A stretch of DNA of 64,000 bases, taken from Mesorhizobium sp. 65-26. Lineage in GTDB: Bacteria > Pseudomonadota > Alphaproteobacteria > Rhizobiales > Rhizobiaceae. A program made the position numbers and the translations under genes. Positions within the stretch are counted from its first letter, which is position 1, and every line of letters starts with the position of its first letter. The notes below the pieces were generated by a model. That model saw only the letters and a program-made list of their open reading frames with translations. It searched no databases and had not been told where the DNA came from. Positions 1-64,000 of the stretch are shown here, piece after piece. The DNA lies in assembly GCA_001899205.1 (NCBI GenBank), contig MKVL01000010.1:181166-245165 (forward strand). The letters are read 5' to 3'.

Positions 1-432
1 GGCCGACAGGATCGAGGGGATGAAGTCGCCAACGTCATAGTCGGAGGCGGTCTTTTCCTTGTCGGCGATCAGCGGATCCAGCGGCTCCAGCCAGCCGGCC
101 GAAGCGTACTGCCAGTTGTTGAGCGGCGAGGTCATGAAGACGTCGTAGGTGCCGGTCTTGGAGGACAGGTCGGCCAGCAGCTTCTCGAAGCCGGACTGCT
201 CGGCCAGTTCCTCGAAGGTCACCTTGATGCCGGTCTTGGCGGTGAATTCCGGCAGGAGCGGCTTGAGGCTTTCCACGAAGGGATGCGAAATCAGCATCAG
301 GTTGATGGTCTGGCCTTCGGCGGCCTTCCAGTTCATTTCGGCTTTGGCGGGCGTGAAGGCCACGGAGGCGGCGAGCGCCGTGGCGGCAAGCGGCAGGCGG
401 CCCAGGCCGCGCTGCATCAAGGACGAAAGCAT
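1..432 (-). CDS. ABC transporter extracellular solute-binding protein, family 1 (partial, runs off the left edge)
   Basis: The first 144 codons of a periplasmic binding protein for a CUT1-type sugar importer; the rest lies beyond the window. The N-terminus has a signal peptide (hydrophobic LPLAATALAASVAFTPAKA), then a family-1 start with an INLMLISHPF strand and an EFTAKTGIKVTFEEL segment. The ATG at 432 is preceded by AAAGGGGAA at good spacing; an ATG at 417 is possible but has no better site. It is divergent from the SorC regulator, which probably controls it. The ligand cannot be read from this part; a sugar or polyol is usual for the family. Confidence 0.85.
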   Translation of the reverse strand, partial: MLSSLMQRGLGRLPLAATALAASVAFTPAKAEMNWKAAEGQTINLMLISHPFVESLKPLLPEFTAKTGIKVTFEELAEQSGFEKLLADLSSKTGTYDVFMTSPLNNWQYASAGWLEPLDPLIADKEKTASDYDVGDFIPSILSA

Positions 433-500
433 TGGCAGTTCCCCTTTGTTCAAGGCGTGAGGGAGGTCGTTATGATTTTTCTTGGCGAGCCATTTTGCAC

Positions 501-522
501 TTTGTTGCAATGGCTGCACAAA
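501..522. promoter_or_regulatory. Candidate SorC operator
   Basis: An imperfect inverted repeat with TTTGTTGCA on the left and TGCACAAA on the right sits between the divergent binding-protein and sorC-type genes. A related half-site, TGTGCATGCGCTGCACG, lies near 562-578. SorC/DeoR regulators bind such palindromes next to their own gene; the assignment rests on position and symmetry only. Confidence 0.4.
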
Positions 523-588
523 TGAAGCTAGATGAGTGTCGTCACACGAGTCAACCACGAATGTGCATGCGCTGCACGAAAGTTGAAC

Positions 589-1581
589 ATGTCGCACAAT
601 GAAGAAGACCTGCTGGTGCAACTGGCCTGGCTCTATTACGTCGGCAACCGCAACCAGGAAGAGATCGCCAACCAGCTCGGCCTCTCGCGCTTCAAGATAA
701 ACCGCATGCTGGCGCGGGCGCGCGAGAAGGGGCTGGTGAAGATCGCCATCCAGCACGAGACGGCGCATTCGCTCGAAACGGCGGGTGCAATCCAGGCGGC
801 GTTCAGTCTCAAGGAATGCATCGTCACGCCGGTGCTCGGCACGGCCTCGGGCGAGGTCGAGGTTGACGAGGCCAATGCGCGCCGCGCGGTCGGCATCGCG
901 GCGGCCGCCTTTCTCGAAAGGCGGCTGCGCGTGCCCGAGCCGGTAACGATCGGGCTCGCCTGGGGCCGCACGATCGCCGCAATGGTCGACGAGCTGCCGA
1001 AGCTGTCCAAGGCCGACCTCAAGATCGTTTCGCTGATGGGATCGCTGAGCCGCAACGCCAGGACAAACCCGTTCGATTGCGTGCACGCGCTGGCGCAGCT
1101 CTGCGAGGGCGAAGCCTATATCCTGCCGGCCCCTTTCATCGCCGACAGCGAGGCCGACTACGATGTCATCATGAGCCAGAAACTGGTGCAGCAGGCCCTG
1201 AAGCTCGGGCAATCGGCCGATCTCTATATCGCCAGCTTCGGCGATTGCTCCAAGCAGTCTTTCATCTACCACCACGATCTCCTGCATGACGACGAGATCG
1301 ACCAGGTGATCAATGCCGGCGCGGTGGCCGACATGCTGGGCAAGTTCTTCGATGCTGACGGCAGGCTGATCGACAACGTGCTCAACCGGCGCACGCCGAG
1401 CGTGTCCTACGAGGACATTCGCAGCCGCGACGTCGTTCTGCTCGCCGCAGGCGTGTTGAAGGCCAAGGCGCTGCTGGCGCTGCTGCGCTCGGGCGCGATC
1501 ACGCGGCTGATCGTCGATGGCGATCTCGCGGCGGCGCTGATGCCGATGATCGGCGACGGGGCGGCCCGCGCCGGCGATTGA
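589..1581 (+). CDS. SorC/DeoR-family sugar-responsive transcriptional regulator
   Basis: A 330-residue regulator. Residues about 20-47 form a helix-turn-helix (NQEEIANQLGLSRFKINRML), and from about residue 58 to the end runs a SorC-type sugar-binding domain related to phosphosugar isomerases (segments such as GLAWGRTIAAM and VSLMGSLS). It probably binds a phosphorylated sugar or polyol and controls the divergent ABC importer. Start choice: the frame is open to an ATG at 532, but that adds a Cys-rich tail atypical of the family; the ATG at 589 gives the usual length and begins just before the HTH. Neither has a strong ribosome site. Confidence 0.9.
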   Translation: MSHNEEDLLVQLAWLYYVGNRNQEEIANQLGLSRFKINRMLARAREKGLVKIAIQHETAHSLETAGAIQAAFSLKECIVTPVLGTASGEVEVDEANARRAVGIAAAAFLERRLRVPEPVTIGLAWGRTIAAMVDELPKLSKADLKIVSLMGSLSRNARTNPFDCVHALAQLCEGEAYILPAPFIADSEADYDVIMSQKLVQQALKLGQSADLYIASFGDCSKQSFIYHHDLLHDDEIDQVINAGAVADMLGKFFDADGRLIDNVLNRRTPSVSYEDIRSRDVVLLAAGVLKAKALLALLRSGAITRLIVDGDLAAALMPMIGDGAARAGD

Positions 1582-1596
1582 GCGGGATGGCGCGGC

Positions 1597-2025
1597 TCAG
1601 GCTTCGTCGGCGCGGTCGCTGACGAGGCGCAGTACGAGATCACGCGTCAGCGGAGCCAGCTCGACCGTGCCGACGGCGGCCGGGTCGAACCAGATCATTT
1701 CCTCGATCTCGGCCGCCGGCATCGGCTCGCCGGAGAGCGGCAGCGAGAACAGGTCCGCCTCGACCTGGAAGCCGGGTTCGTTCGCGGCGAGCGCCGAGAA
1801 GCGGCCGAGCCACGCTGTCGCGGAAGGGTCGACCGCAAGTCCCAGCTCCTCGCGAAGCTCGCGCGCCAGGGCCGCCCGCGACGGCTCGCCCGGCTCGATC
1901 TTGCCGCCGGGCTGCATGAAGGCGCCGGCGCCGCGCTTGCGAACGAGCAGGAGCCTGCCCGAGGCGTCGGTGATGACCGCGGCGGCGATCCGGATGGTGC
2001 GGCTGTCGGGACGGTCGGAGCTCAC
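1597..2025 (-). CDS. Nudix hydrolase
   Basis: A small (142 aa) Nudix-fold pyrophosphohydrolase. The full Nudix signature G-x5-E-x7-RE-x2-EE-x-G is present at residues 41-62 (G41, E47, R55, E56, E59, E60, G62), so metal-dependent cleavage of a nucleoside-diphosphate-linked substrate is expected; the substrate cannot be told from sequence. I start at a GTG at 2025 with AAAGG upstream; the frame stays open further upstream but that stretch is basic and unlike a Nudix N-terminus. It is convergent with the SorC gene and divergent from the methionine sulfoxide reductase gene. Confidence 0.88.
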   Translation of the reverse strand: MSSDRPDSRTIRIAAAVITDASGRLLLVRKRGAGAFMQPGGKIEPGEPSRAALARELREELGLAVDPSATAWLGRFSALAANEPGFQVEADLFSLPLSGEPMPAAEIEEMIWFDPAAVGTVELAPLTRDLVLRLVSDRADEA

Positions 2026-2186
2026 GCGGACGCCTTTCAGGACTTTGTCGGGCCTTCGGGATGGCGGGCAGCCGGCACGGCAAAAACCGTTACACAATTG
2101 TCTGGTGACTGCTCTATATGTCGCGGCGGTCGGCCTAACGCGCCGGCCGGCGCACCGAACCGCGATTCCCGATACGGAGGCAAGCC

Positions 2187-2687
2187 ATGTTTGCGGCACA
2201 GACCATCGACATGTCGGACAAGGCCGCGTTCCATCGCGAACTGGCCACCCAGCTCAAGGCGCTGCTCGACGGCGAGCGCGACCCGATAGCCAATGCCGCC
2301 AACACCGCCGCGCTGATCTTCCAGATGATGCCCGACCTCAACTGGGCCGGCTTCTATTTCATGCAGTCCGATGACGAGCTGGTGCTCGGTCCGTTCCAGG
2401 GCAAGCCGGCCTGCGTGCGCATCGCCGTCGGCAGGGGCGTCTGCGGAACGGCGATCGATCTCGGCACCTCGATGGTGATCAAGGACGTGCACGATTTCCC
2501 CGGCCACATCGCCTGCGATCCCGATTCGCGTTCCGAGCTGGTGGTGCTGCTGATGGACGGCGATGACGCGGCCTTCGGCGTCATCGATCTCGACAGCCCG
2601 GTGCCCGGCCGCTTCGACAAGGTCGACCAGGCCGGCATCGAGGCGCTGGCGTCGATCTACGTCGCGGCCTGCGACTGGGAGGAATAA
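2187..2687 (+). CDS. msrC: Free methionine-(R)-sulfoxide reductase (GAF domain)
   Basis: A 166-residue single GAF-domain protein matching the fRMsr (YebR/MsrC) family, which reduces free methionine-R-sulfoxide in the cytosol using thioredoxin. The three conserved cysteines of the family are present: C76 (PACVRI), C86 (GVCGTA) and C110 (HIACD). LNWAGFYF, GPFQGKPAC and FGVIDLDSP are typical family segments. Start ATG has GGAGG about seven bases upstream. It stands alone, divergent from the Nudix gene; a role in oxidative repair is inferred from family knowledge. Confidence 0.9.
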   Translation: MFAAQTIDMSDKAAFHRELATQLKALLDGERDPIANAANTAALIFQMMPDLNWAGFYFMQSDDELVLGPFQGKPACVRIAVGRGVCGTAIDLGTSMVIKDVHDFPGHIACDPDSRSELVVLLMDGDDAAFGVIDLDSPVPGRFDKVDQAGIEALASIYVAACDWEE

Positions 2688-2718
2688 AGAAGCACGAGCC
2701 CGCTTCCCTGGTCTCGTT

Positions 2719-3759
2719 CTAGGGCTTCAAGGCGCGGTTGAACGCCCCGACCGCCATGCCGACCAGTTGCCGGTGAATGTCACGGCGCGGCCGCCCGCCG
2801 CCATCGTCGCAGACGGGATCGCCGATCTGCTGCGATATGACGAGCGCGGCGGCGCCAGGCTTGCATTCGCCGAACATGCTGTAGTGACTGGCATCCTCGA
2901 TGGTGTCGTAGCGCGCGTGCGGGATGGCCCTGGCTATGCCCGAGGCATCGGCGGTCGCGGGGATTTTTCCCCGCCGGCCGAGGTTGACGATGTCGACATG
3001 GATGGAGATGCCGGAGAAGCTTGCCGCATCGAAGACATCGGACGGCGCGGGGTCGATCGCCATGGCGAAGCGGATGCGTGGGTCGCTGTTGTCACGCTCG
3101 GCGTTGCGCATGTCTATCGCGTGCAGGTCTACCCCACTCATCCTCACCCATTCGCAGAGCGAGGCGTTGATCGCGTCCGTGTCGCAGTAGGCGGCCAGAC
3201 GTTTCGCGTCGAGGCGGGCGCCGGCGATGGCGAGCGCCGTGTTGCCGCCCATGGAGAGGCCCAGCATGCCGACGCGGGCACCGTCGAGATGATCCTTGAA
3301 AAGAGGCTGGCTTTCTATCGCATCCAAAGCGTGGCTCAAGTCGGACGGGCGCAGCCAGAGCTTCATGGTTTCGGCGGCGGACCTGTTAGGCCCGCCATTG
3401 CCGGGATGCGTGGGCGCCGCGACGATGAAGCCCTGGCCGGCCAGGGGCGTCGCGATCCAGCTCAGCGCCTCGGGAGTCCCGGCGAGGCCGGCACCGTGGG
3501 AGAGCAGGATGAGCGGATATCTGCCGGCGGCGATCGGGGCGTCGCGCATGGCTTGTGTCCCGACGAACAACATGCTGTCGCCGAGCGTGACAGCTTCACC
3601 GCCCGCTTGCGCTGGATACCAGACGGTCACGTTGAGATCGGCGCCGCGTTCCCTGGAGAGCGCGAGAAAATGGCTTGTGCCGACGGGTTCGTCGGCTTTG
3701 GCAGGTTGCAGCAGCGTCGCCACAACAAGGGCGGCGCAGGACAGGACGCGAAACGTCAT
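2719..3759 (-). CDS. Secreted alpha/beta hydrolase (dienelactone hydrolase / PAF-acetylhydrolase-like)
   Basis: A 346-residue hydrolase with a signal peptide (hydrophobic VLSCAALVVATLL followed by PAKA), so probably periplasmic. Nucleophile elbow GLSMGG places Ser169 as catalytic serine; LILLSHGAG supplies the usual oxyanion-hole strand, and the AAPTHPGNGG segment is typical of the predicted dienelactone hydrolase group. Start at the ATG at 3759, where the signal peptide begins; the frame runs upstream without a plausible start. It lies downstream of the AraC regulator on the same strand, with two palindromes between them. Substrate unknown; an ester or lactone is expected. Confidence 0.85.
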   Translation of the reverse strand: MTFRVLSCAALVVATLLQPAKADEPVGTSHFLALSRERGADLNVTVWYPAQAGGEAVTLGDSMLFVGTQAMRDAPIAAGRYPLILLSHGAGLAGTPEALSWIATPLAGQGFIVAAPTHPGNGGPNRSAAETMKLWLRPSDLSHALDAIESQPLFKDHLDGARVGMLGLSMGGNTALAIAGARLDAKRLAAYCDTDAINASLCEWVRMSGVDLHAIDMRNAERDNSDPRIRFAMAIDPAPSDVFDAASFSGISIHVDIVNLGRRGKIPATADASGIARAIPHARYDTIEDASHYSMFGECKPGAAALVISQQIGDPVCDDGGGRPRRDIHRQLVGMAVGAFNRALKP

Positions 3760-3846
3760 CGGGATCCCCGTTCTTGAGGCAGGGCGCCAGCCATTGCCGT
3801 GGCTCGCTCCCATGCCGCCATATCGCGGGTCCGGATGCGGTGGAGA

Positions 3847-3886
3847 CCTCGATCGCGATCGAGGACGTGCCTTATCGCGATCAAGG
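3847..3886. promoter_or_regulatory. Two palindromes built on ATCGCGAT, candidate operators
   Basis: A perfect 18-bp palindrome at 3847-3864 (CCTCGATCGCGATCGAGG) and a near-palindrome at 3870-3886 (CCTTATCGCGATCAAGG) share the core ATCGCGAT with centres about 22 bp apart, roughly two helical turns. They lie just upstream of the hydrolase gene and directly behind the AraC regulator, a good position for activator sites. Function is inferred. Confidence 0.45.
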
Positions 3887-3900
3887 GCGTTGCGAATGGC

Positions 3901-4956
3901 TCAACCGGACAACTGGCTTGCCGGTGTCGCACCGCGCGCGTTGCGCTCGCGCCACACGATCGGCGCCACGCCGGTAATCCGGCGAAATTCGCGGTTGAAG
4001 TTCGACTTGGTCTGGAAGCCGACGGCGAACATGATCTCGGTCACCGGCCTGTCTGTGGCGGACAGCAGCCGACAGGCCTCGGCGATGCGCTGTTCGTTGA
4101 CATATTGCGAGACGTTGCGGGCCATGACGCGGTTGATCGCCGCCGAGATCTGCCGCACCGGGATGCCGGAGCGTCGGGCAAGCCGGCTGAGATTGAGGTT
4201 GGCGTCGCGGTAGAGTTTCCTGTCCTGCATCAGCTCGTCGATCCGACGGATCGTCAGCGTGTCCTGTTCGGGATCCGCCGTCAGCGCATCCGGCATCGTC
4301 AGGGGCTCCGCGGCCTCCTCCGGGGTGGTGCCGCGGCTCGCCACCGCCGCGGCCATGCCGAGAACAGCCAGGGCAAGAAGATTGGCGATGCCGATTGCCG
4401 TCGCGGCATGCGCGCCATGCGCCCATTCGATATCGACGAAGACGAAGGCGTCGACCATGGCCGACAGGCAGAGAGCGCCGGCCGCCAGGATGACGGCGCG
4501 GTAGGCCGGCGCGGCGGCCTCGAAAGAGGCGAGGCGCAATCCGTCGGCACCCGAGCGGACGAGCAGCAGGATGGCGGCGGCATAGATGAGGTCGATGGCA
4601 ATCAGGGCGATGTCGATCGCGTTGCGCCAGACGAGAACGAGCACGAGCACGATGACGGCGGGGAGGGCATGGACCGCCAGCCGCGCCGGCCATTGGCGGT
4701 CATCGGCTCGCACGAGGCGTGAGATCCCGGCGTAGACCAGCGGCGGCGCAATGGCGGCGAGGATCGGTGCGATGGTTCCGGCTTCCCGCATGCCGTAGCC
4801 CCAGCGCAGCCCTTGCAGAACCGACAGCAGCGCGCTGACCAGGATAAGCGCGAGGAAAGGCCTGTTCGGTTCCGCCTCGTCCCCACGCCTCGTCACCGTC
4901 CAGAAGAGGATGAGCAGCAGCAGCGCGACGACGAAGGGCAGTGGGATGAACAACAT
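3901..4956 (-). CDS. Membrane-anchored AraC-family transcriptional regulator
   Basis: A 351-residue protein with about seven predicted membrane segments in residues 1-210 (for example LPFVVALLLLILFW and AVIVLVLVLVWR), a short linker, then a C-terminal AraC/XylS DNA-binding domain at about 245-340, including LNLSRLARRSGIPVRQIS and the second helix pair PVTEIMFAVGFQTKSNFNREFRRITG. It should sense a membrane-associated or periplasmic signal and activate transcription. The downstream secreted hydrolase is the obvious target. Full length for this architecture; start ATG is the first in frame and begins the first membrane helix. Confidence 0.9.
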   Translation of the reverse strand: MLFIPLPFVVALLLLILFWTVTRRGDEAEPNRPFLALILVSALLSVLQGLRWGYGMREAGTIAPILAAIAPPLVYAGISRLVRADDRQWPARLAVHALPAVIVLVLVLVWRNAIDIALIAIDLIYAAAILLLVRSGADGLRLASFEAAAPAYRAVILAAGALCLSAMVDAFVFVDIEWAHGAHAATAIGIANLLALAVLGMAAAVASRGTTPEEAAEPLTMPDALTADPEQDTLTIRRIDELMQDRKLYRDANLNLSRLARRSGIPVRQISAAINRVMARNVSQYVNEQRIAEACRLLSATDRPVTEIMFAVGFQTKSNFNREFRRITGVAPIVWRERNARGATPASQLSG

Positions 4957-5105
4957 GCGGCGGTGGGCTCGTGCGCGGACAGGCGGCGAAGCCTAGCCGA
5001 TCCGGGCGTGATTCCCAACCCGCGGACCGGGCTCGGGGCGAGGCACCTGCCTTGCGAAATGAAGGCGCCTGGCCCCTGTGAAGCGAGCCTATGGCCCGGC
5101 TGAAC

Positions 5106-6158
5106 TCAGGCCAGCTTGACCAGCATCAGGCTGAAGCCGCCGATGAACAGGAAGGCCGAAAAGGCGAGCGCTAGCGGTCGCAGGCCGCGCGAGCGGAGCT
5201 GGGAGATGTCGGCCTGCAAGCCCATGGCGGCGAGCCCCATGGTGAGCATGATGGTGGTGGCGAGCGCGATCGCCGACTTCACCTCGGCCGGAACCGCGAC
5301 AAGGCTGTTCAGCGCCACGACGGCTACGAAGGCGGCGACGAACCACGGCATGGGCGGGCGCGCCGTCTGGTCGCTGGCCTTGCGGCGGGCCATCAGACCG
5401 AGCGCTATCACCATCGGCGCCAGCAGCGCGACGCGGGTGAGCTTGGCGACCGTGGCGATCTCGCCGGACTGGGTGCCATTCTGGAAGCCGGCGCCGATGA
5501 CCTGTGCCACCTCGTGGATGGAGGCGCCGGCCCACAGGCCGAAACCGTGCTGGTCGAGGCCGAGGTAGGGCGCCAGCAGAGGGAAGCCGAGCATGGCGAC
5601 GGTGCCGAACAAAGTGATGGAAGCGACGGCGTAGGTGACGTCCTCGTCACGCGCCTCGGTGACGATGTTCGTGGCGACGATCGCCGAGGCGCCGCAGATC
5701 GAGGTGCCGGCCGCGATCAGTTCGGCCAGCTTGCGGTCGACGCCGATCAGGCGGCCGAGCGTGATGGTGAAGACGAAAGTGGCGCCGAGCGTCAGCGCGA
5801 CGATGCCGACGCCGGAAAGTCCGATCGATGCGACCTGGCCGAGGGTGAGCTGGAAGCCGAGCAGCACGATGGCGAAGCGCAGCAGGCGGCGCTGCGAAAA
5901 GGCGATGCCCGCCTTGGCGTGCGCGGGCGTTCCCAGCACGTTGGAGTAGATCATGCCGGCGACCACGGCCAGGATCATTGGGCTGAACAGGGCAAAGCCC
6001 GAGACATTGTGGGCGGAGAAGGCGACGGCGGTGATCATCGCCACCAGGACGATGCCGGGGATGACGCCGTTCCACAGCGAATGGAGGGTTTTGCGCCGTT
6101 CGGCTCCCGGAATCAGGGTTTCGGAAATTTCGTTCGCTGTGTGGGTGAAGGAAGACAA
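5106..6158 (-). CDS. YeiH-family putative sulfate/anion exporter
   Basis: An integral membrane protein with about ten hydrophobic segments, matching the YeiH/UPF0324 family (PF03601). Typical motifs are [34 protein letters not shown] and a conserved [18 protein letters not shown] loop. The family is annotated as putative sulfate exporters by association only. I choose a TTG at 6158 (350 aa, near the E. coli YeiH length) because GGAG lies 7 bases upstream; an ATG at 6215 would add 19 polar residues and has no clear ribosome site. An AT-rich patch with repeats upstream (6205-6260) is probably its promoter. Confidence 0.82.
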
Positions 6159-6467
6159 TGCAATTCTCCGGGCGTGTTGGCTGGAGAAATGGCATTCCTG
6201 AACTAATCTTTCCAACGAATTATTATCGTTAGAATGATCGTTTTTTACGAATGATCATGGGCCGTGGCAACCCTCAAAGCTGTGGCTCAATCGCGGCCTT
6301 GTCGATCACCGACCACACCGTCCTGATCCTGGTGTCGAGGAATGGTAAAAGACGTTCTCGCTGAAGGATATTTTCCTGCCGTTGACGGGCAGGGTGTCGG
6401 CGCATGCTCCCGCGCGGCATAAGAAGGTCGTGGATGCGAGCGGCATTTGCAGGACGAGGGTATCGCC
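6159..6467. other. Intergenic region, possible yeiH promoter and operators
   Basis: No gene is supported here. The patch at 6205-6260 is markedly AT-rich against its surroundings. It carries a direct repeat of GAATGATC (6232-6239 and 6249-6256, 17 bp apart) and an inverted pair ACGA/TCGT at 6215-6229, suggestive of a LysR-type operator for the yeiH gene. The remainder (6270-6467) has short open frames without recognisable domains; on the minus strand one reads DTLPVNGRKISFSENVFYH, which looks protein-like but is too short to assign. Confidence 0.35.
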
Positions 6468-7361
6468 CTAGCCGCGGTAACGCAGCGCTTCGACCAGCAG
6501 CGAGAAGGCGGGCGTCGCCTGGCGGCGGCTCGGATAATAGAGGTGATAGCCGGGGAAGGGCGGGCACCAGTCTTCCAGCACGCGCACCAGCCGTCCGTTG
6601 CCGAGATGGGCGGCGACCTGATCCTGTGGCATATAGGCAAGGCCGAGACCCGACAGCACGGCGTTCATCCGCAGTCCCGCGGTGTTGAACACGAGCTGTC
6701 CCTCGACGCGTACCTTGAGCTCGCGGCCGGCTTTCTCGAACTCCCAGGCATAGAGCCCGCCATAGGTCGGCAGGCGCAGGTTGATGCAGTTGTGAGCCGT
6801 CAGGTCCTGCGGCACGCGCGGCTTCGGCCTTTTGGTGAAGTAAGCCGGCGCGCCCACGACGGCCATGCGCATGTCGGGGCCGATGCGCACGGCGATCATG
6901 TCCCTTGCCACCTGCTCGCCGAGCCGAACGCCGGCATCGTAGCGTTCGGCGACGATATCGGTGAGGCCGTAATCGACGATGATCTCCACCCGGATGTCGG
7001 GATAATCCGGCAGCAAGCGGGCGATCGCCGGCCATAGCACGGTCTCGGCGGAATGCTCGCCGGCGGTGATGCGAACGGTGCCGGCGGGCTTTTCGCGCAG
7101 TTCGCTGAGCGCTGACAGTTCGGCCTCGATCTCGTCCAGCCTCGGCCCCACGGTGCGCAGCAGCCGCTCACCTGCCTCGGTGGGCGAGACGCTGCGCGTG
7201 GTACGGGTGAGCAGCCGCAGCCCCAGCCGCTCCTCCAGCGCGCGCACCGTGTGGCTGAGCGCCGACTGCGAGACGCCGAGCCTGGCGGCGGCCTTGGTGA
7301 AGCTCTCCTCGCGCGCCACGGCGGTGAAGGCGGTGAGCTCGTTCAGGTTGTCGCGCGGCAT
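6468..7361 (-). CDS. LysR-family transcriptional regulator
   Basis: A 297-residue LysR regulator of the CrgA-like branch. The winged HTH is at residues 1-65 ([41 protein letters not shown], then [10 protein letters not shown]), followed by a co-inducer domain to the end with the common HNCINLRLP motif. It is divergent from the cupin/CMD/AKR/SDR/tautomerase operon, an arrangement seen repeatedly in proteobacteria, and probably controls it. A TTATGA-N7-TCATAA site directly abuts its start codon, consistent with autoregulation. Confidence 0.93.
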
Positions 7362-7380
7362 TTATGAGTTCCTTTCATAA
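7362..7380. promoter_or_regulatory. Candidate LysR box in the divergent promoter
   Basis: Inverted repeat TTATGA (7362-7367) and TCATAA (7375-7380) fits the T-N11-A pattern of LysR operators and touches the regulator's start codon. A further AT-rich TTATAAC follows at about 7391. It lies between the regulator and the cupin-led operon. Confidence 0.55.
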
Positions 7381-7510
7381 GTTCATGCCGTTTATAACAT
7401 CTAATCGCGGCCAATGGCGGGCGCTAGATAAATGGCATCGAAACGGCGCCGATGGACGGGTTGCCAAGGGGCGGCGAGCGCCGCCCGCTAGACCACGAGG
7501 GAGCAAGGCC

Positions 7511-7906
7511 ATGGATATCAAGCGAAGCGGCTCGCAGCCTTCGGGCAAGGGGCCGGTGGACTATTTCACGGGCACCGTGCGTCTCGACGCGCCCTTCAAG
7601 GGCACGGGTGATGCTCGCGTCGCAGGCGCCACCGTCACCTTCGAGCCCGGCGCGCGCACCGCCTGGCACACGCATCCGCTCGGACAGACGCTGATCGTCG
7701 TCTCCGGCGCCGGGCTGGCGCAGCGCGAGGGTGGGCCGATCGAGCAGATCCGCCCCGGCGACATCGTCTGGTTCGAGCCGGGCGAGAAGCACTGGCATGG
7801 CGCGGCGCCGACCACGGCGATGACGCATATCGCCATCGCCGAGGCACTCGACGGCCGCTCCGTCGACTGGCTGGAAAAGGTTACCGACGAACAATACGGG
7901 GCCTGA
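7511..7906 (+). CDS. Cupin-domain protein, first gene of an oxidoreductase operon
   Basis: A 131-residue single-domain cupin. Motif 1 gives H53 and H55 ([17 protein letters not shown], with Gln59 in place of the usual Glu), and motif 2 is [16 protein letters not shown] with H94 or H96. Small cupins of this type bind a metal and act as dioxygenases, isomerases or sensors. The frame is open far upstream, but the ATG at 7511 has GAGGGAG in front and starts at the normal family length. It heads the operon controlled by the divergent LysR gene. Substrate unknown. Confidence 0.85.
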
Positions 7907-8060
7907 CGCGGCCGGGTCTTCCGGGCCGGACCGCTCGCCTCGAACTCCCCCGCCCGCCGTCATGAGCGGGATGGAGCGGTGCCCGAAGGGCGCCGACGGG
8001 GACTGTTTGCCGCGAGCATGGCGCTGCCCGCCGACGAAAATATCGAAAGGAAACATCATC

Positions 8061-9379
<1,319 letters not shown>

Positions 9380-9415
9380 GCCCGACGCCTTGATCAAGGA
9401 TCGAAAGGAAAAACC

Positions 9416-10156
9416 ATGACCGAAGGTATCGAAGGAAAGGTCGTCGTCATTACCGGCGCCAGCAGCGGGTTGGGCGAGGCCGCGGCGCGGCTTCTGGCCA
9501 GGGGCGGCGCGAAGCTGGTGCTAGGCGCGCGCCGCGTCGAGCGGCTGCAGGCGCTGGCGAAGGAGCTTTCGCTTGGCGAGAGCGCGGTGCTGAAGACCGA
9601 CGTAACCGACCGCAACCAGGTCACGCGCCTGGTGGAGCAGGCGGTCGCCGCGCATGGCCGCGTCGACGTCATCATCAACAATGCCGGCTTGATGCCGAGC
9701 TCGCTCCTCGAAAAGCTGCATGTCGAGGAATGGGACCGGATGATCGACGTCAACCTGAAGGGCGTTCTCTACGGCATCGCGGCGGTGCTGCCGCACATGA
9801 TGAAGCAGAAGTCCGGCCACATCATCAACGTCGCTTCCGTCGCCGGCCACAAGGTCGGTCCCGGCAGCGCTGTCTATGCCGCGACGAAGCACGGCGTGCG
9901 GGTGATCTCGGAAGGGCTGCGCCAGGAGGTGAAGCCCTACAACATCCGCACCACCATCATCTCGCCGGGGGCGGTGGCCACCGAACTCCCCGACACCATC
10001 ACCGACGAGGCCCTGGGCGAGGGCATACGCACGCTCTATCGGAATGTCGCGATCCCGGCGGATTCCTTCGCCAGGGCGGTTGCCTTCGCCATGAGCCAGC
10101 CGGAGGATGTCGACATCAACGAGATTCTCTTCAGACCGACAGCACAGGCGTACTGA
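9416..10156 (+). CDS. Short-chain dehydrogenase/reductase
   Basis: A 246-residue classical SDR. The cofactor motif TGASSGLG spans residues 13-20, NNAG is at 88-91, and the catalytic Ser141, Tyr154 and Lys158 are present (YAATK). [14 protein letters not shown] favours NADP through the Arg39/Arg40 pair. A good ribosome site (GAAAGGAAAAACC) precedes the ATG. It sits between the aldo/keto reductase and a small tautomerase in the LysR-controlled operon; substrate unknown. Confidence 0.93.
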
Positions 10157-10158
10157 CC

Positions 10159-10386
10159 ATGCCGCATATCATCGTGAAGCTCTATGCCGGACGCTCCGAA
10201 CAGCAGAAGGCCGAGATCGCCGAAGCCGTCGCTCAGGCCCTCATGGCCAGCGCCGGCAGCGCCGAACTATCGATTTCGGTGGCCATCGAGGATGTCGCGC
10301 CCGAGGACTGGGCCGACAAGGTCTACAAGCCCGATATCCTCGACAAGCCGGACCAGCTCTACAAGAAGCCGGGTTATAGGCCCTGA
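10159..10386 (+). CDS. 4-oxalocrotonate tautomerase family protein
   Basis: A 75-residue small tautomerase. After removal of the initiator Met the N-terminus is Pro (PHIIVKLYAGRSEQQKAEIA), the catalytic base of the family. It starts two bases after the SDR stop codon, so it is the last gene of the operon and probably translationally coupled. It should interconvert keto and enol forms of an intermediate, fitting a ring-cleavage or carbonyl pathway with the CMD protein, AKR and SDR. Confidence 0.85.
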   Translation: MPHIIVKLYAGRSEQQKAEIAEAVAQALMASAGSAELSISVAIEDVAPEDWADKVYKPDILDKPDQLYKKPGYRP

Positions 10387-10412
10387 CGTCGACATACCTT
10401 TCCGGCTCGCCG

Positions 10413-11018
10413 TTACAGCCGTTCCACCCATCCATGTCCGGGATGGAGGATCGCCAGGCAGTCCTTCAGCCAGGCCCGCTCCGATGCCTCCAATCGGGGC
10501 AGTGCCCTTGCGAAATCGGCCTCGTCCTTGTCCCTGACATACTTGGCCTTGAACAGGAGGACGGCGGCCGGCTTGAGGTAGGGCACGCCCTCTCGGCTGA
10601 AACCGATGATCTCGGCGCGCGGTCGGCTTATGGTGGGATTGCGCTTGCAGATCCAGAGATCCGGTGTCCCCGGCTCTATCATCATGTCCACGCGCCAGCA
10701 CCGCTCGCGGACGTCCTCGCACCAGATCTGCGAAACCGTGGCCGGCGGCGCCTGCCGCTCCGGCAGCGGTTCGATGACGCCGGCATGAACCGTATGCAGG
10801 CGCATGTCCTCCAAGGCGTGGCGGAAGGTGGCGAAATCTCCGCGCAGGATGGTGAACTCGAGATCCTCATGCTCACGGGTCTGGCCGCCGTGCCAGAGAT
10901 CGAGCGCCCAACCGCCGACCACGCACCAGGGCCTCGATATCTCACGCAGTCGCAGCGCCAGTTCCCCGGGACGCCACGCGCGCCATGCACTCTCGTCGAT
11001 CGTCGCCGGCGGATTCAT
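10413..11018 (-). CDS. Nucleotidyltransferase-fold protein (aminoglycoside adenylyltransferase-like)
   Basis: A 201-residue protein with the minimal nucleotidyltransferase fold seen in the ANT(2'')-like family. The segment WCVVGGWALDLWHGG (about residues 31-45) gives the GG motif, and EHEDLEFTI supplies acidic residues at the metal site; a later RVDMMIEPG strand carries a further Asp. The C-terminus has the conserved YLKPAAVLLFKAKY. The family includes aminoglycoside-modifying enzymes, but chromosomal homologues like this are mostly uncharacterised and resistance should not be assumed. It is convergent with the tautomerase operon. Confidence 0.75.
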   Translation of the reverse strand: MNPPATIDESAWRAWRPGELALRLREISRPWCVVGGWALDLWHGGQTREHEDLEFTILRGDFATFRHALEDMRLHTVHAGVIEPLPERQAPPATVSQIWCEDVRERCWRVDMMIEPGTPDLWICKRNPTISRPRAEIIGFSREGVPYLKPAAVLLFKAKYVRDKDEADFARALPRLEASERAWLKDCLAILHPGHGWVERL

Positions 11019-11413
11019 TCACCACCTCCATAAGCTCTTGTGTGGCGCCGCCTGTTCGAGGGAGCGGCCTTTGGCAAGGCGCGCTGGCCGGCGCCTCCCA
11101 TAGCCTTTGTCCGGCTTGCCGCGCAAATCGCGCGGGCCGGGAAATCGCTCGGACCCGCTTGACGCGCCGCGCTTCCTCATCCAGCTTGCCGTCATGTCCA
11201 TGCTTTCGCGCGCCAGAGAATTTCGCGGCCAGGTGAAGTCACCTGGCATCGTGCGGGTGCGGCCAAATCAAGCAGGGACGCGACGTCGCCCGCCAAGGAG
11301 CGGCACGCTGATCGCGCGAGGAAAAGCACCGGCACGATAATCCCGGTTTCATTCGTCACACAGCCCCGCTCGCCAGTCCGGTCAGCGGGGTTTTTCATGT
11401 CTGGAGCATGCTC
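11019..11413. other. 395-bp gene-free region with a perfect palindrome and a terminator-like hairpin
   Basis: No convincing coding frame. It holds a perfect 20-bp inverted repeat at 11228-11247 (arms GCCAGGTGA and TCACCTGGC), a GCGACGTCGC palindrome near 11280, and a Rho-independent terminator at 11364-11395 immediately before the GNAT gene. A hairpin followed by a terminator in front of a gene suggests either a small RNA or a transcription-attenuation leader; I cannot choose between them from one sequence. Confidence 0.4.
11364..11395 (+). terminator. Rho-independent terminator or attenuator upstream of the GNAT gene
   Basis: Stem CCCCGCT (11364-11370) pairs with AGCGGGG (11384-11390) across a 13-base loop and is followed directly by TTTTT. 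It ends only 19 bases before the GNAT start codon, so it terminates an upstream RNA made from the gene-free region or acts as an attenuator. Confidence 0.7.
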
Positions 11414-11878
11414 ATGGCAACCCATCCTCACATCCTGTTTCGCCTCGCCGTGCCGGCGGATTCCGCCGCGATCCTGGAGATCGTGCGTTCGGCCTATTCG
11501 AAATGGGTGCCGGTAATCGGCCGCGAACCGCTGCCGATGCGCGCCGACTACGACAAGGCGTTGCGCGAGCATCGCTTCGATCTCGCCATCGCGGATGACG
11601 GCATCATCGGACTCATCGAGACGATGGCGGCCGAGGACCATCTGTGGATCGAGAATGTCTGCGTCGCGCCATCGGCGCAGGGCAGGGGCATCGGCGGGAT
11701 GCTCCTCGACCGGGCCGAGCATGTCGCCGCGGAAGCCGGCCTTGGTGAACTTCGCCTGCTGACGAATGGCGCTTTCGCGGCCAATGTGGCGATCTACCGC
11801 AAGCACGGCTATGCCATCGACCGGGAGGAGCCTTTCATGAACGGTACCACGGTCTACATGAGCAAGAGGCTGGCATGA
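11414..11878 (+). CDS. GNAT-family N-acetyltransferase
   Basis: A 154-residue GNAT enzyme. The acetyl-CoA motif is VAPSAQGRGIGGMLLDRAE (Q/R-x-x-G-x-G type), with flanking strand LWIENVCV and the C-terminal ANVAIYRKHGYA characteristic of the fold. It transfers acetyl from acetyl-CoA to an unidentified amine. ATGs occur at 11408 and 11414; GGAG upstream is correctly spaced for 11414. The ACT-domain gene follows after 25 bases, so the two may be cotranscribed. Confidence 0.88.
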   Translation: MATHPHILFRLAVPADSAAILEIVRSAYSKWVPVIGREPLPMRADYDKALREHRFDLAIADDGIIGLIETMAAEDHLWIENVCVAPSAQGRGIGGMLLDRAEHVAAEAGLGELRLLTNGAFAANVAIYRKHGYAIDREEPFMNGTTVYMSKRLA

Positions 11879-11903
11879 CAACAGGCATCGGAAGGACGTG
11901 ACC

Positions 11904-12287
11904 ATGGCTGCCAGGATCGGACTGAAGCAGCTCTCCGGGCTCTACGCGATCTCGCGGCTCGGGCCGGGCGACGGCATTCCGGTCTGGGCCGACGGGCCGG
12001 GCTTCGTCAGCATCACCCGGACCGACGACGAGCTGTCGGTCGTATGCCCGCAGGATCGCGTTCCGGGCGCCGTCAGGCAGGACCGCGACTGGGTCGCCTT
12101 CAGGTTCTTGGGTCCCTTCGCCTTCGGCGAAACCGGTATCGTCCTGTCGGTCATCAGGCCGCTGTCGGAAAACGGGCTCGGCATCTTCGTGGTCTCCACC
12201 TTCGATGGCGACCATCTGCTGGTGAAGGCTTCGGACCAGGCACAGGCGAGACGGTTGCTGGGCGAGGCCGGTCATACGTTGACCTAG
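11904..12287 (+). CDS. ACT-domain protein
   Basis: A 127-residue protein whose C-terminal half (about 68-125, FGPFAFGETGIVLSVIRPLS followed by a GIFVVSTFDGDHLLVK segment) matches the ACT amino-acid-binding fold of the CASTOR-like type. The N-terminal half resembles the paired domain of the same family. These small proteins probably bind an amino acid and act as sensors; no enzyme domain is attached. GAAGGA precedes the ATG at 11904; a GTG at 11898 is an alternative. It follows the GNAT gene closely. Confidence 0.8.
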   Translation: MAARIGLKQLSGLYAISRLGPGDGIPVWADGPGFVSITRTDDELSVVCPQDRVPGAVRQDRDWVAFRFLGPFAFGETGIVLSVIRPLSENGLGIFVVSTFDGDHLLVKASDQAQARRLLGEAGHTLT

Positions 12288-12344
12288 CCAAACTGTCCAT
12301 TTGCGGCCGCCCGGTCTTGCTGGCGCAACGACAGGCGCTTGCGT

Positions 12345-12373
12345 TTGACAGGGTATCTGGCGCATCGTTATCT
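12345..12373 (+). promoter_or_regulatory. Sigma-70 type promoter of the aldehyde dehydrogenase gene
   Basis: TTGACA at 12345-12350 and TTATCT at 12368-12373 with a 17-bp spacer form a near-consensus housekeeping promoter about 60 bp upstream of the aldehyde dehydrogenase start. Confidence 0.7.
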
Positions 12374-12431
12374 CTCGCGCGATACGACGAGCGCCCTCAT
12401 CACATTCCGGCGGACCGAAGGGAGACAGACC

Positions 12432-13865
12432 ATGTCACACAATATGCAGTTCTATATCGACGGCGCCTGGGTGGACCCGGTGGTGCCGCATCCGTTCGAC
12501 GTCGTCGACCCGTCGAACGAGGACGTGTTCGCGCAGATCTCGCTCGGCTCGAAGGCCGATGCCGACAAGGCGGTGGCGGCGGCCAAGCGCGCCTTCAACA
12601 GCTACGGCTTCACCGAGGTCGAGGAGCGGCTGGACATTCTCTACCGCGTCATCGAGGTCTACAAGAAGCGCAGTTCCGACCTCGCGCTGGCGGTGTCGCG
12701 CGAGATGGGCGCGCCGCGCCAGTTCGCGCTCGACAGCCAGGTCGGCGTCGGCCTCGCGCATCTGCAGAAGATGGCCGAGGTGCTGAAGACCTTCCAGTTC
12801 CGCCAGACCAAGGGTTCCTCGATCGTGGTGAAGGAGCCGATCGGCGTGGTCGGCCTGATCACGCCGTGGAACTGGCCGCTCAACCAGATCACCTGCAAGG
12901 TCGGCCCGGCGCTGGCCGCCGGCTGCACAATGGTGCTGAAGCCCTCGGAGATCGCGCCGCTCGACGCCATCATCTTCGCCGAGATCATCGACGAAGCCGG
13001 CGTGCCGAAGGGCGTCTTCAACCTCGTCAATGGCGATGGTCCGGGCGTCGGCCAGGCGTTGTCCAGCCATCCCGACATCGACATGATGTCGTTCACGGGC
13101 TCGACGCGCGCCGGCATACTGGTGGCCAAGGCCGCCGCCGACACGGTCAAGCGCGTGCACCAGGAACTCGGCGGCAAGTCGGCCAACATCCTGTTCCCCG
13201 ACGTCGACCTCGAGCGCGCCGTCACCAAGGGCGTCGCCGGCTGCTTCGGCAACAGCGGCCAGTCTTGCAACGCGCCGACCCGCATGTTCGTGCCGCGCGA
13301 ACGGCATGACGAGGCCGCCGGCTATGCCAAGGTGGCGGCTGAGAAATTCACTGTCGGTCCGGCCGATGCCGCCTCTTCCAAGCTCGGCCCGGTCGTCAGC
13401 CAGGTGCAGTTCGACAAGATCCAGGACCTGATCCAGAGCGGCATCGCCGAGGGCGCGACGCTTGTCACCGGCGGCCCCGGCCGTCCGGCCGAGCTCAACC
13501 GTGGCTATTACGTCAGGCCGACCGTGTTCGCCGATGTCCGGCACGACATGCGCATCGCCCGCGAGGAGATCTTCGGGCCGGTACTGTCGATCCTGCCCTA
13601 TGACGATGTCGAGGAGGCGATCGGGCTTGCCAACGACACGGTGTACGGGCTTGCCGCCTACATCCAGTCGAAGGACATCGAGAAGGCGCGCAAGGCGGCT
13701 GCGCGCATGCGCGTCGGCAACGTTCACATCAACTATCCGGCCTGGGATGCCGGCATGCCCTTCGGCGGCTACAAGCAGTCCGGCAACGGCCGCGAATACG
13801 CTGAATACGGCCTTGAGGATTTCCTCGAGATCAAGGGCATCGCGGGCTACGAGGCGGCGGAGTAA
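12432..13865 (+). CDS. NAD(P)-dependent aldehyde dehydrogenase
   Basis: A full-length (477 aa) aldehyde dehydrogenase. Key residues are present: PWNWP with Asn147, cofactor motif FTGST (221-225), general base Glu245 (ELGGK) and nucleophile Cys279 (GNSGQSCN). The C-terminal GGYKQSGNGREYAEYGLEDF is typical. It oxidises an aldehyde to the carboxylic acid in the cytosol; the broad family does not reveal the substrate. The ATG at 12432 follows GGGAGACAGACC and lies behind a good promoter; it is probably monocistronic. Confidence 0.95.
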   Translation: MSHNMQFYIDGAWVDPVVPHPFDVVDPSNEDVFAQISLGSKADADKAVAAAKRAFNSYGFTEVEERLDILYRVIEVYKKRSSDLALAVSREMGAPRQFALDSQVGVGLAHLQKMAEVLKTFQFRQTKGSSIVVKEPIGVVGLITPWNWPLNQITCKVGPALAAGCTMVLKPSEIAPLDAIIFAEIIDEAGVPKGVFNLVNGDGPGVGQALSSHPDIDMMSFTGSTRAGILVAKAAADTVKRVHQELGGKSANILFPDVDLERAVTKGVAGCFGNSGQSCNAPTRMFVPRERHDEAAGYAKVAAEKFTVGPADAASSKLGPVVSQVQFDKIQDLIQSGIAEGATLVTGGPGRPAELNRGYYVRPTVFADVRHDMRIAREEIFGPVLSILPYDDVEEAIGLANDTVYGLAAYIQSKDIEKARKAAARMRVGNVHINYPAWDAGMPFGGYKQSGNGREYAEYGLEDFLEIKGIAGYEAAE

Positions 13866-13925
13866 CCGCCGTCGCCGTCCCCCGCCGGTCCGGGGATGGT
13901 GGGCAGAGGTCGTTGCCGGGGCCGC

Positions 13926-14960
13926 TCAGGCCCCGGCGCGCAGCGCATCCGCCAGCGCGTCGACATCCTCGGCGCGCGTGGCGTGCGAGGTGACCAGCCG
14001 GGCCATCGGCCCGCCGGAACCGTCATCCACCATGTAGAAGTCGAAGCCGTTCTCGCGCAGGCGCAGCCGTTCGGCCTCGCCAAGGCTCAGGAACACCATG
14101 TTGGTCTCGACGGGATAGCACGGCGCCGGGCGGCCGCCGTCGGCCAGCGCGGCGGCCAGCCTTGCCGCCATGGCGTTGGCGTGGCGGGCCGCTTCCAGCC
14201 AGAAGCCATCGGCCAGATAGGCCTCCAGCTGGGCCGCCATGAACCACATGCGCGAGGCAAGGTGGCCCGAGCGTTTCATCAGCCGCCGGAAATCGCCGGC
14301 CTGTCCGCGATCGAAGAAGACGACCACCTCGGCGCCGATGGCGCCGCCCTTGGTGGCGCCCAGACACAGCACGTCGACGCCAGCGCGCCATGTCATCTCC
14401 GCCGGCGTGGCGCCGCTGGCGGCGAGCGCGTTCGCGAAGCGCGTGCCGTCCATGTGGACGCTAAGCCCCATCGCCCTGGCCCAGCCTGCCAGGGCTTCGA
14501 TCTCGCCGGTCCTGTAGACCGTGCCGGCCTCGCTGGCTTGGCTCAGCGACAGCGCCGACGAGCGCAGCCGGTGGACGTCGTCGGCCGCGCCCAGGGCGCG
14601 CGCGCAGGCCTCGATGCCGAGCTTGCCGTCGGCGCCGTCGAGCGGGACGATGCGGCAGCCCGGATTGTGAAACTCGACAGCGCCGCATTCATCGAGATGG
14701 ATGTGGGCGGAGCGGTGGCACATGACCTGGCTGAAGCGGCCGCAGAGCTGCGCCAGCGCCAGCGCGTTGGCGGCGGTGCCGGTGAGGATCGGGAAAGCCG
14801 CGACCTCACGGCCGAACAGGTTGGCAAGAGTCGCCTCCAGCCCCGCCGTCAGGCGATCTTCCGCGTAGGCGTCGCTCCAGTTCTCGCAGGCCGCCAGCGC
14901 GGCGCGCGTCATCGGTGCCGCCGGCGGGGCGACGTTGTCTGATCTGAAATCCCGGCTCAT
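13926..14960 (-). CDS. Threonine aldolase family, PLP-dependent
   Basis: A 344-residue fold-type I PLP enzyme of the beta-eliminating lyase/low-specificity threonine aldolase family, cleaving L-threonine or other beta-hydroxy amino acids to glycine and an aldehyde. PLP Lys204 is in LCLGATKGGAIG, the cofactor Asp in HMDGTRFANA (D171), and RSDN near the N-terminus is the family's conserved start. The ATG at 14960 overlaps the stop of the upstream deacylase gene (ATGA), so the two are translationally coupled. It is the last gene of the GntR-led operon. Confidence 0.88.
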   Translation of the reverse strand: MSRDFRSDNVAPPAAPMTRAALAACENWSDAYAEDRLTAGLEATLANLFGREVAAFPILTGTAANALALAQLCGRFSQVMCHRSAHIHLDECGAVEFHNPGCRIVPLDGADGKLGIEACARALGAADDVHRLRSSALSLSQASEAGTVYRTGEIEALAGWARAMGLSVHMDGTRFANALAASGATPAEMTWRAGVDVLCLGATKGGAIGAEVVVFFDRGQAGDFRRLMKRSGHLASRMWFMAAQLEAYLADGFWLEAARHANAMAARLAAALADGGRPAPCYPVETNMVFLSLGEAERLRLRENGFDFYMVDDGSGGPMARLVTSHATRAEDVDALADALRAGA

Positions 14961-15979
14961 GCGTCTGACAGTACCTCGTTGCGCGGGGCATCGACCAGAA
15001 GATGGCCGAGGCAGTCGCCGCGTCGCACCCGGCCGATGGCGCGCGTGCAGATCCATTTCCCGGAATCGGGAAACAGCACCGGATGGGCCGGCTGGAGCGG
15101 CGTTTCAGGCGTCAGGATGATGCCGGCGCGTTCGCCGCCGGCCACCTCCGCGCCCAGTTCCGCGGCGGGTTCGAAGACACCGTCGCGATCGGCGTAGAAA
15201 TAGTGCTTCTGGCGCGCCCACATCAACCGGCTCTCGACACGCGGCTCCCATTCCGGCGCCAGTTGCAGGATGCCGAGATGCGCCATGAGGCGATGGATGG
15301 AGCGTTCGGCCACGCGCAGCGCGTCGCGCGTGATGGCGCCGCCACCGCCGAATTCGCCGCTGAGATAGGTGACGTCGTTGCGATAGGCGGCCCGCCCCGC
15401 GACCGGCCCCTGCGGCGCTCCATGCTGCACCCAGGAGATCGGCGCGTTCATGAATTCGAGCGCTTCCAGTATGCCGCGCCGACGTTCGTCGTCGCCCCAT
15501 ATGTCGGCATAGGTGCAGGGCAGGTAGTTCAGCGACGTGCCGCCGCAGTGGAAGTCGAAGAAGACGTCGCACATCGGCAGCAGCGTCTCGGCGATGAATT
15601 GCGCGATGCGCGCGGTGGGGCTGTCGGGATAGACGTCGCCGAAGCAGCGGTTGAGATTGCCCTCGTCGAGCGGGGAGACGCGCGTGCCGGCCATCGCGGC
15701 GGGTAGGTTGGCGGCCGGCAGCACGATCAGCCTGCCGGAGATCCGCCCGACGTCGAGCGTCTGGACCAGCCGGGTGAGGATCGCCTGGCCTTCATATTCG
15801 TCGCCATGCGAGCCGGCCATCAGCAGCAGCGTCGGCCCGGTTCCGTTCTTCAGGAGCGTCGCCGGTATCGGCACGATGCCATAGGCCGAACGATGCACGG
15901 AGTGCTCCAGGTTGAGGAAGCCGTCCTGGCGGCCGTCGCGGTTCCAGTCGATGTCGGTCCACAGCGGCGACAGTGACAT
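14957..15979 (-). CDS. Succinylglutamate desuccinylase/aspartoacylase-family zinc deacylase
   Basis: A 340-residue M14-like zinc hydrolase that removes an acyl group from an N-acyl amino acid or related amide. Zinc ligands H58 and E61 lie in GSHGDEYEG and H144 in FFDFHCGG. Length and motifs resemble DoeB, the N-acetyl-diaminobutyrate deacetylase of ectoine breakdown, but no other doe gene is nearby, so the substrate is open. AGGAG upstream supports the ATG at 15979. It lies between the oligopeptide-type binding protein and threonine aldolase, suggesting uptake of an acylated compound, then deacylation and cleavage. Confidence 0.85.
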   Translation of the reverse strand: MSLSPLWTDIDWNRDGRQDGFLNLEHSVHRSAYGIVPIPATLLKNGTGPTLLLMAGSHGDEYEGQAILTRLVQTLDVGRISGRLIVLPAANLPAAMAGTRVSPLDEGNLNRCFGDVYPDSPTARIAQFIAETLLPMCDVFFDFHCGGTSLNYLPCTYADIWGDDERRRGILEALEFMNAPISWVQHGAPQGPVAGRAAYRNDVTYLSGEFGGGGAITRDALRVAERSIHRLMAHLGILQLAPEWEPRVESRLMWARQKHYFYADRDGVFEPAAELGAEVAGGERAGIILTPETPLQPAHPVLFPDSGKWICTRAIGRVRRGDCLGHLLVDAPRNEVLSDA

Positions 15980-16039
15980 GATCAAGGGTCTCCTGGGATT
16001 CAGCTTTGTCGCCACCCTGGGAAGAGCAGGGTGATAGCG

Positions 16040-16190
16040 CAAGTGGCGCGCCCCTCACTCCGGTCAGCTTTGCCGACCACCTCTCCCCCGAACGACGGGG
16101 AGAGGAAAGGTGCGAGCTTGCCGAACCGGGCACCTCTCCGGAGGGGAGAGGCCGCGCCGCGCGGCGGCGGCGGCGTGGGGATTGCGTTCC
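16040..16190. repeat. Palindromic intergenic repeat (rhizobial mosaic type)
   Basis: This stretch contains two GC-rich hairpins: CCTCTCCCC/GGGGAGAGG at 16080-16105 and CCTCTCC/GGGAGAGG around 16132-16152, with the spacer CCCTCACTCCGGTCAGC in front. Sequences of this style recur between genes in Mesorhizobium and relatives. It sits between the binding protein and deacylase genes and could cap or attenuate the operon transcript. Confidence 0.65.
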
Positions 16191-16192
16191 GG

Positions 16193-17752
16193 TCAGCTCG
16201 CCAACCAGACGCGTTCGGCGGCGCGGTCGCCGCACAGGTCGGCGACGGGGCTCGGCTCGTAGCCCTTGACGCGCGTGCCCTTGGCGTCGAGGAAGTCGGC
16301 GAACACCGGGATGACGCTCGGTCCTTCCTCGGCGAGCATGCCCTGCATCTCGCCGTAGATTTCCTTGCGCTTGTCGAAGTCCAGCGCCGACTTGCCCTCG
16401 GCCAGCAGCTTGTCGAACTTCTCGTTCGACCAGTAGGACTCGTTCCAGGACGCGCCGGACTTGTAGATCAGCGTGAAGGTCTGGTCGATCGGACGGGTGA
16501 GCCACACCGACATGCAGTAAGGCTTCTTCATCCAGGTGTCGTTCCAGTAGCCGTCGGCGGGACGGCGAACGACGCTGAGGTTGACGCCGCCGGCTCCGGC
16601 CTGGCCCTGGTAGACGCTGGCCATGTCGATGGCCTCGGGGAACACCGCGTCCGAGGTGTAGAGTTCGAGCGCCAGCGAATCCATGCCAGCCTGCTTGAGG
16701 TGGAAACGGGCCTTGTCCGGATCGTATTCATGCTGCGTGAGGCCGGCATTGTAGTAGGGGCTCGACGGCGACACCGGATGATCGTTGCCGATGATGCCGA
16801 GGCCGCCGAACACAACGTCCAGCACCTTCTTGCGGTCGAAGGCGTATTTGAGGGCGAGCCGCACATTGTTGTCGGAGGTCGGCTTGGCGTTGGCGAGGCC
16901 GATGAAGGTCCAGTGGATGCCGCCGGGGCTGCGTACCACCTCGATGCCGGAGCCAGCGCCGAGCAGCTTCACGACCTTGCGGTCGACCCGGTTGATGATG
17001 TCGGCCTTGCCGCCGCGCAGCGCCATGACGCGGGCCGTGCCGTCATTGACGACGGTGGTCTCCACGGCCTCGACATGGGCGCGGTCGGACTTCCAGTAGT
17101 TGGCGTTGCGCGACACCAGCGAGCGCAGGCCGGGCTTGAATTCCTCCAGCCTGTAGCCGCCGGTGCCGACCAGCTTGCCGAAATCGGTGAAGCCGTCCGG
17201 AACGATCATGGCGTGGTAGTCGGCGAAGGCGTACATGAAGTCGGCGTTCGGCGCGTCCAGCTCGATGACGAGGCGCTGCTTGCCGTCGGCCTTGATGTCC
17301 TTGATGGCGTTGAAGATCGCCTTGGCGCCCGAGGTGGTCTCGCCGCGATGCAGGTTGATCGAATAGATCACGTCGGCGGCTTCGAGCGTCTTGCCGTTAT
17401 GGAACTCGACGCCCTTGCGCAGGTCGATGGTCCAGGTGGTGGCGCCCTTGGTGTCCCAGCTCTCGGCAAGCTCGGGCACCATCTTGTTGTCGGGGGTGAT
17501 CTCGATCAACTGGTTGCAGATGGAGACGCCGACATTGCGCGCCACCGTCTCGGCATAGGTGCGCGGATCGAGCGAGTCGGCCGAGCTGCCGCCGGCCAGC
17601 GCCATGCGCAGCGTGCCGCCCTTGACCGGCGTTTCCGCGCGTGAGGGCGCGATGCCGGCGCCAAGCATGGCCGCGCCTATGCCCAGCTTCGCCGCGCCGC
17701 CCAACAGGTCGCGACGCGTCGGCGACCATTCCGACGAGAATGGTGATTTCAT
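16193..17752 (-). CDS. ABC transporter substrate-binding protein, family 5 (oligopeptide/nickel type), Tat-exported
   Basis: A 519-residue periplasmic binding protein of the DppA/OppA family. The N-terminus has a twin-arginine signal (SPTRRDLLGGAAKLGIGAA) ending near SRA-ET. The body has the family strands TWTIDLRKGVEFHNGKTLEA and LKYAFDRKKVLDVVF. It captures a peptide-like or acylated solute. No permease or ATPase gene lies nearby, so it must use a transporter encoded elsewhere. It is 27 bp downstream of the GntR gene and upstream of the deacylase and aldolase genes, probably one operon. Confidence 0.93.
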   Translation of the reverse strand: MKSPFSSEWSPTRRDLLGGAAKLGIGAAMLGAGIAPSRAETPVKGGTLRMALAGGSSADSLDPRTYAETVARNVGVSICNQLIEITPDNKMVPELAESWDTKGATTWTIDLRKGVEFHNGKTLEAADVIYSINLHRGETTSGAKAIFNAIKDIKADGKQRLVIELDAPNADFMYAFADYHAMIVPDGFTDFGKLVGTGGYRLEEFKPGLRSLVSRNANYWKSDRAHVEAVETTVVNDGTARVMALRGGKADIINRVDRKVVKLLGAGSGIEVVRSPGGIHWTFIGLANAKPTSDNNVRLALKYAFDRKKVLDVVFGGLGIIGNDHPVSPSSPYYNAGLTQHEYDPDKARFHLKQAGMDSLALELYTSDAVFPEAIDMASVYQGQAGAGGVNLSVVRRPADGYWNDTWMKKPYCMSVWLTRPIDQTFTLIYKSGASWNESYWSNEKFDKLLAEGKSALDFDKRKEIYGEMQGMLAEEGPSVIPVFADFLDAKGTRVKGYEPSPVADLCGDRAAERVWLAS

Positions 17753-17779
17753 CTTGGTTCCCCTTGTTTTGATGGATGT

Positions 17780-18445
17780 TCAGGCCGACTGGCGGCGCAG
17801 TTCTGCAAAATCGCGCAGGTCGTCGGCGAGGCTGCTTTCGCCATGCTCGCGGATGGCGCGCTCGGCCGCGTCCGGATCGCCCGACAGCACGGCGTCGACG
17901 ATCGGGCGGTGCCAGCTCGCCAGGTCGATGCGGCTTGGCCAGTGGTTTTCCGACCAGCGGTAGAGCCACTCGAATTTGTTGGAGAGCGCGAAATACTGCC
18001 GCGACAGGCTGTCGTGGCCTGCGAGATTCACCAGCGTGCGGTGGAAGCCGAGGTCGGCGGCCACACGCTCGCCGCCATCGCCGCTTGCCTCGGCCTGTTC
18101 CAGGCGCTGGAAGGCCGCATGCAGCGCGTCCCGGATCTCGGTCGTCAGAGCTCCGGCGACGAGGCGGGCCGCAAGCCCCTCCAGCGCGCAGCGCAGCGTA
18201 TAGGTCTCCCAGAGCGTCTTTTGCGAGATGTCGCGAACCGCCCAGCCCGTATAGGGCTGCTTGACGATGAGGTCTTCGGCCTCCAGCGCCGCCAGCGCGG
18301 CGCGCACAGTGCCGCGTCCGGTGCCGAGTTGCGTGGCGAGGTCGATCTCGGTCAGCCGGGTTCCGGGCGCGAGTCGCCCTTGGACGATTTCCGCTCGCAG
18401 CAGGTCGGTGGCGCGGTCCGCGAAACTCAGTTTTTCGATTTTCAT
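17780..18445 (-). CDS. GntR-family regulator (FCD domain)
   Basis: A 221-residue FadR-subfamily GntR regulator. The winged HTH occupies about residues 8-72 (LAPGTRLTEIDLATQLGTGR followed by TVRAALAALEAEDLI), and the FCD all-helical ligand domain fills the rest with the metal-binding Asp/His pattern (DLGFHRTLVNLAGH, WHRPIVDAVLSGD). Such proteins bind organic acids and usually repress. It heads the operon with binding protein, deacylase and threonine aldolase. A TTGTCGACAA palindrome in its upstream region is a likely operator. Confidence 0.92.
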   Translation of the reverse strand: MKIEKLSFADRATDLLRAEIVQGRLAPGTRLTEIDLATQLGTGRGTVRAALAALEAEDLIVKQPYTGWAVRDISQKTLWETYTLRCALEGLAARLVAGALTTEIRDALHAAFQRLEQAEASGDGGERVAADLGFHRTLVNLAGHDSLSRQYFALSNKFEWLYRWSENHWPSRIDLASWHRPIVDAVLSGDPDAAERAIREHGESSLADDLRDFAELRRQSA

Positions 18446-18485
18446 CGATGCGAGGCTCCCTCTTGCCAGTCAGGTCGTAGCATCG

Positions 18486-18530
18486 TTGGCGATTGTCGAC
18501 AACCGCTAATCGACAACCGGTGATCGCCAA
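18486..18530. promoter_or_regulatory. Nested palindromes upstream of the GntR gene
   Basis: An inverted repeat TTGGCGAT (18486-18493) and ATCGCCAA (18523-18530) flanks a 10-bp palindrome TTGTCGACAA (18493-18502) and a partial copy ATCGACAA about 20 bp on. GntR proteins of the FadR/VanR group bind short palindromes of this kind near their own promoters, so autoregulation is plausible. Confidence 0.5.
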
Positions 18531-18593
18531 TCGCCGATCGTTCATGCGTTTTGACGGGAATAATCGGGTCGTGGTTGACGAATATGTGACTTC

Positions 18594-18614
18594 TATAGGG
18601 TAGGGGGGTATGCT
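18594..18614. promoter_or_regulatory. G-tract operator for the RcnR-type regulator
   Basis: A run of six G (18603-18608) flanked by TA on each side (TAGGGGGGTA), preceded by TATAGGG, lies 13 bases upstream of the regulator's start codon. RcnR/CsoR-family operators contain such G-tracts flanked by TA-rich arms (TACT-G6-N-AGTA in E. coli). TTGACG at 18575-18580 may be the -35 element. Confidence 0.65.
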
Positions 18615-18626
18615 ATGTGGCGCGCC

Positions 18627-18905
18627 ATGAGCCATACGATCCGCCACAAGCAAAAGCTTCTCGCCCGCGTTCGCCGCATCCGCGGCCAGGTGGAGGCCGT
18701 CGAACGCGCCCTCGAAAGCGAGGCCGGTTGCGATGCCGTCATGCACCTGATCGCCGGCGCGCGCGGCGCGATGACGGGCCTGATGGCCGAAGTGGTCGAG
18801 GACCATGTGCGCACGCATCTGGTCGATGCCGAGCGCCATCCGGACGCGCTCAACGGCGAGGCCGTCGACCAACTTCTCGATATTGTCCGCACCTACCTGA
18901 AGTGA
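18627..18905 (+). CDS. dmeR: RcnR/CsoR-family nickel/cobalt-responsive repressor DmeR
   Basis: A 92-residue all-helical metal-sensing repressor. Beginning at MSHTIRHKQKLL, all four nickel/cobalt ligands of RcnR are present: H3, C35, H60 and H64, with the family DNA-contact helix VRRIRGQVEAVERAL. H3 and H64 separate it from formaldehyde-sensing FrmR and copper-sensing CsoR. Without metal it should bind the G-tract operator just upstream and repress itself and the following exporter; metal binding releases it. The same dmeR-dmeF pair is known from Rhizobium leguminosarum and Agrobacterium. The ATG at 18627 restores the correct N-terminal ligand. Confidence 0.9.
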   Translation: MSHTIRHKQKLLARVRRIRGQVEAVERALESEAGCDAVMHLIAGARGAMTGLMAEVVEDHVRTHLVDAERHPDALNGEAVDQLLDIVRTYLK

Positions 18906-18913
18906 GGTCCGCC

Positions 18914-20170
18914 ATGGCCGCCATCCCGTTGCACAGCCACGTCTTCCTCGGCGAGGAGCATACCACCAGCGAACGAAGGACCTGGGCGGTGATCTGGCTC
19001 TGCGCGGCGATGATGCTGGCCGAGATCGTCGGCGGCCTGCTGTTCGGGTCGATCGCGCTGGTCGCCGACGGGCTGCACATGAGCACCCATGCCGGCGCGT
19101 TGCTGCTTGCGGCGCTCGCCTACACCTATGCCCGCCGCCATGCCGCCGATCCGCGCTTCACCTTCGGCACCGGCAAGCTCGGCGATCTCGCCGGCTTCAC
19201 CAGCGCCATCATCCTGGCGATGATCGCCCTGCTGATCGGCTATGAATCCGTGGTCAGGCTGTTCGAGCCGGTGCCAATCCGCTTCTCGGAGGCCATTCCC
19301 GTGGCCATTCTCGGTCTTGCCGTCAACATCGCCAGCGCCTGGCTGCTCGGCGGCGGTGCCCATGGGCATGGACACGATCATGGCCACCCGCATGGGCACG
19401 GCCACCCGCATGGGCACGGTCATGCCCATGACCATGACCACGGGCACGGGCATGATGAGACGCATCGCATCGCCACCGACGCTGGAGAGGTGGTGCTCGA
19501 AGTGTTCGAGGACGGCGTGCCGCCACGCTTCAGGCTGACCGGGCCGGAGCTTGCCGCCAGCGCCGTCACGATCGAGACCGTGCGGCCGGACGGGACGCGG
19601 CAGCGCTTTGCCTTCGTCGGTCGCGGCGACGGACTGGAATCGGTGGACGAGATCCCGGAGCCGCACGCCTTCGTGGCCAACGTCACCATCGACGGACGTA
19701 GCCATGCGATCCGGTTCGAGGAGCACGAGCATGCGCAGGGCAGAACGGCGCGGGACAACAACATGCGCGCCGCCCTCGTGCATGTCATCGGCGACGCGGC
19801 CGTCTCGGTGCTGGTGATCGTCGGGCTTGTCCTTGCCCAGGCCTTCGGCTGGCTGTGGATGGACCCGCTCGCCGGCATCGTCGGCGCCGTTGTCATCGCA
19901 AGCTGGGCTTTCGCGCTGATCCGCGACACAGGCGCCATCCTGCTCGACATGAATCCCGACCGGGGCATGGCGGAGAAACTGCGCCAGACGATCGAAAGCG
20001 AGGGCGACGAGATCGCCGACCTGCATCTTTGGCGATTGGGACCGGGGCACCTCGGCGCCATCGTCTCCGTCGTCACGAAGGCCCGGCGCGGGCAGGACTA
20101 TTATCGCGCCCGGCTGGCGCGGTTCCGCTCGCTCTCACACCTCACCATCGAGGTCCGGCAGGCGGCCTAG
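18914..20170 (+). CDS. dmeF: Cation diffusion facilitator DmeF (nickel/cobalt efflux)
   Basis: A 418-residue CDF exporter. Membrane segments flank the metal sites D52/H55/H59 in helix 2 (ADGLHMSTHAG, the form typical of DmeF) and H290/D294 in helix 5 (HVIGD). Between helices 4 and 5 is a strongly His-rich loop (about 150-184, alternating Gly-His and Asp-His) followed by an inserted domain of about 90 residues (186-273) that ordinary CDFs lack but DmeF-type proteins have. It should export Ni2+ or Co2+ in exchange for protons. The start is 9 bases after dmeR, one operon. Confidence 0.92.
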   Translation: MAAIPLHSHVFLGEEHTTSERRTWAVIWLCAAMMLAEIVGGLLFGSIALVADGLHMSTHAGALLLAALAYTYARRHAADPRFTFGTGKLGDLAGFTSAIILAMIALLIGYESVVRLFEPVPIRFSEAIPVAILGLAVNIASAWLLGGGAHGHGHDHGHPHGHGHPHGHGHAHDHDHGHGHDETHRIATDAGEVVLEVFEDGVPPRFRLTGPELAASAVTIETVRPDGTRQRFAFVGRGDGLESVDEIPEPHAFVANVTIDGRSHAIRFEEHEHAQGRTARDNNMRAALVHVIGDAAVSVLVIVGLVLAQAFGWLWMDPLAGIVGAVVIASWAFALIRDTGAILLDMNPDRGMAEKLRQTIESEGDEIADLHLWRLGPGHLGAIVSVVTKARRGQDYYRARLARFRSLSHLTIEVRQAA

Positions 20171-20196
20171 CGCCGCTCATGCGAAACGCCGGGAGC

Positions 20197-20253
20197 CGAC
20201 GCAACCGCTGCGTCGTTCCTGAAGCCACCTCTTCGAAAGGCCCGGGCCTTTCG
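20197..20253. terminator. Bidirectional terminator hairpins between dmeF and a convergent gene
   Basis: A perfect 20-bp palindrome at 20234-20253 (CGAAAGGCCCGGGCCTTTCG) and a second hairpin at 20197-20215 (CGACGCA/TGCGTCG) occupy the short gap between two convergent genes. There is no long T-tract, so termination efficiency is uncertain. Confidence 0.6.
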
Positions 20254-20261
20254 GGAACAGC

Positions 20262-20912
20262 CTAGAGATCGTCCAGGTGCTTCTGCAGCCGTGACGAGAG
20301 CTGCGACCACAGCGAAGTCCGTTCGGCAGTGCTCGGCGAGGCAGCGGTCGTCACGGCTTTTGCCTGTGGGTTGTCCGCCGGCTGTGGCTGCACCTTTGGT
20401 TCAGGTTCAGGTGGTGGTGGCTGGTGGTTTATCCTGGCGATTTCGAGCAGCTTGCCTGCAAAGGCGCTGATGTCCGAGCTGAGCTGGGCAAGGGCCGCCG
20501 GTCCGCCGGCGCTGTTCGCCATCGGCTGGAGCCTTTTCATCAGGCCTTCGAATTCGTCGCGCAGGCCGTCCGATTTCCCCGGCGCGTCAGAGCGCGCGCC
20601 CACCGCATCGACGTTGGCGGACGTGGTCGCCGCCGGCAGGTTCTGCTGCTCTTCGCCTTCTTTCCCGTAAGCGGTGAAGGCCGCGTGAAAATAGGGCGTG
20701 GAGTAGCTGTGGGATGTCGTGGCGCTCTGGCTTTCGACGAAGGCGGTCAGGGCCTGCCGGATCGAGGCCAGGCTGCGTGGATCGGCCGAGGGAGATGCCG
20801 CCGGGGTTGCCGGGGGCGCGGCCTCGACGGGCTGCGACGAGCCGGAAGAACGATGTGCCGACGCCTCTGAGCTGGGGGTTGGAAGCTGCGACCTGATCGA
20901 GGCGAGCGACAT
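20262..20912 (-). CDS. Hypothetical low-complexity protein, Ser/Pro/Ala-rich
   Basis: A 216-residue protein I do not recognise. The first 45 residues are Ser/Pro/Ala-rich and disordered-looking; a motif occurs twice (MSLASIRSQL at the N-terminus and RSLASIRQAL at about 46-55). Residues 110-165 look helical (GLRDEFEGLMKRLQPMANSA and a following LSSDISAFAGKLLEIARI). A proline-rich linker (QPPPPEPEPKVQPQP) precedes a short amphipathic end (SLWSQLSSRLQKHLDDL). There is no signal peptide or membrane helix. An AT-rich promoter-like stretch lies upstream (20938-20995). The Ser-rich N-terminus could suit a secreted substrate, but nothing else supports that. Confidence 0.65.
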   Translation of the reverse strand: MSLASIRSQLPTPSSEASAHRSSGSSQPVEAAPPATPAASPSADPRSLASIRQALTAFVESQSATTSHSYSTPYFHAAFTAYGKEGEEQQNLPAATTSANVDAVGARSDAPGKSDGLRDEFEGLMKRLQPMANSAGGPAALAQLSSDISAFAGKLLEIARINHQPPPPEPEPKVQPQPADNPQAKAVTTAASPSTAERTSLWSQLSSRLQKHLDDL

Positions 20913-20997
20913 GGGCGTGAACCGTTAGATCATCCTTCCTCGTGTCGTAGAGCCATTGGGTAAAATTTCGAGTAAACGACAAACTTAACAAATTATG

Positions 20998-21042
20998 AAA
21001 AAGTCGCGTACCGCCGGGGCTGACCGGGAGAGGGTCAGCCCC
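20998..21042 (-). terminator. Terminator of the inositol-type operon
   Basis: Arms GGGGCTGACC (21016-21025) and GGTCAGCCCC (21033-21042) form a 10-bp stem overlapping the last codons of the RpiR-like gene. Read on the minus strand it is followed after 12 bases by a run of T, a reasonable Rho-independent terminator. Confidence 0.6.
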
Positions 21043-21358
21043 GCGTCGCGCCTTCGCGAAGCTGCGCGCGCACCGCGTCGCGGAAGCTGCGGAAACCGGG
21101 ATAGCCGAGGCAGGCGAGAAGCCGGACGAGCGTGGTGGTCGGAAGGCCGGTGGCCTCGGCCATGCCGGCGGCGGTCATGAAGGCCGCGTCGGCCCACTGT
21201 CGTCGCAGGAAATCGCCGAGCGCCGGATGCTTGGCGACGAGCCGGGGTTCGCAGGCCAGCGCCGCGACCAGGGCCGGCGGCGGCGCCGGCCTTCCGGCGC
21301 GCGCCAGTATCGTTCCGCCGGGAACCGGCCTGGGAGCAAGCAACTCGATATTCCCCAT
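21035..21358 (-). CDS. HTH-only RpiR/MurR-family protein, possibly truncated iol regulator
   Basis: A 107-residue protein with just the RpiR N-terminal helix-turn-helix domain: residues 28-100 contain HPALGDFLRRQWADAAFMTA, then MAEATGLPTTTLVRLLACLG and YPGFRSFRDAVRAQL. The sugar-phosphate-binding SIS domain (about 150 further residues) is missing. GAGG at good spacing precedes the ATG. In rhizobia the iol regulator IolR is a full-length RpiR protein, and this lies at the end of an iol-type operon, so a decayed iolR is a reasonable guess. It could still bind DNA. Confidence 0.6.
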   Translation of the reverse strand: MGNIELLAPRPVPGGTILARAGRPAPPPALVAALACEPRLVAKHPALGDFLRRQWADAAFMTAAGMAEATGLPTTTLVRLLACLGYPGFRSFRDAVRAQLREGATRG

Positions 21359-21367
21359 CGTCGCGCC

Positions 21368-21480
21368 TCAAAACCGAACCTGTTCGAAGCGACCGGACTT
21401 CGCCGAGGCCAGTGTCGCCTCGCTTGGGATCATCGCCTTGCGACCGTCGGCGGCGCCGCAGACGGATTGCAGGAAGCTGT
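21368..21480 (-). pseudogene. Remnant of a second Gfo/Idh/MocA oxidoreductase (3' end only)
   Basis: The minus-strand frame ending at 21368 reads ADGRKAMIPSEATLASAKSG then RFEQVRF-stop. The last residues of the intact iolG-like gene at 22562 read SDGRKAMILCEAALASARSG then RFEPVKL-stop. About 32 of the final codons are clearly homologous; upstream of about 21480 the similarity stops. This is the tail of a paralogous dehydrogenase left after deletion, next to the HTH-only RpiR gene. Confidence 0.7.
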
Positions 21481-21575
21481 CATCCTGCTTTCGGCGGATA
21501 TCCATGGGGTCCCGATGCGATTGTCGCTCCGAACCAGGGAGAAGTTCATCGGTCACTCTTCCAGCGTCCGCCGTT

Positions 21576-22529
21576 TCACGGCTGTCCGCCTCCAGCCAGA
21601 TTGATCGCGACGTTGCGCAGCAACGCCACGGATTTGCGCATGCCTTCCATCGGCGACAGCATCATGTCCTCGTGCTCGATCGAGAGCACGTCGTCGTAGC
21701 CGACCTGCTTCAGCGCCGTGCAGAACTGCCGCCACCAGGTCTCGCCGTGTCCGTAGCCCAGCGTAATGTAATTCCAGGCCCGGTCGGCATAGTGGTTTGG
21801 CGGACGCGCATCGAGGACGCCGTCGATGGCAGTCGGTATCGGTTCGATGCGTGTGTCCTTGGCGTGCACGTAGTAGATGGCCGAGCCAAGCTTGCGCACG
21901 GCGGCGATGGGGTCGGCGCCCATCCACAGCGGGTGGCTGGGATCGTAGTTCGCGCCGACGGTCTCGCCGACGGCATCGCGAAGCCGCAACAGTGTCTGGA
22001 CGTTGTACACGGCCTGATGGCCATGCAGTTCAAGGCACAATTTGCCTATGCCGAGATTGTTCGCGAACCTGACCAGATCGCGCCAGTAGGGAATGATGCA
22101 ATCGTCCCACTGGTAACGCTGGATGTCGGCGCATTCGGGCGGCCAGTCGGTGATGATCCAGTTGGGGTTGGCATCACCCGGGCCGCCGGGCAGCCCGGAC
22201 ATCATCACCACGCGATCGATCCCCAGAAGGCTCGCCAGCCGGATCGTGTCCTCGGTCACCTGACGATGCTGCTTGCCCTGCGGGCCAGGGTGCAGCGGGT
22301 TGCCCGAGCAGTTGAGCGCCGCGATCGTCAGCCCGTGGTCGCGGATCCTGGCGACGAATTCGGCGCGGGTCGCCGCGCTGTCCAGCATGGCCGCGAGATC
22401 GATGTGCGGTGCCGATGACCAGTTACCGCAGGCGAACTCCAACGCTTCCAGTCCGAGTTCGGCCGAGGCGCGCAGCATCTCGTCCAGGGAGAGATTGCCC
22501 AGGCTGTCGGTGATCATGCCAATCTTCAT
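21576..22529 (-). CDS. Sugar phosphate isomerase/epimerase (xylose-isomerase-like TIM barrel)
   Basis: A 317-residue AP-endonuclease-2/xylose-isomerase-like TIM barrel. It starts MKIGMITDSLGNLSLDEMLR and has metal-site candidates in CLELHGHQAVYN, GANYDPSHPLWMG (Asp/His), YVHAKDTRI and SIEHEDMM (Glu). The family contains IolE, IolH, IolI and other isomerases acting on inosose or keto-sugars. AAGGGAG precedes the ATG at 22529; the same frame stays open upstream through the neighbouring gene but that part is not coding. It follows the iolG-like dehydrogenase by 32 bases and is probably an isomerase or epimerase in polyol catabolism. Confidence 0.85.
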   Translation of the reverse strand: MKIGMITDSLGNLSLDEMLRASAELGLEALEFACGNWSSAPHIDLAAMLDSAATRAEFVARIRDHGLTIAALNCSGNPLHPGPQGKQHRQVTEDTIRLASLLGIDRVVMMSGLPGGPGDANPNWIITDWPPECADIQRYQWDDCIIPYWRDLVRFANNLGIGKLCLELHGHQAVYNVQTLLRLRDAVGETVGANYDPSHPLWMGADPIAAVRKLGSAIYYVHAKDTRIEPIPTAIDGVLDARPPNHYADRAWNYITLGYGHGETWWRQFCTALKQVGYDDVLSIEHEDMMLSPMEGMRKSVALLRNVAINLAGGGQP

Positions 22530-22561
22530 TTCGGTGCTCCCTTTGACGTCAGGCCATCTGC

Positions 22562-23554
22562 TCAGAGCTTCACAGGTTCGAACCTGCCGGACCTTGCGGA
22601 GGCAAGGGCCGCCTCGCAAAGGATCATGGCTTTGCGGCCGTCGCTGGCCGTGACGGCAGGCTTCCTGCCTGTTTCGACGCATGTGATGAAGTGATCGATC
22701 TCTGCGGCGTAGGACTCGGCATAGCGTTCGACGAAGAAATAGTAGGGCTTGTCGCGCGATATGCCCTTGCCGCCGTACATTTCGACCGAGGTCGGCAGCC
22801 GGTTGCCGGCCTGCAGCATGCCGTCGGCGCCATGCACCTCGATGCGCTGGTCGTAGCCATAGGCGGCCCTGACGCTGTTGTTGATGTGGCACTGCCGGCC
22901 GGACGCGGTTCGCAGGATGAACATCGCCGTATCGTAGTCGCCGAGCTTCCTGTATTGCGGCGCCACCAGCGAGGAGCCGGTCGCGAACAGCTCGACAGGT
23001 TCCTCGTCGAGCAGGTTCCGCGCCATGTCGAAGTCGTGAATCGTCATTTCGCGAAAGACGCCCCCGCCGCCGGCCAGTGCGTCCTCGGTTTCGGGCTCTG
23101 GGTCGCGGCTGGTGATGATGACCTGCTCGACCGCGCCGATCTCGCCGCCGGCGAGGCGCTCCTTCAGCGACCGGAAGCTCGGATCGAAGCGGCGGTTGAA
23201 GCCGATCTGGAACGGGACGCCCGCTTTCTCGACCGCTGCCAGGCACTCGTCGGTGCGCTTGAGGTCGAGATCGATCGGCTTCTCGCAGAAGATCGCCTTG
23301 CCGTTCGCTGCCGCGGCCATGGCGAGGTCGGCATGGGTGCGTGTCGCCGAGGCGATAAAGACCATTTTCACCGACGGATCGTTCATCACAGTCCCGGTGT
23401 CGGCGATCTCGGCGCCGGTGACGGCGGCGACCTCGGCGGCGGCTGTGCGATTGGGGTCGACGATGTAGCGCAGCCGCACCCTTGGGTGGCGCGCGAGATT
23501 GCCCGCATGCACACGGCCGATCAGCCCCACCCCGAACAGACAAACATCCATCAT
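22562..23554 (-). CDS. iolG: Gfo/Idh/MocA oxidoreductase, inositol 2-dehydrogenase-like
   Basis: A 330-residue NAD(P)-dependent dehydrogenase. The Rossmann motif FGVGLIGRVHAG is at residues 7-18, and the EKP motif (91-93, K92) and MTIHDFDMAR segment with H173 are those of inositol dehydrogenases. The catalytic Asp four residues before that His appears to be Glu169 here, a conservative change. It should oxidise myo-inositol or a close relative to an inosose. It lies in the same operon as iolE and an ABC importer. The specific substrate could be a different inositol isomer or methyl-inositol. Confidence 0.82.
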   Translation of the reverse strand: MMDVCLFGVGLIGRVHAGNLARHPRVRLRYIVDPNRTAAAEVAAVTGAEIADTGTVMNDPSVKMVFIASATRTHADLAMAAAANGKAIFCEKPIDLDLKRTDECLAAVEKAGVPFQIGFNRRFDPSFRSLKERLAGGEIGAVEQVIITSRDPEPETEDALAGGGGVFREMTIHDFDMARNLLDEEPVELFATGSSLVAPQYRKLGDYDTAMFILRTASGRQCHINNSVRAAYGYDQRIEVHGADGMLQAGNRLPTSVEMYGGKGISRDKPYYFFVERYAESYAAEIDHFITCVETGRKPAVTASDGRKAMILCEAALASARSGRFEPVKL

Positions 23555-23614
23555 GCGTTCGACTTTCCTGTCAGGCCGCGCCTTCGCGGGACGGCCGGTT
23601 TGCCTGAGCGGCGT

Positions 23615-24433
23615 TCATTTCACCGCGCCCATGGTGAGTCCTCGCACCAGATGGCGCTGCACCAGGAGCGCGAAGAAGACGATCGGCAGCGCGCCGATGA
23701 CGCCGGCCGCCGCCATAGAGGCCCAGTCCGTGTCGATGCGGCCGATCAGCGTCGCGGTGCCGCGCGGCATCGTCATGGCACGGGGCGTCGCCGTCAGCGC
23801 CAGCGCGAAGAGAAACTCGTTGAAGGTCACCAGCACCGCGAAAATGGCGGTCGCCGCGAGCCCTGGCGCGGCCAGCGGCAGCGTGATGCGGCGGAAGGCG
23901 CCGAAGCGCGAATCGCCGTCGACCATCGCGGCTTCCTCGAGATCGACGGGGATCTCGCGGAAGAAGCTCTCCATCATCCAGACGCAGAAGGTGACGTTGA
24001 AGGCGGTGTAGGTTGCGATCAGGCCGAGCCAACTGTCGAGCAGGCCGAGGCTGAGCATCAGCAGATAGACGGGGATCAGTATGACGACCGGCGGGATGAT
24101 GCGCAGCGTCAAGAGGAACAGGCCGACCTTGCGCTCCGCGGCGAAAGGCAGGCGGAACCTGGCGATCGCATAGGCGCCCATCGCGCCGACGATGAGCGCG
24201 ATGGCGACGGAGAAGAAGGTCACCACGAGCGAATTGGTGAGATAGGAACCGAACTGCTTTTCGGTGAACAACCTGATGTAGTTGTCCAGCGTCGGCACGT
24301 GCGGATAGAGCGTGCCTTCCTGCGTGATCTCGCGGTTGGACTTGAGCGAGGTCGAGACCAGCCAGTAGATCGGCAGCAGCACGACCGCCAGGATGAAGAC
24401 TGTTGTGAGGATACGGGCAAGGCGACTGCTCAT
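23615..24433 (-). CDS. Carbohydrate ABC transporter permease (MalG type)
   Basis: A 272-residue inner-membrane permease with six hydrophobic segments and the EAA loop FREIPVDLEEAAMVDGDSRFGAF (about residues 166-188) that contacts the ATPase. Its ATG at 24433 overlaps the stop of the upstream permease by four bases (ATGA), so translation is coupled. With the MalF-type partner, the binding protein and the ATPase it forms a CUT1 importer in the inositol-type operon. Confidence 0.92.
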   Translation of the reverse strand: MSSRLARILTTVFILAVVLLPIYWLVSTSLKSNREITQEGTLYPHVPTLDNYIRLFTEKQFGSYLTNSLVVTFFSVAIALIVGAMGAYAIARFRLPFAAERKVGLFLLTLRIIPPVVILIPVYLLMLSLGLLDSWLGLIATYTAFNVTFCVWMMESFFREIPVDLEEAAMVDGDSRFGAFRRITLPLAAPGLAATAIFAVLVTFNEFLFALALTATPRAMTMPRGTATLIGRIDTDWASMAAAGVIGALPIVFFALLVQRHLVRGLTMGAVK

Positions 24434-25335
24434 GACGCGTCGATCCTGCGCAGCAGCCTGATGGCGCTGAAGGCGAGCGCGAGCACGACAAGGCCGATCG
24501 TCACGAACAACGCCGCCGCATATCCGGTCTGCTGGAACTTGAAGGCGGTGTCGTAGCCGTAGATCGAGATCAGCCTCGTGGCCTCGCCCGGCCCGCCGCG
24601 GGTCAGCACGAAGACCTGGTCGAAGGTGCCGAAGGCATCGATGGCCCTGAGCACGATCGCCACCGCCAGCACCGGTCGCATCATCGGGAACGTGAGATCG
24701 GCAAAGACGCGCCAGGCGCCGGCGCCGTCGACGCGCGCCGCCTCGAACGGCTCGTGCGGCAGCGATTGAAGTCCCGCGAGCAGGATCAGGAACATCAGCG
24801 GCGTCCACTCCCAGACGTCGAGCACGACGAGGCCGATGAAGGCGTTGAGCGGGTTGCCGAGGATCTGCACCTCGCCGCCGCCCATGGCGTTCGAGAGCGC
24901 CGTCAGCATGCCGGCGTCGCTGGCGTAGATCAGGCGGAAAACAATGGCGACGACGACCGGCGTGATCACCATCGGAATGATGAGCACCGTGCGCAGCAAC
25001 CTGATGCCGCGGAATTCGTGCAGGCAAAACAGGGCCAGCGCGAAGCCCAGTACCGCCTCGAAGGACACCGACAGCGCGACGAACTTCACGGTCACCCAGA
25101 GCGCGTTGAGGAACTGCGCATCGCTCCACAGGTGCAGATAGTTCTGGAAGCCGGCGTCGGCGACCGGTGAGCCATAGCGATAGACCCTGGTGCTGGCGCG
25201 CAGGCCGTCCCAGAGCGGGTAGACGAGCACGCCGAGCACGATCATCAGGCCCGGCGCCAGCATGAGATATGGGAGGGCGAGGTCGAGCCCCGCCCCCTGC
25301 AGGCGATACCTGCGTGCCTGCGTCGCGCCTTGCAT
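24430..25335 (-). CDS. Carbohydrate ABC transporter permease (MalF type)
   Basis: A 301-residue membrane permease with six predicted helices, the first at about 16-38 (LDLALPYLMLAPGLMIVLGV), and an EAA loop SLPHEPFEAARVDGAGAWRVF near residues 191-211. The start codon overlaps the stop of the binding-protein gene by one base. It pairs with the downstream MalG-type protein in a CUT1 importer for a polyol or its glycoside. Confidence 0.92.
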   Translation of the reverse strand: MQGATQARRYRLQGAGLDLALPYLMLAPGLMIVLGVLVYPLWDGLRASTRVYRYGSPVADAGFQNYLHLWSDAQFLNALWVTVKFVALSVSFEAVLGFALALFCLHEFRGIRLLRTVLIIPMVITPVVVAIVFRLIYASDAGMLTALSNAMGGGEVQILGNPLNAFIGLVVLDVWEWTPLMFLILLAGLQSLPHEPFEAARVDGAGAWRVFADLTFPMMRPVLAVAIVLRAIDAFGTFDQVFVLTRGGPGEATRLISIYGYDTAFKFQQTGYAAALFVTIGLVVLALAFSAIRLLRRIDAS

Positions 25336-26648
25336 CAGTAGTAACCGGCCGTGGTCAGATAATCCTTGACCTGCTTGGCCGCATTGTCCAACGCCGCGCC
25401 GCCGCCCGAGCCTGCCTGCAGCGCCTTGTTGAGCTCGATGCCGAGCAGTTCCTCAACCTTGGCCCAGTCTGGCGTGCGGGGTCTCGGCAGCGCGCCGGCG
25501 TCGAGTTGCTGCAGGGCGACCGGGATCAGCCGGTTGCCGGGCTTGGCGATGCCGAAGGCGCTGCGCTTGACCGGGATCGAGCCCGCTTCCGAGAGCTTGG
25601 CCTGGGTTTCGGCGCTGACGTACCATTTCAGGAACTCGATCGAGTTCGCCTTGTTGGGCGCCGACTTCGGCACGCCGGCAATGAAGATGCCCATCTGGGC
25701 AATCGCCGACTGCTGCTTGGGCACGACGCCGAAATCGAGCTTGCCCGCCACCTTGGTCTGGGTGGGATCGTCCGCCTTCAGCGCGTTGCCCGAATACTGG
25801 ATGATGGCGCCGGCCTCTCCGCCGAGGATCGCCGCGCCCTCCTGGTCGGAGTCGAACTCGACCACGCCGCTCGGCGCGTTCTGCTTCATCGCGCCGACGA
25901 AGAAATCGGCGGAGGCCTTGCCTTCGGCGGAATTGAAGATCGGGTTCCACTTGTCGTCGAAGAAGGAGCCGCCGAACGACAGGAAGATCGGGTACCAACT
26001 GGTGACGATCGGGTTACCGGAGACACCCCGGAAGACGACCGGGTACTTGATCTTGCCGGCGGCGACGCCTTCCTTGCCCTTGGCGATCACCTCGTCCCAG
26101 GTCTTGGGCGCGCCGTTGGCGAAGACATCGTTGCGATAGGTAAGGGTCTGCAGGTCGCCGACGAAGGGCACGCAGATCAGCGTGGGCTTGGCATTCTCGA
26201 AGCCCTTGACGCGCGGTCCCTTCTGCGGCGGCCAGTAGCCCATGTCGATCATCGAGCCGATCCAGTCCTTGTCGGAGGCGTCTATGCCGCCGGCGCCGAG
26301 GTCCTCGAGCACGTTGGCGGCGCCGAACTGCGGCACCCAGGGATCGTCGAGCAGATAGAGGTCGTACTGGCCGGCGCCGCTATGGGCGTCGGCGAACCAC
26401 TTCTCCAGCGTCACGCCGTACTCATCCTCGAGGAACTCGATGTCGAAGCCCTGCTCCTTCGCCAGTGGGATGATCTTTTCCTTGAACGGCGTCAGCCCGC
26501 CATCGGCGAAGGCGCCGATGATGACCTTCTTGGCGGCGGCGCGCGCCGGCATCGGCAAGCCGAGCGTGGTGAGGGCGGTGGTGGCGAGCGCCAGGCCAAG
26601 CCCGCCCTTGATGACGGAGCGGCGAGTAAGTCTGCTGGAATGCATCAT
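25335..26648 (-). CDS. Extracellular sugar/polyol-binding protein, family 1, Tat-type signal
   Basis: A 437-residue periplasmic binding protein with a twin-arginine-like signal (RLTRRSVIKGGLGLALATTA) cleaved near ARA-AAKK. The mature part has the family features (VIIGAFADGGLTPFKEKIIP, LYLLDDPWVPQF, WKVGIGNPI-like loops and VSGNPIVTSW). GGGAGAGTGA lies before the double ATG at 26645-26648. It delivers the ligand to the two permeases immediately downstream. The operon context (iolE, iolG-like) points to an inositol-like ligand, although inositol importers in rhizobia are usually of the CUT2 class. Confidence 0.92.
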   Translation of the reverse strand: MMHSSRLTRRSVIKGGLGLALATTALTTLGLPMPARAAAKKVIIGAFADGGLTPFKEKIIPLAKEQGFDIEFLEDEYGVTLEKWFADAHSGAGQYDLYLLDDPWVPQFGAANVLEDLGAGGIDASDKDWIGSMIDMGYWPPQKGPRVKGFENAKPTLICVPFVGDLQTLTYRNDVFANGAPKTWDEVIAKGKEGVAAGKIKYPVVFRGVSGNPIVTSWYPIFLSFGGSFFDDKWNPIFNSAEGKASADFFVGAMKQNAPSGVVEFDSDQEGAAILGGEAGAIIQYSGNALKADDPTQTKVAGKLDFGVVPKQQSAIAQMGIFIAGVPKSAPNKANSIEFLKWYVSAETQAKLSEAGSIPVKRSAFGIAKPGNRLIPVALQQLDAGALPRPRTPDWAKVEELLGIELNKALQAGSGGGAALDNAAKQVKDYLTTAGYY

Positions 26649-27742
26649 TTCACTCTCCCATTGTTGTTGACCCTGTGGACGGCGGTAAGGCCGGCCGAAT
26701 TGAAGAAACAGGCGTTCGCCGGGTCGAAGGTGACGCCGATGCTCTCGCCGACCGCGCCCCTGAAATCGCGGCCGGCCCGTACCGAGACGTTGCCGCCTTC
26801 GAGGCGGACATTGACCAGCGTCTCGTTGCCCATGGGTTCGACGACATAGATCTCGCCGGGCAGGGCGCCCGGTTCGCCAGGTTGGGCTACGCTGCAGTCT
26901 TCCGGACGCAGCCCGATCTCCACGATCCCGGCCAGCCGGCACGCAGTGAGCCGCGTCTGCTCCAGTGGCACGATGCTGGCAGCGACCATCACGCCTTGTT
27001 CGCTCAGCGCGGCCGGCAGGATGTTCATCGGCGGATTGCCGACGAAGGTGGCCACGAAGCGGTTTGCGGGGCGGTCATAGATGTCTATGGGTGGTGCCAT
27101 CTGCTGCAGGTCGCCGCCATGCATGACGGCGACGAGGTCCGCCATCGTCAAGGCTTCGACCTGGTCGTGAGTGACGTAGATGGTGGTGGCGCTGAGGCGC
27201 TGGCAGAGCCGCTTGATCTCGCCGCGCATGGTGAGCCGCAGCCGCGCGTCGAGATTGGACAGGGGTTCGTCCATCAGGAAGGCCGCCGGGTCGCGCACGA
27301 TGGCGCGGGCCAGCGCCACGCGCTGGCGCTGGCCGCCGGAGAGCTGGCGTGGCCGGCGGTCGAGCAGATGGCCGATTTCGAGGATCGCGGCGACCTCGCC
27401 GATCTTGGCTTTCCGCTCGGCCTCCGACGTGCCACGGATCCATAGTGGATAGCCGATGTTTTCGGCGACCGTCATCTGCGGATAGAGCGCGTAGCTTTGG
27501 AACACCATGGCGATGTCGCGGTCGCGCGGCTGCAGCCGGGTGACGTCGCGCTCGCCGATGAAGACCTTGCCGGCTGTCGGCATGTCGAGCCCGGCCAGGA
27601 TGCGCAGCGCGGTCGTCTTGCCGCAGCCGGAAGGGCCGAGGAGGGCGAGGAACTTGTGGTCCGGCACGGCCAGGTCGAGCGATCGCAACACGTTGAGCGC
27701 GCCGAAATTCTTGACCACGTTCTTGAAGACTACCGAACCCAT
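26645..27742 (-). CDS. ABC transporter ATP-binding protein (MalK/UgpC type)
   Basis: A 365-residue ATPase. Walker A is GPSGCGKT (36-43), signature LSGGQ (134-138), Walker B FLMDEP (155-160) and the switch His192 in THDQ. Residues about 240-360 form the C-terminal OB-type regulatory domain of the MalK class (GLRPEDCSV, YVVEPMGNETLVNVRLE). Its stop overlaps the start of the binding-protein gene. It powers the CUT1 importer encoded downstream. A proline/alanine-rich read-through upstream belongs to another frame; the ATG at 27742 gives the standard start. Confidence 0.94.
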   Translation of the reverse strand: MGSVVFKNVVKNFGALNVLRSLDLAVPDHKFLALLGPSGCGKTTALRILAGLDMPTAGKVFIGERDVTRLQPRDRDIAMVFQSYALYPQMTVAENIGYPLWIRGTSEAERKAKIGEVAAILEIGHLLDRRPRQLSGGQRQRVALARAIVRDPAAFLMDEPLSNLDARLRLTMRGEIKRLCQRLSATTIYVTHDQVEALTMADLVAVMHGGDLQQMAPPIDIYDRPANRFVATFVGNPPMNILPAALSEQGVMVAASIVPLEQTRLTACRLAGIVEIGLRPEDCSVAQPGEPGALPGEIYVVEPMGNETLVNVRLEGGNVSVRAGRDFRGAVGESIGVTFDPANACFFNSAGLTAVHRVNNNGRVK

Positions 27743-27765
27743 CCCGCCAGCGCCCCCCGCCTGCC

Positions 27766-28677
27766 TCAAGCTCTGCGCTCGTGCACGTAGAAACCGGCAT
27801 CTTGCGCCAGCGTCTTCAGATTGCGATAGCCCATCGTCGCGTAGGTCAAGGGGTGGGCCTTGGCCGGGTCCTGTTCGGCTTCCACCACCAGCCAGCCGGA
27901 ATAGCCCTTGTCGGCCAGGATTGCGAGCAGTGTCGGATAATCGATCGCGCCGTCGCCCGGCACGGTGAAGATGCCTTCCATCACCGCGCCCATGAAGCTC
28001 ATGTCGCTGGCGCGCGCTTTCTTCAGCATCGCCGGGCGCACATCCTTGCAGTGGACGTGGACGACGCGGCCGACATGCCGGCGCAGGAGTTGCTCCGGAT
28101 CGCCGCCGGAGAAGGCGCAATGGCCGGTGTCGTAGAGCAGGCCCACCGCCTCGCCGGTGGTTTCCATCAGCCTGTCGATCTCGGCGTCCGTCTCGACGAT
28201 CGTGCCCATATGGTGGTGGAAGGCCATGCCCACGCCGAAATCGGCGAAGCACTCGGCCAGCCGGGTGATCTTTTGCCCGTAGGGCTTCCATTCGTCGGCC
28301 GCGAGCGTTGGCCGCTGCGAGATCGGGTCGTGGATGGCGCCATGGCGGCCGCGCGAGGTGTCGGCATAGACGACGTGGCTGGCGCCGAGGTCGCGCAGCA
28401 ACGTCAGGTGCGGGCGGATCGCCTCGAACTCCTCGTCGACCTCCTTCTCGCAGATGCGGCCGTCGAACCAGCCGGAGACCAGCGCCAACCCGTAATGGTC
28501 GAGGATGGGGCCGAGCGCGCGGCTGTCGCGCGGGAACTTGCCGCCAAGCTCGGTGCCGGCATAGCCTGCCTCGGCCGTTTCGCCGAGGCAGGTCTCGAGC
28601 GGCGTGTCGCCGCCCAGTTCCGGCACGTCGTCATTGGTCCAGGTGATCGGGTTGATGCCAAGTCGAACTGTGGTCAT
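27766..28677 (-). CDS. iolE: Myo-inosose-2 dehydratase
   Basis: A 303-residue TIM-barrel dehydratase converting 2-keto-myo-inositol to a trihydroxycyclohexanedione, the second step of inositol breakdown. The N-terminus RLGINPITWTNDDVPELGGD and the following TPLETCLGETAEAGYAGTEL are diagnostic of IolE. Metal and catalytic segments include GMAFHHHMGTIVE, LLYDTGHCAFSGGDP, HVHCKDVR and WLVVEAEQDP. It is the first gene of an operon that continues with ATPase, binding protein, two permeases and the iolG-like dehydrogenase. Other iol genes (B, C, D, A) are absent from the window. Confidence 0.92.
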   Translation of the reverse strand: MTTVRLGINPITWTNDDVPELGGDTPLETCLGETAEAGYAGTELGGKFPRDSRALGPILDHYGLALVSGWFDGRICEKEVDEEFEAIRPHLTLLRDLGASHVVYADTSRGRHGAIHDPISQRPTLAADEWKPYGQKITRLAECFADFGVGMAFHHHMGTIVETDAEIDRLMETTGEAVGLLYDTGHCAFSGGDPEQLLRRHVGRVVHVHCKDVRPAMLKKARASDMSFMGAVMEGIFTVPGDGAIDYPTLLAILADKGYSGWLVVEAEQDPAKAHPLTYATMGYRNLKTLAQDAGFYVHERRA

Positions 28678-29228
28678 TGCTCGCTTTCCACCCGCGACCA
28701 TGCGGCGGCGGGTTGCACGTTTCCGGGAGAAAATGACTGCTGGCACGCGGCCTGGCGCTGAAATTCCTGCCGGCCCTTCCGGTGCCGCGACGTCCTCCCA
28801 ACGCCTCGCACCGCTGTCTTGCAGGGAGAAGTCTAGCCGGCTCTGTCTCCATCGCGAGGGCCAGTTTTGCGAAGAATGAAGGAACCAGTTGTGTCTCTTG
28901 CCGGCTATGGCAGGATGGGAAGAGGACAATGGGCGGTGTTGCATATGGAAGAGTTGAGGTGCGTTGCCGGGCTTGAGCGTCCAGTGTTCGCGCGAGGCAC
29001 CCCCCTCTGTCCTACCGGACATCTCCCCTGCAAAGAGGAAGATTGGCAGCTCCGCCGCCAAGGCTTTTCCTGCGACGTTGGCGATTGGCGAAAGCGATGG
29101 CGACATCTGATCTCCCCCCTTGCGGGGGAGATGGCCGTCAGGCCAGAGGGGGGCGGGCGGGAACTCCACGCTGCAAAGCGAGCTCTTTGGGAGCTTCCGT
29201 CGCCAGCAGGGTGCGGAGGCTAACACCC
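28678..29228. other. 551-bp divergent region between iolE and the MocR gene
   Basis: No gene is supported. The iolE-proximal part (28678-28990) should contain the operon promoter but shows no clear -35/-10 pair or IolR-type palindrome that I would rely on. The distal part carries a large inverted repeat (28999-29155), listed separately, just before the MocR gene. Confidence 0.5.
28999..29155. repeat. Large inverted rhizobial intergenic repeat
   Basis: The left arm (28999-29028, CACCCCCCTCTGTCCTACCG continuing GACATCTCCCC) pairs with the right arm (29123-29154, GGGGGAGATGGCCGTCAGGC continuing CAGAGGGGGGCG). An inner hairpin ATCTCCCCC/GGGGGAGAT lies at about 29110-29132. The arms are about 30 bp and imperfectly complementary, separated by about 95 bp. 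Elements of this sequence type are scattered through Mesorhizobium and other Rhizobiales genomes, usually untranslated between genes. Confidence 0.75.
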
Positions 29229-30701
29229 ATGCACCGTCGTCCCAAGCGACAGGCCTTCCCGCTCGACATGCTGGCGGTGGACCGGCAGAGCGGCGAGCAT
29301 CTTTCGCGCCAGCTCTATCACGGGCTGGTCGCCATCATCCGCAACCGCTCGCTGGCGCCGGGCTCGGAACTGCCCTCGACGCGGTCGCTGGCGGCCGAGC
29401 TCGGCCTTGGCCGCAATACCATCGTGTCGGCCTACGACCAGTTGATCACCGAGGGCTATCTTGCCAACCGCCAGGGCGCGCGGCCGGTGATCGTCGACTT
29501 GCCGGACGGGCCGCGCGAGACGCCGCCGGAGGAGCCGCCGGTGCCGCTGCGCGCGCCCTCAAGGCGCGGCGAGGAACTGCTCAGCCAGCACTGCCATCAC
29601 GGTACAGCCGGGCGGTTCGCTTTCCACCCGGGCATGCCGGACGCGGCGAGCTTCCCCTTCGGCGTCTGGGGCCGGCTGGTGGCGCGGCGCGCAAGCCACG
29701 GCGGCGAAACGTTGTTCGGCACCTATGACGTCACCGGTCATCCGGCCCTGAAGGAGGCGATCGCCGGCTATCTCTTCTCGGCGCGCGGCGTTCGCTGCCG
29801 GCCGGAGCAGATCGTCATCACCACCGGCGCGCAGGCCGCCTTCGACCTTCTGGCGCGCCTGCTGCTCGACCCCGGCGACACGGTGTGGATGGAGGAACCG
29901 GGCTATTACGGCGCCAAGGCCGCCTTCACCGTGGCGGGCGCCCGCATCGTGCCAATCCCCGTCGACCAGGAGCGTGGCTGGCGGCTCGACCCGCCCGACG
30001 TCGCGCCGCGCCTGATCTATGTGACGCCGGCCTGCCAGCATCCGCTCGGCATCACCATGCGCATGGAGGAGCGGCTACGCCTGCTCGATATCGCCGGGAC
30101 CGGCAACAGCTGGGTGATCGAGGACGATTTCGACGGCGAATACCGCTTTCAGGGCAGGCCGGTGCCGGCGATCCAGAGCATGGACCGGTCCGGTTGCGTG
30201 ATCTATGTCGGCACCTTCGCCAAGCTGCTGTTCCCGGCACTGCGCGTGGGCTTCATGGTGCTGCCGCCGGAACTGGCCGGCCGTATCGGCAACGCGCTTT
30301 CCACCACCGGCCAGTTCGCGCCGCTGGTGCTGCAGGCGGCACTCGCCGATTTCATCACCGAAGGCCATATGAGCCGGCACCTGAAGCGTATGCGCCGCAT
30401 CTACGCCCAGCGCCGCCAGCTTTTCCGCGACATCGTCGCGGAACGACTGCGCGACGAGATCACGCTTTCCCCGGCCGAGGCCGGCATCCAGGTGGTGGGC
30501 TACCTCAGGCCCGGCATAGACGACATCAAGGTCAGCCAGGCCGCGGCGCGAAAGGCTATCAACGTTTCGCCCCTGTCGAAATACTTCCAGGAGACGGCGG
30601 CCACGCAAGGGTTGGTGCTGGGCTATGCGGCCTGTGACGCCGCGCAGACGCGGGACGGGGTGGAGAGATTGGCGGCGGCGATCCGCGAGACGCTGGGATG
30701 A
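29229..30701 (+). CDS. MocR/PdxR-family regulator (GntR HTH fused to an aminotransferase domain)
   Basis: A 490-residue protein with a GntR winged HTH at about residues 20-85 (GSELPSTRSLAAELGLGRNT) joined to a class I aminotransferase fold (about 120-490). The PLP lysine lies in GTFAKLLFPALRVGFMVLP, and EDDFDGEYRF and YVTPACQHPLG are family motifs. Such proteins use bound PLP as effector to control vitamin B6, GABA or taurine genes. The frame is open well upstream through the repeat, but the ATG at 29229 begins the normal domain. Its target is unclear because no B6 or amine gene is adjacent. Confidence 0.92.
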   Translation: MHRRPKRQAFPLDMLAVDRQSGEHLSRQLYHGLVAIIRNRSLAPGSELPSTRSLAAELGLGRNTIVSAYDQLITEGYLANRQGARPVIVDLPDGPRETPPEEPPVPLRAPSRRGEELLSQHCHHGTAGRFAFHPGMPDAASFPFGVWGRLVARRASHGGETLFGTYDVTGHPALKEAIAGYLFSARGVRCRPEQIVITTGAQAAFDLLARLLLDPGDTVWMEEPGYYGAKAAFTVAGARIVPIPVDQERGWRLDPPDVAPRLIYVTPACQHPLGITMRMEERLRLLDIAGTGNSWVIEDDFDGEYRFQGRPVPAIQSMDRSGCVIYVGTFAKLLFPALRVGFMVLPPELAGRIGNALSTTGQFAPLVLQAALADFITEGHMSRHLKRMRRIYAQRRQLFRDIVAERLRDEITLSPAEAGIQVVGYLRPGIDDIKVSQAAARKAINVSPLSKYFQETAATQGLVLGYAACDAAQTRDGVERLAAAIRETLG

Positions 30702-30774
30702 TGGGGCGGGCCGGTGCTTCGCGTTGAATTGGCTTTCCAGGCTGGCGCTTATTCCGCCGTGTCGCCGGCAGCTT

Positions 30775-31503
30775 CTACCCCGAAATAGCCTTCGCGCCCT
30801 CGATCAGTTGGGCGGCGATGACTGGGACCTGGTCCTGGGGGAGGTCGGCGGCGGGCACGACGATGACGAGGCTGCCCAGGATGCGTTTTTCGGAGTTGAA
30901 GATGGGGGCGGCGATGCCGGCGTTGCGGCTGTCGACCTCGCCGGCGGAGTAGGAATAGCCCTGCTGGCGGATGGCCTTCAGCGTCTTGCGGAAGCTTGCC
31001 CAGTCGTTGCCCAGTCCGGCGGCGGCTATTTCGGCGGCGTTGGCCAGCATCAGGCTGCGCAGCCTGTGGTCGGGCAGGTGCGCAAGGATCGCCTTGCCGG
31101 CGGCGCCGCGCAGCAGCGGCATCGGTCTGCCGCGATCGTAGCTGGTCAGCACGGTGCGGTCGGGCCAGGCCTGGGCGATGCAGACGACGTTCTTGCCGTA
31201 ATAGGCGCACACCATCAGGTTGCCCTTCACCCGCGTGATCAGGTCGTCCATCACGTCGCCGGCGCGGTGCAGCAGCGGGTCGTTGAGGCGAATCTGGCGG
31301 TCGAGCTGGATGATGCGGGAGCCCAGCGTGAAGCCGCGCTGGATGTCGGGCGCGATCAGGCCCGCCGTGCTCAGCGTCTTCAGATAGCGATAGGCGGTCG
31401 GCACCGAACAGTTCAGCTCGGCCGCGATCTCCTCCGCCGTGAGCGCGGTGCGGTCGCCGTCAAACAGGTCGAAGATGGCGAGCATGCGCGCGAGGCTGTC
31501 CAT
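30775..31503 (-). CDS. IclR-family transcriptional regulator
   Basis: A 242-residue IclR regulator. The N-terminal winged HTH (residues 1-60) contains LTAEEIAAELNCSVPTAYRY and LKTLSTAGLI; the C-terminal effector domain (about 75-240) has GKAILAHLPDHRLRSLM and a VDSRNAGIAAPIFNSEKRIL strand typical of the family. It lies on the same strand as, and downstream of, the SDR gene, and close to the sugar ABC operon that shares a divergent promoter with that SDR. It is the best candidate for the regulator of that promoter. Confidence 0.92.
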   Translation of the reverse strand: MDSLARMLAIFDLFDGDRTALTAEEIAAELNCSVPTAYRYLKTLSTAGLIAPDIQRGFTLGSRIIQLDRQIRLNDPLLHRAGDVMDDLITRVKGNLMVCAYYGKNVVCIAQAWPDRTVLTSYDRGRPMPLLRGAAGKAILAHLPDHRLRSLMLANAAEIAAAGLGNDWASFRKTLKAIRQQGYSYSAGEVDSRNAGIAAPIFNSEKRILGSLVIVVPAADLPQDQVPVIAAQLIEGAKAISG

Positions 31504-31575
31504 GGATGGGCCGAACTCCTGTCTGGCGCCCGGGGCGGAGGGAAATGGTCCCTCCCGGCCTCAAGGCCCACTTCA

Positions 31576-31660
31576 GTCTAGAGCGATTCCAGCGAAAAAA
31601 GGAATCGCCGTCACCGTCTCTATCTCTTTGTTTTTACGCAATTCCCTGGGGGATTGCCTG
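31576..31660. repeat. RIME-like rhizobial palindromic element
   Basis: A perfect stem GCGATTCC (31583-31590) and GGAATCGC (31601-31608) is preceded by CTAGA and followed by TCTATCTCTTTGTTTTTACG and CAATTCC. This combination is the common rhizobial intergenic mosaic element. It lies between the IclR and SDR genes; the remainder of that 260-bp gap shows no gene. Confidence 0.75.
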
Positions 31661-31764
31661 GTGCGCTTGCGCCTGCTGGAACCGGTGCGGCGGCGCAAAT
31701 CCCTGTTTCTCGCGAGTGCCGCCGTGCGGACCGGTGTCCGCGACGCCCTGCTTCCAGCCGGGCT

Positions 31765-32529
31765 TCAATGGATGTGCATGCCCCCATTGATGTCGATGGC
31801 GCTGCCGGTGATGTAACCCGACAGCGGCGAGGCGAGGAACAGGCAGACATTGGCGACGTCCTTTGGCGCGCCGAAGCGGCCGAGCGGGATGCCTTCCAGG
31901 AAGCGGCGCTGCGTGGCCTCGTCGAAGGCTGTGGCGTTCATCTGGGTGATGATGATGCCGGGATTGACGCAGTTGACCCGGATGCCGCGGGGACCGAGCT
32001 CGCGCGCCATGCTCTTGGCCAGCGCCAGCACACCACCCTTGGAGGCCGCGTAGTGCGGCCCGCCCAGCAGGCCGCCGCCGCGCTGCGCCGCGATCGAGGC
32101 GAGGCAGATGATGGCGCCGCCATCCTCCATGAGCGGGATCGCCGCCTGCGCCATGTTCAGCATGCCGCGCAGATTGATGTCGAGCGTCGCGTCCCAGTCG
32201 TCGTCGGAGATGTCGAGCAGCTTGCGCGCCTGGGCGATGCCGGCATTGTTGACCAGGATGTCGAGCCGGCCGAACTCGACGATGGCGCGTTCCACGATTG
32301 CGGCGAGCGCCGCCTTGTCGCGCACGTCGGCGGCCATCCCCAGCGCGCGCGGGCCGCCCAGCGCGGGGTGGTCCGAGGCGATCGCGGCGGCGGCCGTCTC
32401 GCAGGCGGCCGCGTCGAGGTCGACGATCACGACACGGGCGCCGGAAGCCGCGAAGGCGCGCGCCACGGCATAGCCTATGCCGGCCGGATGAGCCGCGCCG
32501 GTCACGATGGCAACTTTTCCGTCGAGCAT
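31765..32529 (-). CDS. Short-chain dehydrogenase, sugar/sugar-acid type
   Basis: A 254-residue classical SDR with TGAAHPAGIG cofactor motif (about residues 10-19), VIVDLD indicating NAD preference through Asp, NNAG, and the catalytic Ser (CLASIAAQ) and Tyr/Lys (HYAASKGG). The end GYITGSAIDINGGMHIH is typical. GGAG before the ATG supports the start. It is divergent from the CUT2 sugar-transport operon, with a mirror-image promoter and operator, so it is coregulated with it and probably oxidises the imported sugar or a derived sugar acid. Confidence 0.92.
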   Translation of the reverse strand: MLDGKVAIVTGAAHPAGIGYAVARAFAASGARVVIVDLDAAACETAAAAIASDHPALGGPRALGMAADVRDKAALAAIVERAIVEFGRLDILVNNAGIAQARKLLDISDDDWDATLDINLRGMLNMAQAAIPLMEDGGAIICLASIAAQRGGGLLGGPHYAASKGGVLALAKSMARELGPRGIRVNCVNPGIIITQMNATAFDEATQRRFLEGIPLGRFGAPKDVANVCLFLASPLSGYITGSAIDINGGMHIH

Positions 32530-32550
32530 TTTTTCTCCAATTTGTAATTT

Positions 32551-32588
32551 CTCATAATACGATAATTGTTGAAAACAATGGCTGTCAA
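32551..32588 (-). promoter_or_regulatory. Promoter and operator of the SDR gene
   Basis: Read on the minus strand: TTGACA (32588-32583), a 17-bp spacer, and TTATCG (32565-32560). The -10 box is inside a 17-bp sequence (32551-32567, minus strand AATTATCGTATTATGAG) that reappears in mirrored orientation at 32766-32782 over the opposite promoter, with 15 of 17 bases identical. Confidence 0.75.
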
Positions 32589-32654
32589 GCGTGGCTTAGA
32601 GGCCAAATCACAGGATCCTGATCACGCGGGAGGTGATTCATCATTTCCCCTTAA

Positions 32655-32676
32655 ACATATGAAATATAACATATGT
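32655..32676. promoter_or_regulatory. ACATATG/CATATGT inverted repeat in the divergent region
   Basis: Arms ACATATG (32655-32661) and CATATGT (32670-32676) flank an AT-only core. The repeat sits midway between the two divergent promoters and stands out from the GC-rich surroundings. A regulator or DNA-bending protein site is likely; which protein is unknown. Confidence 0.5.
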
Positions 32677-32744
32677 ATGCGGTTTTTAGCCTTCCGTGGT
32701 TTCTGGTCGCATGGGCTGTCGGTGGCTGGCGTGATCGCAGGCGC

Positions 32745-32782
32745 TTGACAATCAAAAATTCAGTGAATTATCGTAATGTGAG
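32745..32782 (+). promoter_or_regulatory. Promoter and operator of the CUT2 transport operon
   Basis: TTGACA (32745-32750), a 17-bp spacer and TTATCG (32768-32773) form a strong promoter 43 bp upstream of the binding-protein start. The -10 box lies in AATTATCGTAATGTGAG (32766-32782), the mirrored partner of the operator at 32551-32567. Overlap with the -10 element suggests repression. Confidence 0.8.
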
Positions 32783-32815
32783 AATTGATTGAATTCTTGC
32801 GACAGGGAGGAATGC

Positions 32816-34078
32816 ATGTCCGACAAGGAATTGAACATTGTTGCAACGCTGCACGCGCTGGAGGAGGGCGTAGGCCGCCGCACCTTCATGAAGCTGATGG
32901 GGGCAGCCGGCATTTCGCTGGCGATGACGCCGGCGGTGACGCGCCTGGCCGAAGCCGCCACCGTCATCCGCGGCAAGATCGCCAACCAGGTCTCGACCCC
33001 GTCCAACGACTACTGGTCGGTGTGGACGCGCGCCTTCGGTGCCGCCGCCGAGTCGCTCGGCCTCGAGAAGCAGGAGCTGTTCCATCAGAACGACACCGCG
33101 CGGCAGCTGTCGCAGGTGCGCAGCCTGCCGGCGAGCTCGGCCAAGATGCTGATCGGCTGCGTGGAGCCGGCCGGCTCGCTGCCGACCGTGGCCAAATTCT
33201 GCCAGGAAAACTCCATCCACTACGTGCCGAGCTGGGAATCGCCGGCCTGGTTCACCCCGCCCGACATCGGCGATTTCTACGTCTCCTTCGTCACGCCCAA
33301 CTCGGTCGAGGGCGCCTATGAAGTCGCCAAGGCGCTGTTCCAGAGCGTTGGCGGCGAGGGCAAGATCGTCCACATCGCCGGCCTCGCCACGCCGACCGAT
33401 TCCTATCGCACGGCCGGCCTCATGCAGGCGGCCAAGGAATTCCCCGGCATCAAGATCGTCGGCGGGCTGCATGCCAACTGGGATCGCGAGCAGGCGCGCA
33501 AGGTGATGCTCTCCATGGTCACCGCGCATCCCGACATGAAGGGCGTGTTCGCGCAGAACGACAACATGGCGCTGGGTGTGCTTTCGGTGTTGCGCGAGCG
33601 CAACCTGAAGAACGTCAAGGTGTCCGGCGTCGACGGCCTGCCGGAGGGCCTGCGCGAAGTGGCAAAGGGCGAGCAAATGGTCGCCACCCACACCTCGCTG
33701 CCGCCTTACGGCGCTGGCTTCACCGCGGTGCTTGCCTTCGACGCGCTCAACGGCTGGAAGCCTACGTTGGGCGAGCGGCTGCTGTTCACCGGCTCGGCGC
33801 TGGCGACGGCCGAGAATTCCGGGCGCATCGAGAAGGCAATCTACGGCGAGGGCTCCAAGCCCTTCGACTGGGCGCTGATGAGCCGCACGCTGAACCCGGA
33901 GACCTGGGATCCGCAGAACAAGATCACCGCGATCGAGCCGGAGACCTATTGGGGTCCGTTCCCGGACGGCAAGGAGCGTCTCAACGCCGCCTATGCGGGC
34001 GCCAGGGACAAGGGCGAGTTCTCCAAGGTCGATGCGCTCTATGCCGCGCATTACAAGACCGGCCCGGTCAAGGCCTGA
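32816..34078 (+). CDS. Periplasmic sugar-binding protein (PBP1/CUT2 type), Tat-exported
   Basis: A 420-residue substrate-binding protein of the ribose/galactose-binding (Peripla_BP_4-like) class with a twin-arginine signal (GVGRRTFMKLMGAAGISLAM). The fold is visible in MLIGCVEPAGSLPTVAKFCQ, GKIVHIAGLATPTDSYRTAG and MKGVFAQNDNMALGVLSVLR. GGGAGG lies before the ATG at 32816. It is followed by the matching ATPase and permease. The ligand is a sugar or derivative, not readable from sequence. Confidence 0.92.
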   Translation: MSDKELNIVATLHALEEGVGRRTFMKLMGAAGISLAMTPAVTRLAEAATVIRGKIANQVSTPSNDYWSVWTRAFGAAAESLGLEKQELFHQNDTARQLSQVRSLPASSAKMLIGCVEPAGSLPTVAKFCQENSIHYVPSWESPAWFTPPDIGDFYVSFVTPNSVEGAYEVAKALFQSVGGEGKIVHIAGLATPTDSYRTAGLMQAAKEFPGIKIVGGLHANWDREQARKVMLSMVTAHPDMKGVFAQNDNMALGVLSVLRERNLKNVKVSGVDGLPEGLREVAKGEQMVATHTSLPPYGAGFTAVLAFDALNGWKPTLGERLLFTGSALATAENSGRIEKAIYGEGSKPFDWALMSRTLNPETWDPQNKITAIEPETYWGPFPDGKERLNAAYAGARDKGEFSKVDALYAAHYKTGPVKA

Positions 34079-34102
34079 GCCCGGGCACGACAGACAGCAT
34101 CG

Positions 34103-35629
34103 ATGAACACGGTCGTTCCGGCACTCGCGCTGAGCGGTGTCAGCAAACACTATGGTCCGGTGGCGGCGCTGCGCGCCGTCGACCTGACCCTGGCGCGGCA
34201 CAGCGTGCTGGGCCTGGTCGGCGAGAACGGTGCCGGCAAGTCGACGCTGATCTCCATCATCAACGGAACCGTCCTCCCGACGGACGGCGAACTCAGGGTC
34301 AACGGCGTCGCCGTCACCCCGGGTTCGCCGGCTGATGCCGCGCGCGCCGGCATCGCCACCGTGTTCCAGGAGCAGGGACTGATCTCCAATCTGCACGTCT
34401 TCGAGAACATGCTGCTCGGCCGCGAGGCGGGCTTCTCGCGCGCCGGCATACTCGGCCGCTCGGCCATGGTCGGGCTCGCCCGCGACGTGCTGTCCGAACT
34501 CGGCATTGCCATCGACCCGCTGGCGGTGACGGGCGAGCTTGCTTTCGGCGAACGCCAGCTGGTCGAGATCGCCAAGGCCTTCGCTCTTGGCCGCATCTAT
34601 CCGGTGGAGCCGATCGTGCTGCTCGACGAGCCGACCAGCGCGCTGTCGGACAAGGAAACGCAGATCCTGTTCAACTCCATCCGCCGTTGGCGCGAGAAGG
34701 CCTCGATCATCCTGGTCTCGCACCGGCTGTCCGACGTCTTCGCCGTCTGCGACCACGTCACCGCGCTCAAGGACGGCACGGTCAATGGCCACTGGGCGGT
34801 GGCCGACGCCACGCCTGACATGCTGCACGAGGCGATCGTCGGCCGGCCGCGCTCCGCCGGCTACTACAAGGAGGCCGAGCAGCGCGAGGATCTGGGCGAA
34901 GTACTGCTCGACATCCGCTCGGTCTCGGTGCCGGGGCAGTTGCGCGAGGTGTCGCTGTCGGTACGGGCGGGCGAGATCGTCGGCATCGCAGGCGTGCTGG
35001 GGTCCGGCAAGACGGTGCTCGCCAACGCCATAACCGGCGCGGTGCGGCCGGCGAGCGGCGAGATCCGCGTCGGCGGCAAGGCGCTGAAGCCGGGCTCGCG
35101 CGCCGATGCGCTGGCCGCCGATGTCGGCTTCGTGCCGGCCGAGCGCAACATAGCCGGGGTCATCGGCATGCATTCCATAGAATGGAACATGACGCTGCCG
35201 TCGATACGCTCGTTCCGCGTGGCCGGGCTGCCGTTCCTTTCCGGCAGCCGGCAGGCCAGCGTCACCGATGGCTGGATCGCGCGGCTGCGCGTGCGCACCC
35301 CCGGCCGTGCCGTGCAGATCCGCAACCTTTCAGGCGGCAACGCGCAGAAGGTGGTGTTCGCCAAGTGGCTGGCACGCGGCATCAAGGTGTTCGTGCTCGA
35401 CGACCCGGGCCGCGGCCTCGATGTCGGGGCCAAGGAGGAGATCTACGTGCTGCTGCGCGACCTTGCCCGGCAGGGCGTCGCCATCGTGCTGGTCTCCGAC
35501 AACCTGCCCGAGATCATCGGCCTGTCCAACCGCATCATCACGCTGAGGTCGGGCGCGATCTCGGCCGAGATCAACGCGCCGGCCAACGACAAGCCGGCCG
35601 AGACGGCCGTCGTGCCGCATATGGTTTGA
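34103..35629 (+). CDS. Sugar ABC transporter ATPase (RbsA type, two cassettes)
   Basis: A 508-residue protein with two ABC cassettes. The first has Walker A GENGAGKS (about residues 41-48) and Walker B IVLLDEPTSAL; its signature region reads ELAFGERQLVEIAKA rather than canonical LSGGQ. The second has a degenerate Walker A (GVLGSGKT), the signature LSGGNAQKVVFAKWLA and VFVLDDPGRGLDVGAKEE. Asymmetric cassettes are usual for RbsA/AraG proteins. It energises the CUT2 importer with the flanking binding protein and permease. Confidence 0.94.
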   Translation: MNTVVPALALSGVSKHYGPVAALRAVDLTLARHSVLGLVGENGAGKSTLISIINGTVLPTDGELRVNGVAVTPGSPADAARAGIATVFQEQGLISNLHVFENMLLGREAGFSRAGILGRSAMVGLARDVLSELGIAIDPLAVTGELAFGERQLVEIAKAFALGRIYPVEPIVLLDEPTSALSDKETQILFNSIRRWREKASIILVSHRLSDVFAVCDHVTALKDGTVNGHWAVADATPDMLHEAIVGRPRSAGYYKEAEQREDLGEVLLDIRSVSVPGQLREVSLSVRAGEIVGIAGVLGSGKTVLANAITGAVRPASGEIRVGGKALKPGSRADALAADVGFVPAERNIAGVIGMHSIEWNMTLPSIRSFRVAGLPFLSGSRQASVTDGWIARLRVRTPGRAVQIRNLSGGNAQKVVFAKWLARGIKVFVLDDPGRGLDVGAKEEIYVLLRDLARQGVAIVLVSDNLPEIIGLSNRIITLRSGAISAEINAPANDKPAETAVVPHMV

Positions 35630-35634
35630 GGAAG

Positions 35635-36630
35635 ATGGAAGCCAAATTGTCCCAGTCCGCAACCACGGCCATGCCGCCGGCATGGCGCCAGTGGATCGCC
35701 AAGCACGCGATCGCGCTTTATCCGGTGCTGGTCATCCTGGCGCTGGTGGTGTTCTTCGCCGTGCAGAACCCCAACTTCGCCACCTTCGACAATGCCATGA
35801 ACATCGGCCGGCAGTCCTCGGTGCTGCTGCTGGTGGCGCTGGCCGGCACGATGGTGATCATGATCGGCTCGATCGACCTTTCGGTGGGCTCGATCGTCAC
35901 GCTCGCCGGCATCGTCGCCGCGCTCACCATCGATTCCGCCGGGCCGGTCGTGGCGATCCTCGCCGGCATAGGCACCGGCCTCGTCGTCGGGCTGATCAAC
36001 GGCGTGACGCTGATCTCGCTGAAAGTGCCGTCCTTCCTGGTCACGCTCGGCATGCTGTCGATCCTGTCGGGCATCGCAAACATGATCTGCGGCGGCGCCT
36101 CCATCATGTTCATGGACCTCAGCCTGACCAACTTCGTCAACGCCGAGCTCATCCCCGGCCTGCCGACCATCATCCTGGTGGCGCTGCTCAGCGCCGCGGC
36201 GCTCACCTTCATCGCCTTCAAGACTGTGCTGGGTCGCTACCTCTTCGCTATCGGCGGTGGCGAGATCGTTGCCGCCAATTCCGGTGTTCCGGTCAACCGC
36301 TACAAGGTCTACGCCTTCATGCTGTCCGGGGCGCTGTGCGGCCTGGCCGGCGTGCTGCTCACCGCGCAGGTGGGCGCCGGAACGCCGGCGGCGGGTGCCA
36401 ACATGCTGCTTGATTCTATCGCGGCCATCGTCATGGGCGGCACGGCGCTGTCGGGCGGCATCGGCGGGCCGCAGCGCACCATCCTCGGCGTGCTGGTCAT
36501 CGCCATCCTGTCCAACGGCATGGACGTCACCGAGGTCAGCAGCTTCACCCAGGAGATCGTCAAGGGCCTCGTCATCATCCTGGCGGTGGCCTCGACCATC
36601 GACCGCAAGAAATATCCCTTCATCAAGTGA
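35635..36630 (+). CDS. Sugar ABC transporter permease (RbsC type)
   Basis: A 331-residue inner-membrane permease with eight to ten hydrophobic segments and the family stretches GMVIMIGSIDLSVGSIV-like (MIGSIDLSVGSIVTLAG), GVTLISLKVPSFLVTLGMLS and ANSGVPVNRYKVYAFMLSGA. It begins six bases after the ATPase stop, with GAGGAAG as ribosome site. It is the single permease of the CUT2 system and presumably forms a homodimer. Confidence 0.94.
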   Translation: MEAKLSQSATTAMPPAWRQWIAKHAIALYPVLVILALVVFFAVQNPNFATFDNAMNIGRQSSVLLLVALAGTMVIMIGSIDLSVGSIVTLAGIVAALTIDSAGPVVAILAGIGTGLVVGLINGVTLISLKVPSFLVTLGMLSILSGIANMICGGASIMFMDLSLTNFVNAELIPGLPTIILVALLSAAALTFIAFKTVLGRYLFAIGGGEIVAANSGVPVNRYKVYAFMLSGALCGLAGVLLTAQVGAGTPAAGANMLLDSIAAIVMGGTALSGGIGGPQRTILGVLVIAILSNGMDVTEVSSFTQEIVKGLVIILAVASTIDRKKYPFIK

Positions 36631-36673
36631 TCGCCGGGCGAGGTCCCGCGAAGCAGAACCACAAGGAGCAGAC

Positions 36674-37099
36674 ATGAGCGCCAAGCTTGTCCCCGTCGTC
36701 ACCCGCAAGGACCACGAGCATGCCGGCACCGGACAGTCGGGCGGCGCGGTGCGCATTTCCGGCGTGAGCCCTCAGCACACGCCGGCGACCAAGATCTGGT
36801 TCGGCAAGGTCTCCAACAAGCCCGGCTACCGCTCGCTGCCGCATCACCATGGCGACGCCGAGACCGGCGGCTATGTGTTCAAGGGCAAGGGCCGGATCTA
36901 TTTCGGCGAGAACTACGCCGAATATCTCGACATGGACGAGGGCGACTTCGTCTTCGTGCCGCCGCACATGCCGCATGTCGAGGTCAACATGAGCACGACC
37001 GAAGACCTGGTCTGGCTCACAGCGCGCACGCCCGACAACATCGTGGTCAACCTGCCGGATGTCGACGATACCACCCTCGTTGGCTATAGGCGCGCCTGA
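36674..37099 (+). CDS. Cupin-domain protein in the sugar cluster
   Basis: A 141-residue single cupin. Motif 1 is SLPHHHGDAETGGYVFKGKG (His cluster at about residues 56-58 and Glu62) and motif 2 is MDEGDFVFVPPHMPHVEVN, so the metal site looks complete. AAGGAG precedes the ATG. Small cupins in sugar clusters can be isomerases, epimerases or mutarotase-like proteins, but I cannot assign a reaction. It follows the permease by 43 bp and belongs to the same operon. Confidence 0.82.
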   Translation: MSAKLVPVVTRKDHEHAGTGQSGGAVRISGVSPQHTPATKIWFGKVSNKPGYRSLPHHHGDAETGGYVFKGKGRIYFGENYAEYLDMDEGDFVFVPPHMPHVEVNMSTTEDLVWLTARTPDNIVVNLPDVDDTTLVGYRRA

Positions 37100-37128
37100 A
37101 GAAAGAGCCCCGTTCGGGAGGAAGACAC

Positions 37129-37917
37129 ATGACTGATATCCGCCTCTACATGTTCGATACCGGCATCCTCAAATGCAAGTATCACGACATCTACCTGAAC
37201 CAGGGCGGGGATTCCGATTTCGAGATCCCGGTTCCGTTTTATTTCATCACGCATCCCAAGGGGAACGTGATCATCGACGGCGGCACCCCGGTGGAATGCG
37301 CCACCGACGCCAAGGGCCACTGGGGCAAGGTGGCCGAGTTCTTCACTCCGGTGCTGACGCCCGAACAGGGCTGCGTGGCGCAGATCGAGAAGCTCGGCTT
37401 CACGGTCGACAGCGTGAAGAATGTCGTGCTCTCGCACCTGCATCTCGACCATGTCGGCGCCGTCGGCCGCTTCCCCAACGCCACCCATGTCGTGCAGCGC
37501 ATCGAATATGAATACGCCTTCACGCCGGACTGGTTCGCCAACCTCGCCTATGTGCGCAAGGACTTCGACCGGCCGGGCCTGAAATGGCTGATACTCGAGG
37601 ACGCCTGGGGCGATTTCTACGACCTCTATGGCGACGGCTCGATCATCCTGATCCGCTCGCCAGGCCACACGATCGGCCACCAGTCGATCCTGGTGCGCAC
37701 GTCCAGCGGCCAATCGGTGCTGCTGGCGGTCGATGCCGCCGACACGCTCGATCATTGGGAGGAGCGCGCGCTGCCCGGCGCGCTGCATTCGACCATCGAT
37801 TCCGTTCGTTCGGTGAAGAAGCTGCGCGCCGTGCAGGAAAAGACCGGCGCGCTGGTCGTGGCCGGCCATGACGGCCCGCAATGGGCTACGCTGAAGAAGG
37901 CGCCCGATTTCTACTGA
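37129..37917 (+). CDS. Metallo-beta-lactamase-fold lactonase, AttM/AiiA-like
   Basis: A 262-residue MBL-fold hydrolase. The dinuclear zinc motif HLHLDH gives H103, H105, D107 and H108; H180 (SPGHTIGH), Asp in AVDAAD and a late His (VAGHDGPQW) complete the set. The N-terminus MTDIRLYMFDTGILKCKYHD and the IPVPFYFITHPKGNVIIDGG strand resemble AttM/BlcC of Agrobacterium, which opens gamma-butyrolactone and N-acyl-homoserine lactones. In this operon, hydrolysis of a sugar lactone is equally possible. GGGAGGAAG precedes the start. Confidence 0.85.
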   Translation: MTDIRLYMFDTGILKCKYHDIYLNQGGDSDFEIPVPFYFITHPKGNVIIDGGTPVECATDAKGHWGKVAEFFTPVLTPEQGCVAQIEKLGFTVDSVKNVVLSHLHLDHVGAVGRFPNATHVVQRIEYEYAFTPDWFANLAYVRKDFDRPGLKWLILEDAWGDFYDLYGDGSIILIRSPGHTIGHQSILVRTSSGQSVLLAVDAADTLDHWEERALPGALHSTIDSVRSVKKLRAVQEKTGALVVAGHDGPQWATLKKAPDFY

Positions 37918-37964
37918 GACAGGCAGGGCGGGCCGCAAGGCCCCTCCGACAACGAGGACATGAC

Positions 37965-38813
37965 ATGAAGCTTCTGCGTTTCGGCCCGATCGGGCAGGAA
38001 AAGCCCGGCCTGCTCGACGGGCAGGGCACGCTGCGCGATCTTTCCGGCGTGGTCGCCGACATCGCCGGCGAGGTGCTGGGCGATGCCGGGCTGGCGCGGC
38101 TCGCCGCGCTCGACACGTCGACGCTGCCGTCGGTCGAGGGCAATCCGCGCATCGGCGCCTGCGTCGGCGAGGTCGGCAAGATGATCTGCGTCGGGCTGAA
38201 CTATGCCGACCACGCGAAGGAGACCGGCAAGGAGCCGCCGGCCGAGCCGATCCTGTTCATGAAGGCGACGACGGCGCTCTGCGGCCCGAACGACGACATC
38301 GAGATCCCCAGGGGCTCCCTGAAGACGGACTGGGAAGTCGAGCTCGGCGTCGTCATCGGCAAACGCGCCAAATACGTTGCCGAAGCCGATGCGCTTGGCC
38401 ATGTCGCCGGTTACTGTGTGGTCAACGACGTGTCCGAGCGCGCCTTCCAGTCGGAGCGCGGCGGGCAGTGGACCAAGGGCAAGAGCCACGACACGTTCGG
38501 CCCGATCGGTCCGTGGCTGGTGACGCGCGACGAGGTCGCCGACCCGCAGGCGGTGGGCCTGTGGCTGGAGGTGGATGGCGTCAGCCGGCAGAACGGCTCG
38601 ACCCGAACCATGATCTTCGGCGTCGCCCATCTGGTCAGCTACATCAGCCAGTTCATGACGCTGGAACCGGGCGACATCATCGCCACCGGCACGCCGCCCG
38701 GCGTCGGGCTCGGCCAGAAGCCGCCGGTGTTCCTCAAGGTTGGCCAGAGCATGCGGCTCGGCATCCAGGGGCTGGGCATCCAGACACAGCGCACCGTCGC
38801 GGCGCGGGCCTGA
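37965..38813 (+). CDS. Fumarylacetoacetate hydrolase family protein
   Basis: A 282-residue FAH-fold enzyme. The catalytic domain begins at KMICVGLNYADHAKETG and includes the metal ligands in DWEVELGVVIGK (Glu/Glu) and YCVVNDVSERAFQ (Asp), with the end GDIIATGTPPGVGLG. Members cleave or decarboxylate 2,4-diketo acids; one subgroup hydrolyses 2,4-didehydro-3-deoxy-L-rhamnonate or -fuconate. That role fits the neighbouring SDR genes and the lactonase in a non-phosphorylating sugar pathway, but an acylpyruvase function cannot be excluded. Confidence 0.88.
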   Translation: MKLLRFGPIGQEKPGLLDGQGTLRDLSGVVADIAGEVLGDAGLARLAALDTSTLPSVEGNPRIGACVGEVGKMICVGLNYADHAKETGKEPPAEPILFMKATTALCGPNDDIEIPRGSLKTDWEVELGVVIGKRAKYVAEADALGHVAGYCVVNDVSERAFQSERGGQWTKGKSHDTFGPIGPWLVTRDEVADPQAVGLWLEVDGVSRQNGSTRTMIFGVAHLVSYISQFMTLEPGDIIATGTPPGVGLGQKPPVFLKVGQSMRLGIQGLGIQTQRTVAARA

Positions 38814-38891
38814 ACGATAAAGACCACCGCGCCCGGTGGTCCCGGCGAAAAGCACGGACGCGCGGGCGCGCAGAAAGCAGGAAGAATACCC

Positions 38892-39674
38892 ATGGCAAAT
38901 CTGAAGGACCGCGTCGCCATCGTCACCGGCGGCAGCCGGGGGCAGGGCGAGGCGGAAGCGCGGCTCCTGGCCGAGGCTGGCGCGGCCGTCATGGTGTGCG
39001 ACGTGCTGGAGGCGGAAGGCGAGGCGCTGGCCGGAGCGCTGCGGGCGCAAGGCCACGAGGCACGCTTCCTGACGCTCGACGTGTCCAGCGGGGAAAGCTG
39101 GAAGAATGCCATCGAGGCGGTGCGTGGCTGGAAGGGCAGGCTCGACGTGCTGGTCAACAACGCCGGCATCATCAACCGCAAATCGCTCAATGACACGCCG
39201 CTCGAGGCCTGGGAACGGCTGATCGGCATCAACCTCACCGGCACCTTCCTCGGCATCCAGGCGGCGGCGCCGCTGATGCGCGAGAACGGCGGCGGCAGCA
39301 TCGTCAACATCTCGTCCAACAGCGCCTTCTCCGGCCATTACGACCCGGCCTACACGGCCAGCAAATGGGGCGTGCGCGGGCTGACCCGCACGGCGGCGAT
39401 GGAATATGTTTCCTGGGGTATACGGGTGAACAGCGTCTGTCCGGGCCTGATCGTCACCGGTCTCAACGCCAACGCGCCGCATCTGCAGCCGATGATCGGG
39501 CTGACGCCGATGAAGCGCAGTGGCACGCCGGAGGAGGTCGCCAAGCTGGTGTTGTTCCTGGCCGGCGAGGATTCCAGCTTCATCACCGGCGAGGATTTCC
39601 TTATCGACGGCGGCTTCACGTCGGGCGCTGGCTATCGCCGCGTCGCCGTGGAAACCGGGCTCTACGAGAGCTGA
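38892..39674 (+). CDS. Short-chain dehydrogenase, possible 2-keto-3-deoxy sugar-acid 4-dehydrogenase
   Basis: A 260-residue SDR: TGGSRGQG cofactor motif (residues about 13-20), CDVLEAEG (Asp, NAD preference), NNAG, Ser in NISSNSAFSG and YTASKWG with Tyr and Lys, ending ITGEDFLIDGGFTSG. GCAGGAAG lies upstream of the ATG. It is the last gene of the operon and follows the FAH-family gene. If the cluster runs a rhamnose- or fucose-like pathway, this SDR or the divergent one would supply the diketo acid to the FAH enzyme; this is inferred. Confidence 0.92.
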   Translation: MANLKDRVAIVTGGSRGQGEAEARLLAEAGAAVMVCDVLEAEGEALAGALRAQGHEARFLTLDVSSGESWKNAIEAVRGWKGRLDVLVNNAGIINRKSLNDTPLEAWERLIGINLTGTFLGIQAAAPLMRENGGGSIVNISSNSAFSGHYDPAYTASKWGVRGLTRTAAMEYVSWGIRVNSVCPGLIVTGLNANAPHLQPMIGLTPMKRSGTPEEVAKLVLFLAGEDSSFITGEDFLIDGGFTSGAGYRRVAVETGLYES

Positions 39675-39683
39675 GTATCCGTG

Positions 39684-39763
39684 GAAGGCCGTCGGCCTTT
39701 CGACGCTTCCTGAGATCTGTTCCATCCTGATCTTGCTCGGGGCGGGCCGCATGGCCCGCCCCG
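39684..39763 (+). terminator. Tandem hairpins ending the sugar operon
   Basis: AAGGCC-GTC-GGCCTTT at about 39685-39700 is followed by a strong stem CGGGGCGGGCC (39738-39748) and GGCCCGCCCCG (39753-39763) with a 4-base loop. Both lie directly after the last SDR gene. T-tracts are short, so this is terminator-like rather than certain. Confidence 0.6.
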
Positions 39764-39868
39764 ATGCATTTCGGGCGGCGAAGCCGTGGCGCAACCGGAA
39801 GGCAACGCCGATGGATCGCGGGGGTGTGCGTCGCGGCTGCTTGACGTTTGATCAATCGCTGATACGTT

Positions 39869-39897
39869 ATTTGCGAATTTTGTTCGTAAATACGGAA
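39869..39897. promoter_or_regulatory. Candidate operator upstream of the ureohydrolase gene
   Basis: An inverted repeat ATTTGCGAA-N5-TTCGTAAAT (39869-39891) ends a few bases before the start codon. Within it, TTGTTCGTAAATACGGAA (39880-39897) matches 14 of 18 bases of TTGTTCGTTTATAGCGAA (41617-41634) in front of the amino-acid transport operon. Shared sites suggest control of both by the XRE-cupin regulator encoded between them. A TTGACG at 39841-39846 may be the -35 box. Confidence 0.6.
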
Positions 39898-39902
39898 CCG
39901 AC

Positions 39903-40937
39903 ATGACTGAGATCGAAGCCGATACCGTGGACTGGGCCGCCGCGCGCAAGGAGATGGAGCGCTGGTACTGGTGGGGCATCCCCACCTTCTTCCGCGCGCC
40001 CTGGAACGAGGAGCCGGGGGCGGGCGAGATCGCCGTGCTCGGCGTCCCGCACTCGTCGGGCAACGGCTCGACCGAGCGCGACCAGCATCTCGGCCCGCGC
40101 GCCGTGCGCCATGTCTCGGCGCTCTACCGGCGCGGCCATGGCCGCTTCGGCTTCGTGCCCTGGGACGTCTGCAACGTCGTCGACGCCGGCGACGTGCCGC
40201 TGCCGGAAGCGATGGTGAACGACACCAGCGTGCGCCACATCGAGCTCTACGCGAAGCGCTTCGCCGCGGCCGGCACTCGCCTGGTGTCGATCGGCGGCGA
40301 CCATTCGATCACCGGGCCGCTGCTCAAGGCGGTGGCCGGGCCGGGGTCGCCGATGACGGATGGCAAGCCGGTGGCGCTGGTGCATTTCGATTCCCACACC
40401 GACAGCTACCACCATTTGCCGCACTGGCTGGGCAACCGCCGCTCGGCGGCGCACTGGAGCAGCTATACTGCCACAGAGGGCAATGTCGATCCCACGCGCT
40501 CCTCGCAGATCGGCATCCGTCCGAACGTCGGCACGCCGGGTTCGCGCAACACCAGCGAAGAACTGGGCTACCGGGTCATCGGCATGGACGAGATCGAGCG
40601 TGACGGCTGGGAGAAAGTGGCAAGCCAGGTGCGCGCCCGCGTCGGTGACGCGCCGGTCTACATCACTTTCGACCTCGACGTGCTCGACCCGGCCGACGCG
40701 CCGGGCGTGTCCAACATCGAGCCTGGTTATCCCGGCCTCCGGATCGGCGACGCGGTGCGCATCCTGCAGAGCCTGCGCGGCCTCAACATCGTCGGTGGCG
40801 ACATCGTCTGCCTGATGCCGACCAAGGACAGCCCCAACCAGATCACCGCGATGAACGCCATGGTCGTGGCCTTCGAGATGATCTGCCTGATGGCGGATCG
40901 CATGCGGAGCGACAAGCCGGAACACAGGCCGGCGTGA
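39903..40937 (+). CDS. Ureohydrolase (agmatinase/arginase family)
   Basis: A 344-residue binuclear-manganese ureohydrolase that releases urea from a guanidino compound. All metal ligands are visible: H134 (GGDHS), D163, H165 and D167 (HFDSHTD), and D257 and D259 (TFDLDVLDPA). The N-terminal extension (1-40, RWYWWGIPTFFRAPW) is longer than in agmatinase and resembles guanidinoacid or guanidine hydrolases more. The linked flavoenzyme for N-methyl amines and an amino-acid importer suggest a guanidino acid substrate, not arginine itself; unproven. Confidence 0.9.
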   Translation: MTEIEADTVDWAAARKEMERWYWWGIPTFFRAPWNEEPGAGEIAVLGVPHSSGNGSTERDQHLGPRAVRHVSALYRRGHGRFGFVPWDVCNVVDAGDVPLPEAMVNDTSVRHIELYAKRFAAAGTRLVSIGGDHSITGPLLKAVAGPGSPMTDGKPVALVHFDSHTDSYHHLPHWLGNRRSAAHWSSYTATEGNVDPTRSSQIGIRPNVGTPGSRNTSEELGYRVIGMDEIERDGWEKVASQVRARVGDAPVYITFDLDVLDPADAPGVSNIEPGYPGLRIGDAVRILQSLRGLNIVGGDIVCLMPTKDSPNQITAMNAMVVAFEMICLMADRMRSDKPEHRPA

Positions 40938-40972
40938 GGCGCCCCGGCGCCGTGCCTTGCCGCGCGCCGCCG

Positions 40973-41545
40973 TCAACGAGGCGGCGGCGTCAGCACGAAC
41001 AGCGCCTTGGCGGGCTCGGTCGCGGACGCGTTGGCGAAAGTGTGGGCGCGGCGCGGATCGAAGGCGATCGAGTCGCCCGTGCCGAGCTCATGGGTGGTGT
41101 CCTCCACCACGATGCGGATCGCGCCTTCCAGCACGAAGACGAACTCTTCCTCGCAGGCCAGCGTGTAGAGTTTTTCGCCGCCGGTGCCGCCGGGCTCGAT
41201 GTCGGAAAAGATCACCTGCAGCCGCTTCGCCTCGGCCGGCGAGATGAGATAGTCGGAAACCCCGGTGCCGCCGAAGCGGATCGGCGGGCGGTCGTTGGCG
41301 CGCACGACGCCCGAGCGCGCCGGCGTGAACAGGTCGCCCACCGGCAGCGCCAGCACCTCGCAAAGGCGCACCAGCGAGGCGACCGAAGGCGAGGTCTTGT
41401 CGCGCTCGATGTCGCTCAGGAAGCTCTTCGTCAGGTCGGCGGCGCCGGCGACCTCGTCCAGCGTCATGTCGAGATCGCGCCGTCGCGCGCGCAGCAGCCT
41501 GCCGATGTTGGGTGCGGGGCGCCGGCTGGATGGAGAATCTGACAC
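40973..41545 (-). CDS. XRE-family regulator with C-terminal cupin domain
   Basis: A 190-residue regulator: HTH_XRE at about residues 14-68 (IGRLLRARRRDLDMTLDEVA, then LTKSFLSDIERDKTSPSVASL) and a cupin_2 sensor domain at about 110-185 (CEEEFVFVLEGAIRIVVED, GDSIAFDPRRAHTFANAS). Family members (PuuR-like) sense amines or amino acids. The frame extends upstream across the divergent transport gene, but a GTG at 41545 with GGAGG eight bases before it gives the normal length. It sits between the ureohydrolase and transporter operons and probably controls both. Confidence 0.88.
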   Translation of the reverse strand: MSDSPSSRRPAPNIGRLLRARRRDLDMTLDEVAGAADLTKSFLSDIERDKTSPSVASLVRLCEVLALPVGDLFTPARSGVVRANDRPPIRFGGTGVSDYLISPAEAKRLQVIFSDIEPGGTGGEKLYTLACEEEFVFVLEGAIRIVVEDTTHELGTGDSIAFDPRRAHTFANASATEPAKALFVLTPPPR

Positions 41546-41616
41546 GAACGCTACCTCCGATTCGAGCTGTTCCAAAGCACTATGCCACAGCTTTAGCCGG
41601 CAAGGCGCGTTTGAGA

Positions 41617-41634
41617 TTGTTCGTTTATAGCGAA
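41617..41634. promoter_or_regulatory. Candidate operator upstream of the amino-acid transport operon
   Basis: TTGTTCGTTTATAGCGAA, with inner symmetry TTCG/CGAA, lies in the divergent region between the XRE-cupin regulator and the binding-protein gene. It matches 14 of 18 bases of a site at 39880-39897 before the ureohydrolase. TTGACT at 41640-41645 follows and could be a -35 element. Confidence 0.6.
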
Positions 41635-41708
41635 TTATGTTGACTATGTAAGAACTATAGGCAAGCCTGATGGAAGGCCGCCAAGAGCCCGAAACCCAGA
41701 GGTGAACC

Positions 41709-42506
41709 ATGTCCAGAAAACTGATCTGCCTTCTCGCCCTTCTCGTCGCCACGCCCGCCATGGCCGAGGGACCGGGCTTCATCGCCGGCGGCAAGCTGCA
41801 GGCCTGCGTCGACCCGACCTTCCCGCCGATGGAGTTCGTCAAGACGCCGGGCCAGCCGCCGGTCGGCATCGACGTCGATGTCATCAAGGCGCTCGCCGCG
41901 CACTGGAAGGTCGACGCCAACATCACCGCCATGGACTTCAACGGCCTGCTGCCGGGCCTGGAATCCAAGCGCTGCGACATCGTCATCAGCGGCGCGCTCC
42001 TCAAGCCGGAGCGGCTGGAGAAGTTCAGCGGCGTTCCCTACCTGAAGACCGGCGTCGTCATGATCGGCAAGGCCGACGACGGCACTGCCTACAAGAGCTA
42101 CGAGGATTTCTCCGGCAAGGTCGTCGCGGTGCAGAGCGGCACCGCCTACATCGACCTTCTGAACAAGGTGAATGATGACCTCGCCAAGGCCGGCCGCGAC
42201 AAGATCATCCTGCAGACCTATCCCAAGCAGACCGACGCCATCCAGCAGGTGATGGTCGGGCGCGCCATCGGCACGATCAGCCAGGACACCGAATTCGCCT
42301 ATCGCGACCTGCAGCAGCCGGGCGAACTGAAGATCCTCTATTCCGCCGGCGCCGCCGACCAGTACGCGGCCTATTTCCGCAAGGACGCCGCCGATCAGGC
42401 AGCCGTGACCGACGCCGTCAAGGCGCTGATGGCCAACGGCACGATGAAGACCATCGCGGAGCAGTGGAAGCTGCCGCCCTCGACCGTGACGGGCGTCGGC
42501 GAATAG
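41709..42506 (+). CDS. Amino-acid-type ABC substrate-binding protein (family 3)
   Basis: A 265-residue periplasmic protein with a cleavable signal (LICLLALLVATPAMA-EG) and the SBP_bac_3 fold: KLQACVDPTFPPMEFVKTPG, GIDVDVIKAL, CDIVISGALLKPERLEKF and VVAVQSGTAYIDLLNKV. It captures a polar amino acid or similar cationic/zwitterionic compound. It is followed by one permease and an N-methylamine-type flavoenzyme, and is divergent from the XRE-cupin regulator, so import and oxidation are probably coregulated. Confidence 0.93.
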   Translation: MSRKLICLLALLVATPAMAEGPGFIAGGKLQACVDPTFPPMEFVKTPGQPPVGIDVDVIKALAAHWKVDANITAMDFNGLLPGLESKRCDIVISGALLKPERLEKFSGVPYLKTGVVMIGKADDGTAYKSYEDFSGKVVAVQSGTAYIDLLNKVNDDLAKAGRDKIILQTYPKQTDAIQQVMVGRAIGTISQDTEFAYRDLQQPGELKILYSAGAADQYAAYFRKDAADQAAVTDAVKALMANGTMKTIAEQWKLPPSTVTGVGE

Positions 42507-42524
42507 TCAGCGCAAGAGGCCGCG

Positions 42525-43235
42525 GTGAGCTTCAATACGGATCTGTTCTGGTCGGCGCTTTTTTCCGCGACCTTCTTCCAGGCCGCGCTGGTCGCGCTGG
42601 CTCTGACAATCCTTGCCCATGCGGCGGCGATCCTGTTGTCGCTGCCGCTGGCGCTGGCGCTCGATGGCAAGCGCGCCTGGCTGCGCTGGGCGGCGACCGC
42701 CTATGTCGGCCTGTTCCGCGCCTTGCCGGCGCTGCTTCTGCTGCTCTTCGTCTGGAACGGACTGCCGCAGATATCGCCGGTCTTCCGCGAACCCTGGTTC
42801 TCGCCCTTCATCGCCGCCTTCGTGGCGCTGACGCTGAACGAGGCGGCCTACCAGGTGGAGATCAACCGCGCGGCGCTCAGCGCCGTGGACGGCGGACAAT
42901 ACCAGGCGGGCGCGGCACTCGGCCTGCGCAAGCCGCAAGTGTTCTTCCTGATCGCCGTGCCGCAGGCGCTGCGCGTCGCGCTGCCGCCGACGGTCAACGA
43001 GTTCATCAGCCTCTTGAAGACCACGTCGCTCGCCTCGGTCATCTCGCTGACCGAGCTGATGGCGGTGACCCAGCAGAGCGTCGCCTCGTCGTTCCGCTAC
43101 GCGGAGTACTACGCCGTCGCCTCCATCTACTATCTCGCCATGGTCTATGCGCTGATGTTCCTGCAGAAGCGCTTCGAACGGCGCTTTGCCTGGGCCAAGC
43201 CGCGCGACCATGCCGCCGGCGCGCCGCACGGCTGA
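42525..43235 (+). CDS. Polar amino-acid ABC transporter permease
   Basis: A 236-residue HisM/GlnP-type permease with about five hydrophobic segments and the EAA-type loop EINRAALSAVDGGQYQAGAA followed by LGLRKPQVF. It starts with GTG, preceded by AAGAGG, 18 bp after the binding-protein gene. Only one permease is present and no ATPase gene is adjacent, so either it forms a homodimer and borrows an ATPase or the partner gene lies elsewhere. Confidence 0.9.
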   Translation: MSFNTDLFWSALFSATFFQAALVALALTILAHAAAILLSLPLALALDGKRAWLRWAATAYVGLFRALPALLLLLFVWNGLPQISPVFREPWFSPFIAAFVALTLNEAAYQVEINRAALSAVDGGQYQAGAALGLRKPQVFFLIAVPQALRVALPPTVNEFISLLKTTSLASVISLTELMAVTQQSVASSFRYAEYYAVASIYYLAMVYALMFLQKRFERRFAWAKPRDHAAGAPHG

Positions 43236-43283
43236 CGCGGCGGCGCCGCGACCACAGAAATCCTGACATCGAGGAGCCCAAAG

Positions 43284-45749
43284 GTGACGGATACGACCTC
43301 CAACCATTTTCCCGATCGCGCCGACGTGGTGATCGTCGGCGGCGGCGTGGCCGGCTGTTCCATTGCCTACCACCTGACCAAGCTCGGCATCACCGACGTG
43401 GTGCTGTGCGAGCGCAAGCAGCTCACCTGCGGCACGACATGGCATGCGGCGGGGCTGGTCACGCAATTGCGCGCCACGCGCCAGATGACGGAGCTGGCGA
43501 AATACACGGGCGAACTCTTCGCCAGCCTGGAGGAGGAGACGGGGCAGGCGACCGGCTTCATGCGGCGCGGTTCGCTGCGTGTCGCGCGCACCGAGGCACG
43601 GCTGGAGGAACTCGCGCGCGGCGCCTCGATGGGCCGCAATTTCGGTCTGCCGGTGGAAAAGGTCAGCCCCGGCGAGATCAAGGAACGCTGGTCGCCGATC
43701 GACCTCGACGGCATCGTCGGCGGCTTCTGGTTCCCGCATGACGGGCAGGTCAATCCGGCCGACGTGACCATGGCCTACGCCAGGGGCGCGCGCATGCGCG
43801 GCGGCAGGATCTTCGAGAACACGAAGGTTGAGAAGATCCTGGTCGAGAATGGCCGCGCCGTCGGCGTCGTCACCGACAAGGGCGAGATTCGCGCCTCGCG
43901 GGTGGTGATCTGCGGCGGCATGTGGTCGCGCGATCTCGCCGCCACCGCTGGCGTCACGCTACCGCTGCACGCGGCCGAGCATTTCTACATCGTCACCGAG
44001 ACCATCCCCGAGCTGCCGCGCAACCTGCCTGTGCTGTTCATGGGCGACGAGTGCGCCTACTACAAGGAGGATGCCGGCAAGCTGTTGCTCGGCTGCTTCG
44101 AGCCCAACGCCAAGCCGTGGGGCCACAAGGGCATTCCCGAGGATTTCTGCTTCGATTCCCTGCCGGAGGATTTCGAGCATTTCGAGCCGATCCTGGAGAT
44201 GGCGACCAAGCGCGTGCCGTTGCTGGCCGAGGCCGGCATCAAGCTGTTCTTCAACGGCCCGGAGAGCTTCACGCCCGACGACCGCTATCTGATCGGCGAG
44301 ACGTCGGAGGTCGGCGGGCTGTTCTGCGCCTGCGGCTTCAACTCGATCGGCATCCTGTCGTCGGGCGGCGTCGGCAAGGCGCTGTCGGAATGGATCCGCG
44401 ACGGCCGCCCGCCGGTCGATCTCGCCGACGTCGACGTGCGCCGCACCGTCTCCTTCCAGTCGAACAAGAGCTATCTTTACGATCGCACCACGGAGACGCT
44501 CGGCCTGCTGTTCGACATGCACTGGCCTTACCGGCAGTTCGAGACGGCGCGCGGCATCAGGCGCAGCCCCTTCCACGACCGGTTGCTCGCCGAGGGCGCC
44601 TTCATGACAGAGGCTGCCGGCTTCGAACGGCCGGGCTTCTTCGCGGGCAGGGGCGTGACGCCCGAGATCGAATATTCCTACGGCCGGCAGAACTGGTTCG
44701 ACCTCGCCGGCGCCGAATGCCGCAACACGGCCGAGAACGTGACACTGTTCGACCATTCCTGCTTCGTCAAATACGAGGTGGAGGGGCGCGACGCGGTGAA
44801 GGTGCTGAACCGCATCTGCGCCAACGACATCGACGTGCCGGTCGGCCGCGTCGTCTACACGCAATGGCTGAACGAGCTCGGTGGCATCGAGGCCGACGTG
44901 ACGGTGACGCGGCTTTCGCCCTCCACCTTCATGGTCGTGACGATCGCGGTGTCGCAGCGGCGCGACCTGACCTGGCTCACGCGGCATATCCCCGGGGATG
45001 CGCATGTCTTCGTGCGCGACGTCACCTCTGGCCTGCCGATGCTGGCGCTGATGGGGCCGAAGGCGCGCGACCTGCTCAAGGCTGTCTCGCCCGACGATTT
45101 CTCCGATGCAGGCTTTCCGTTCGGCACCAGCCGCGAGATCGACCTCGGCTACGCCCGCGTGCGCGCCAGCCGGCTGACCTTCGTCGGCGAAATGGGGTGG
45201 GAGCTCTACATGCCGGCGGAGTTCGCCGGCCATGTCTTCGACAGGCTGGTCGAGGCGGGCGCCGCCTTCGGGCTGCGCCATGGCGGCTATTTCGCCATCA
45301 ACTCGCTGCGCATGGAGAAGGGCTATCGCCACTGGGGCCACGATATAGGCGAGGAGGATTCGCCGCTGCAGGGTGGCCTTGGCTTCGCGGTGGCCTTCGA
45401 CAAGCCGGGCGGCTTTATCGGGCGCGAGGCGCTGCTGCGCCAGAAGGAAGCCGGTCCGATACGCCGCCGGCTGGTGCAGTTGCGGCTGGAAGACGAGGCG
45501 GCGCCGTTGCTCTACCACCACGAGCCGGTCTGGCGCGACGGGCGCATCATCGGCTCGGTCACTTCGGGGGCCTATGGCCACCGCATCGGCGCTTCGCTCG
45601 GCATGGCCTATGTCGAGTGCGCCGAGGGCGTCGCCGACGCCTATCTCGCCGCGATGCCGCTGGAGGTGGAGATCGCCTGGAAACGCTATCCGGCACGCGC
45701 CCAGCTCAGGGGCTGGTACGATCCGAAGGGCGAGCGGCTGAAGGGCTAG
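43284..45749 (+). CDS. FAD-dependent dimethylglycine/sarcosine dehydrogenase-like protein with GcvT domain
   Basis: An 821-residue two-part flavoenzyme. Residues 1-390 form a DAO-type FAD domain (VVIVGGGVAGCSIAYHL), with H54 in CGTTWHAAG at the position where dimethylglycine and sarcosine dehydrogenases bind FAD covalently. The C-terminal 420 residues are a FAO/GcvT folate-binding region (AVKVLNRICANDIDVPVGRV, GEMGWELYMPAEFAG). It oxidatively removes an N-methyl or related carbon unit, passing formaldehyde to tetrahydrofolate. It is last in the operon with an amino-acid importer. The methylated amine is not identified. Confidence 0.9.
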   Translation: MTDTTSNHFPDRADVVIVGGGVAGCSIAYHLTKLGITDVVLCERKQLTCGTTWHAAGLVTQLRATRQMTELAKYTGELFASLEEETGQATGFMRRGSLRVARTEARLEELARGASMGRNFGLPVEKVSPGEIKERWSPIDLDGIVGGFWFPHDGQVNPADVTMAYARGARMRGGRIFENTKVEKILVENGRAVGVVTDKGEIRASRVVICGGMWSRDLAATAGVTLPLHAAEHFYIVTETIPELPRNLPVLFMGDECAYYKEDAGKLLLGCFEPNAKPWGHKGIPEDFCFDSLPEDFEHFEPILEMATKRVPLLAEAGIKLFFNGPESFTPDDRYLIGETSEVGGLFCACGFNSIGILSSGGVGKALSEWIRDGRPPVDLADVDVRRTVSFQSNKSYLYDRTTETLGLLFDMHWPYRQFETARGIRRSPFHDRLLAEGAFMTEAAGFERPGFFAGRGVTPEIEYSYGRQNWFDLAGAECRNTAENVTLFDHSCFVKYEVEGRDAVKVLNRICANDIDVPVGRVVYTQWLNELGGIEADVTVTRLSPSTFMVVTIAVSQRRDLTWLTRHIPGDAHVFVRDVTSGLPMLALMGPKARDLLKAVSPDDFSDAGFPFGTSREIDLGYARVRASRLTFVGEMGWELYMPAEFAGHVFDRLVEAGAAFGLRHGGYFAINSLRMEKGYRHWGHDIGEEDSPLQGGLGFAVAFDKPGGFIGREALLRQKEAGPIRRRLVQLRLEDEAAPLLYHHEPVWRDGRIIGSVTSGAYGHRIGASLGMAYVECAEGVADAYLAAMPLEVEIAWKRYPARAQLRGWYDPKGERLKG

Positions 45750-45790
45750 GGCGCTCCCGGCCACGGGTTGGCGAGCCTGCTCATCCTTTG

Positions 45791-45805
45791 CCGGAGAATC
45801 TCCGG
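45791..45805 (+). terminator. Hairpin after the flavoenzyme gene
   Basis: A perfect CCGGAG-AAT-CTCCGG stem lies 42 bp after the flavoenzyme stop and before the convergent Usp gene. No T-tract follows, so it is only a possible terminator. Confidence 0.35.
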
Positions 45806-45899
45806 GCGACCGCAAGCCGTTGTTCCAGCTTGCGATTTACGCAGGAGTCTGGCGCGCTATCCATGCCGATAGGAGCGCGGCCGTTGCGTTCGGGTGGTC

Positions 45900-46349
45900 T
45901 CAGCGGACGACCAGAACCGGGATCTCGGTCAGCGACAGCACTTCGGCCGTCTGGCTGCCCAGCAGCAGCCGGCCGAGGCCGCGGCGACCGTGGGAGGCCA
46001 TGACGATGAGATCGCAGCCATCGCTGCGGGCGAGGTCGAGGATCGCCTCGGCGGGCGTCCTGTTCTCGATGTGCAGGGTCTTGGCGCTTACGCCCTGTTC
46101 GGCTGCGGCGGCCTTGCAGCTGTCGAGAACCTCGCGTGCATACTGGCGCGCGCCCTCTTCATAGGCGACCAGTTCGTCGCCGGCCGCGTAGCCGGCCATG
46201 GCGCCGCCCCAGGCGAGAATAGGGAAGGGTTCGGAGACGTTGACGAAGGTGACGGCCGCGCCGAGACCCTTGGCCAGTGCGAGTCCGTGCGCGACGCCCT
46301 TCTTGGCGAGTTCCGAGCCGTCCGTGGCGATCAGCAGATGCTTGTACAT
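45900..46349 (-). CDS. Universal stress protein (UspA family)
   Basis: A 149-residue single Usp domain. It has the N-terminal strand KHLLIATDGSELAKK and the ATP-binding motif G-x2-G-x9-G-S/T near the end (MASHGRRGLGRLLLGSQTAEVL). Usp proteins bind ATP and support survival under energy or oxygen stress. A perfect FNR/FixK anaerobox 110 bp upstream indicates induction in microaerobic or nodule-like conditions, as for other rhizobial usp genes. Confidence 0.93.
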   Translation of the reverse strand: MYKHLLIATDGSELAKKGVAHGLALAKGLGAAVTFVNVSEPFPILAWGGAMAGYAAGDELVAYEEGARQYAREVLDSCKAAAAEQGVSAKTLHIENRTPAEAILDLARSDGCDLIVMASHGRRGLGRLLLGSQTAEVLSLTEIPVLVVR

Positions 46350-46458
46350 GATGACGATCCCTCAATGCGCGGGACGCACGATGCGCCCCTGGTGTGGCGG
46401 GAGCCTGTTCAGGCCAACCTCGATATAGTCACCTTACGCCGCCGACCACAGGGCTACC

Positions 46459-46472
46459 TTGATCTGGATCAA
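46459..46472. promoter_or_regulatory. FNR/FixK-type anaerobox
   Basis: TTGATCTGGATCAA is a perfect TTGAT-N4-ATCAA palindrome, the consensus for FNR, FnrN and FixK. It is 110 bp upstream of the usp start codon (minus strand) and 364 bp from mntP, so the usp gene is the likely target. Confidence 0.75.
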
Positions 46473-46582
46473 CGCCATCCGGCGATTGGCCCGCAACGTG
46501 CCGGCCGGTGCGGACATCCGAATGGCGGAGCAGGCTCCGGCAATACGCCCCCTGGTTGGCTTTCGTGTGCCGCCTGAGAAGT

Positions 46583-46596
46583 ATAGCCTAGGCTAT
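46583..46596. promoter_or_regulatory. MntR-like palindrome upstream of mntP
   Basis: A perfect 14-bp palindrome ATAGCCTAGGCTAT. The arms ATAGC and GCTAT match the inner part of the E. coli MntR box (CATAGC/GCTATG). It lies about 60 bp upstream of the manganese riboswitch and 240 bp upstream of the mntP start, where a promoter-proximal metal regulator would bind. Rhizobia more often use Mur for manganese, so the protein is uncertain. Confidence 0.5.
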
Positions 46597-46649
46597 GCCA
46601 TTGAATTTAATTGGATTTTTTATCCTTCCGGATTGACTCCGCTTCGGAG

Positions 46650-46790
46650 CACGGTTATCTCGCGGCCATCGGGGAGTAGCCACCGTCCGCGTGACGGGGC
46701 CGCGTCAACATGCTCGCGAGACATCGCGTGGCGCGGCCGTCCGGATTCGTCCGGACCGGCAAGACCGTGGTGAGGATCGGCCATCGGACA
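46650..46790 (+). ncRNA. yybP-ykoY manganese riboswitch
   Basis: The leader of mntP contains the conserved blocks of this riboswitch in order: GGGGAGTAGCC (46671 onward), TCAACATGCTCG (about 46705) carrying the metal-binding CAACAT loop, a variable stem TCCGGATTCGTCCGGA, and GGCAAGACC (about 46758). The closing helix can form between GGCCATC near 46663 and GATCGGCC near 46775. It should bind Mn2+ and raise expression of the exporter downstream. Boundaries are approximate. About 46 bases separate it from the mntP start, and no strong terminator is visible, so control may be translational. Confidence 0.85.
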
Positions 46791-46835
46791 GGCCGCTCGC
46801 GATCACCCGGTCCATGTCCCCTGAGAGTTATTGCC

Positions 46836-47399
46836 ATGTCGCCGTTTTCGATCGCCATCCTGGCCATAGGCATGTCCGTCGACGCGCTGATCGCCTCCAT
46901 CGGGCAAGGGGCGGGGGCCGCGCGCCCGTCCTGGGGCCAGGCGCTGAAAACCGGCGCGGTGTTCGGCTTCGTCGAGACGCTGACGCCGCTGCTCGGCTGG
47001 CTGATGGGCGTCGCCGCCAGTCAGTATGTCCAGCACATCGACCACTGGATCGCCTTCGTGCTGCTCGGCGGTGTCGGCGGACGCATGGCGTTGCACGCCT
47101 TCCAGCGCGACGCGGCCGTGCCCGCCGCTCCGGCCGGCCGCTCGCCGATGACGCTGGTCGCCACCGCGATCGGCACCAGCATCGATGCCATGGCCGTCGG
47201 CGTGTCGCTGGCCTTCCTCGAGGTCAACATCGTGGTGATCGCGCTGGCCATCGGCGCTGCGACGACGCTGATGTCCACCGGCGGCGTGCTGGCGGGACGT
47301 TTCCTCGGCGCGCGCTTCGGGCGCTATGCGGAAATCGTCGGCGGGCTGGCGCTGATCGGCCTCGGCGTCTCCATTCTCCACGAACACCTCACGGCTTGA
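46836..47399 (+). CDS. mntP: Manganese efflux pump MntP
   Basis: A 187-residue membrane protein with six helices in two repeats. Each repeat has the metal-binding signature: [12 protein letters not shown] (D16) and [12 protein letters not shown] (D117). It exports Mn2+ from the cytosol. The frame is open upstream through the riboswitch, but the ATG at 46836 begins the first helix. A yybP-ykoY riboswitch in the leader and an MntR-like palindrome further up make the assignment strong. Confidence 0.94.
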
Positions 47400-47481
47400 C
47401 GCGACGGCGCGAAAACCGCTTCGCGCCTGGCCGCTCGCTGCTGTAGCTTGCCGCCGGACATTGCCAGCGAAAGGCCACCGG

Positions 47482-48063
47482 ATGAGCAGCGCGTTCCCCA
47501 CGATCCACCTTGTGCGCCATGGCGAGACGGCGTGGAGCCTGTCCGGCCAGCACACCGGCCGCACAGACATGCCGCTGACGCCGGCCGGTGAGGCGGCGGC
47601 GCGCGGCGTAGCCGACCGTCTGAAAGGCCTGTCGTTCTCCGGCGTGTGGTCGAGCCCTTCGCAGCGCGCCTGGCGCACCTGCGAGCTTGCCGGTTTCGGC
47701 GCCGGCGCCATCCGCAAGGACGACCTGCAGGAATGGGACTATGGCGCCTATGAGGGGCTGACGACCAGGCAGATCCTGGCCGAGCGCCCCGGCTGGACCG
47801 TGTTCCGCGACGGCTGCCCGGGTGGCGAGAGCACGGCCGATGTCGGCGCCCGGGCCGACAGGATCATCGCCGCGCTGCGTGCCGCCAATGCCGACATGCT
47901 GATCTTTTCCAGCGCGCATTTCCTGCGCGTTCTGGCCGCTCGCTGGCTCGGCCTGCCGCCGCAAGGCGGCGCGCTGTTCGTGCTCGACACGACCAGCATA
48001 AGCGTGCTTGGTTACGAGCACGACCTCAGTGAGCCGGTCATCCGCCGGTGGAACCAGAAATAG
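47482..48063 (+). CDS. Histidine phosphatase family protein
   Basis: A 193-residue phosphoglycerate-mutase-fold phosphatase. The catalytic signature HLVRHGETAW (R12, H13, G14, E15) is at the start, and the second His is in LIFSSAHFLRVLAARWLG; SPSQRAWRTCEL and LQEWDYGAYEGLT are typical. It removes phosphate from a small metabolite or acts as a broad phosphatase; SixA/CobC-like roles cannot be told apart. AAAGG upstream supports the ATG at 47482. It is isolated, convergent with a VOC-family gene. Confidence 0.9.
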   Translation: MSSAFPTIHLVRHGETAWSLSGQHTGRTDMPLTPAGEAAARGVADRLKGLSFSGVWSSPSQRAWRTCELAGFGAGAIRKDDLQEWDYGAYEGLTTRQILAERPGWTVFRDGCPGGESTADVGARADRIIAALRAANADMLIFSSAHFLRVLAARWLGLPPQGGALFVLDTTSISVLGYEHDLSEPVIRRWNQK

Positions 48064-48078
48064 CGCCGGCGCCGCGCC

Positions 48079-48486
48079 TCAGGCGTAGCGGCTGAACTTG
48101 CGGATCGCCTCCGAGGTGACCGGCGTGAAGAAGTTCACCAGGTTGCCGTCAGGGTCGCGGAACAGCAGCGAACGGTTGCCCCACGGCATCGTCGTCGGCT
48201 CCTGCACGACCTTGCCGGCGACGAGGTCGGAAAGCCTGCTGAACTCCTCGTCGACATCGTCGACGCGGAACTCGATGATGGCGGTGTGGTTGTCCGCCGG
48301 GCGGGCGATGTCGTCGCCGAACAGCAGAAGCGTGCGCGTGCCGCCGATGGCCAGCGTGCAGGCCGGCGTCGAAAGTTCGGCGAAGTCCTCCGTGTACATG
48401 GTCGCGGGCAGGCCCATGACCCGCTCGTAGAAGCGCACGAGGCGCTGGACGTCTGCTGTGATGATCCGGACGGACACGAAGTTCAT
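48079..48486 (-). CDS. VOC-family protein (glyoxalase/bleomycin-resistance fold)
   Basis: A 135-residue VOC protein with the paired beta-alpha-beta motifs: FVSVRIITADVQRLVRFYER and NHTAIIEFRVDDVDEEFSRL, ending NRSLLFRDPDGNLVNFFTP, where the C-terminal metal Glu is replaced by Asn (DGNLVNFF). The family includes lyases, dioxygenases and drug-binding proteins; this member cannot be assigned. GGGAG is correctly spaced before the ATG at 48486. Confidence 0.88.
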   Translation of the reverse strand: MNFVSVRIITADVQRLVRFYERVMGLPATMYTEDFAELSTPACTLAIGGTRTLLLFGDDIARPADNHTAIIEFRVDDVDEEFSRLSDLVAGKVVQEPTTMPWGNRSLLFRDPDGNLVNFFTPVTSEAIRKFSRYA

Positions 48487-48705
48487 CGCATGGCTCCCTG
48501 CTTGCCGGAGCCGCGCCGGCTCCATCGTCCATGCATAGACCAGCCGTCCTGACAGCTTGCCGTCAGCAGCGCGCGGATGACGGGGACAGCAGCGCTCCCT
48601 GATAACCATGAATTGATAGGCCGGAATGACCGCGATCATGGAGAGTTGTCAGGGGCTGTCATACAACCATGGCGGGGATTTTCACGGGAATGGAGGGCAA
48701 TCGGC

Positions 48706-49119
48706 ATGGAATACCGCCTGACGGGTGTTGCTATCGCGCTTGTTTTTCTGGGACTGGGCGCGGAGCCGGCCGCCGCATTCGGCAACTCGAAAACCTATGA
48801 AAAGACGGCGTTGTCCGGGAAGGAGATATTCCTCTACGGCGGATCGACGCTCAATCCCGACTGCTCGAAGGCAGGCAAGGACGATGTGAGGGCGGTTGCC
48901 GGACCGAGCCATGGCAGGGTCTCCATCGTCAATGCGCAGACCTACGTGCACTATGGCAAGGGCGACGCCCGAGCGAAATGCAATTCCCGCAAGGTGGACG
49001 GCATCAAGGTGCTGTATCGCTCAAAGCCCGGTTTCAAGGGGCAGGACCAGGTTGTCCTTTCCATCCATACATATTTTGGCGGAGCTTACCGCGCCGTCAT
49101 CGACATCAACGTCGAGTAG
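48706..49119 (+). CDS. Hypothetical secreted protein
   Basis: A 137-residue protein I cannot place in a known family. It has a clear signal peptide (YRLTGVAIALVFLGLGAEPA, cleavage after AAA). The mature part contains two Cys (in NPDCSKAG and AKCNSRK) that could form a disulfide, and a beta-rich look (GPSHGRVSIVNAQTYVHYGK, FKGQDQVVLSIHTYFG). GGAGGGCAATCGGC supports the ATG at 48706. It lies alone before the pseudouridine synthase gene and is probably a small periplasmic protein. Confidence 0.75.
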   Translation: MEYRLTGVAIALVFLGLGAEPAAAFGNSKTYEKTALSGKEIFLYGGSTLNPDCSKAGKDDVRAVAGPSHGRVSIVNAQTYVHYGKGDARAKCNSRKVDGIKVLYRSKPGFKGQDQVVLSIHTYFGGAYRAVIDINVE

Positions 49120-49131
49120 GGTGGCTGCCGC

Positions 49132-49971
49132 TCAGCCAGCCAGCAGCGCCAGCTCTTCTGCTGTCAGGTGACGGGCCGTGCCCTTGGCGAGGTCGCCGAG
49201 CGGCAGCGCGCCGATGGCGATGCGGATGAGCCGCAGCACGTCGATCCCGTGGGCTGCGAGCAGGCGGCGGATGTGGCGGTTGCGGCCCTCGTCCAGAACG
49301 ATCTCCAGCCAGGCGGTGCGGCCGCCGCTGCGCACAAGCTCGACCGAAAGCGCCTTCAGCGTCTCGCCGTCGACGATGGCGCCGGCGCGCAGGTTTTCCA
49401 GCATCGCGGCGTCGGGCGCCGCCGCGACCTGCACGTGGTAGGTTTTCGGCAGATGCGAGGCTGGGTCCATCAGGCGGTTGGCGAAGCGCGTGTCGTTGGT
49501 CATCAGCAGCAGGCCTTCGCTGGCCTTGTCCAGCCTTCCGACCGGCGAGACGAAGGGCAGATCGAGTCCTTCGAGGCACGCATAGACGGTGGCGCGCGCC
49601 TCGGGATCATCGCGGGTGGTGACCACGCCGCGCGGCTTGTTGAGCATGAGATAGACCTTGCTCTCGGCGGCGACGCGCTGGCCGTCGACGGAGATCGCGT
49701 CCCGGTCGGGATCGACGCGCAGCGTTGCGTCGCGCGCCACCTTGCCGCTAACGCTGACGCGGCCCTCGGCGATCAGTGCGTCGGCCTGCGTGCGCGAACA
49801 GTAGCCGAGCTTCGACAGCGCCCGGTTCAGGCTGACACCGCTTCCGGACGCTTTGGCGCGGGAACTGGCGCTTGCGAGGTCCCCGGCCTGGACACGGTTA
49901 GCGCCGGCCTGGGCACGGCTAGCGCCCACCCGAACAGGCTTGCCTCCGTCTCGTCCGCGTCTGGGTGCCAT
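49132..49971 (-). CDS. Pseudouridine synthase (RsuA/RluB/RluE/RluF family)
   Basis: A 279-residue rRNA pseudouridine synthase. A basic, repetitive N-terminal tail (about 1-45) precedes an S4 RNA-binding domain (SLNRALSKLGYCSRTQADAL) and the catalytic domain with Asp in VGRLDKASEGLLLMTND and the motif LDEGRNRHIRRLLAAHG. It isomerises a specific uridine in 16S or 23S rRNA; which one is not clear. The N-terminal tail is encoded by near-tandem DNA (GCCTGGACACGG and GCCTGGGCACGG). The ATG at 49971 is preferred; a start at 50031 adds a doubtful segment. Confidence 0.9.
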   Translation of the reverse strand: MAPRRGRDGGKPVRVGASRAQAGANRVQAGDLASASSRAKASGSGVSLNRALSKLGYCSRTQADALIAEGRVSVSGKVARDATLRVDPDRDAISVDGQRVAAESKVYLMLNKPRGVVTTRDDPEARATVYACLEGLDLPFVSPVGRLDKASEGLLLMTNDTRFANRLMDPASHLPKTYHVQVAAAPDAAMLENLRAGAIVDGETLKALSVELVRSGGRTAWLEIVLDEGRNRHIRRLLAAHGIDVLRLIRIAIGALPLGDLAKGTARHLTAEELALLAG

Positions 49972-50071
49972 TCCACCGTCGTGCCGTTTCGTTTCGCGTG
50001 GTTGATGGCACGGGCGGCGTGGCCGGCGCAAGGCGGGGAGACGGGGTGTCCGACCCCGCCGCCTTGCTGAT

Positions 50072-50143
50072 GGCCTGTCTCAGGCGGCTGGCCTGCCTCA
50101 GGCGGCTGGCCTGCCTCAGGCGGCTGGCCTGCCTCAGGCGGCG
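50072..50143. repeat. Four tandem 18-bp repeats across a stop codon
   Basis: The unit GGCCTGCCTCAGGCGGCT is present four times (50072-50089, 50090-50107, 50108-50125, 50126-50143) with one mismatch in the first and one in the last unit. The stop codon of the aldo/keto reductase gene (minus strand) is inside the last unit, and because 18 is divisible by three, each unit supplies another in-frame TGA. Each unit also holds a short GCCTGAGGC hairpin on the minus strand. Confidence 0.9.
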
Positions 50144-51015
50144 GCCTTTTCGCCGGCGATGCCGTTCAGCACCGCCATCTCGTCATCGGGCAGTTCCAGT
50201 TCGGCGGCCGCGAGGTTCTCCCTGAGATGGCCGACCGACGAGGTGCCTGGAATGAGCAGGATATTCGGTGCGCGGCGCAGCAGCCAGGCGAGCGCCACCT
50301 GCATCGGGCTGGCTTCCAGCCGGCCGGCGACTTGCGACAGCGTGTCCGACTGGAGCGGGCTGAAGCCGCCGAGAGGGAAGAACGGCACGTAAGCGGTGCC
50401 CTGGGCGGCCAACTCGTCGATCAGCGCGTCGTCCTCGCGATGCGCCAGGTTGTAGTGGTTCTGCACGCAGACGATCTCGGCCATGCGGCGGCCCTCGGCG
50501 ATCTGGGCGCGGGTGACGTTGGACAGGCCGATATGGCGCACCAGGCCCTCGCGCTGCAGTTCGGCCAGCGCGGTCAGCGGCTCCTCGATGGAACCTTCGG
50601 CCGGGCCGTGGACGCCGAAGATCGCACGCAGGTTGACCACCTCGATCGCGTCGAGGCCGAGATTGCGCAGATTGTCGTGCACCGCCTGCCGCAATTCGCG
50701 TGGCGTCATGGCCGGCAGCCATGCCGCCTTGTGGTCGCGCCGCGCGCCGATCTTGGTCACGATGGTGAGGCCGTCGGGGTAGGGGTGCAGCGCCTCGCGG
50801 ATGATCTTGTTGGTCACGTGCGGGCCGTAGAAATCGCTGGTGTCGATGTGGTCGACGCCACTCGCCAGCGCCTCGCGCAACACAGCGAGCGCGCCGTCAT
50901 GGTCCTTCGGCGGGCCGTATACGCCGGGTCCGGCGAGCTGCATGGCGCCGTAGCCCAGGCGCTTCACGGCGCGGTCACCAAGCCTGTAGGTTCCGGCCTT
51001 GCTGATGTCGGTCAT
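50134..51015 (-). CDS. Aldo/keto reductase (YdbC-like)
   Basis: A 293-residue aldo/keto reductase. Tetrad positions: Asp and Tyr in HIDTSDFYGPHVTN and Lys in IVTKIGA; the usual His is replaced by Asn in VVNLRAI, as in the YdbC-like branch. IPGTSSVGHLRENLAAAEL is the NADP-binding end. GGAGACGAGG supports the ATG at 51015. It is divergent from a LysR regulator that probably controls it. The gene ends in alanine codons at an 18-bp tandem repeat. Confidence 0.92.
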   Translation of the reverse strand: MTDISKAGTYRLGDRAVKRLGYGAMQLAGPGVYGPPKDHDGALAVLREALASGVDHIDTSDFYGPHVTNKIIREALHPYPDGLTIVTKIGARRDHKAAWLPAMTPRELRQAVHDNLRNLGLDAIEVVNLRAIFGVHGPAEGSIEEPLTALAELQREGLVRHIGLSNVTRAQIAEGRRMAEIVCVQNHYNLAHREDDALIDELAAQGTAYVPFFPLGGFSPLQSDTLSQVAGRLEASPMQVALAWLLRRAPNILLIPGTSSVGHLRENLAAAELELPDDEMAVLNGIAGEKAAA

Positions 51016-51110
51016 GTCCTCGTCTCCTCTGTGGATGCGGCCAATGTAGACACCACGCGCCTGCGCGATAATATGATGCAATCGAAACAGCCTGTGCGGA
51101 AAGGCGAACA

Positions 51111-52016
51111 ATGGCAACGGATCTCGGCGACCTGTCGGCCTTCGTGGCGGTGGCGCGCGCCGGCGGTTTTCGCGAGGCGGCGCGGACGATGGGCGTCAGC
51201 GCGTCCAGCCTCAGCGAGACGGTGCGGCGACTGGAAGGCGCGCTTGGCGTGCGGCTGCTCAACCGCACGACACGCAGTGTCGCGCCCACCGAGGCGGGCG
51301 CCCGGCTGCTGGAACGGCTCGCGCCGGCGCTGGGCGAGGTCGAGGCGGCGCTTGACCTTGTCGAGGATTTTCGCGGCCGCCCCGCGGGCACGCTGCGTCT
51401 CAACGTGCCGGTGGCGGCGGCGCGGCTGGTGCTGCCGCGCCTGGTGCCGGCTTTCCTGGAAGCTTATCCGGAGATACGCCTGGAAATCACCGCGGAGGAC
51501 AGTTTCGTCGATCTGCTGGCGGCCGGCTGCGATGCCGGCATCCGCTATGACGAGCGGCTGGAGCAGGACATGATCGCGGTGCCGATCGGTCCACGCCGGC
51601 AGCGCTTCGCCTCCGCCGCCTCGCGCGCCTATCTCGACCGCCACGGCCGGCCCGGCCATCCGCGCGACCTGCTTGGCCATGCCTGTCTGCGCGGGCGCTT
51701 TTCCAGCGGCGCCATGACCGCCTGGGAATTCGAACGCGATGGCGAGGTGGTGAAGGTGGATCCGATGGGTCCGCTGCTGGTCAGCACCGGCACGGCAAGC
51801 GACCTCGCCGTCCAGGCGGCCATCGCCGGCACCGGCATCGTCTCACTGTTCGAGGACTGGCTGCGGCCCTATTTCGACAGCGGCGCTCTGGAACCGGTGC
51901 TGGAACCCTGGTGGCAGTTGTTCTCCGGCCCGTTCCTGTACTATCCTGGCCGCCGTCTCATGCCGGCTCCGCTGCGTGCCTTCGTCGACTTCGCCAGCGC
52001 GCGGCGCTGGGAGTGA
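51111..52016 (+). CDS. LysR-family transcriptional regulator
   Basis: A 301-residue LysR protein of the CrgA/DsdC-like branch. The HTH (residues 1-62) reads LSAFVAVARAGGFREAARTM and SASSLSETVRRLEGALGVRL, followed by TRSVAPTEAG; the effector domain runs to the end with EQDMIAVPIGPRRQRFASAA. It is divergent from the aldo/keto reductase gene with 95 bp between starts, so regulation of that gene and of itself is expected. Confidence 0.93.
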   Translation: MATDLGDLSAFVAVARAGGFREAARTMGVSASSLSETVRRLEGALGVRLLNRTTRSVAPTEAGARLLERLAPALGEVEAALDLVEDFRGRPAGTLRLNVPVAAARLVLPRLVPAFLEAYPEIRLEITAEDSFVDLLAAGCDAGIRYDERLEQDMIAVPIGPRRQRFASAASRAYLDRHGRPGHPRDLLGHACLRGRFSSGAMTAWEFERDGEVVKVDPMGPLLVSTGTASDLAVQAAIAGTGIVSLFEDWLRPYFDSGALEPVLEPWWQLFSGPFLYYPGRRLMPAPLRAFVDFASARRWE

Positions 52017-52160
52017 TCTTGCCCTTGCGCTGGGGAGTTTGCGCTGATCTCCCCCATTTGGGGTATGTCGTCATTCGCCTGTTAAGGGCATTCTCCATGT
52101 GTCGTGCAAGGGTAGGGGTACTTTGGCACGACGATGGATCGTGGCCGGGGGGCGATGACA

Positions 52161-52409
52161 ATGAAGAAGACCAATCTCGCGGAAGCGCTGTTTCCAGAGA
52201 AGGCGCGTGGCGCGGTCCGGCCCGAGAGCCGGTTCCGCGACGGACGCCGATGGGAGAACGATGTCCTGGCGCTGGCCGATGGCCGCAGATTCCGGTTCGC
52301 GCCCGACGCACGCCTGCACGAGCTTCGCGCCGACGAGAAGGTGACGATCACCTTCGATCGCGCGGCCGGCGTGTTCGTGGTCGGACGCGGCCCGCGCAAG
52401 GCGCGCTGA
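52161..52409 (+). CDS. Small hypothetical basic protein
   Basis: An 82-residue protein with no family I recognise. The second half (WENDVLALADGRRFRFAPDA, then LRADEKVTITFDRAAGVFVV) reads like a small beta-barrel of the DUF1344/SH3 type, with alternating hydrophobic strands. No signal peptide. A run of six G eight bases upstream favours the ATG at 52161 over those at 52134 and 52155. It lies between the LysR gene and the convergent deaminase gene. I rate it as probably real. Confidence 0.5.
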   Translation: MKKTNLAEALFPEKARGAVRPESRFRDGRRWENDVLALADGRRFRFAPDARLHELRADEKVTITFDRAAGVFVVGRGPRKAR

Positions 52410-52446
52410 CGGGAGCGATCACCGCAAGTCGGAATCGCCGTGCTCC

Positions 52447-52890
52447 CTAGAATTTGCGCGGGTCGATGCCCTTGGTTCCCGGCCCGTAGGGGCTGGGATA
52501 GATCTCACCGATGGTCATCAACTCGATCTCGCCGTCGAGCGTCGAGCCGATGATGGCGACATCGGGGTCGTCGCAGCAGAACTCCCAGATGACCTGGCGA
52601 CATTCAGCGCAGGGCACGCCCGAATAGGGGCCGTGGCATACGATGGCGTCGATCTGGCGTTCGCCGGCAGCGGCCATGGCCATGACGGCGTTGCGCTCGG
52701 CATGAACGGATTGCTGCAACGTCACCACCTCGACATTGCAGGCGGCGAAGACGCGGCCCGAGCGTGTGCGCACGGCCGAGCCGACCTTATGGTTCGAATA
52801 GGGCGTGTAGGCGTTCTCGCGCGCAGCGGCGGCAGCCTCCACGAGCTGGCGGTCGGCTGCCGGCAACTGGTCCAGGGTGGTCTTCCTCAT
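52447..52890 (-). CDS. cdd: Cytidine deaminase
   Basis: A 147-residue zinc deaminase. Zinc and catalytic residues are H63 and E65 (VHAERNAV) and C94 and C97 (GVPCAECRQ); the small-subunit bacterial enzyme more often has Cys in place of this His. YTPYSNHKVGSAVRTRSGRV is the typical substrate strand. It converts cytidine or a related pyrimidine nucleoside to uridine. GGGAGAGACCG precedes the ATG at 52890. It lies downstream of the symporter gene on the same strand, which suggests nucleoside uptake and salvage. Confidence 0.88.
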   Translation of the reverse strand: MRKTTLDQLPAADRQLVEAAAAARENAYTPYSNHKVGSAVRTRSGRVFAACNVEVVTLQQSVHAERNAVMAMAAAGERQIDAIVCHGPYSGVPCAECRQVIWEFCCDDPDVAIIGSTLDGEIELMTIGEIYPSPYGPGTKGIDPRKF

Positions 52891-52973
52891 CGGTCTCTCC
52901 CGGTCTGGCGGCCCCTCCCGAATTGATTCAGGACGGGACCGCATGTGATTGGTTTTCCGTAGGTCTTGCCGGC

Positions 52974-54353
52974 TCAGGCGGGCTGGCGCGCCGGCCGGGC
53001 GAAGAGCCCGGCGGCGAAAGGCAGCGCCGACAGAACAAAGCCGACCAGCGAGGCGGGGATGCCGCCCGGCTCGCCCATCAGCACCAGGATCGCCGTTGAG
53101 ACGGCGCCGATGACGATAGTGGCCAGCATCGACCAGGCCGGTATGCGCCAGCCGAAAGTGGCCGACAGGACCGGCAGCAGCAGGCCCGGCACATAGACCG
53201 AGAAGCCAAGCATCAGGATGGTGACGATGCCGGGCACCGACAGCGCGACGACCAGCGCCGCGAGGCCCAGCACGAGCAGCAGCACGCGGCTGGTCCACAG
53301 CCGCTCACGGTCACCGGCATGCGGGCGCAGCCGCGAGATGATGTCACGCTGCAAGGTGGTGGCGGTGATCAGCAGCGTGGTGCTGGCCGTCGACATGGCG
53401 ACCGCAAGGAAGGCCGCCACCAGGATACCGATCACGCCGGTGGGCAGCAATTGCACCATCAGGTCGGGCATGGCGTTGACCGGATTGGTGTCGGCCGGCA
53501 GCAGCGCTTTCGCCGCGATGCCGAGGAAGGTGAGGATGACACCGAAGACGGCCATCAGCACGAAGCCATTGATGAGGCCGCGCCGTGCCGTCTCGGGCGA
53601 GTCGGCCGAAAAGACGCGCTGGAAGCCGATCGTGTCGATGAAGCCGGCCGGCAGCAGCAGGAACCAGACGAACAGCGTCGAGGGCGGTACGTTGGCGAAC
53701 AGGTTGTAGAAGCCCGGTATGTCGCGGGTCGCCTCATAGACATGCGGCACGCCGGGTCCGAAGACGACGAAGAGCGGCGCAACGATGCCGATGACGACGA
53801 GGAAGATCACCGCCTGCAGCACGTCGGTCGCCACCACGGCGAGGAAGCCGCCGAGCATGGTGTAGACGATGACCACCAGGAAGGCGACGACCGCGCCGGT
53901 TCTGGGATCCATGCCCGAGAACAGCGTGAACACCATCGAGATACCGAACACCTGGGCGGCGGCCCAGGCCAGGTAGTTCCAGCTCGTCACCAGCGAGGCG
54001 GCGACGCGCACCGAACCCGGATATTCCTCGGCGACGATGTCGGGCGTCGTCACATGCATGCGCTGGCGCACGGTGCGGGCCAGGAACATGCCCATGAACA
54101 ACAGGCCGATAGGGAAGGTGAACCACCACCACGTGCCCGAAATGCCGTAGCGCACCACCATTTCAGGCGTGCCGAACAGGCCGGCTAGCCCGGTCCAGGA
54201 GGCAAAGGCGGAAATGGTCAGCCAGAGCGGCCCCATGCGGCGGCCGGCGACGATGTAGTCCTCCTCGGTGCGGATCGAGCGGGCGAAGAACAGCCCTATG
54301 GCGGTGACCACCACCAGATAGAGGACGACGATTGCGATATCGAAACTTCCCAT
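52974..54353 (-). CDS. Sodium:solute symporter family protein
   Basis: A 459-residue SSS-family transporter with about 12-13 membrane segments. The N-terminus (FDIAIVVLYLVVVTAIGLFF, then SIRTEEDYIVAGRRMGPLWL) and MSTASTTLLITATTLQRDII are diagnostic. It imports a small organic solute with Na+. The frame is open to 54488, but the ATG at 54353 begins the first helix and has AAAAGAGA upstream. It is divergent from the SAH-hydrolase-like gene and upstream of the deaminase, so a nucleoside-type solute is likely. Confidence 0.9.
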   Translation of the reverse strand: MGSFDIAIVVLYLVVVTAIGLFFARSIRTEEDYIVAGRRMGPLWLTISAFASWTGLAGLFGTPEMVVRYGISGTWWWFTFPIGLLFMGMFLARTVRQRMHVTTPDIVAEEYPGSVRVAASLVTSWNYLAWAAAQVFGISMVFTLFSGMDPRTGAVVAFLVVIVYTMLGGFLAVVATDVLQAVIFLVVIGIVAPLFVVFGPGVPHVYEATRDIPGFYNLFANVPPSTLFVWFLLLPAGFIDTIGFQRVFSADSPETARRGLINGFVLMAVFGVILTFLGIAAKALLPADTNPVNAMPDLMVQLLPTGVIGILVAAFLAVAMSTASTTLLITATTLQRDIISRLRPHAGDRERLWTSRVLLLVLGLAALVVALSVPGIVTILMLGFSVYVPGLLLPVLSATFGWRIPAWSMLATIVIGAVSTAILVLMGEPGGIPASLVGFVLSALPFAAGLFARPARQPA

Positions 54354-54464
54354 TCTCTTTTCCCCTGATTTCGACAGGCCGGGTGCGCGCCGCGGCTCCG
54401 TGACGCGCTCGCCTTTCCGCATCCCCTCTCGGCGCGGGGCTTGACGACCCTTCGATGAATTTGT

Positions 54465-54491
54465 CACATGCAAAAAAGTTTTTTGCAAGTG
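54465..54491. promoter_or_regulatory. 27-bp near-perfect inverted repeat, candidate IclR operator
   Basis: Arms TGCAAAAAA (54469-54477) and TTTTTTGCA (54479-54487) are perfectly complementary around a single central G; outside one mismatch the symmetry resumes with CAC (54465-54467) and GTG (54489-54491). It lies between the divergent symporter and SAH-hydrolase-like genes, 42 bp before the latter's start. The IclR gene downstream encodes the likely binding protein. Confidence 0.7.
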
Positions 54492-54532
54492 CTGATAGAG
54501 ACTGCACCAAAATCAACCGAGTGGAGGCGTCG

Positions 54533-55732
54533 ATGACCCAATTCCCCGAGACGGCGACGGCCGCGCTGGCAGCCGCCGGTGGCGCGCGTGTCGCCTGGAT
54601 CCGTTCGCGCATGGCGCTGCTTGCGGCGCTGCGCGAGGAATTCCGCCGCGAGCGGCCCTTCGCAGGGCGGCGCATCGGTGTGTCGCTGCATATCGAGCCG
54701 AAGACGGCGGTGCTGCTCGAAGTGCTGGCCGAGGGCGGCGCCGAGATCGTCGGCACCGGCAATCACGGCTCGACGCAGGACGATATCGTCGCCTTCCTGC
54801 GCGGGCAGGGCATCGGGGTGTTCGGCAGCCGCGCCGACACGCTGGACGACCACCATGCCAATCTCGCGCGGGTGCTCGACGCCAGGCCCGACATTCTGCT
54901 CGACAATGGCGCGGACCTTGCCGCCGGCACCGTGGAGCGCGGTACGGCGGGCGCCATCATCGGCGGCACGGAGGAGACCACTTCGGGCGGCGACCGGCTG
55001 CGCGGGGAGCTCATGGGCAAGGTGCCGTTCCCCTCCATCGTCATCAACGACAGTCCGCTCAAGGCGATCGGCGAGAACAAGCACGCTGTCGGCCAGTCGG
55101 TGGTGGAGAGCTTCATGCGCATCACCAACCTCATGGTGCCGGGCCGCCGATTCTGCGTCGTCGGCTATGGCTGGTGCGGGCGCGGCATCGCGCAATACCT
55201 ACGTGCGCTCGGCGGGCGGGTCGCCATTGTCGAGGTCGACGAGATCAAGGCGCTGGAGGCCGCGCTCGACGGCTACCGCGTCGCGCCGCTCGCCGATCTC
55301 GCGCCGTGGGCGGAGGTCTTCATCACCGCCACGGGGCGCCCGGGCGTGCTGCCGGCCGAGGCCATCGGCGCCATGGCCGATGGCGCGGTGCTGGCCAATT
55401 CCGGGCATTTCTCCTGGGAGATCGACGTCGATGGGCTGCGGTCAATGACCCGCGCGGAGACCGATCTCGACGGCACGCTGCGGCGCTTCGACCTCGCCAA
55501 TGGACGCCATGTCGTGCTTGTCGCCGACGGGCGCATGTTCAACCTCGCGGGCGTCGCGCCGAAGGGCAACTCGATCGAATCCATGGATATCGGCTTCATG
55601 CTGCAGGCGCTGTCGCTGCAGAGGGTGGCGCTGTCGGCCGCCGGCCTCGCACCTGGCGCGCAGCCGGTGCCCGACGACATCAACCGGCGCATCGCCCGCG
55701 CCATGCTGGCCGCCATGGGCGCGGCGCGCTGA
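54533..55732 (+). CDS. S-adenosylhomocysteine hydrolase-like protein with altered active site
   Basis: A 399-residue homologue of adenosylhomocysteinase. Conserved: VSLHIEPKTAVLLEVLAEGG, TGNHGSTQDDI, EETTSGGDRLRGE, the Rossmann segment VVGYGWCGRGIAQ and NSGHFSWEIDVDG. Changed by alignment from memory: LDDGGD is LLDNGAD; the Lys of NDSPLK is kept but the following Asp aligns with Glu; the ATGHP adenine-contact region is VAPKGN; the C-terminal Lys/Tyr tail is missing. It probably acts on a related nucleoside thioether or uses NAD in the same chemistry on another substrate. GGAGG precedes the ATG at 54533. Confidence 0.82.
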   Translation: MTQFPETATAALAAAGGARVAWIRSRMALLAALREEFRRERPFAGRRIGVSLHIEPKTAVLLEVLAEGGAEIVGTGNHGSTQDDIVAFLRGQGIGVFGSRADTLDDHHANLARVLDARPDILLDNGADLAAGTVERGTAGAIIGGTEETTSGGDRLRGELMGKVPFPSIVINDSPLKAIGENKHAVGQSVVESFMRITNLMVPGRRFCVVGYGWCGRGIAQYLRALGGRVAIVEVDEIKALEAALDGYRVAPLADLAPWAEVFITATGRPGVLPAEAIGAMADGAVLANSGHFSWEIDVDGLRSMTRAETDLDGTLRRFDLANGRHVVLVADGRMFNLAGVAPKGNSIESMDIGFMLQALSLQRVALSAAGLAPGAQPVPDDINRRIARAMLAAMGAAR

Positions 55733-55781
55733 TTGTGCTACTGCGCATCCTCGATCGGTCGCCGGGGAAGGATTGCGGAGC

Positions 55782-56561
55782 ATGGCGGGCAAGGGCGGCG
55801 CGGAAGCGCCGGACTATTCGGTTCCTGCGCTGGAGAAGGCGTTCGACGTCATCGAACTGCTGGCCGGCCAGAAGGAAGGGCTGAATCAGGGGCAGATTTC
55901 CGAGGCGGTGGGCCGCTCGATCCACCAGATCTACCGCGTGCTGCAGGCGCTGGAGCGACGTGGCTACATCTTCCGCGACCGACCGGCGGGGCTCTACTAC
56001 CTGTCGACGCGCATGTTCGAGCTGGCGCATCGGCACGAGCCGCTGCGCGGACTGGAACAGGCGGCGCTGCCTTCGATGCGGCGCCTGTCCGATGTCATCC
56101 GCCAGTCCTGCAACCTGGGCATCCACAATGCCGGCCGGGTGCTGATCCTGGCGCAGGTGGAAAGCCCGGCGGCCTTCGGCTTCCGGGTGCGCGTCGGCGC
56201 GGAGTTCCCGCTGTTCGGCACCGCCACCGGCCGCACGCTGATGGCCTTCCAGCCAGAGGACGTGGCCGACAGGTGGCTGGAAGCCGGCGAGGCCGGAGAC
56301 GAGGCGGCTCGGATCCGGACCGCCCTTGCCGGCATCCGCGCGACGGGCCATGCCGAGGTCGCCGATGCGCAGCAGCCTGGCGTCACGGATCTCGCCTTTC
56401 CCGTGCTGGGGCCATTCGGCGCGGCGGTCGCGGCGCTGACCGTGCCTTACATCGCCACCACCTACAGCACGCTCGACCTCGCCACCGTGCGGCGCCAAGC
56501 GGCGGATGCCGCAAACGAGATCGGCGCGGTCTTGGCCGGAGCCGGCCAGCCGTCCCCCTGA
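55782..56561 (+). CDS. IclR-family transcriptional regulator
   Basis: A 259-residue IclR regulator: HTH at about residues 15-75 (VPALEKAFDVIELLAGQKEG, LNQGQISEAVGRSIHQIYRV) and effector domain at about 90-255 (SCNLGIHNAGRVLILAQVES, FGTATGRTLMAF, TDLAFPVLGPFGAAVAALTV). GGAG before the ATG at 55782. It follows the SAH-hydrolase-like gene by 49 bp, same strand, and probably regulates the symporter/SAH-hydrolase divergent promoter through the 27-bp inverted repeat. Confidence 0.92.
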   Translation: MAGKGGAEAPDYSVPALEKAFDVIELLAGQKEGLNQGQISEAVGRSIHQIYRVLQALERRGYIFRDRPAGLYYLSTRMFELAHRHEPLRGLEQAALPSMRRLSDVIRQSCNLGIHNAGRVLILAQVESPAAFGFRVRVGAEFPLFGTATGRTLMAFQPEDVADRWLEAGEAGDEAARIRTALAGIRATGHAEVADAQQPGVTDLAFPVLGPFGAAVAALTVPYIATTYSTLDLATVRRQAADAANEIGAVLAGAGQPSP

Positions 56562-56718
56562 GGACAAGGCGGTTCGGACGCGATCGCGGCCTTGACCCAG
56601 GCCGTCATAGACGGAATGCTCGGCCCTTTCGCGGAGAGGTCGGATTCGACTAGGCCGCGAAGGAATCGGGGCCGTCGCGGGGGAAAGCGGCGGCCACGGC
56701 GGCAGGGGTAGATCAACA

Positions 56719-57480
56719 TTGACGAACGATCCTGAAACGATCGAATCCGGCACCATGCCGGTGGCCAGCCTTGGGCGTAGCGATCGCGACCAGATGTTTT
56801 CGCTCTACGAGACCTATTACGACGCCACGCATCGCGATCGTTTCGAGAGCGACCTTGCCGAGAAGGACGCGGTCGTCGTCATCCGGCGCAAGGAGGCGAT
56901 CATAGGCTTTTCCACCTTCCTGGTGAGGGAGCAGCGCATAGACGGCCAGCCGATCCACTATCTGTTTTCCGGCGACACCGTGCTGCATTCGGCGAGCTGG
57001 GGCGACCCGGTGCTGCTGCGCGCATGGTTCCGCGCCGCCGGCGCCGTCAAGGCCAGGATCGGCGAGGACAGGCTGTTCTGGTTCTCGATCATGATGGGCC
57101 ATCGCACCTTCCGCATCCTGCCCAACTTCTTTCGCGAGTTCGTTCCGGCGATCGATCCGCTCGAGCATTCGACAAGTCCCGCCCGGCCTGGTGTGGCGCG
57201 GCTGGAGCGTATCCGAAACGCCATCGCCAAGGCGCGCTATGGCGCGCATTTCGACCCGGCCACCGGGCTCATCGACTTCGGACCCTCGCAGGGGCATCTG
57301 CGGCAGGAATGGGCGGGCGTGGAGGAAACGGCGACGCGCAACCGCTTCGCGGCCTTCTTCCTGCGGGCCAATCCGCATCACTACCGGGGTGTCGAACTCG
57401 CCTGCCTGGCTGAGTTCGACACCGCCAACCTCAAGCGCTACGGCGCCACCAGCTTCGCCGAGGGATTGAGCGGTGGCTAG
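56719..57480 (+). CDS. Unrecognised protein coupled to a GH3-family gene, possible acyltransferase fold
   Basis: A 253-residue protein without a family I can name. Strands and helices in residues 20-150 (MFSLYETYYDATHRDRFESD, AVVVIRRKEAIIGFSTFLVR, HYLFSGDTVLHSASWGD, FWFSIMMGHRTFRILPNFF) resemble a GNAT-like N-acyltransferase core, though no clear acetyl-CoA loop is visible. No signal peptide. Its stop overlaps the start of the GH3-family gene by 8 bp, so the two products are made together and probably act in one pathway. Confidence 0.72.
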   Translation: MTNDPETIESGTMPVASLGRSDRDQMFSLYETYYDATHRDRFESDLAEKDAVVVIRRKEAIIGFSTFLVREQRIDGQPIHYLFSGDTVLHSASWGDPVLLRAWFRAAGAVKARIGEDRLFWFSIMMGHRTFRILPNFFREFVPAIDPLEHSTSPARPGVARLERIRNAIAKARYGAHFDPATGLIDFGPSQGHLRQEWAGVEETATRNRFAAFFLRANPHHYRGVELACLAEFDTANLKRYGATSFAEGLSGG

Positions 57481-59092
57481 AGTGGGCGACGGCGCCAGCC
57501 CGTCGCCGGGGCGCGTCGAAGCGGCATGGACGCGCATCGCGGAAGGTGCGGCGGCGGCCGATAACCGTTTCGCTACACGGCTCGGCGACGTCGAGGCGGC
57601 GCAGCGCGCTACCCTTTCCGGGCTGCTCGCCGACAATGCCGGCACCGTGTTCGGTGGGGAGCATGGCTTTTCCGGCATCGGCTCGGCCGAAATCTTCCGG
57701 GAGCGCGTGCCGATCTCCGGCTACAACGGCTTCAAGCCCTATGTTGAGCGGCTGATCGCAGGCGAGGCGGGCGTGCTGACCAGCGAGCCGGTGCGCTTCC
57801 TGGAACAGACCGGCGGCTCCTCCGGCGGCTCGAAATACATTCCCTACACCGACAGCAGCCTGCGGGCCTTCACCGACTGCCTGCATCCGTGGCTCGCCGA
57901 CCTCATCCGGCGCCGGCCCGGCGTGACGCGCGGCCATGCCTATTTCGCGCTGAGCCCGGTCGGCCGTTCTCTTGAGGCGCGTGTCGGCGGCCACCGCCTG
58001 GGCAGTCCGGTGCCCTTTGCCTATTTCGGGGCGCTGCGCGACAGCCTGATCGAATTGTCGGCGGTGCCGATGGAATTGCGGCTGCTGGCCGACTTCGAGA
58101 CCTGGCAGCGGCGCACCTGCCTCGACCTGCTGGCGGCGGAGGACCTTGCGCTGATCTGGGTGTGGAGCCCAACCTATCTGACCGAGTTGTTGCGCGCCAT
58201 GCGCCGCGACGCCGCCAGCCTGCTTCCAGAGCTGGCGATGCGGCTCGCTGCCGTCCAGCCCTCCGATGCGGTCCGGCGTCGCATCGCCGCGTTGGAGACC
58301 GCGCTCGGCGGGGCCGGCCCGCTCGGCGCCCTGTGGCCGAGGCTCGACACGATAAGCTGCTGGACCGATGCCGCGAGCAAGGGGTTCGCCGACGAGATCA
58401 GAGCGCTGTTTCCGGGCGTCTTCATCCAGTCGAAGGGCCTGATGTCGACAGAAGCCGCCGTCTCGTTCCCTTACGGCGAAGGGCCGGGCTGTCTTCTGGC
58501 GGCCGGCAGCGGCTTCTTCGAGTTCATCGATGCCTCGGGCGCCGGTCGTTTTGCGTGGCAGATCGAGGCCGGCCAGACCTACCGGCTCATCGTCACCACA
58601 GCCGCCGGTCTCTACCGCTACGACACGCACGATATGGTGGAGGTGACCGGCTTCACCGGCGACACGCCGCGCTTGCGCTTTCTCGGCCGCGAAGGGCTGG
58701 TGTCGGATCTGTGCGGCGAAAAGCTGACCGAGCCCTTCGTGGCAAGCTGCCTCGGCGAAGTGGGATTGGCAGGCGAGCCCTACGCGCTGCTCGTGGCGAC
58801 ATCGGCGCCGCGCCCGGGTTATCGCCTCTATGTCGAGGCGGGGCCGGCGGGCATCGATGCCGACCTGCTCGGCCCAAGCCTGGACCGGGCGCTCTCGGCC
58901 AACCCGCAATATGAATATGCCCGTCGGATCGGCCAGCTCGACCCGTTGCGGGCAAAGACGGTCGTCGATCTCTACGGACGGCTGAAGCGCCACCGCCTGC
59001 GGGCCGGCATGAGCATCGCCGGTATGAAGGCCCCGGTGCTGATCGGCAACGCCGATGCCGGGCTGGTGTCGGCGTTCGAGACGGACAGCTGA
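57473..59092 (+). CDS. GH3-family acyl-acid amido synthetase
   Basis: A 539-residue member of the GH3 family, which adenylates a carboxylic acid and joins it to an amine, as plant enzymes do for auxin and jasmonate. The three ATP motifs can be seen: EQTGGSSGGSKYIPYT (111-126), MSTEAAVSFP (about 324-333) and GLYRYDTHDMVEVTGF (379-394), followed by FLGREGLVSDLCGEKLTE (403-420). The family is rare in bacteria and their substrates are mostly unknown. It starts with GTG inside the preceding gene's end. Convergent to it lies a cytochrome P450. Confidence 0.88.
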   Translation: MARVGDGASPSPGRVEAAWTRIAEGAAAADNRFATRLGDVEAAQRATLSGLLADNAGTVFGGEHGFSGIGSAEIFRERVPISGYNGFKPYVERLIAGEAGVLTSEPVRFLEQTGGSSGGSKYIPYTDSSLRAFTDCLHPWLADLIRRRPGVTRGHAYFALSPVGRSLEARVGGHRLGSPVPFAYFGALRDSLIELSAVPMELRLLADFETWQRRTCLDLLAAEDLALIWVWSPTYLTELLRAMRRDAASLLPELAMRLAAVQPSDAVRRRIAALETALGGAGPLGALWPRLDTISCWTDAASKGFADEIRALFPGVFIQSKGLMSTEAAVSFPYGEGPGCLLAAGSGFFEFIDASGAGRFAWQIEAGQTYRLIVTTAAGLYRYDTHDMVEVTGFTGDTPRLRFLGREGLVSDLCGEKLTEPFVASCLGEVGLAGEPYALLVATSAPRPGYRLYVEAGPAGIDADLLGPSLDRALSANPQYEYARRIGQLDPLRAKTVVDLYGRLKRHRLRAGMSIAGMKAPVLIGNADAGLVSAFETDS

Positions 59093-59188
59093 GCCGCCGG
59101 GCCGCAGCCGGTTGGGCGTTCCGGCTCACGACCTGATTCAAGCGGCCGTGCCAAGCCTTTGTTCTCGATGGGCCAATGCCGTCAGGCG

Positions 59189-60400
59189 TCACGCGGGGCT
59201 GGCTCTCAGCACGAGACGGTCGAGGCCACGGATCGAGGAATTGTCCATCCAGTCGGCGGCGACCGGCTCGATCGCCCGCCAGCGGTCGAGCAGCGCGCTC
59301 AGCACCATGGCGCCCTCCATCTCGGCCAGAGCGCGGCCGATGCAGACATGAGCGCCACGGCCGAAGGCGAGGTTCTGCCGTCCGGCCCGGCCGAGGTCGA
59401 AGCGCGCCGGATCGGCGAACTGCGCGGGGTCGCGGTTGGCGGCGCCGATCAGGAGCACGATCAGGCTGCCCGCCTCGATGCTCTCGCCAGCAAGCTCGAC
59501 CGGCCTCAGCGGCCATCGGCAGATCTTCTGCACCGGGCTTTCCAGCCGTAGTGTCTCGGCGATGGCGGCCGTAACCAGCCGCCTGTCGGCACCGAGCGCG
59601 CGCCATGCCTCCGGTGTTTGGGCGAGATGATGCAGCATGTTGCCAAGCAGGTGCACGGTGGTTTCGTGGCCGGCGAAGGCGAGGAAAGCGAGGTTGCGCC
59701 CGGCGACCTCTATGCCGAGCGCCTCGACGAGGCCGGGCAGGCCGGCCAGCAGCGGCGGCAGGTCACCATCGGCGAGCAGGCGCCGCGCCAGTCCGGTGAA
59801 ATAGTCCGACATCGCCTCGATCGCGTCCGGCCCGCCGCTGAAAGCATCGTCGAAGCCGGTATCGAGTATGGCGCGGACCGAGGCCGACCAGCCGCGCAGC
59901 AACGGCATGTCGGTGGCGGGCACGCCGAGCAGGCGACAGATGACCTGTTCGGGCACGGCGCGGGTGAAAGCGGCGACGACGTCGATCTCGCCCTCCGTCT
60001 GGACATTGGCGACGAAGGCGTCGACGGCCTCGGCGACGACCGGCCGCAACGCGGCGATGCCCTTGCCGACGAAGGGCTGTTGCAGGGACTGGCGGATGGC
60101 GGCATGCGCCTCGCCTTCCTGGTACATCAGCCAGTCGTGCAGCGCGGTCCGCTCGAGCATGGCGCCGTCGCCCGGCGGCACATGCGAGAGGGCACGATCG
60201 GCGAGCCCGGCCGACACAAGGTCGTAGCGGCTGACATAGACATCGTCCCACGGCGCGCGCCAGACCGGCGCCAGCGCGCGCATCTCGTCATGGATTGCGT
60301 GGATATCCGAGGCGCCCCGGAAGAAACCGGCACGGACCCCTTGCCAGTCGCGTGCCGCAAGGTCATGCCTGCCATTGGTCGAGGGAAAGTCGCCATGCAT
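59189..60400 (-). CDS. Cytochrome P450
   Basis: A 403-residue soluble bacterial P450. The heme-thiolate loop FGRGAHVCIGRALAEME gives C353; the I-helix is LAFAGHETTVH and the ExxR is ETLR, followed by a VQKICRWPLRPVEL strand. It lacks a membrane anchor. It should hydroxylate a small, probably hydrophobic or carboxylic, substrate with ferredoxin supplied elsewhere. It is convergent with the GH3-family gene and divergent from the ATP-grasp gene, with 68 bp between starts, so all may serve one pathway. Confidence 0.94.
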   Translation of the reverse strand: MHGDFPSTNGRHDLAARDWQGVRAGFFRGASDIHAIHDEMRALAPVWRAPWDDVYVSRYDLVSAGLADRALSHVPPGDGAMLERTALHDWLMYQEGEAHAAIRQSLQQPFVGKGIAALRPVVAEAVDAFVANVQTEGEIDVVAAFTRAVPEQVICRLLGVPATDMPLLRGWSASVRAILDTGFDDAFSGGPDAIEAMSDYFTGLARRLLADGDLPPLLAGLPGLVEALGIEVAGRNLAFLAFAGHETTVHLLGNMLHHLAQTPEAWRALGADRRLVTAAIAETLRLESPVQKICRWPLRPVELAGESIEAGSLIVLLIGAANRDPAQFADPARFDLGRAGRQNLAFGRGAHVCIGRALAEMEGAMVLSALLDRWRAIEPVAADWMDNSSIRGLDRLVLRASPA

Positions 60401-60468
60401 CGTCTTGTAAACAACCCCGTTTCTGCCGGCGGCACGCGCGTCGCGGCATGTCGCGCCAAGATCGATCC

Positions 60469-61533
60469 ATGACAGAAGCCACCCCAGGACCGATCTACTA
60501 TCTGTGCACCGGGCGACATGCTTACACGATGGGCGTGTTCCTTGGCTATTACGAGCATGGCCTGGGCGATGTTGTGCGCATCATTCCCTATGATCAGGTG
60601 GCGCGGCTCGGCACGGTCGCGCCGGGCGCGTTCATCTTCACCGACTTCGAAAGGCTGACGCGGGGGGAGCGCGAGGCGGCGATCGCGCTGTACCGGTCCA
60701 TTGCCGGGCAGAGGCCGGACCTGCCGCTGCTCAATGACCCGGCGACCGCGCCCAGCCGCTTCGAGCTTCTGAAGCGCCTCAACGCCGCCGGCCTCAACGC
60801 TTTCGACGTGCACAGGCTGGGCGACCGGGCCTCGATCCGACGCTTCCCCGTGTTCGTGCGCTGGGAGAGCCGGCACGATCCGCCGTTGACCGGTTTGCTC
60901 GAGAATGCCGATGCGCTGGAGCGGGCGATCGCCGCGCTGCCGAGGGCCGTGCGCGACAATCCCGACCTGATGATCGTCGAATATGGCGCCGCTCCGTCGG
61001 CCGACGGGCGCTTCCGCAAATATTCCGCCTACCGCGTCGGCGACACCATCTATCCCCAGCACTGCTTCATCAATCCGAGCTGGTATATCAAGTTTCCCAG
61101 CACGCGCTTCACCGAAGCCGATCGCGCCGAAAGCCGCGCCTATGTCGAGGATAACCCGCATGCCGGGCAGATCCGCGCCGTCTTCGACCTGGCCGGCCTC
61201 GGCTATGGCCGCATCGACTACGGGCTGGTCGATGGCCGGGTGCAGACTTTCGAGATCAACAACAATCCGACCGTCCTGGCGCGGCCGCCCGGCTGGGAGG
61301 CCGGCGTGAACTACAGCCGCTACGCCGACATGCATGCCGCCGCCCTGCGGGCGCTGATGCGGCCAGCCGGCGGCGTGCCCTTGCGCCTCGGCGGCGGCAG
61401 CCTTGCGGTCGATGCCGTGCATGCTAGCGCCATGCGCGCGGTGCGCCGCCGCATCGCGCTGTTCAGGCTGCGGCGAAGCCTGTCGATCAAGACGCTGAAG
61501 AAACGGCTCGCCGCCCGCTTCGGCGGCGCCTGA
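60469..61533 (+). CDS. ATP-grasp-fold enzyme (RimK-like), substrate unknown
   Basis: A 354-residue protein with ATP-grasp features: a central lid strand VFVRWESRHDPP, hinge LMIVEYGAAPSADGRFRKYS, and the Mg-binding end GYGRIDYGLVDGRVQTFEIN followed by NNPTV (Asp/Glu/Asn in the right order). The C-terminal 60 residues are Arg-rich. ATP-grasp enzymes ligate a carboxylate, through acyl phosphate, to an amine or thiol. No closer relative is recognised. It is divergent from the P450 gene; no good ribosome site is visible before the ATG at 60469. Confidence 0.78.
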   Translation: MTEATPGPIYYLCTGRHAYTMGVFLGYYEHGLGDVVRIIPYDQVARLGTVAPGAFIFTDFERLTRGEREAAIALYRSIAGQRPDLPLLNDPATAPSRFELLKRLNAAGLNAFDVHRLGDRASIRRFPVFVRWESRHDPPLTGLLENADALERAIAALPRAVRDNPDLMIVEYGAAPSADGRFRKYSAYRVGDTIYPQHCFINPSWYIKFPSTRFTEADRAESRAYVEDNPHAGQIRAVFDLAGLGYGRIDYGLVDGRVQTFEINNNPTVLARPPGWEAGVNYSRYADMHAAALRALMRPAGGVPLRLGGGSLAVDAVHASAMRAVRRRIALFRLRRSLSIKTLKKRLAARFGGA

Positions 61534-61609
61534 CCAGTCGCGCGCCAGAACGACTCTTGCCATGCGACTGGCGGGACGGCAGAAGCGCGCCATGCCGACG
61601 GAGCCATGC

Positions 61610-62081
61610 ATGCTAATCGAGACCTGGCGAGGCGACCGCGCCGCGCTGTTGCCGCTGTTCGAACTGGCCGACGATTCACCCGCGCAGGTCGCGGCTTACA
61701 TCGGACTTGGCGAGGTGCTGGTGGCGCTGGAGGCGGCGGGCTCCGATGTCCTCGGCCACCTGCAACTCGTCGGCGATGGCGAGGCGCTCGAGTTGAAGAG
61801 CATGGCGGTGATCGCGGCGCGCCGGGGCGAAGGCATCGGCCGCGCGCTCGTCGAGGCGGCAATCGCTGGCTGCCGCGCGCGTGGCGCCTGACCGTCTCCA
61901 CCGCGGCTGCCGACACCGGCAACCTGCGTTTCTACCAGCGCCAGGGCTTCCGCATGCTGCGCATCGTGCGCGACGCCTTCGGTCCAGCGACGGATACGCG
62001 GCGGACCTGCCGGTGGAGGGCATTCCGCTGCGCGACCAGGTGGTGCTCGACCTCGACCTGTGCGCGCAGCCTTCGGGATAA
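61610..62081 (+). pseudogene. GNAT N-acetyltransferase gene with two frameshifts
   Basis: From the ATG at 61610 (GGAG upstream) the reading frame encodes a GNAT N-terminus and acetyl-CoA loop (LKSMAVIAARRGEGIGRALV) but stops at 61891. The continuation LTVSTAAADTGNLRFYQRQG follows at once in a second frame (about 61892-61995), and the end, ADLPVEGIPLRDQVVLDLDL, is in a third frame to a stop at 62081. Joining the three gives one normal-length GNAT protein. Two single-base losses, or two sequencing errors, explain it. Confidence 0.8.
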
Positions 62082-62099
62082 ATCCAGGCACCAGCCACT

Positions 62100-62117
62100 G
62101 GATCACGAGAGCGTGAT
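62100..62117. terminator. Hairpin after the GNAT pseudogene
   Basis: GATCACG and CGTGATC form a 7-bp stem with a 4-base loop, followed by CGCTTTTCGG. It could terminate upstream transcription; it sits just before a possible ECF-type promoter. Confidence 0.4.
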
Positions 62118-62125
62118 CGCTTTTC

Positions 62126-62153
62126 GGGAATAAACTGGCCGCCGCGCGGGTCT
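62126..62153 (+). promoter_or_regulatory. Possible ECF-sigma promoter
   Basis: GGGAATAAAC at 62126 onward followed after about 16 bp by CGGGTCT resembles a GGAAT-type ECF -35 with a GTC-containing -10. It lies about 40-70 bp before the metallophosphoesterase gene, whose cluster ends with an ECF sigma factor gene. The match is by eye and the -10 is weak. Confidence 0.35.
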
Positions 62154-62193
62154 TTCCGGCAGACGCCACTTCCGGCGTCGCTGGGAGATCAAC

Positions 62194-63144
62194 ATGACCC
62201 ACCACCACGACAATGACGGCGGCGACGGCATCACCCGACGCCACGCGCTGGAATGCATGATCTGGGCCGGCACCGGCGTGCTGTGGACCCTTTCGGGCGG
62301 CGTGCCCGTATCGCTCAACCTGCTCGGCGCCGCGCAGGCCGCCGAGGCGATGACCAACGGCTTCACCTTCCTGCAGATTTCCGACAGCCATATCGGCTTC
62401 GACAAGGCCGCCAACCCGCATGCCATCGACACGCTGAAGGAGGCGATGGGCAAGATCCAGGCGCTGCCGCAGAAGCCATCCTTCCTGATCCACACCGGCG
62501 ACATCACCCATCTGTCGAAGCCGGCGCAGTTCGACAACGCGGCGCAGATCATCGGCGGCGCCGGGTTCGACGTGCATTATGTGCCGGGCGAGCACGACCT
62601 GATCGACGACGCCAACGGCCAGGCCTATCTCGACCGCTACGGCAAGGGCACCAAGGGCGCCGGCTGGTATTCCTTCGACCAGAACGGCGTCCACTTTGTT
62701 GGCCTGGTCAATGTCGTCAACCTCAAGGCCGGCGGGCTCGGCAACCTCGGCGGCGAGCAGCTCGCCTGGCTGGCCGACGACCTCAAGGCGGTGAGCGATT
62801 CCACGCCGATCGTCGTCTTCGCCCACATTCCGCTGTGGGCCGTCTATCTCGAATGGGGCTGGGGCACCGACGACGCCGCGCAGGCGCTGGCCATGCTCAA
62901 GCGCTTCGGCTCGGTGACCGTGCTCAACGGCCACATCCACCAGATCATGCAGAAGGTGGAGGGCAACGTAACCTTCCACACCGCGCGCTCGACGGCCTTC
63001 CCGCAGCCGGCGCCGGGCACGGCGGCCTCGCCCGGCCCGATGACCGTGCCGGCGGGCCAGCTTCGCGGGCTGCTCGGCACCAGCAGCGTCATGGTCAAGC
63101 AGGGCGGGCAGGAGCTTGCCATCATCGATTCCACCCTGGCCTAG
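62194..63144 (+). CDS. Tat-exported metallophosphoesterase
   Basis: A 316-residue calcineurin-like phosphoesterase with a twin-arginine signal (GITRRHALECMIWAGTGVLW, after a His/Asp-rich N-terminus). The metal motifs are in order: ISDSHIG, HTGDITH, VPGEHD, FAHIPLW and LNGHIHQ. It hydrolyses a phosphomonoester or diester in the periplasm. The next genes encode a cupredoxin and an ECF sigma factor, and an ECF-like promoter lies upstream, so a stress-responsive envelope module is plausible. Confidence 0.9.
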   Translation: MTHHHDNDGGDGITRRHALECMIWAGTGVLWTLSGGVPVSLNLLGAAQAAEAMTNGFTFLQISDSHIGFDKAANPHAIDTLKEAMGKIQALPQKPSFLIHTGDITHLSKPAQFDNAAQIIGGAGFDVHYVPGEHDLIDDANGQAYLDRYGKGTKGAGWYSFDQNGVHFVGLVNVVNLKAGGLGNLGGEQLAWLADDLKAVSDSTPIVVFAHIPLWAVYLEWGWGTDDAAQALAMLKRFGSVTVLNGHIHQIMQKVEGNVTFHTARSTAFPQPAPGTAASPGPMTVPAGQLRGLLGTSSVMVKQGGQELAIIDSTLA

Positions 63145-63184
63145 AGCCGGATCCGGCTCTCAATCAAAGAGATAGGGCACGACA

Positions 63185-63529
63185 ATGATCTGCATGCGCA
63201 TGCCGGCCAGACAGATGGCCATGATGCTGAGCGCCTTCACCCTCGCAACGGCCGCTCCCGCGCCGCTGAGGGCGGCCGACGCGCCGATGGTGACGATCGA
63301 GAATTTCGCCTTCACGCCGCAGGTGCTGACGGTGAAGCCCGGCACCACGGTGACCTTCCGCAACGACGACGACATTCCCCATCTCGTCGTCGCCAACGAC
63401 AACTCGTTCCGCTCCAAGGCGCTTGACACCGGTGACACCTATGCCTTCACCTTCACCAAGGCCGGCGACTTTGCCTATTACTGCGGGCTTCACCCGCATA
63501 TGCAGGGAAAGATCGTCGTCGCCCCGTGA
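63185..63529 (+). CDS. Cupredoxin (amicyanin/plastocyanin-like)
   Basis: A 114-residue blue-copper protein with a signal peptide (residues 1-32, ending ARAADA-like LRAADA). Type-1 copper ligands are H66 (DIPHLV), C100, H103 and M106 (YYCGLHPHMQG). The core VTIENFAFTPQVLTVKPGTT is typical of plastocyanin/amicyanin. It should carry electrons or buffer copper in the periplasm. ATG at 63185 is taken; ATG at 63197 is possible. It lies 40 bp after the phosphoesterase gene. Confidence 0.9.
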   Translation: MICMRMPARQMAMMLSAFTLATAAPAPLRAADAPMVTIENFAFTPQVLTVKPGTTVTFRNDDDIPHLVVANDNSFRSKALDTGDTYAFTFTKAGDFAYYCGLHPHMQGKIVVAP

Positions 63530-63563
63530 GGGCGTGCCCGGAGTGCCACGCGATGGAGCCGAG

Positions 63564-64000
63564 TTGAACGAGACGAGCGCCCGGGCCGGCGGTTCCCCGC
63601 CGGCCGGTGACGGACTGGCGCGGGCCGACCGCTTCAGCCAGGTGGTGCTGCCGTATCTCGCGGACGCGCTGTCCCTGGCGCGCTGGTTGACGGGCAATGC
63701 CGCCGATGCCGAGGACGTGGTCCAGGAGGCCTGCATCAAGGCGCATGCCGGCATCGCCGGCTATGCCGGCGGCAATGCCAGGGCCTGGCTGCTGACCATC
63801 GTGCGCAACACCGCCTATTCGTGGATGGCGCGCAACCGCCCGCGCGCGGTGATGGCCGTCGGCGATCTAGCCGACCTCGACGAGGTGACGGCGGTGCACG
63901 GCGGCGTGGTCGACATGGGTGAGGGACCGGAGGCCGGGCTGATCGCCAGGGCCAATGCCGCGGCGCTCGAGGCGGCAATCGCGGCGCTGCCACAACCATT
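63564..64000 (+). CDS. RNA polymerase ECF sigma factor (partial, runs off the right edge)
   Basis: The first 145 codons of a sigma-70 family ECF factor. Region 2 is clear: VVLPYLADALSLARWLTGNA, DAEDVVQEACIKAHAGIAGY and the -10 binding helix ARAWLLTIVRNTAYSW; region 4 begins near AALEAAIAALPQ. No ATG fits; a TTG at 63564 with GGAG five bases upstream is the best start. It is 34 bp after the cupredoxin gene and probably controls this short cluster; an anti-sigma gene may follow outside the window. Confidence 0.85.
   Translation, partial: MNETSARAGGSPPAGDGLARADRFSQVVLPYLADALSLARWLTGNAADAEDVVQEACIKAHAGIAGYAGGNARAWLLTIVRNTAYSWMARNRPRAVMAVGDLADLDEVTAVHGGVVDMGEGPEAGLIARANAAALEAAIAALPQP

What the first reader, a model, noticed from the sequence alone, without database searches (positions are those of the whole stretch)
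56719..61533. Possible undescribed small-molecule pathway: GH3 synthetase, coupled unknown protein, P450 and ATP-grasp ligase
A bacterial GH3-family gene overlaps an unrecognised gene by 8 bp. A soluble P450 is convergent and an RimK-like ATP-grasp gene divergent from the P450. Two different amide- or ester-forming enzymes with an oxygenase suggest synthesis or inactivation of an acyl-amino-acid-like compound. In a plant-associated bacterium, conjugation of a plant hormone acid (auxin or jasmonate type) is an attractive but untested idea.
Basis: partly seen in the sequence, partly recalled or inferred. Interest (0 to 1): 0.8.

Follow-up and report, generated by a model that had tools for sequence, protein, structure and literature searches.

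The report
Rhizobial four-gene small-molecule islet
Four neighbouring genes in some Mesorhizobium soil bacteria travel together as a compact unit that probably builds an unknown small amide-type molecule; in related strains the plant-hormone-type (GH3) gene is replaced by a sulfotransferase-like gene.

Summary
In detail: A 56719-57480+ (unrecognised), GH3 57473-59092+ (8-bp overlap), P450 59189-60400-, ATP-grasp-like gene 60469-61533+ (start 60469, not 60295). The four genes lie in the same order in all 9 distinct Mesorhizobium loci found with this GH3, 65-75% identical to the window, under purifying selection, with no flanking gene common to all.

Two new facts. (1) A has a GNAT fold; outside the genus its homologues are often, not always, near a GH3 (4 of 4 phylum-sample loci, 4 of 12 plasmid records, 0 of 4 class-sample loci). 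(2) GH3 is not the constant part: the P450 and ATP-grasp genes occur in 12 of 119 Mesorhizobium genomes, 6 with A+GH3 and 6 with A plus a sulfotransferase-like gene and no GH3. The two types interleave in the A and P450 trees, not necessarily in the ATP-grasp tree.

Best reading: a biosynthetic islet with a GNAT-P450-ATP-grasp core and an exchangeable GH3 or sulfotransferase; substrate and product unknown. Nothing points to plant hormones: no nodC or nifH over cut-off in the window's genome. The GH3 fails the cut-off of OlsH, the characterised bacterial GH3 (N-acyl-ornithine).

The parts
56719..57480 (+). Gene A: 253-aa GNAT-fold protein, TTG start; conserved core member of the islet
57473..59092 (+). 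GH3-family protein (539 aa, presumed acyl-acid amido synthetase), overlaps A by 8 bp; exchangeable member
   Evidence: Pfam GH3, GH3_M, GH3_C; GH3 motifs invariant in 9/9; in 6 of 119 Mesorhizobium genomes
59189..60400 (-). Soluble bacterial cytochrome P450 (403 aa), convergent with GH3
   Evidence: Pfam p450 4.2e-27; FGRGAHVCIG, ETLR and AGHET motifs invariant in 9/9; 12 of 119 genus genomes at E<=1e-100
60401..60468 (.). 68-bp divergent intergenic region between P450 and ATP-grasp starts (65-77 bp in the 9 loci); presumed divergent promoter
   Evidence: coordinates; promoter function not tested
60469..61533 (+). ATP-grasp-like gene D (354 aa), family without a Pfam entry
   Evidence: family alignment with invariant GR-D and E-x-N-x-N-P; weak profile match to D-Ala-D-Ala ligase E 0.009; 12 of 119 genus genomes at E<1e-150, the same 12 as the P450

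Best explanation
It is a compact, patchily distributed biosynthetic islet. Its core is gene A (GNAT fold), the P450 and the ATP-grasp-like gene; GH3 is one of two interchangeable enzymes, the other being a sulfotransferase-like one. Shown: conserved order, intact catalytic motifs, purifying selection, and GH3/sulfotransferase exclusivity in the loci examined. Inferred: A and the ATP-grasp enzyme assemble an acylated amino-acid or short amide scaffold from ordinary metabolites; the P450 oxidises it; GH3 adenylates a free carboxylate (of the scaffold or of a fatty acid) and joins an amine or amino acid to it, while sister islets sulfonate the scaffold instead. The product would be a small N-acyl or peptide-like specialised metabolite, not a modified host hormone.
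For: Four genes collinear in 9 of 9 distinct loci with no flanking gene common to all. With the starts I chose, A overlaps GH3 by 8 bp in the window and 11 bp in the 8 relatives. GH3, P450 and ATP-grasp motifs are invariant. dN/dS 0.07-0.28. The P450/ATP-grasp pair is in 12 of 119 genomes, the same 12 for both genes; GH3 in 6 of them; A plus a Sulfotransfer_3-type gene in the other 6 (Pfam run on two of the six), with no GH3 found there and no such sulfotransferase in GH3-type loci (tblastn, E 1e-3, fetched stretches only). Well-supported branches force at least 2 label changes in the A and P450 trees. In 5 of 5 fetched loci of a more distant set (11 genomes), the gene D relative is beside a GNAT-like gene and another P450. 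Outside the genus A-GH3 keeps company with biosynthesis-type or export genes, and the A and GH3 trees share two well-supported groups.
Against: No exporter or dedicated regulator lies in the islet. The ATP-grasp call is weak and its model poor (pLDDT 50.3). The ATP-grasp tree does not force a GH3/sulfotransferase switch. The GNAT-like gene beside the distant gene D relatives is not recognisably related to A (hhalign prob 0.2%) and passes a Pfam cut-off in 2 of 4 scanned. Of 8 further loci in the order with gene D relatives, only L052 has a P450-profile match and none has A or GH3; L110 has a methyltransferase-like neighbour instead. No substrate could be read from sequence. A conjugation or detoxification role fits the same gene set.
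Confidence: 0.5

Rival explanations
1. An OlsH-like aminolipid pathway: GH3 joins a fatty acid to an amino acid, A adds a second acyl chain, the P450 hydroxylates the chain and the ATP-grasp enzyme extends the head group.
For: The characterised bacterial GH3 makes N-acyl-ornithine from free fatty acids (PMC12493201, sections read). A and GH3 genes elsewhere sit near fatty acid desaturase genes in L042, L054, L055 and PAP2 genes in L042, L054.
Against: Best NCBIfam match OlsH is 36 bits against a 620-bit cut-off; no OlsI-like hydrolase in the islet; a sulfotransferase-like gene stands in for GH3 in sister islets, odd for the chain-forming step; bigGNAT not found in 6 of 6 Mesorhizobium islet genomes, and no gene of any kind recurs in all the islet flanks.
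Confidence: 0.2
2. Conjugation or detoxification of outside carboxylic acids (plant phenolics, xenobiotics): P450 oxidation, then amino-acid conjugation (GH3) or sulfonation, as in phase I/II metabolism.
For: GH3 and a sulfotransferase-like gene are alternatives beside the same P450, as oxidation followed by conjugation would predict.
Against: Does not explain the constant A and ATP-grasp genes, nor A-GH3 pairs elsewhere with radical SAM, desaturase and export genes. No uptake or catabolic gene is shared by all the islet flanks.
Confidence: 0.13
3. Plant-hormone conjugation (auxin or jasmonate type).
For: Plant GH3 enzymes do this; distant sequence matches to plant GH3 structures (best: GH3.8, E 1.2e-21). 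The genus contains symbionts, and 2 of 6 islet genomes tested have nodC and nifH.
Against: nodC and nifH are not over cut-off in the other 4 of 6, the window's genome among them; in the two that have them, the islet lies elsewhere. Related A-GH3 pairs occur in non-plant settings such as a gull-cloaca Citrobacter plasmid. Nothing specific to hormone chemistry is in the islet. No plant GH3 was in my trees.
Confidence: 0.05
4. Four independently useful genes that merely hitchhike in an integration hot spot beside an rsuA-like gene.
For: 10 of 15 islets are directly beside an rsuA-like gene and 2 more lie within about 7 kb of one, a shared insertion region.
Against: Order and orientation kept in 9 of 9 GH3-type loci, and 3 of them (L008, L013, L014) have no rsuA-like gene in the fetched stretch; flanks vary while the block stays whole; overlapping starts of A and GH3.
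Confidence: 0.07

Closest known systems
OlsH/OlsI ornithine-lipid pathway of Singulisphaera acidiphila (PMC12493201)
   Same: A bacterial GH3-family amide synthetase in a short operon with an acyltransferase-type partner
   Different: 36 bits against the OlsH equivalog cut-off of 620; partner is a GNAT-fold protein, not an alpha/beta hydrolase; extra P450 and ATP-grasp-like genes; GH3 replaceable by a sulfotransferase-like gene
A-GH3-radical SAM-radical SAM-bigGNAT operons in other Pseudomonadota (L042, L054, L075, L076, L077; found here, no paper seen in my searches)
   Same: Homologous A and GH3, adjacent or overlapping
   Different: Two or more radical SAM genes and a ~340-370-aa GNAT-like gene instead of P450 and ATP-grasp; bigGNAT not found in 6 of 6 Mesorhizobium islet genomes, found in 2 of 2 controls
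Plant GH3 acyl-acid amido synthetases (JAR1, GH3.8)
   Same: GH3 domains and nucleotide-binding motifs
   Different: Distant sequence (phmmer E 1.2e-21 at best); substrate of the bacterial enzyme not predictable from it
Streptomyces GH3 genes in polyketide clusters (L058; RubP3 of the rubiginone cluster, PMC8487521 passage)
   Same: A GH3 and P450 genes in one biosynthetic cluster
   Different: PKS-based; the L058 record gave no match to A or gene D; the rubiginone cluster was not searched

Membership tests
GH3 family (Pfam PF03321/PF23571/PF23572) | All three GH3 domains over the curated cut-off | tested here: met
   118.3, 65.7 and 27 bits against 23.6
GH3 family (Pfam PF03321/PF23571/PF23572) | Three nucleotide-binding motifs | tested here: met
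   TGGSSGG-K, MSTE and GLYRYDT-D invariant in 9/9; motif definitions from PMC12493201 section 6; motif II departs from plant YGSSE
GH3 family (Pfam PF03321/PF23571/PF23572) | ATP-dependent adenylation of an acid and amide formation | not testable with these tools
   needs enzyme assay
OlsH lyso-ornithine lipid synthetase (NF052613) | Score over the equivalog cut-off (620 bits) | tested here: not met
   36 bits
OlsH lyso-ornithine lipid synthetase (NF052613) | OlsI alpha/beta hydrolase in the operon | tested here: not met
   the islet holds A, GH3, P450, gene D only; no flanking gene shared by all 9
GNAT superfamily (gene A) | GNAT fold | tested here: met
GNAT superfamily (gene A) | Acyl-CoA pyrophosphate loop Q/R-x-x-G-x-G/A (motif recalled) | tested here: inconclusive
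   RAAGxA-type string fits in 7 of 9 islet members but not in the window (RAAGAV) or L012, lies inside a predicted helix, and is not kept in distant members (read by eye)
Cytochrome P450 | Heme Cys loop, ExxR and I-helix acid-Thr motifs (motifs recalled) | tested here: met
   all invariant in 9/9; Pfam 4.2e-27
ATP-grasp superfamily (gene D) | Match to a curated ATP-grasp profile | tested here: not met
   no ATP-grasp Pfam family in 13 members; hence 'ATP-grasp-like' only
ATP-grasp superfamily (gene D) | C-terminal E-x-N motif collinear with a solved ATP-grasp enzyme | tested here: inconclusive
   GRID...FEINNNP region aligned to D-Ala-D-Ala ligase GRADF...LEVNTAP, E 0.009; marginal score
Plant-hormone conjugating system | Amide synthesis on IAA, jasmonate or salicylate | not testable with these tools
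   needs enzyme assay

The most novel reading that the evidence does not exclude
A family of swap-head biosynthetic islets: one GNAT-P450-ATP-grasp core builds an unknown rhizobial small molecule, and an amide-forming GH3 enzyme or a sulfotransferase are alternative capping enzymes exchanged between strains, often at one chromosomal hot spot, so that sister strains make chemically distinct versions of one signal or antagonist.
Probability: 0.35. Interest if true: 0.75.

Novelty: new variant of a known kind. Interest (0 to 1): 0.55.

Why it matters
It gives bacterial GH3 enzymes, whose substrates outside planctomycetes the OlsH paper leaves open, a defined genetic partner (the A protein) and a natural experiment: Mesorhizobium strains that differ in having GH3 or a sulfotransferase-like gene beside the same three genes. 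Comparing such strains and single-gene deletions could reveal the product and the GH3 substrate directly. It also brings to notice an ATP-grasp-like family with no Pfam entry that in Mesorhizobium repeatedly lies near P450 and GNAT-type genes.

Tried and rejected
Structure of gene D: AlphaFold with 7 rows gave pLDDT 50.3, so no fold search was run on it. Pfam and NCBIfam on A and D homologues gave nothing over cut-off. Profile search of A against solved structures gave nothing useful (best E 0.72). Rejected: OlsH membership; bigGNAT elsewhere in the Mesorhizobium islet genomes (0 of 6, controls 2 of 2); recognisable kinship of A with the GNAT-like gene beside the distant gene D relatives.

A is not tied to GH3 everywhere. 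In the class sample (385 genomes), 5 hits lay outside the genus; 4 were fetched and 0 of 4 had GH3 (L068 is cut by the contig end; the fifth, at a contig end, was not fetched). One of the four has an AMP-binding gene upstream instead. Of 12 plasmid records with an A homologue, 4 also match GH3 and 8 Azospirillum records do not; the one Azospirillum locus fetched has a reductase beside A. In Burkholderia arboris A and GH3 are about 4 kb apart. Of the 10 plasmid records with a GH3 match, 6 have no A match.

Literature: nine searches; among the listed results (some lists were capped: 20 of 27, 20 of 99, 30 of 49,376, 10 of 12) I saw no paper on an A-GH3 pair, a GH3-P450-ATP-grasp set, or the sulfotransferase version. 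That borrelidin's BorL is GH3-like is recalled; one search listed no paper on it. Papers: PMC12493201 abstract plus sections 3 (part 1), 6, 7, 8, 9 (part 1); PMC8487521 and PMC10300848 one passage each (the last concerns another use of 'GH3'); other papers only as search listings.

Limits: genes in Python were picked by a greedy ORF and GC3 rule, so short genes and exact starts in other loci may be wrong; the P450 genes of L101 and L104 were missed that way and taken, and the rsuA-like gene of L009 was missed and taken. Radical SAM genes in L075-L077 were named by likeness to L042's, not by their own Pfam run.
Full report
WHAT IS THERE. The window's genome is of the same genus as loci named Mesorhizobium. 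Four genes fill 56719-61533: A (253 aa, TTG start), a GH3 protein (539 aa) overlapping A by 8 bp, a convergent P450 (403 aa), and a divergent ATP-grasp-like gene D whose start by homology is 60469 (354 aa). GH3 has all three Pfam GH3 domains and the P450 its Pfam domain. A and gene D match no curated family over cut-off.

IT IS A UNIT. GH3 was found in 6 of 119 genomes of the genus. A scan of the genome collection, which reaches only close relatives, gave 6 loci, all Mesorhizobium; three lie on contigs of the same length as ones already found. That leaves 9 distinct loci with the window's. All 9 have the four genes in the same order and orientation; by alignment the relatives' proteins are 65-75% identical to the window's. 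No flanking gene is shared by all 9. Catalytic motifs are invariant. dN/dS is 0.07-0.28 across five pairs per gene, with synonymous sites near saturation in the distant pairs. The P450 and gene D start 65-77 bp apart in all 9.

GH3 IS THE EXCHANGEABLE PART. Genus-wide searches with the P450 and gene D profiles each single out the same 12 of 119 genomes at high score (P450 E<=1e-100; gene D E<1e-150). Six are the GH3 carriers. In the other six (L099-L104), A is present, GH3 is absent, and a Sulfotransfer_3-type gene lies upstream of A in each (Pfam on two of the six). tblastn finds no GH3 in those six loci and no such sulfotransferase in the nine GH3-type loci. Well-supported branches of the A and P450 trees need at least two changes of type; the gene D tree allows one. 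The direction of change is not settled. Both types are often inserted beside an rsuA-like gene: directly adjacent in 10 of 15 loci, within about 7 kb in the window and L102, and not seen in L008, L013 and L014.

THE WIDER GENE D FAMILY. A further 11 Mesorhizobium genomes have a more distant gene D relative (E about 5e-64 to 3e-83); in the 5 fetched, it lies beside a GNAT-like gene and another P450 (four GNATs scanned by Pfam, 2 over a cut-off). That GNAT is not recognisably related to A. One still weaker relative (L110) has a methyltransferase-like neighbour instead. In 8 loci elsewhere in the order, only L052 has a P450-profile match, next to an AMP-binding gene, and none has A or GH3. So the P450 and GNAT company is a Mesorhizobium pattern, not a rule for the whole family.

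THE ATP-GRASP CALL. None of 13 family members matches an ATP-grasp Pfam family. The family profile's best solved-structure match is D-Ala-D-Ala ligase, E 0.009, over the C-terminal GR-D ... E-x-N motif, with a non-significant stretch in the expected place upstream. I take it as ATP-grasp-like with moderate confidence; the model was too poor to help.

HOW IT PROBABLY WORKS. Shown: linkage, exclusivity, motifs, selection. Inferred: A and the ligase make an acylated amino-acid or amide scaffold, the P450 oxidises it, and GH3 joins a carboxylate to an amine, or in sister islets a sulfotransferase sulfonates it. The characterised bacterial GH3, OlsH, joins fatty acids to ornithine (PMC12493201, sections named under Tried and rejected), and its authors expect other substrates in other bacteria. 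The window GH3 scores 36 bits against the OlsH cut-off of 620, so it is not filed as OlsH.

THE HORMONE IDEA. Six of the 9 islet genomes were tested for nodC and nifH; both reach cut-off in 2 (G039, G057), not in the window's genome (estimated 100% complete, 42 contigs). In G039 the islet is 3-4 Mb from them on one contig; in G057 it is on another contig. Nothing in the islet is specific to hormone chemistry. The idea is not excluded, since no substrate can be read from sequence.

NOVELTY. Nine literature searches in an open-licence library listed no description of this gene set; several lists were capped. Each enzyme class is known; the combination, the GNAT partner and the GH3/sulfotransferase exchange appear new. 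I rate it a new variant of a known kind.

Noticed in passing
window 61562-62133: A GNAT gene just downstream of the islet appears split over two frames: 109 aa with a GNAT match, then GNAT-like C-terminal sequence in another frame (second part by eye). Pseudogene or sequencing error.
   Followed up: no
window 52447-56561: Neighbouring genes: a cytidine-deaminase-like gene, a sodium-solute-symporter-like gene, an S-adenosylhomocysteine-hydrolase-like gene and an IclR regulator (last two by Pfam; the first two by eye), possibly a nucleoside-use cluster.
   Followed up: no
L052:6491-10446: AMP-binding ligase, P450 and a gene D relative together in another family of the order: another adenylating enzyme with the same pair of enzyme types.
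   Followed up: partly
L048:12030-13049, L052:10836-11783, L053:8581-9564: A 315-339-aa protein without confident Pfam match recurs near the gene D relatives; likeness seen by eye only.
   Followed up: no
L042, L054, L075, L076, L077: A recurring operon for which my searches showed no description: A homologue, GH3, two radical SAM genes, bigGNAT, in L042 and L054 with desaturase and PAP2 genes.
   Followed up: partly
L058:1-13470: Streptomyces plasmid GH3 gene in a PKS cluster with P450, aminotransferase, F420-type oxidoreductase and thrS, resembling the borrelidin cluster as recalled.
   Followed up: no
L083, L084, L086: Distant relatives of gene D lie in ORFs that also hold tetratricopeptide repeats.
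   Followed up: no
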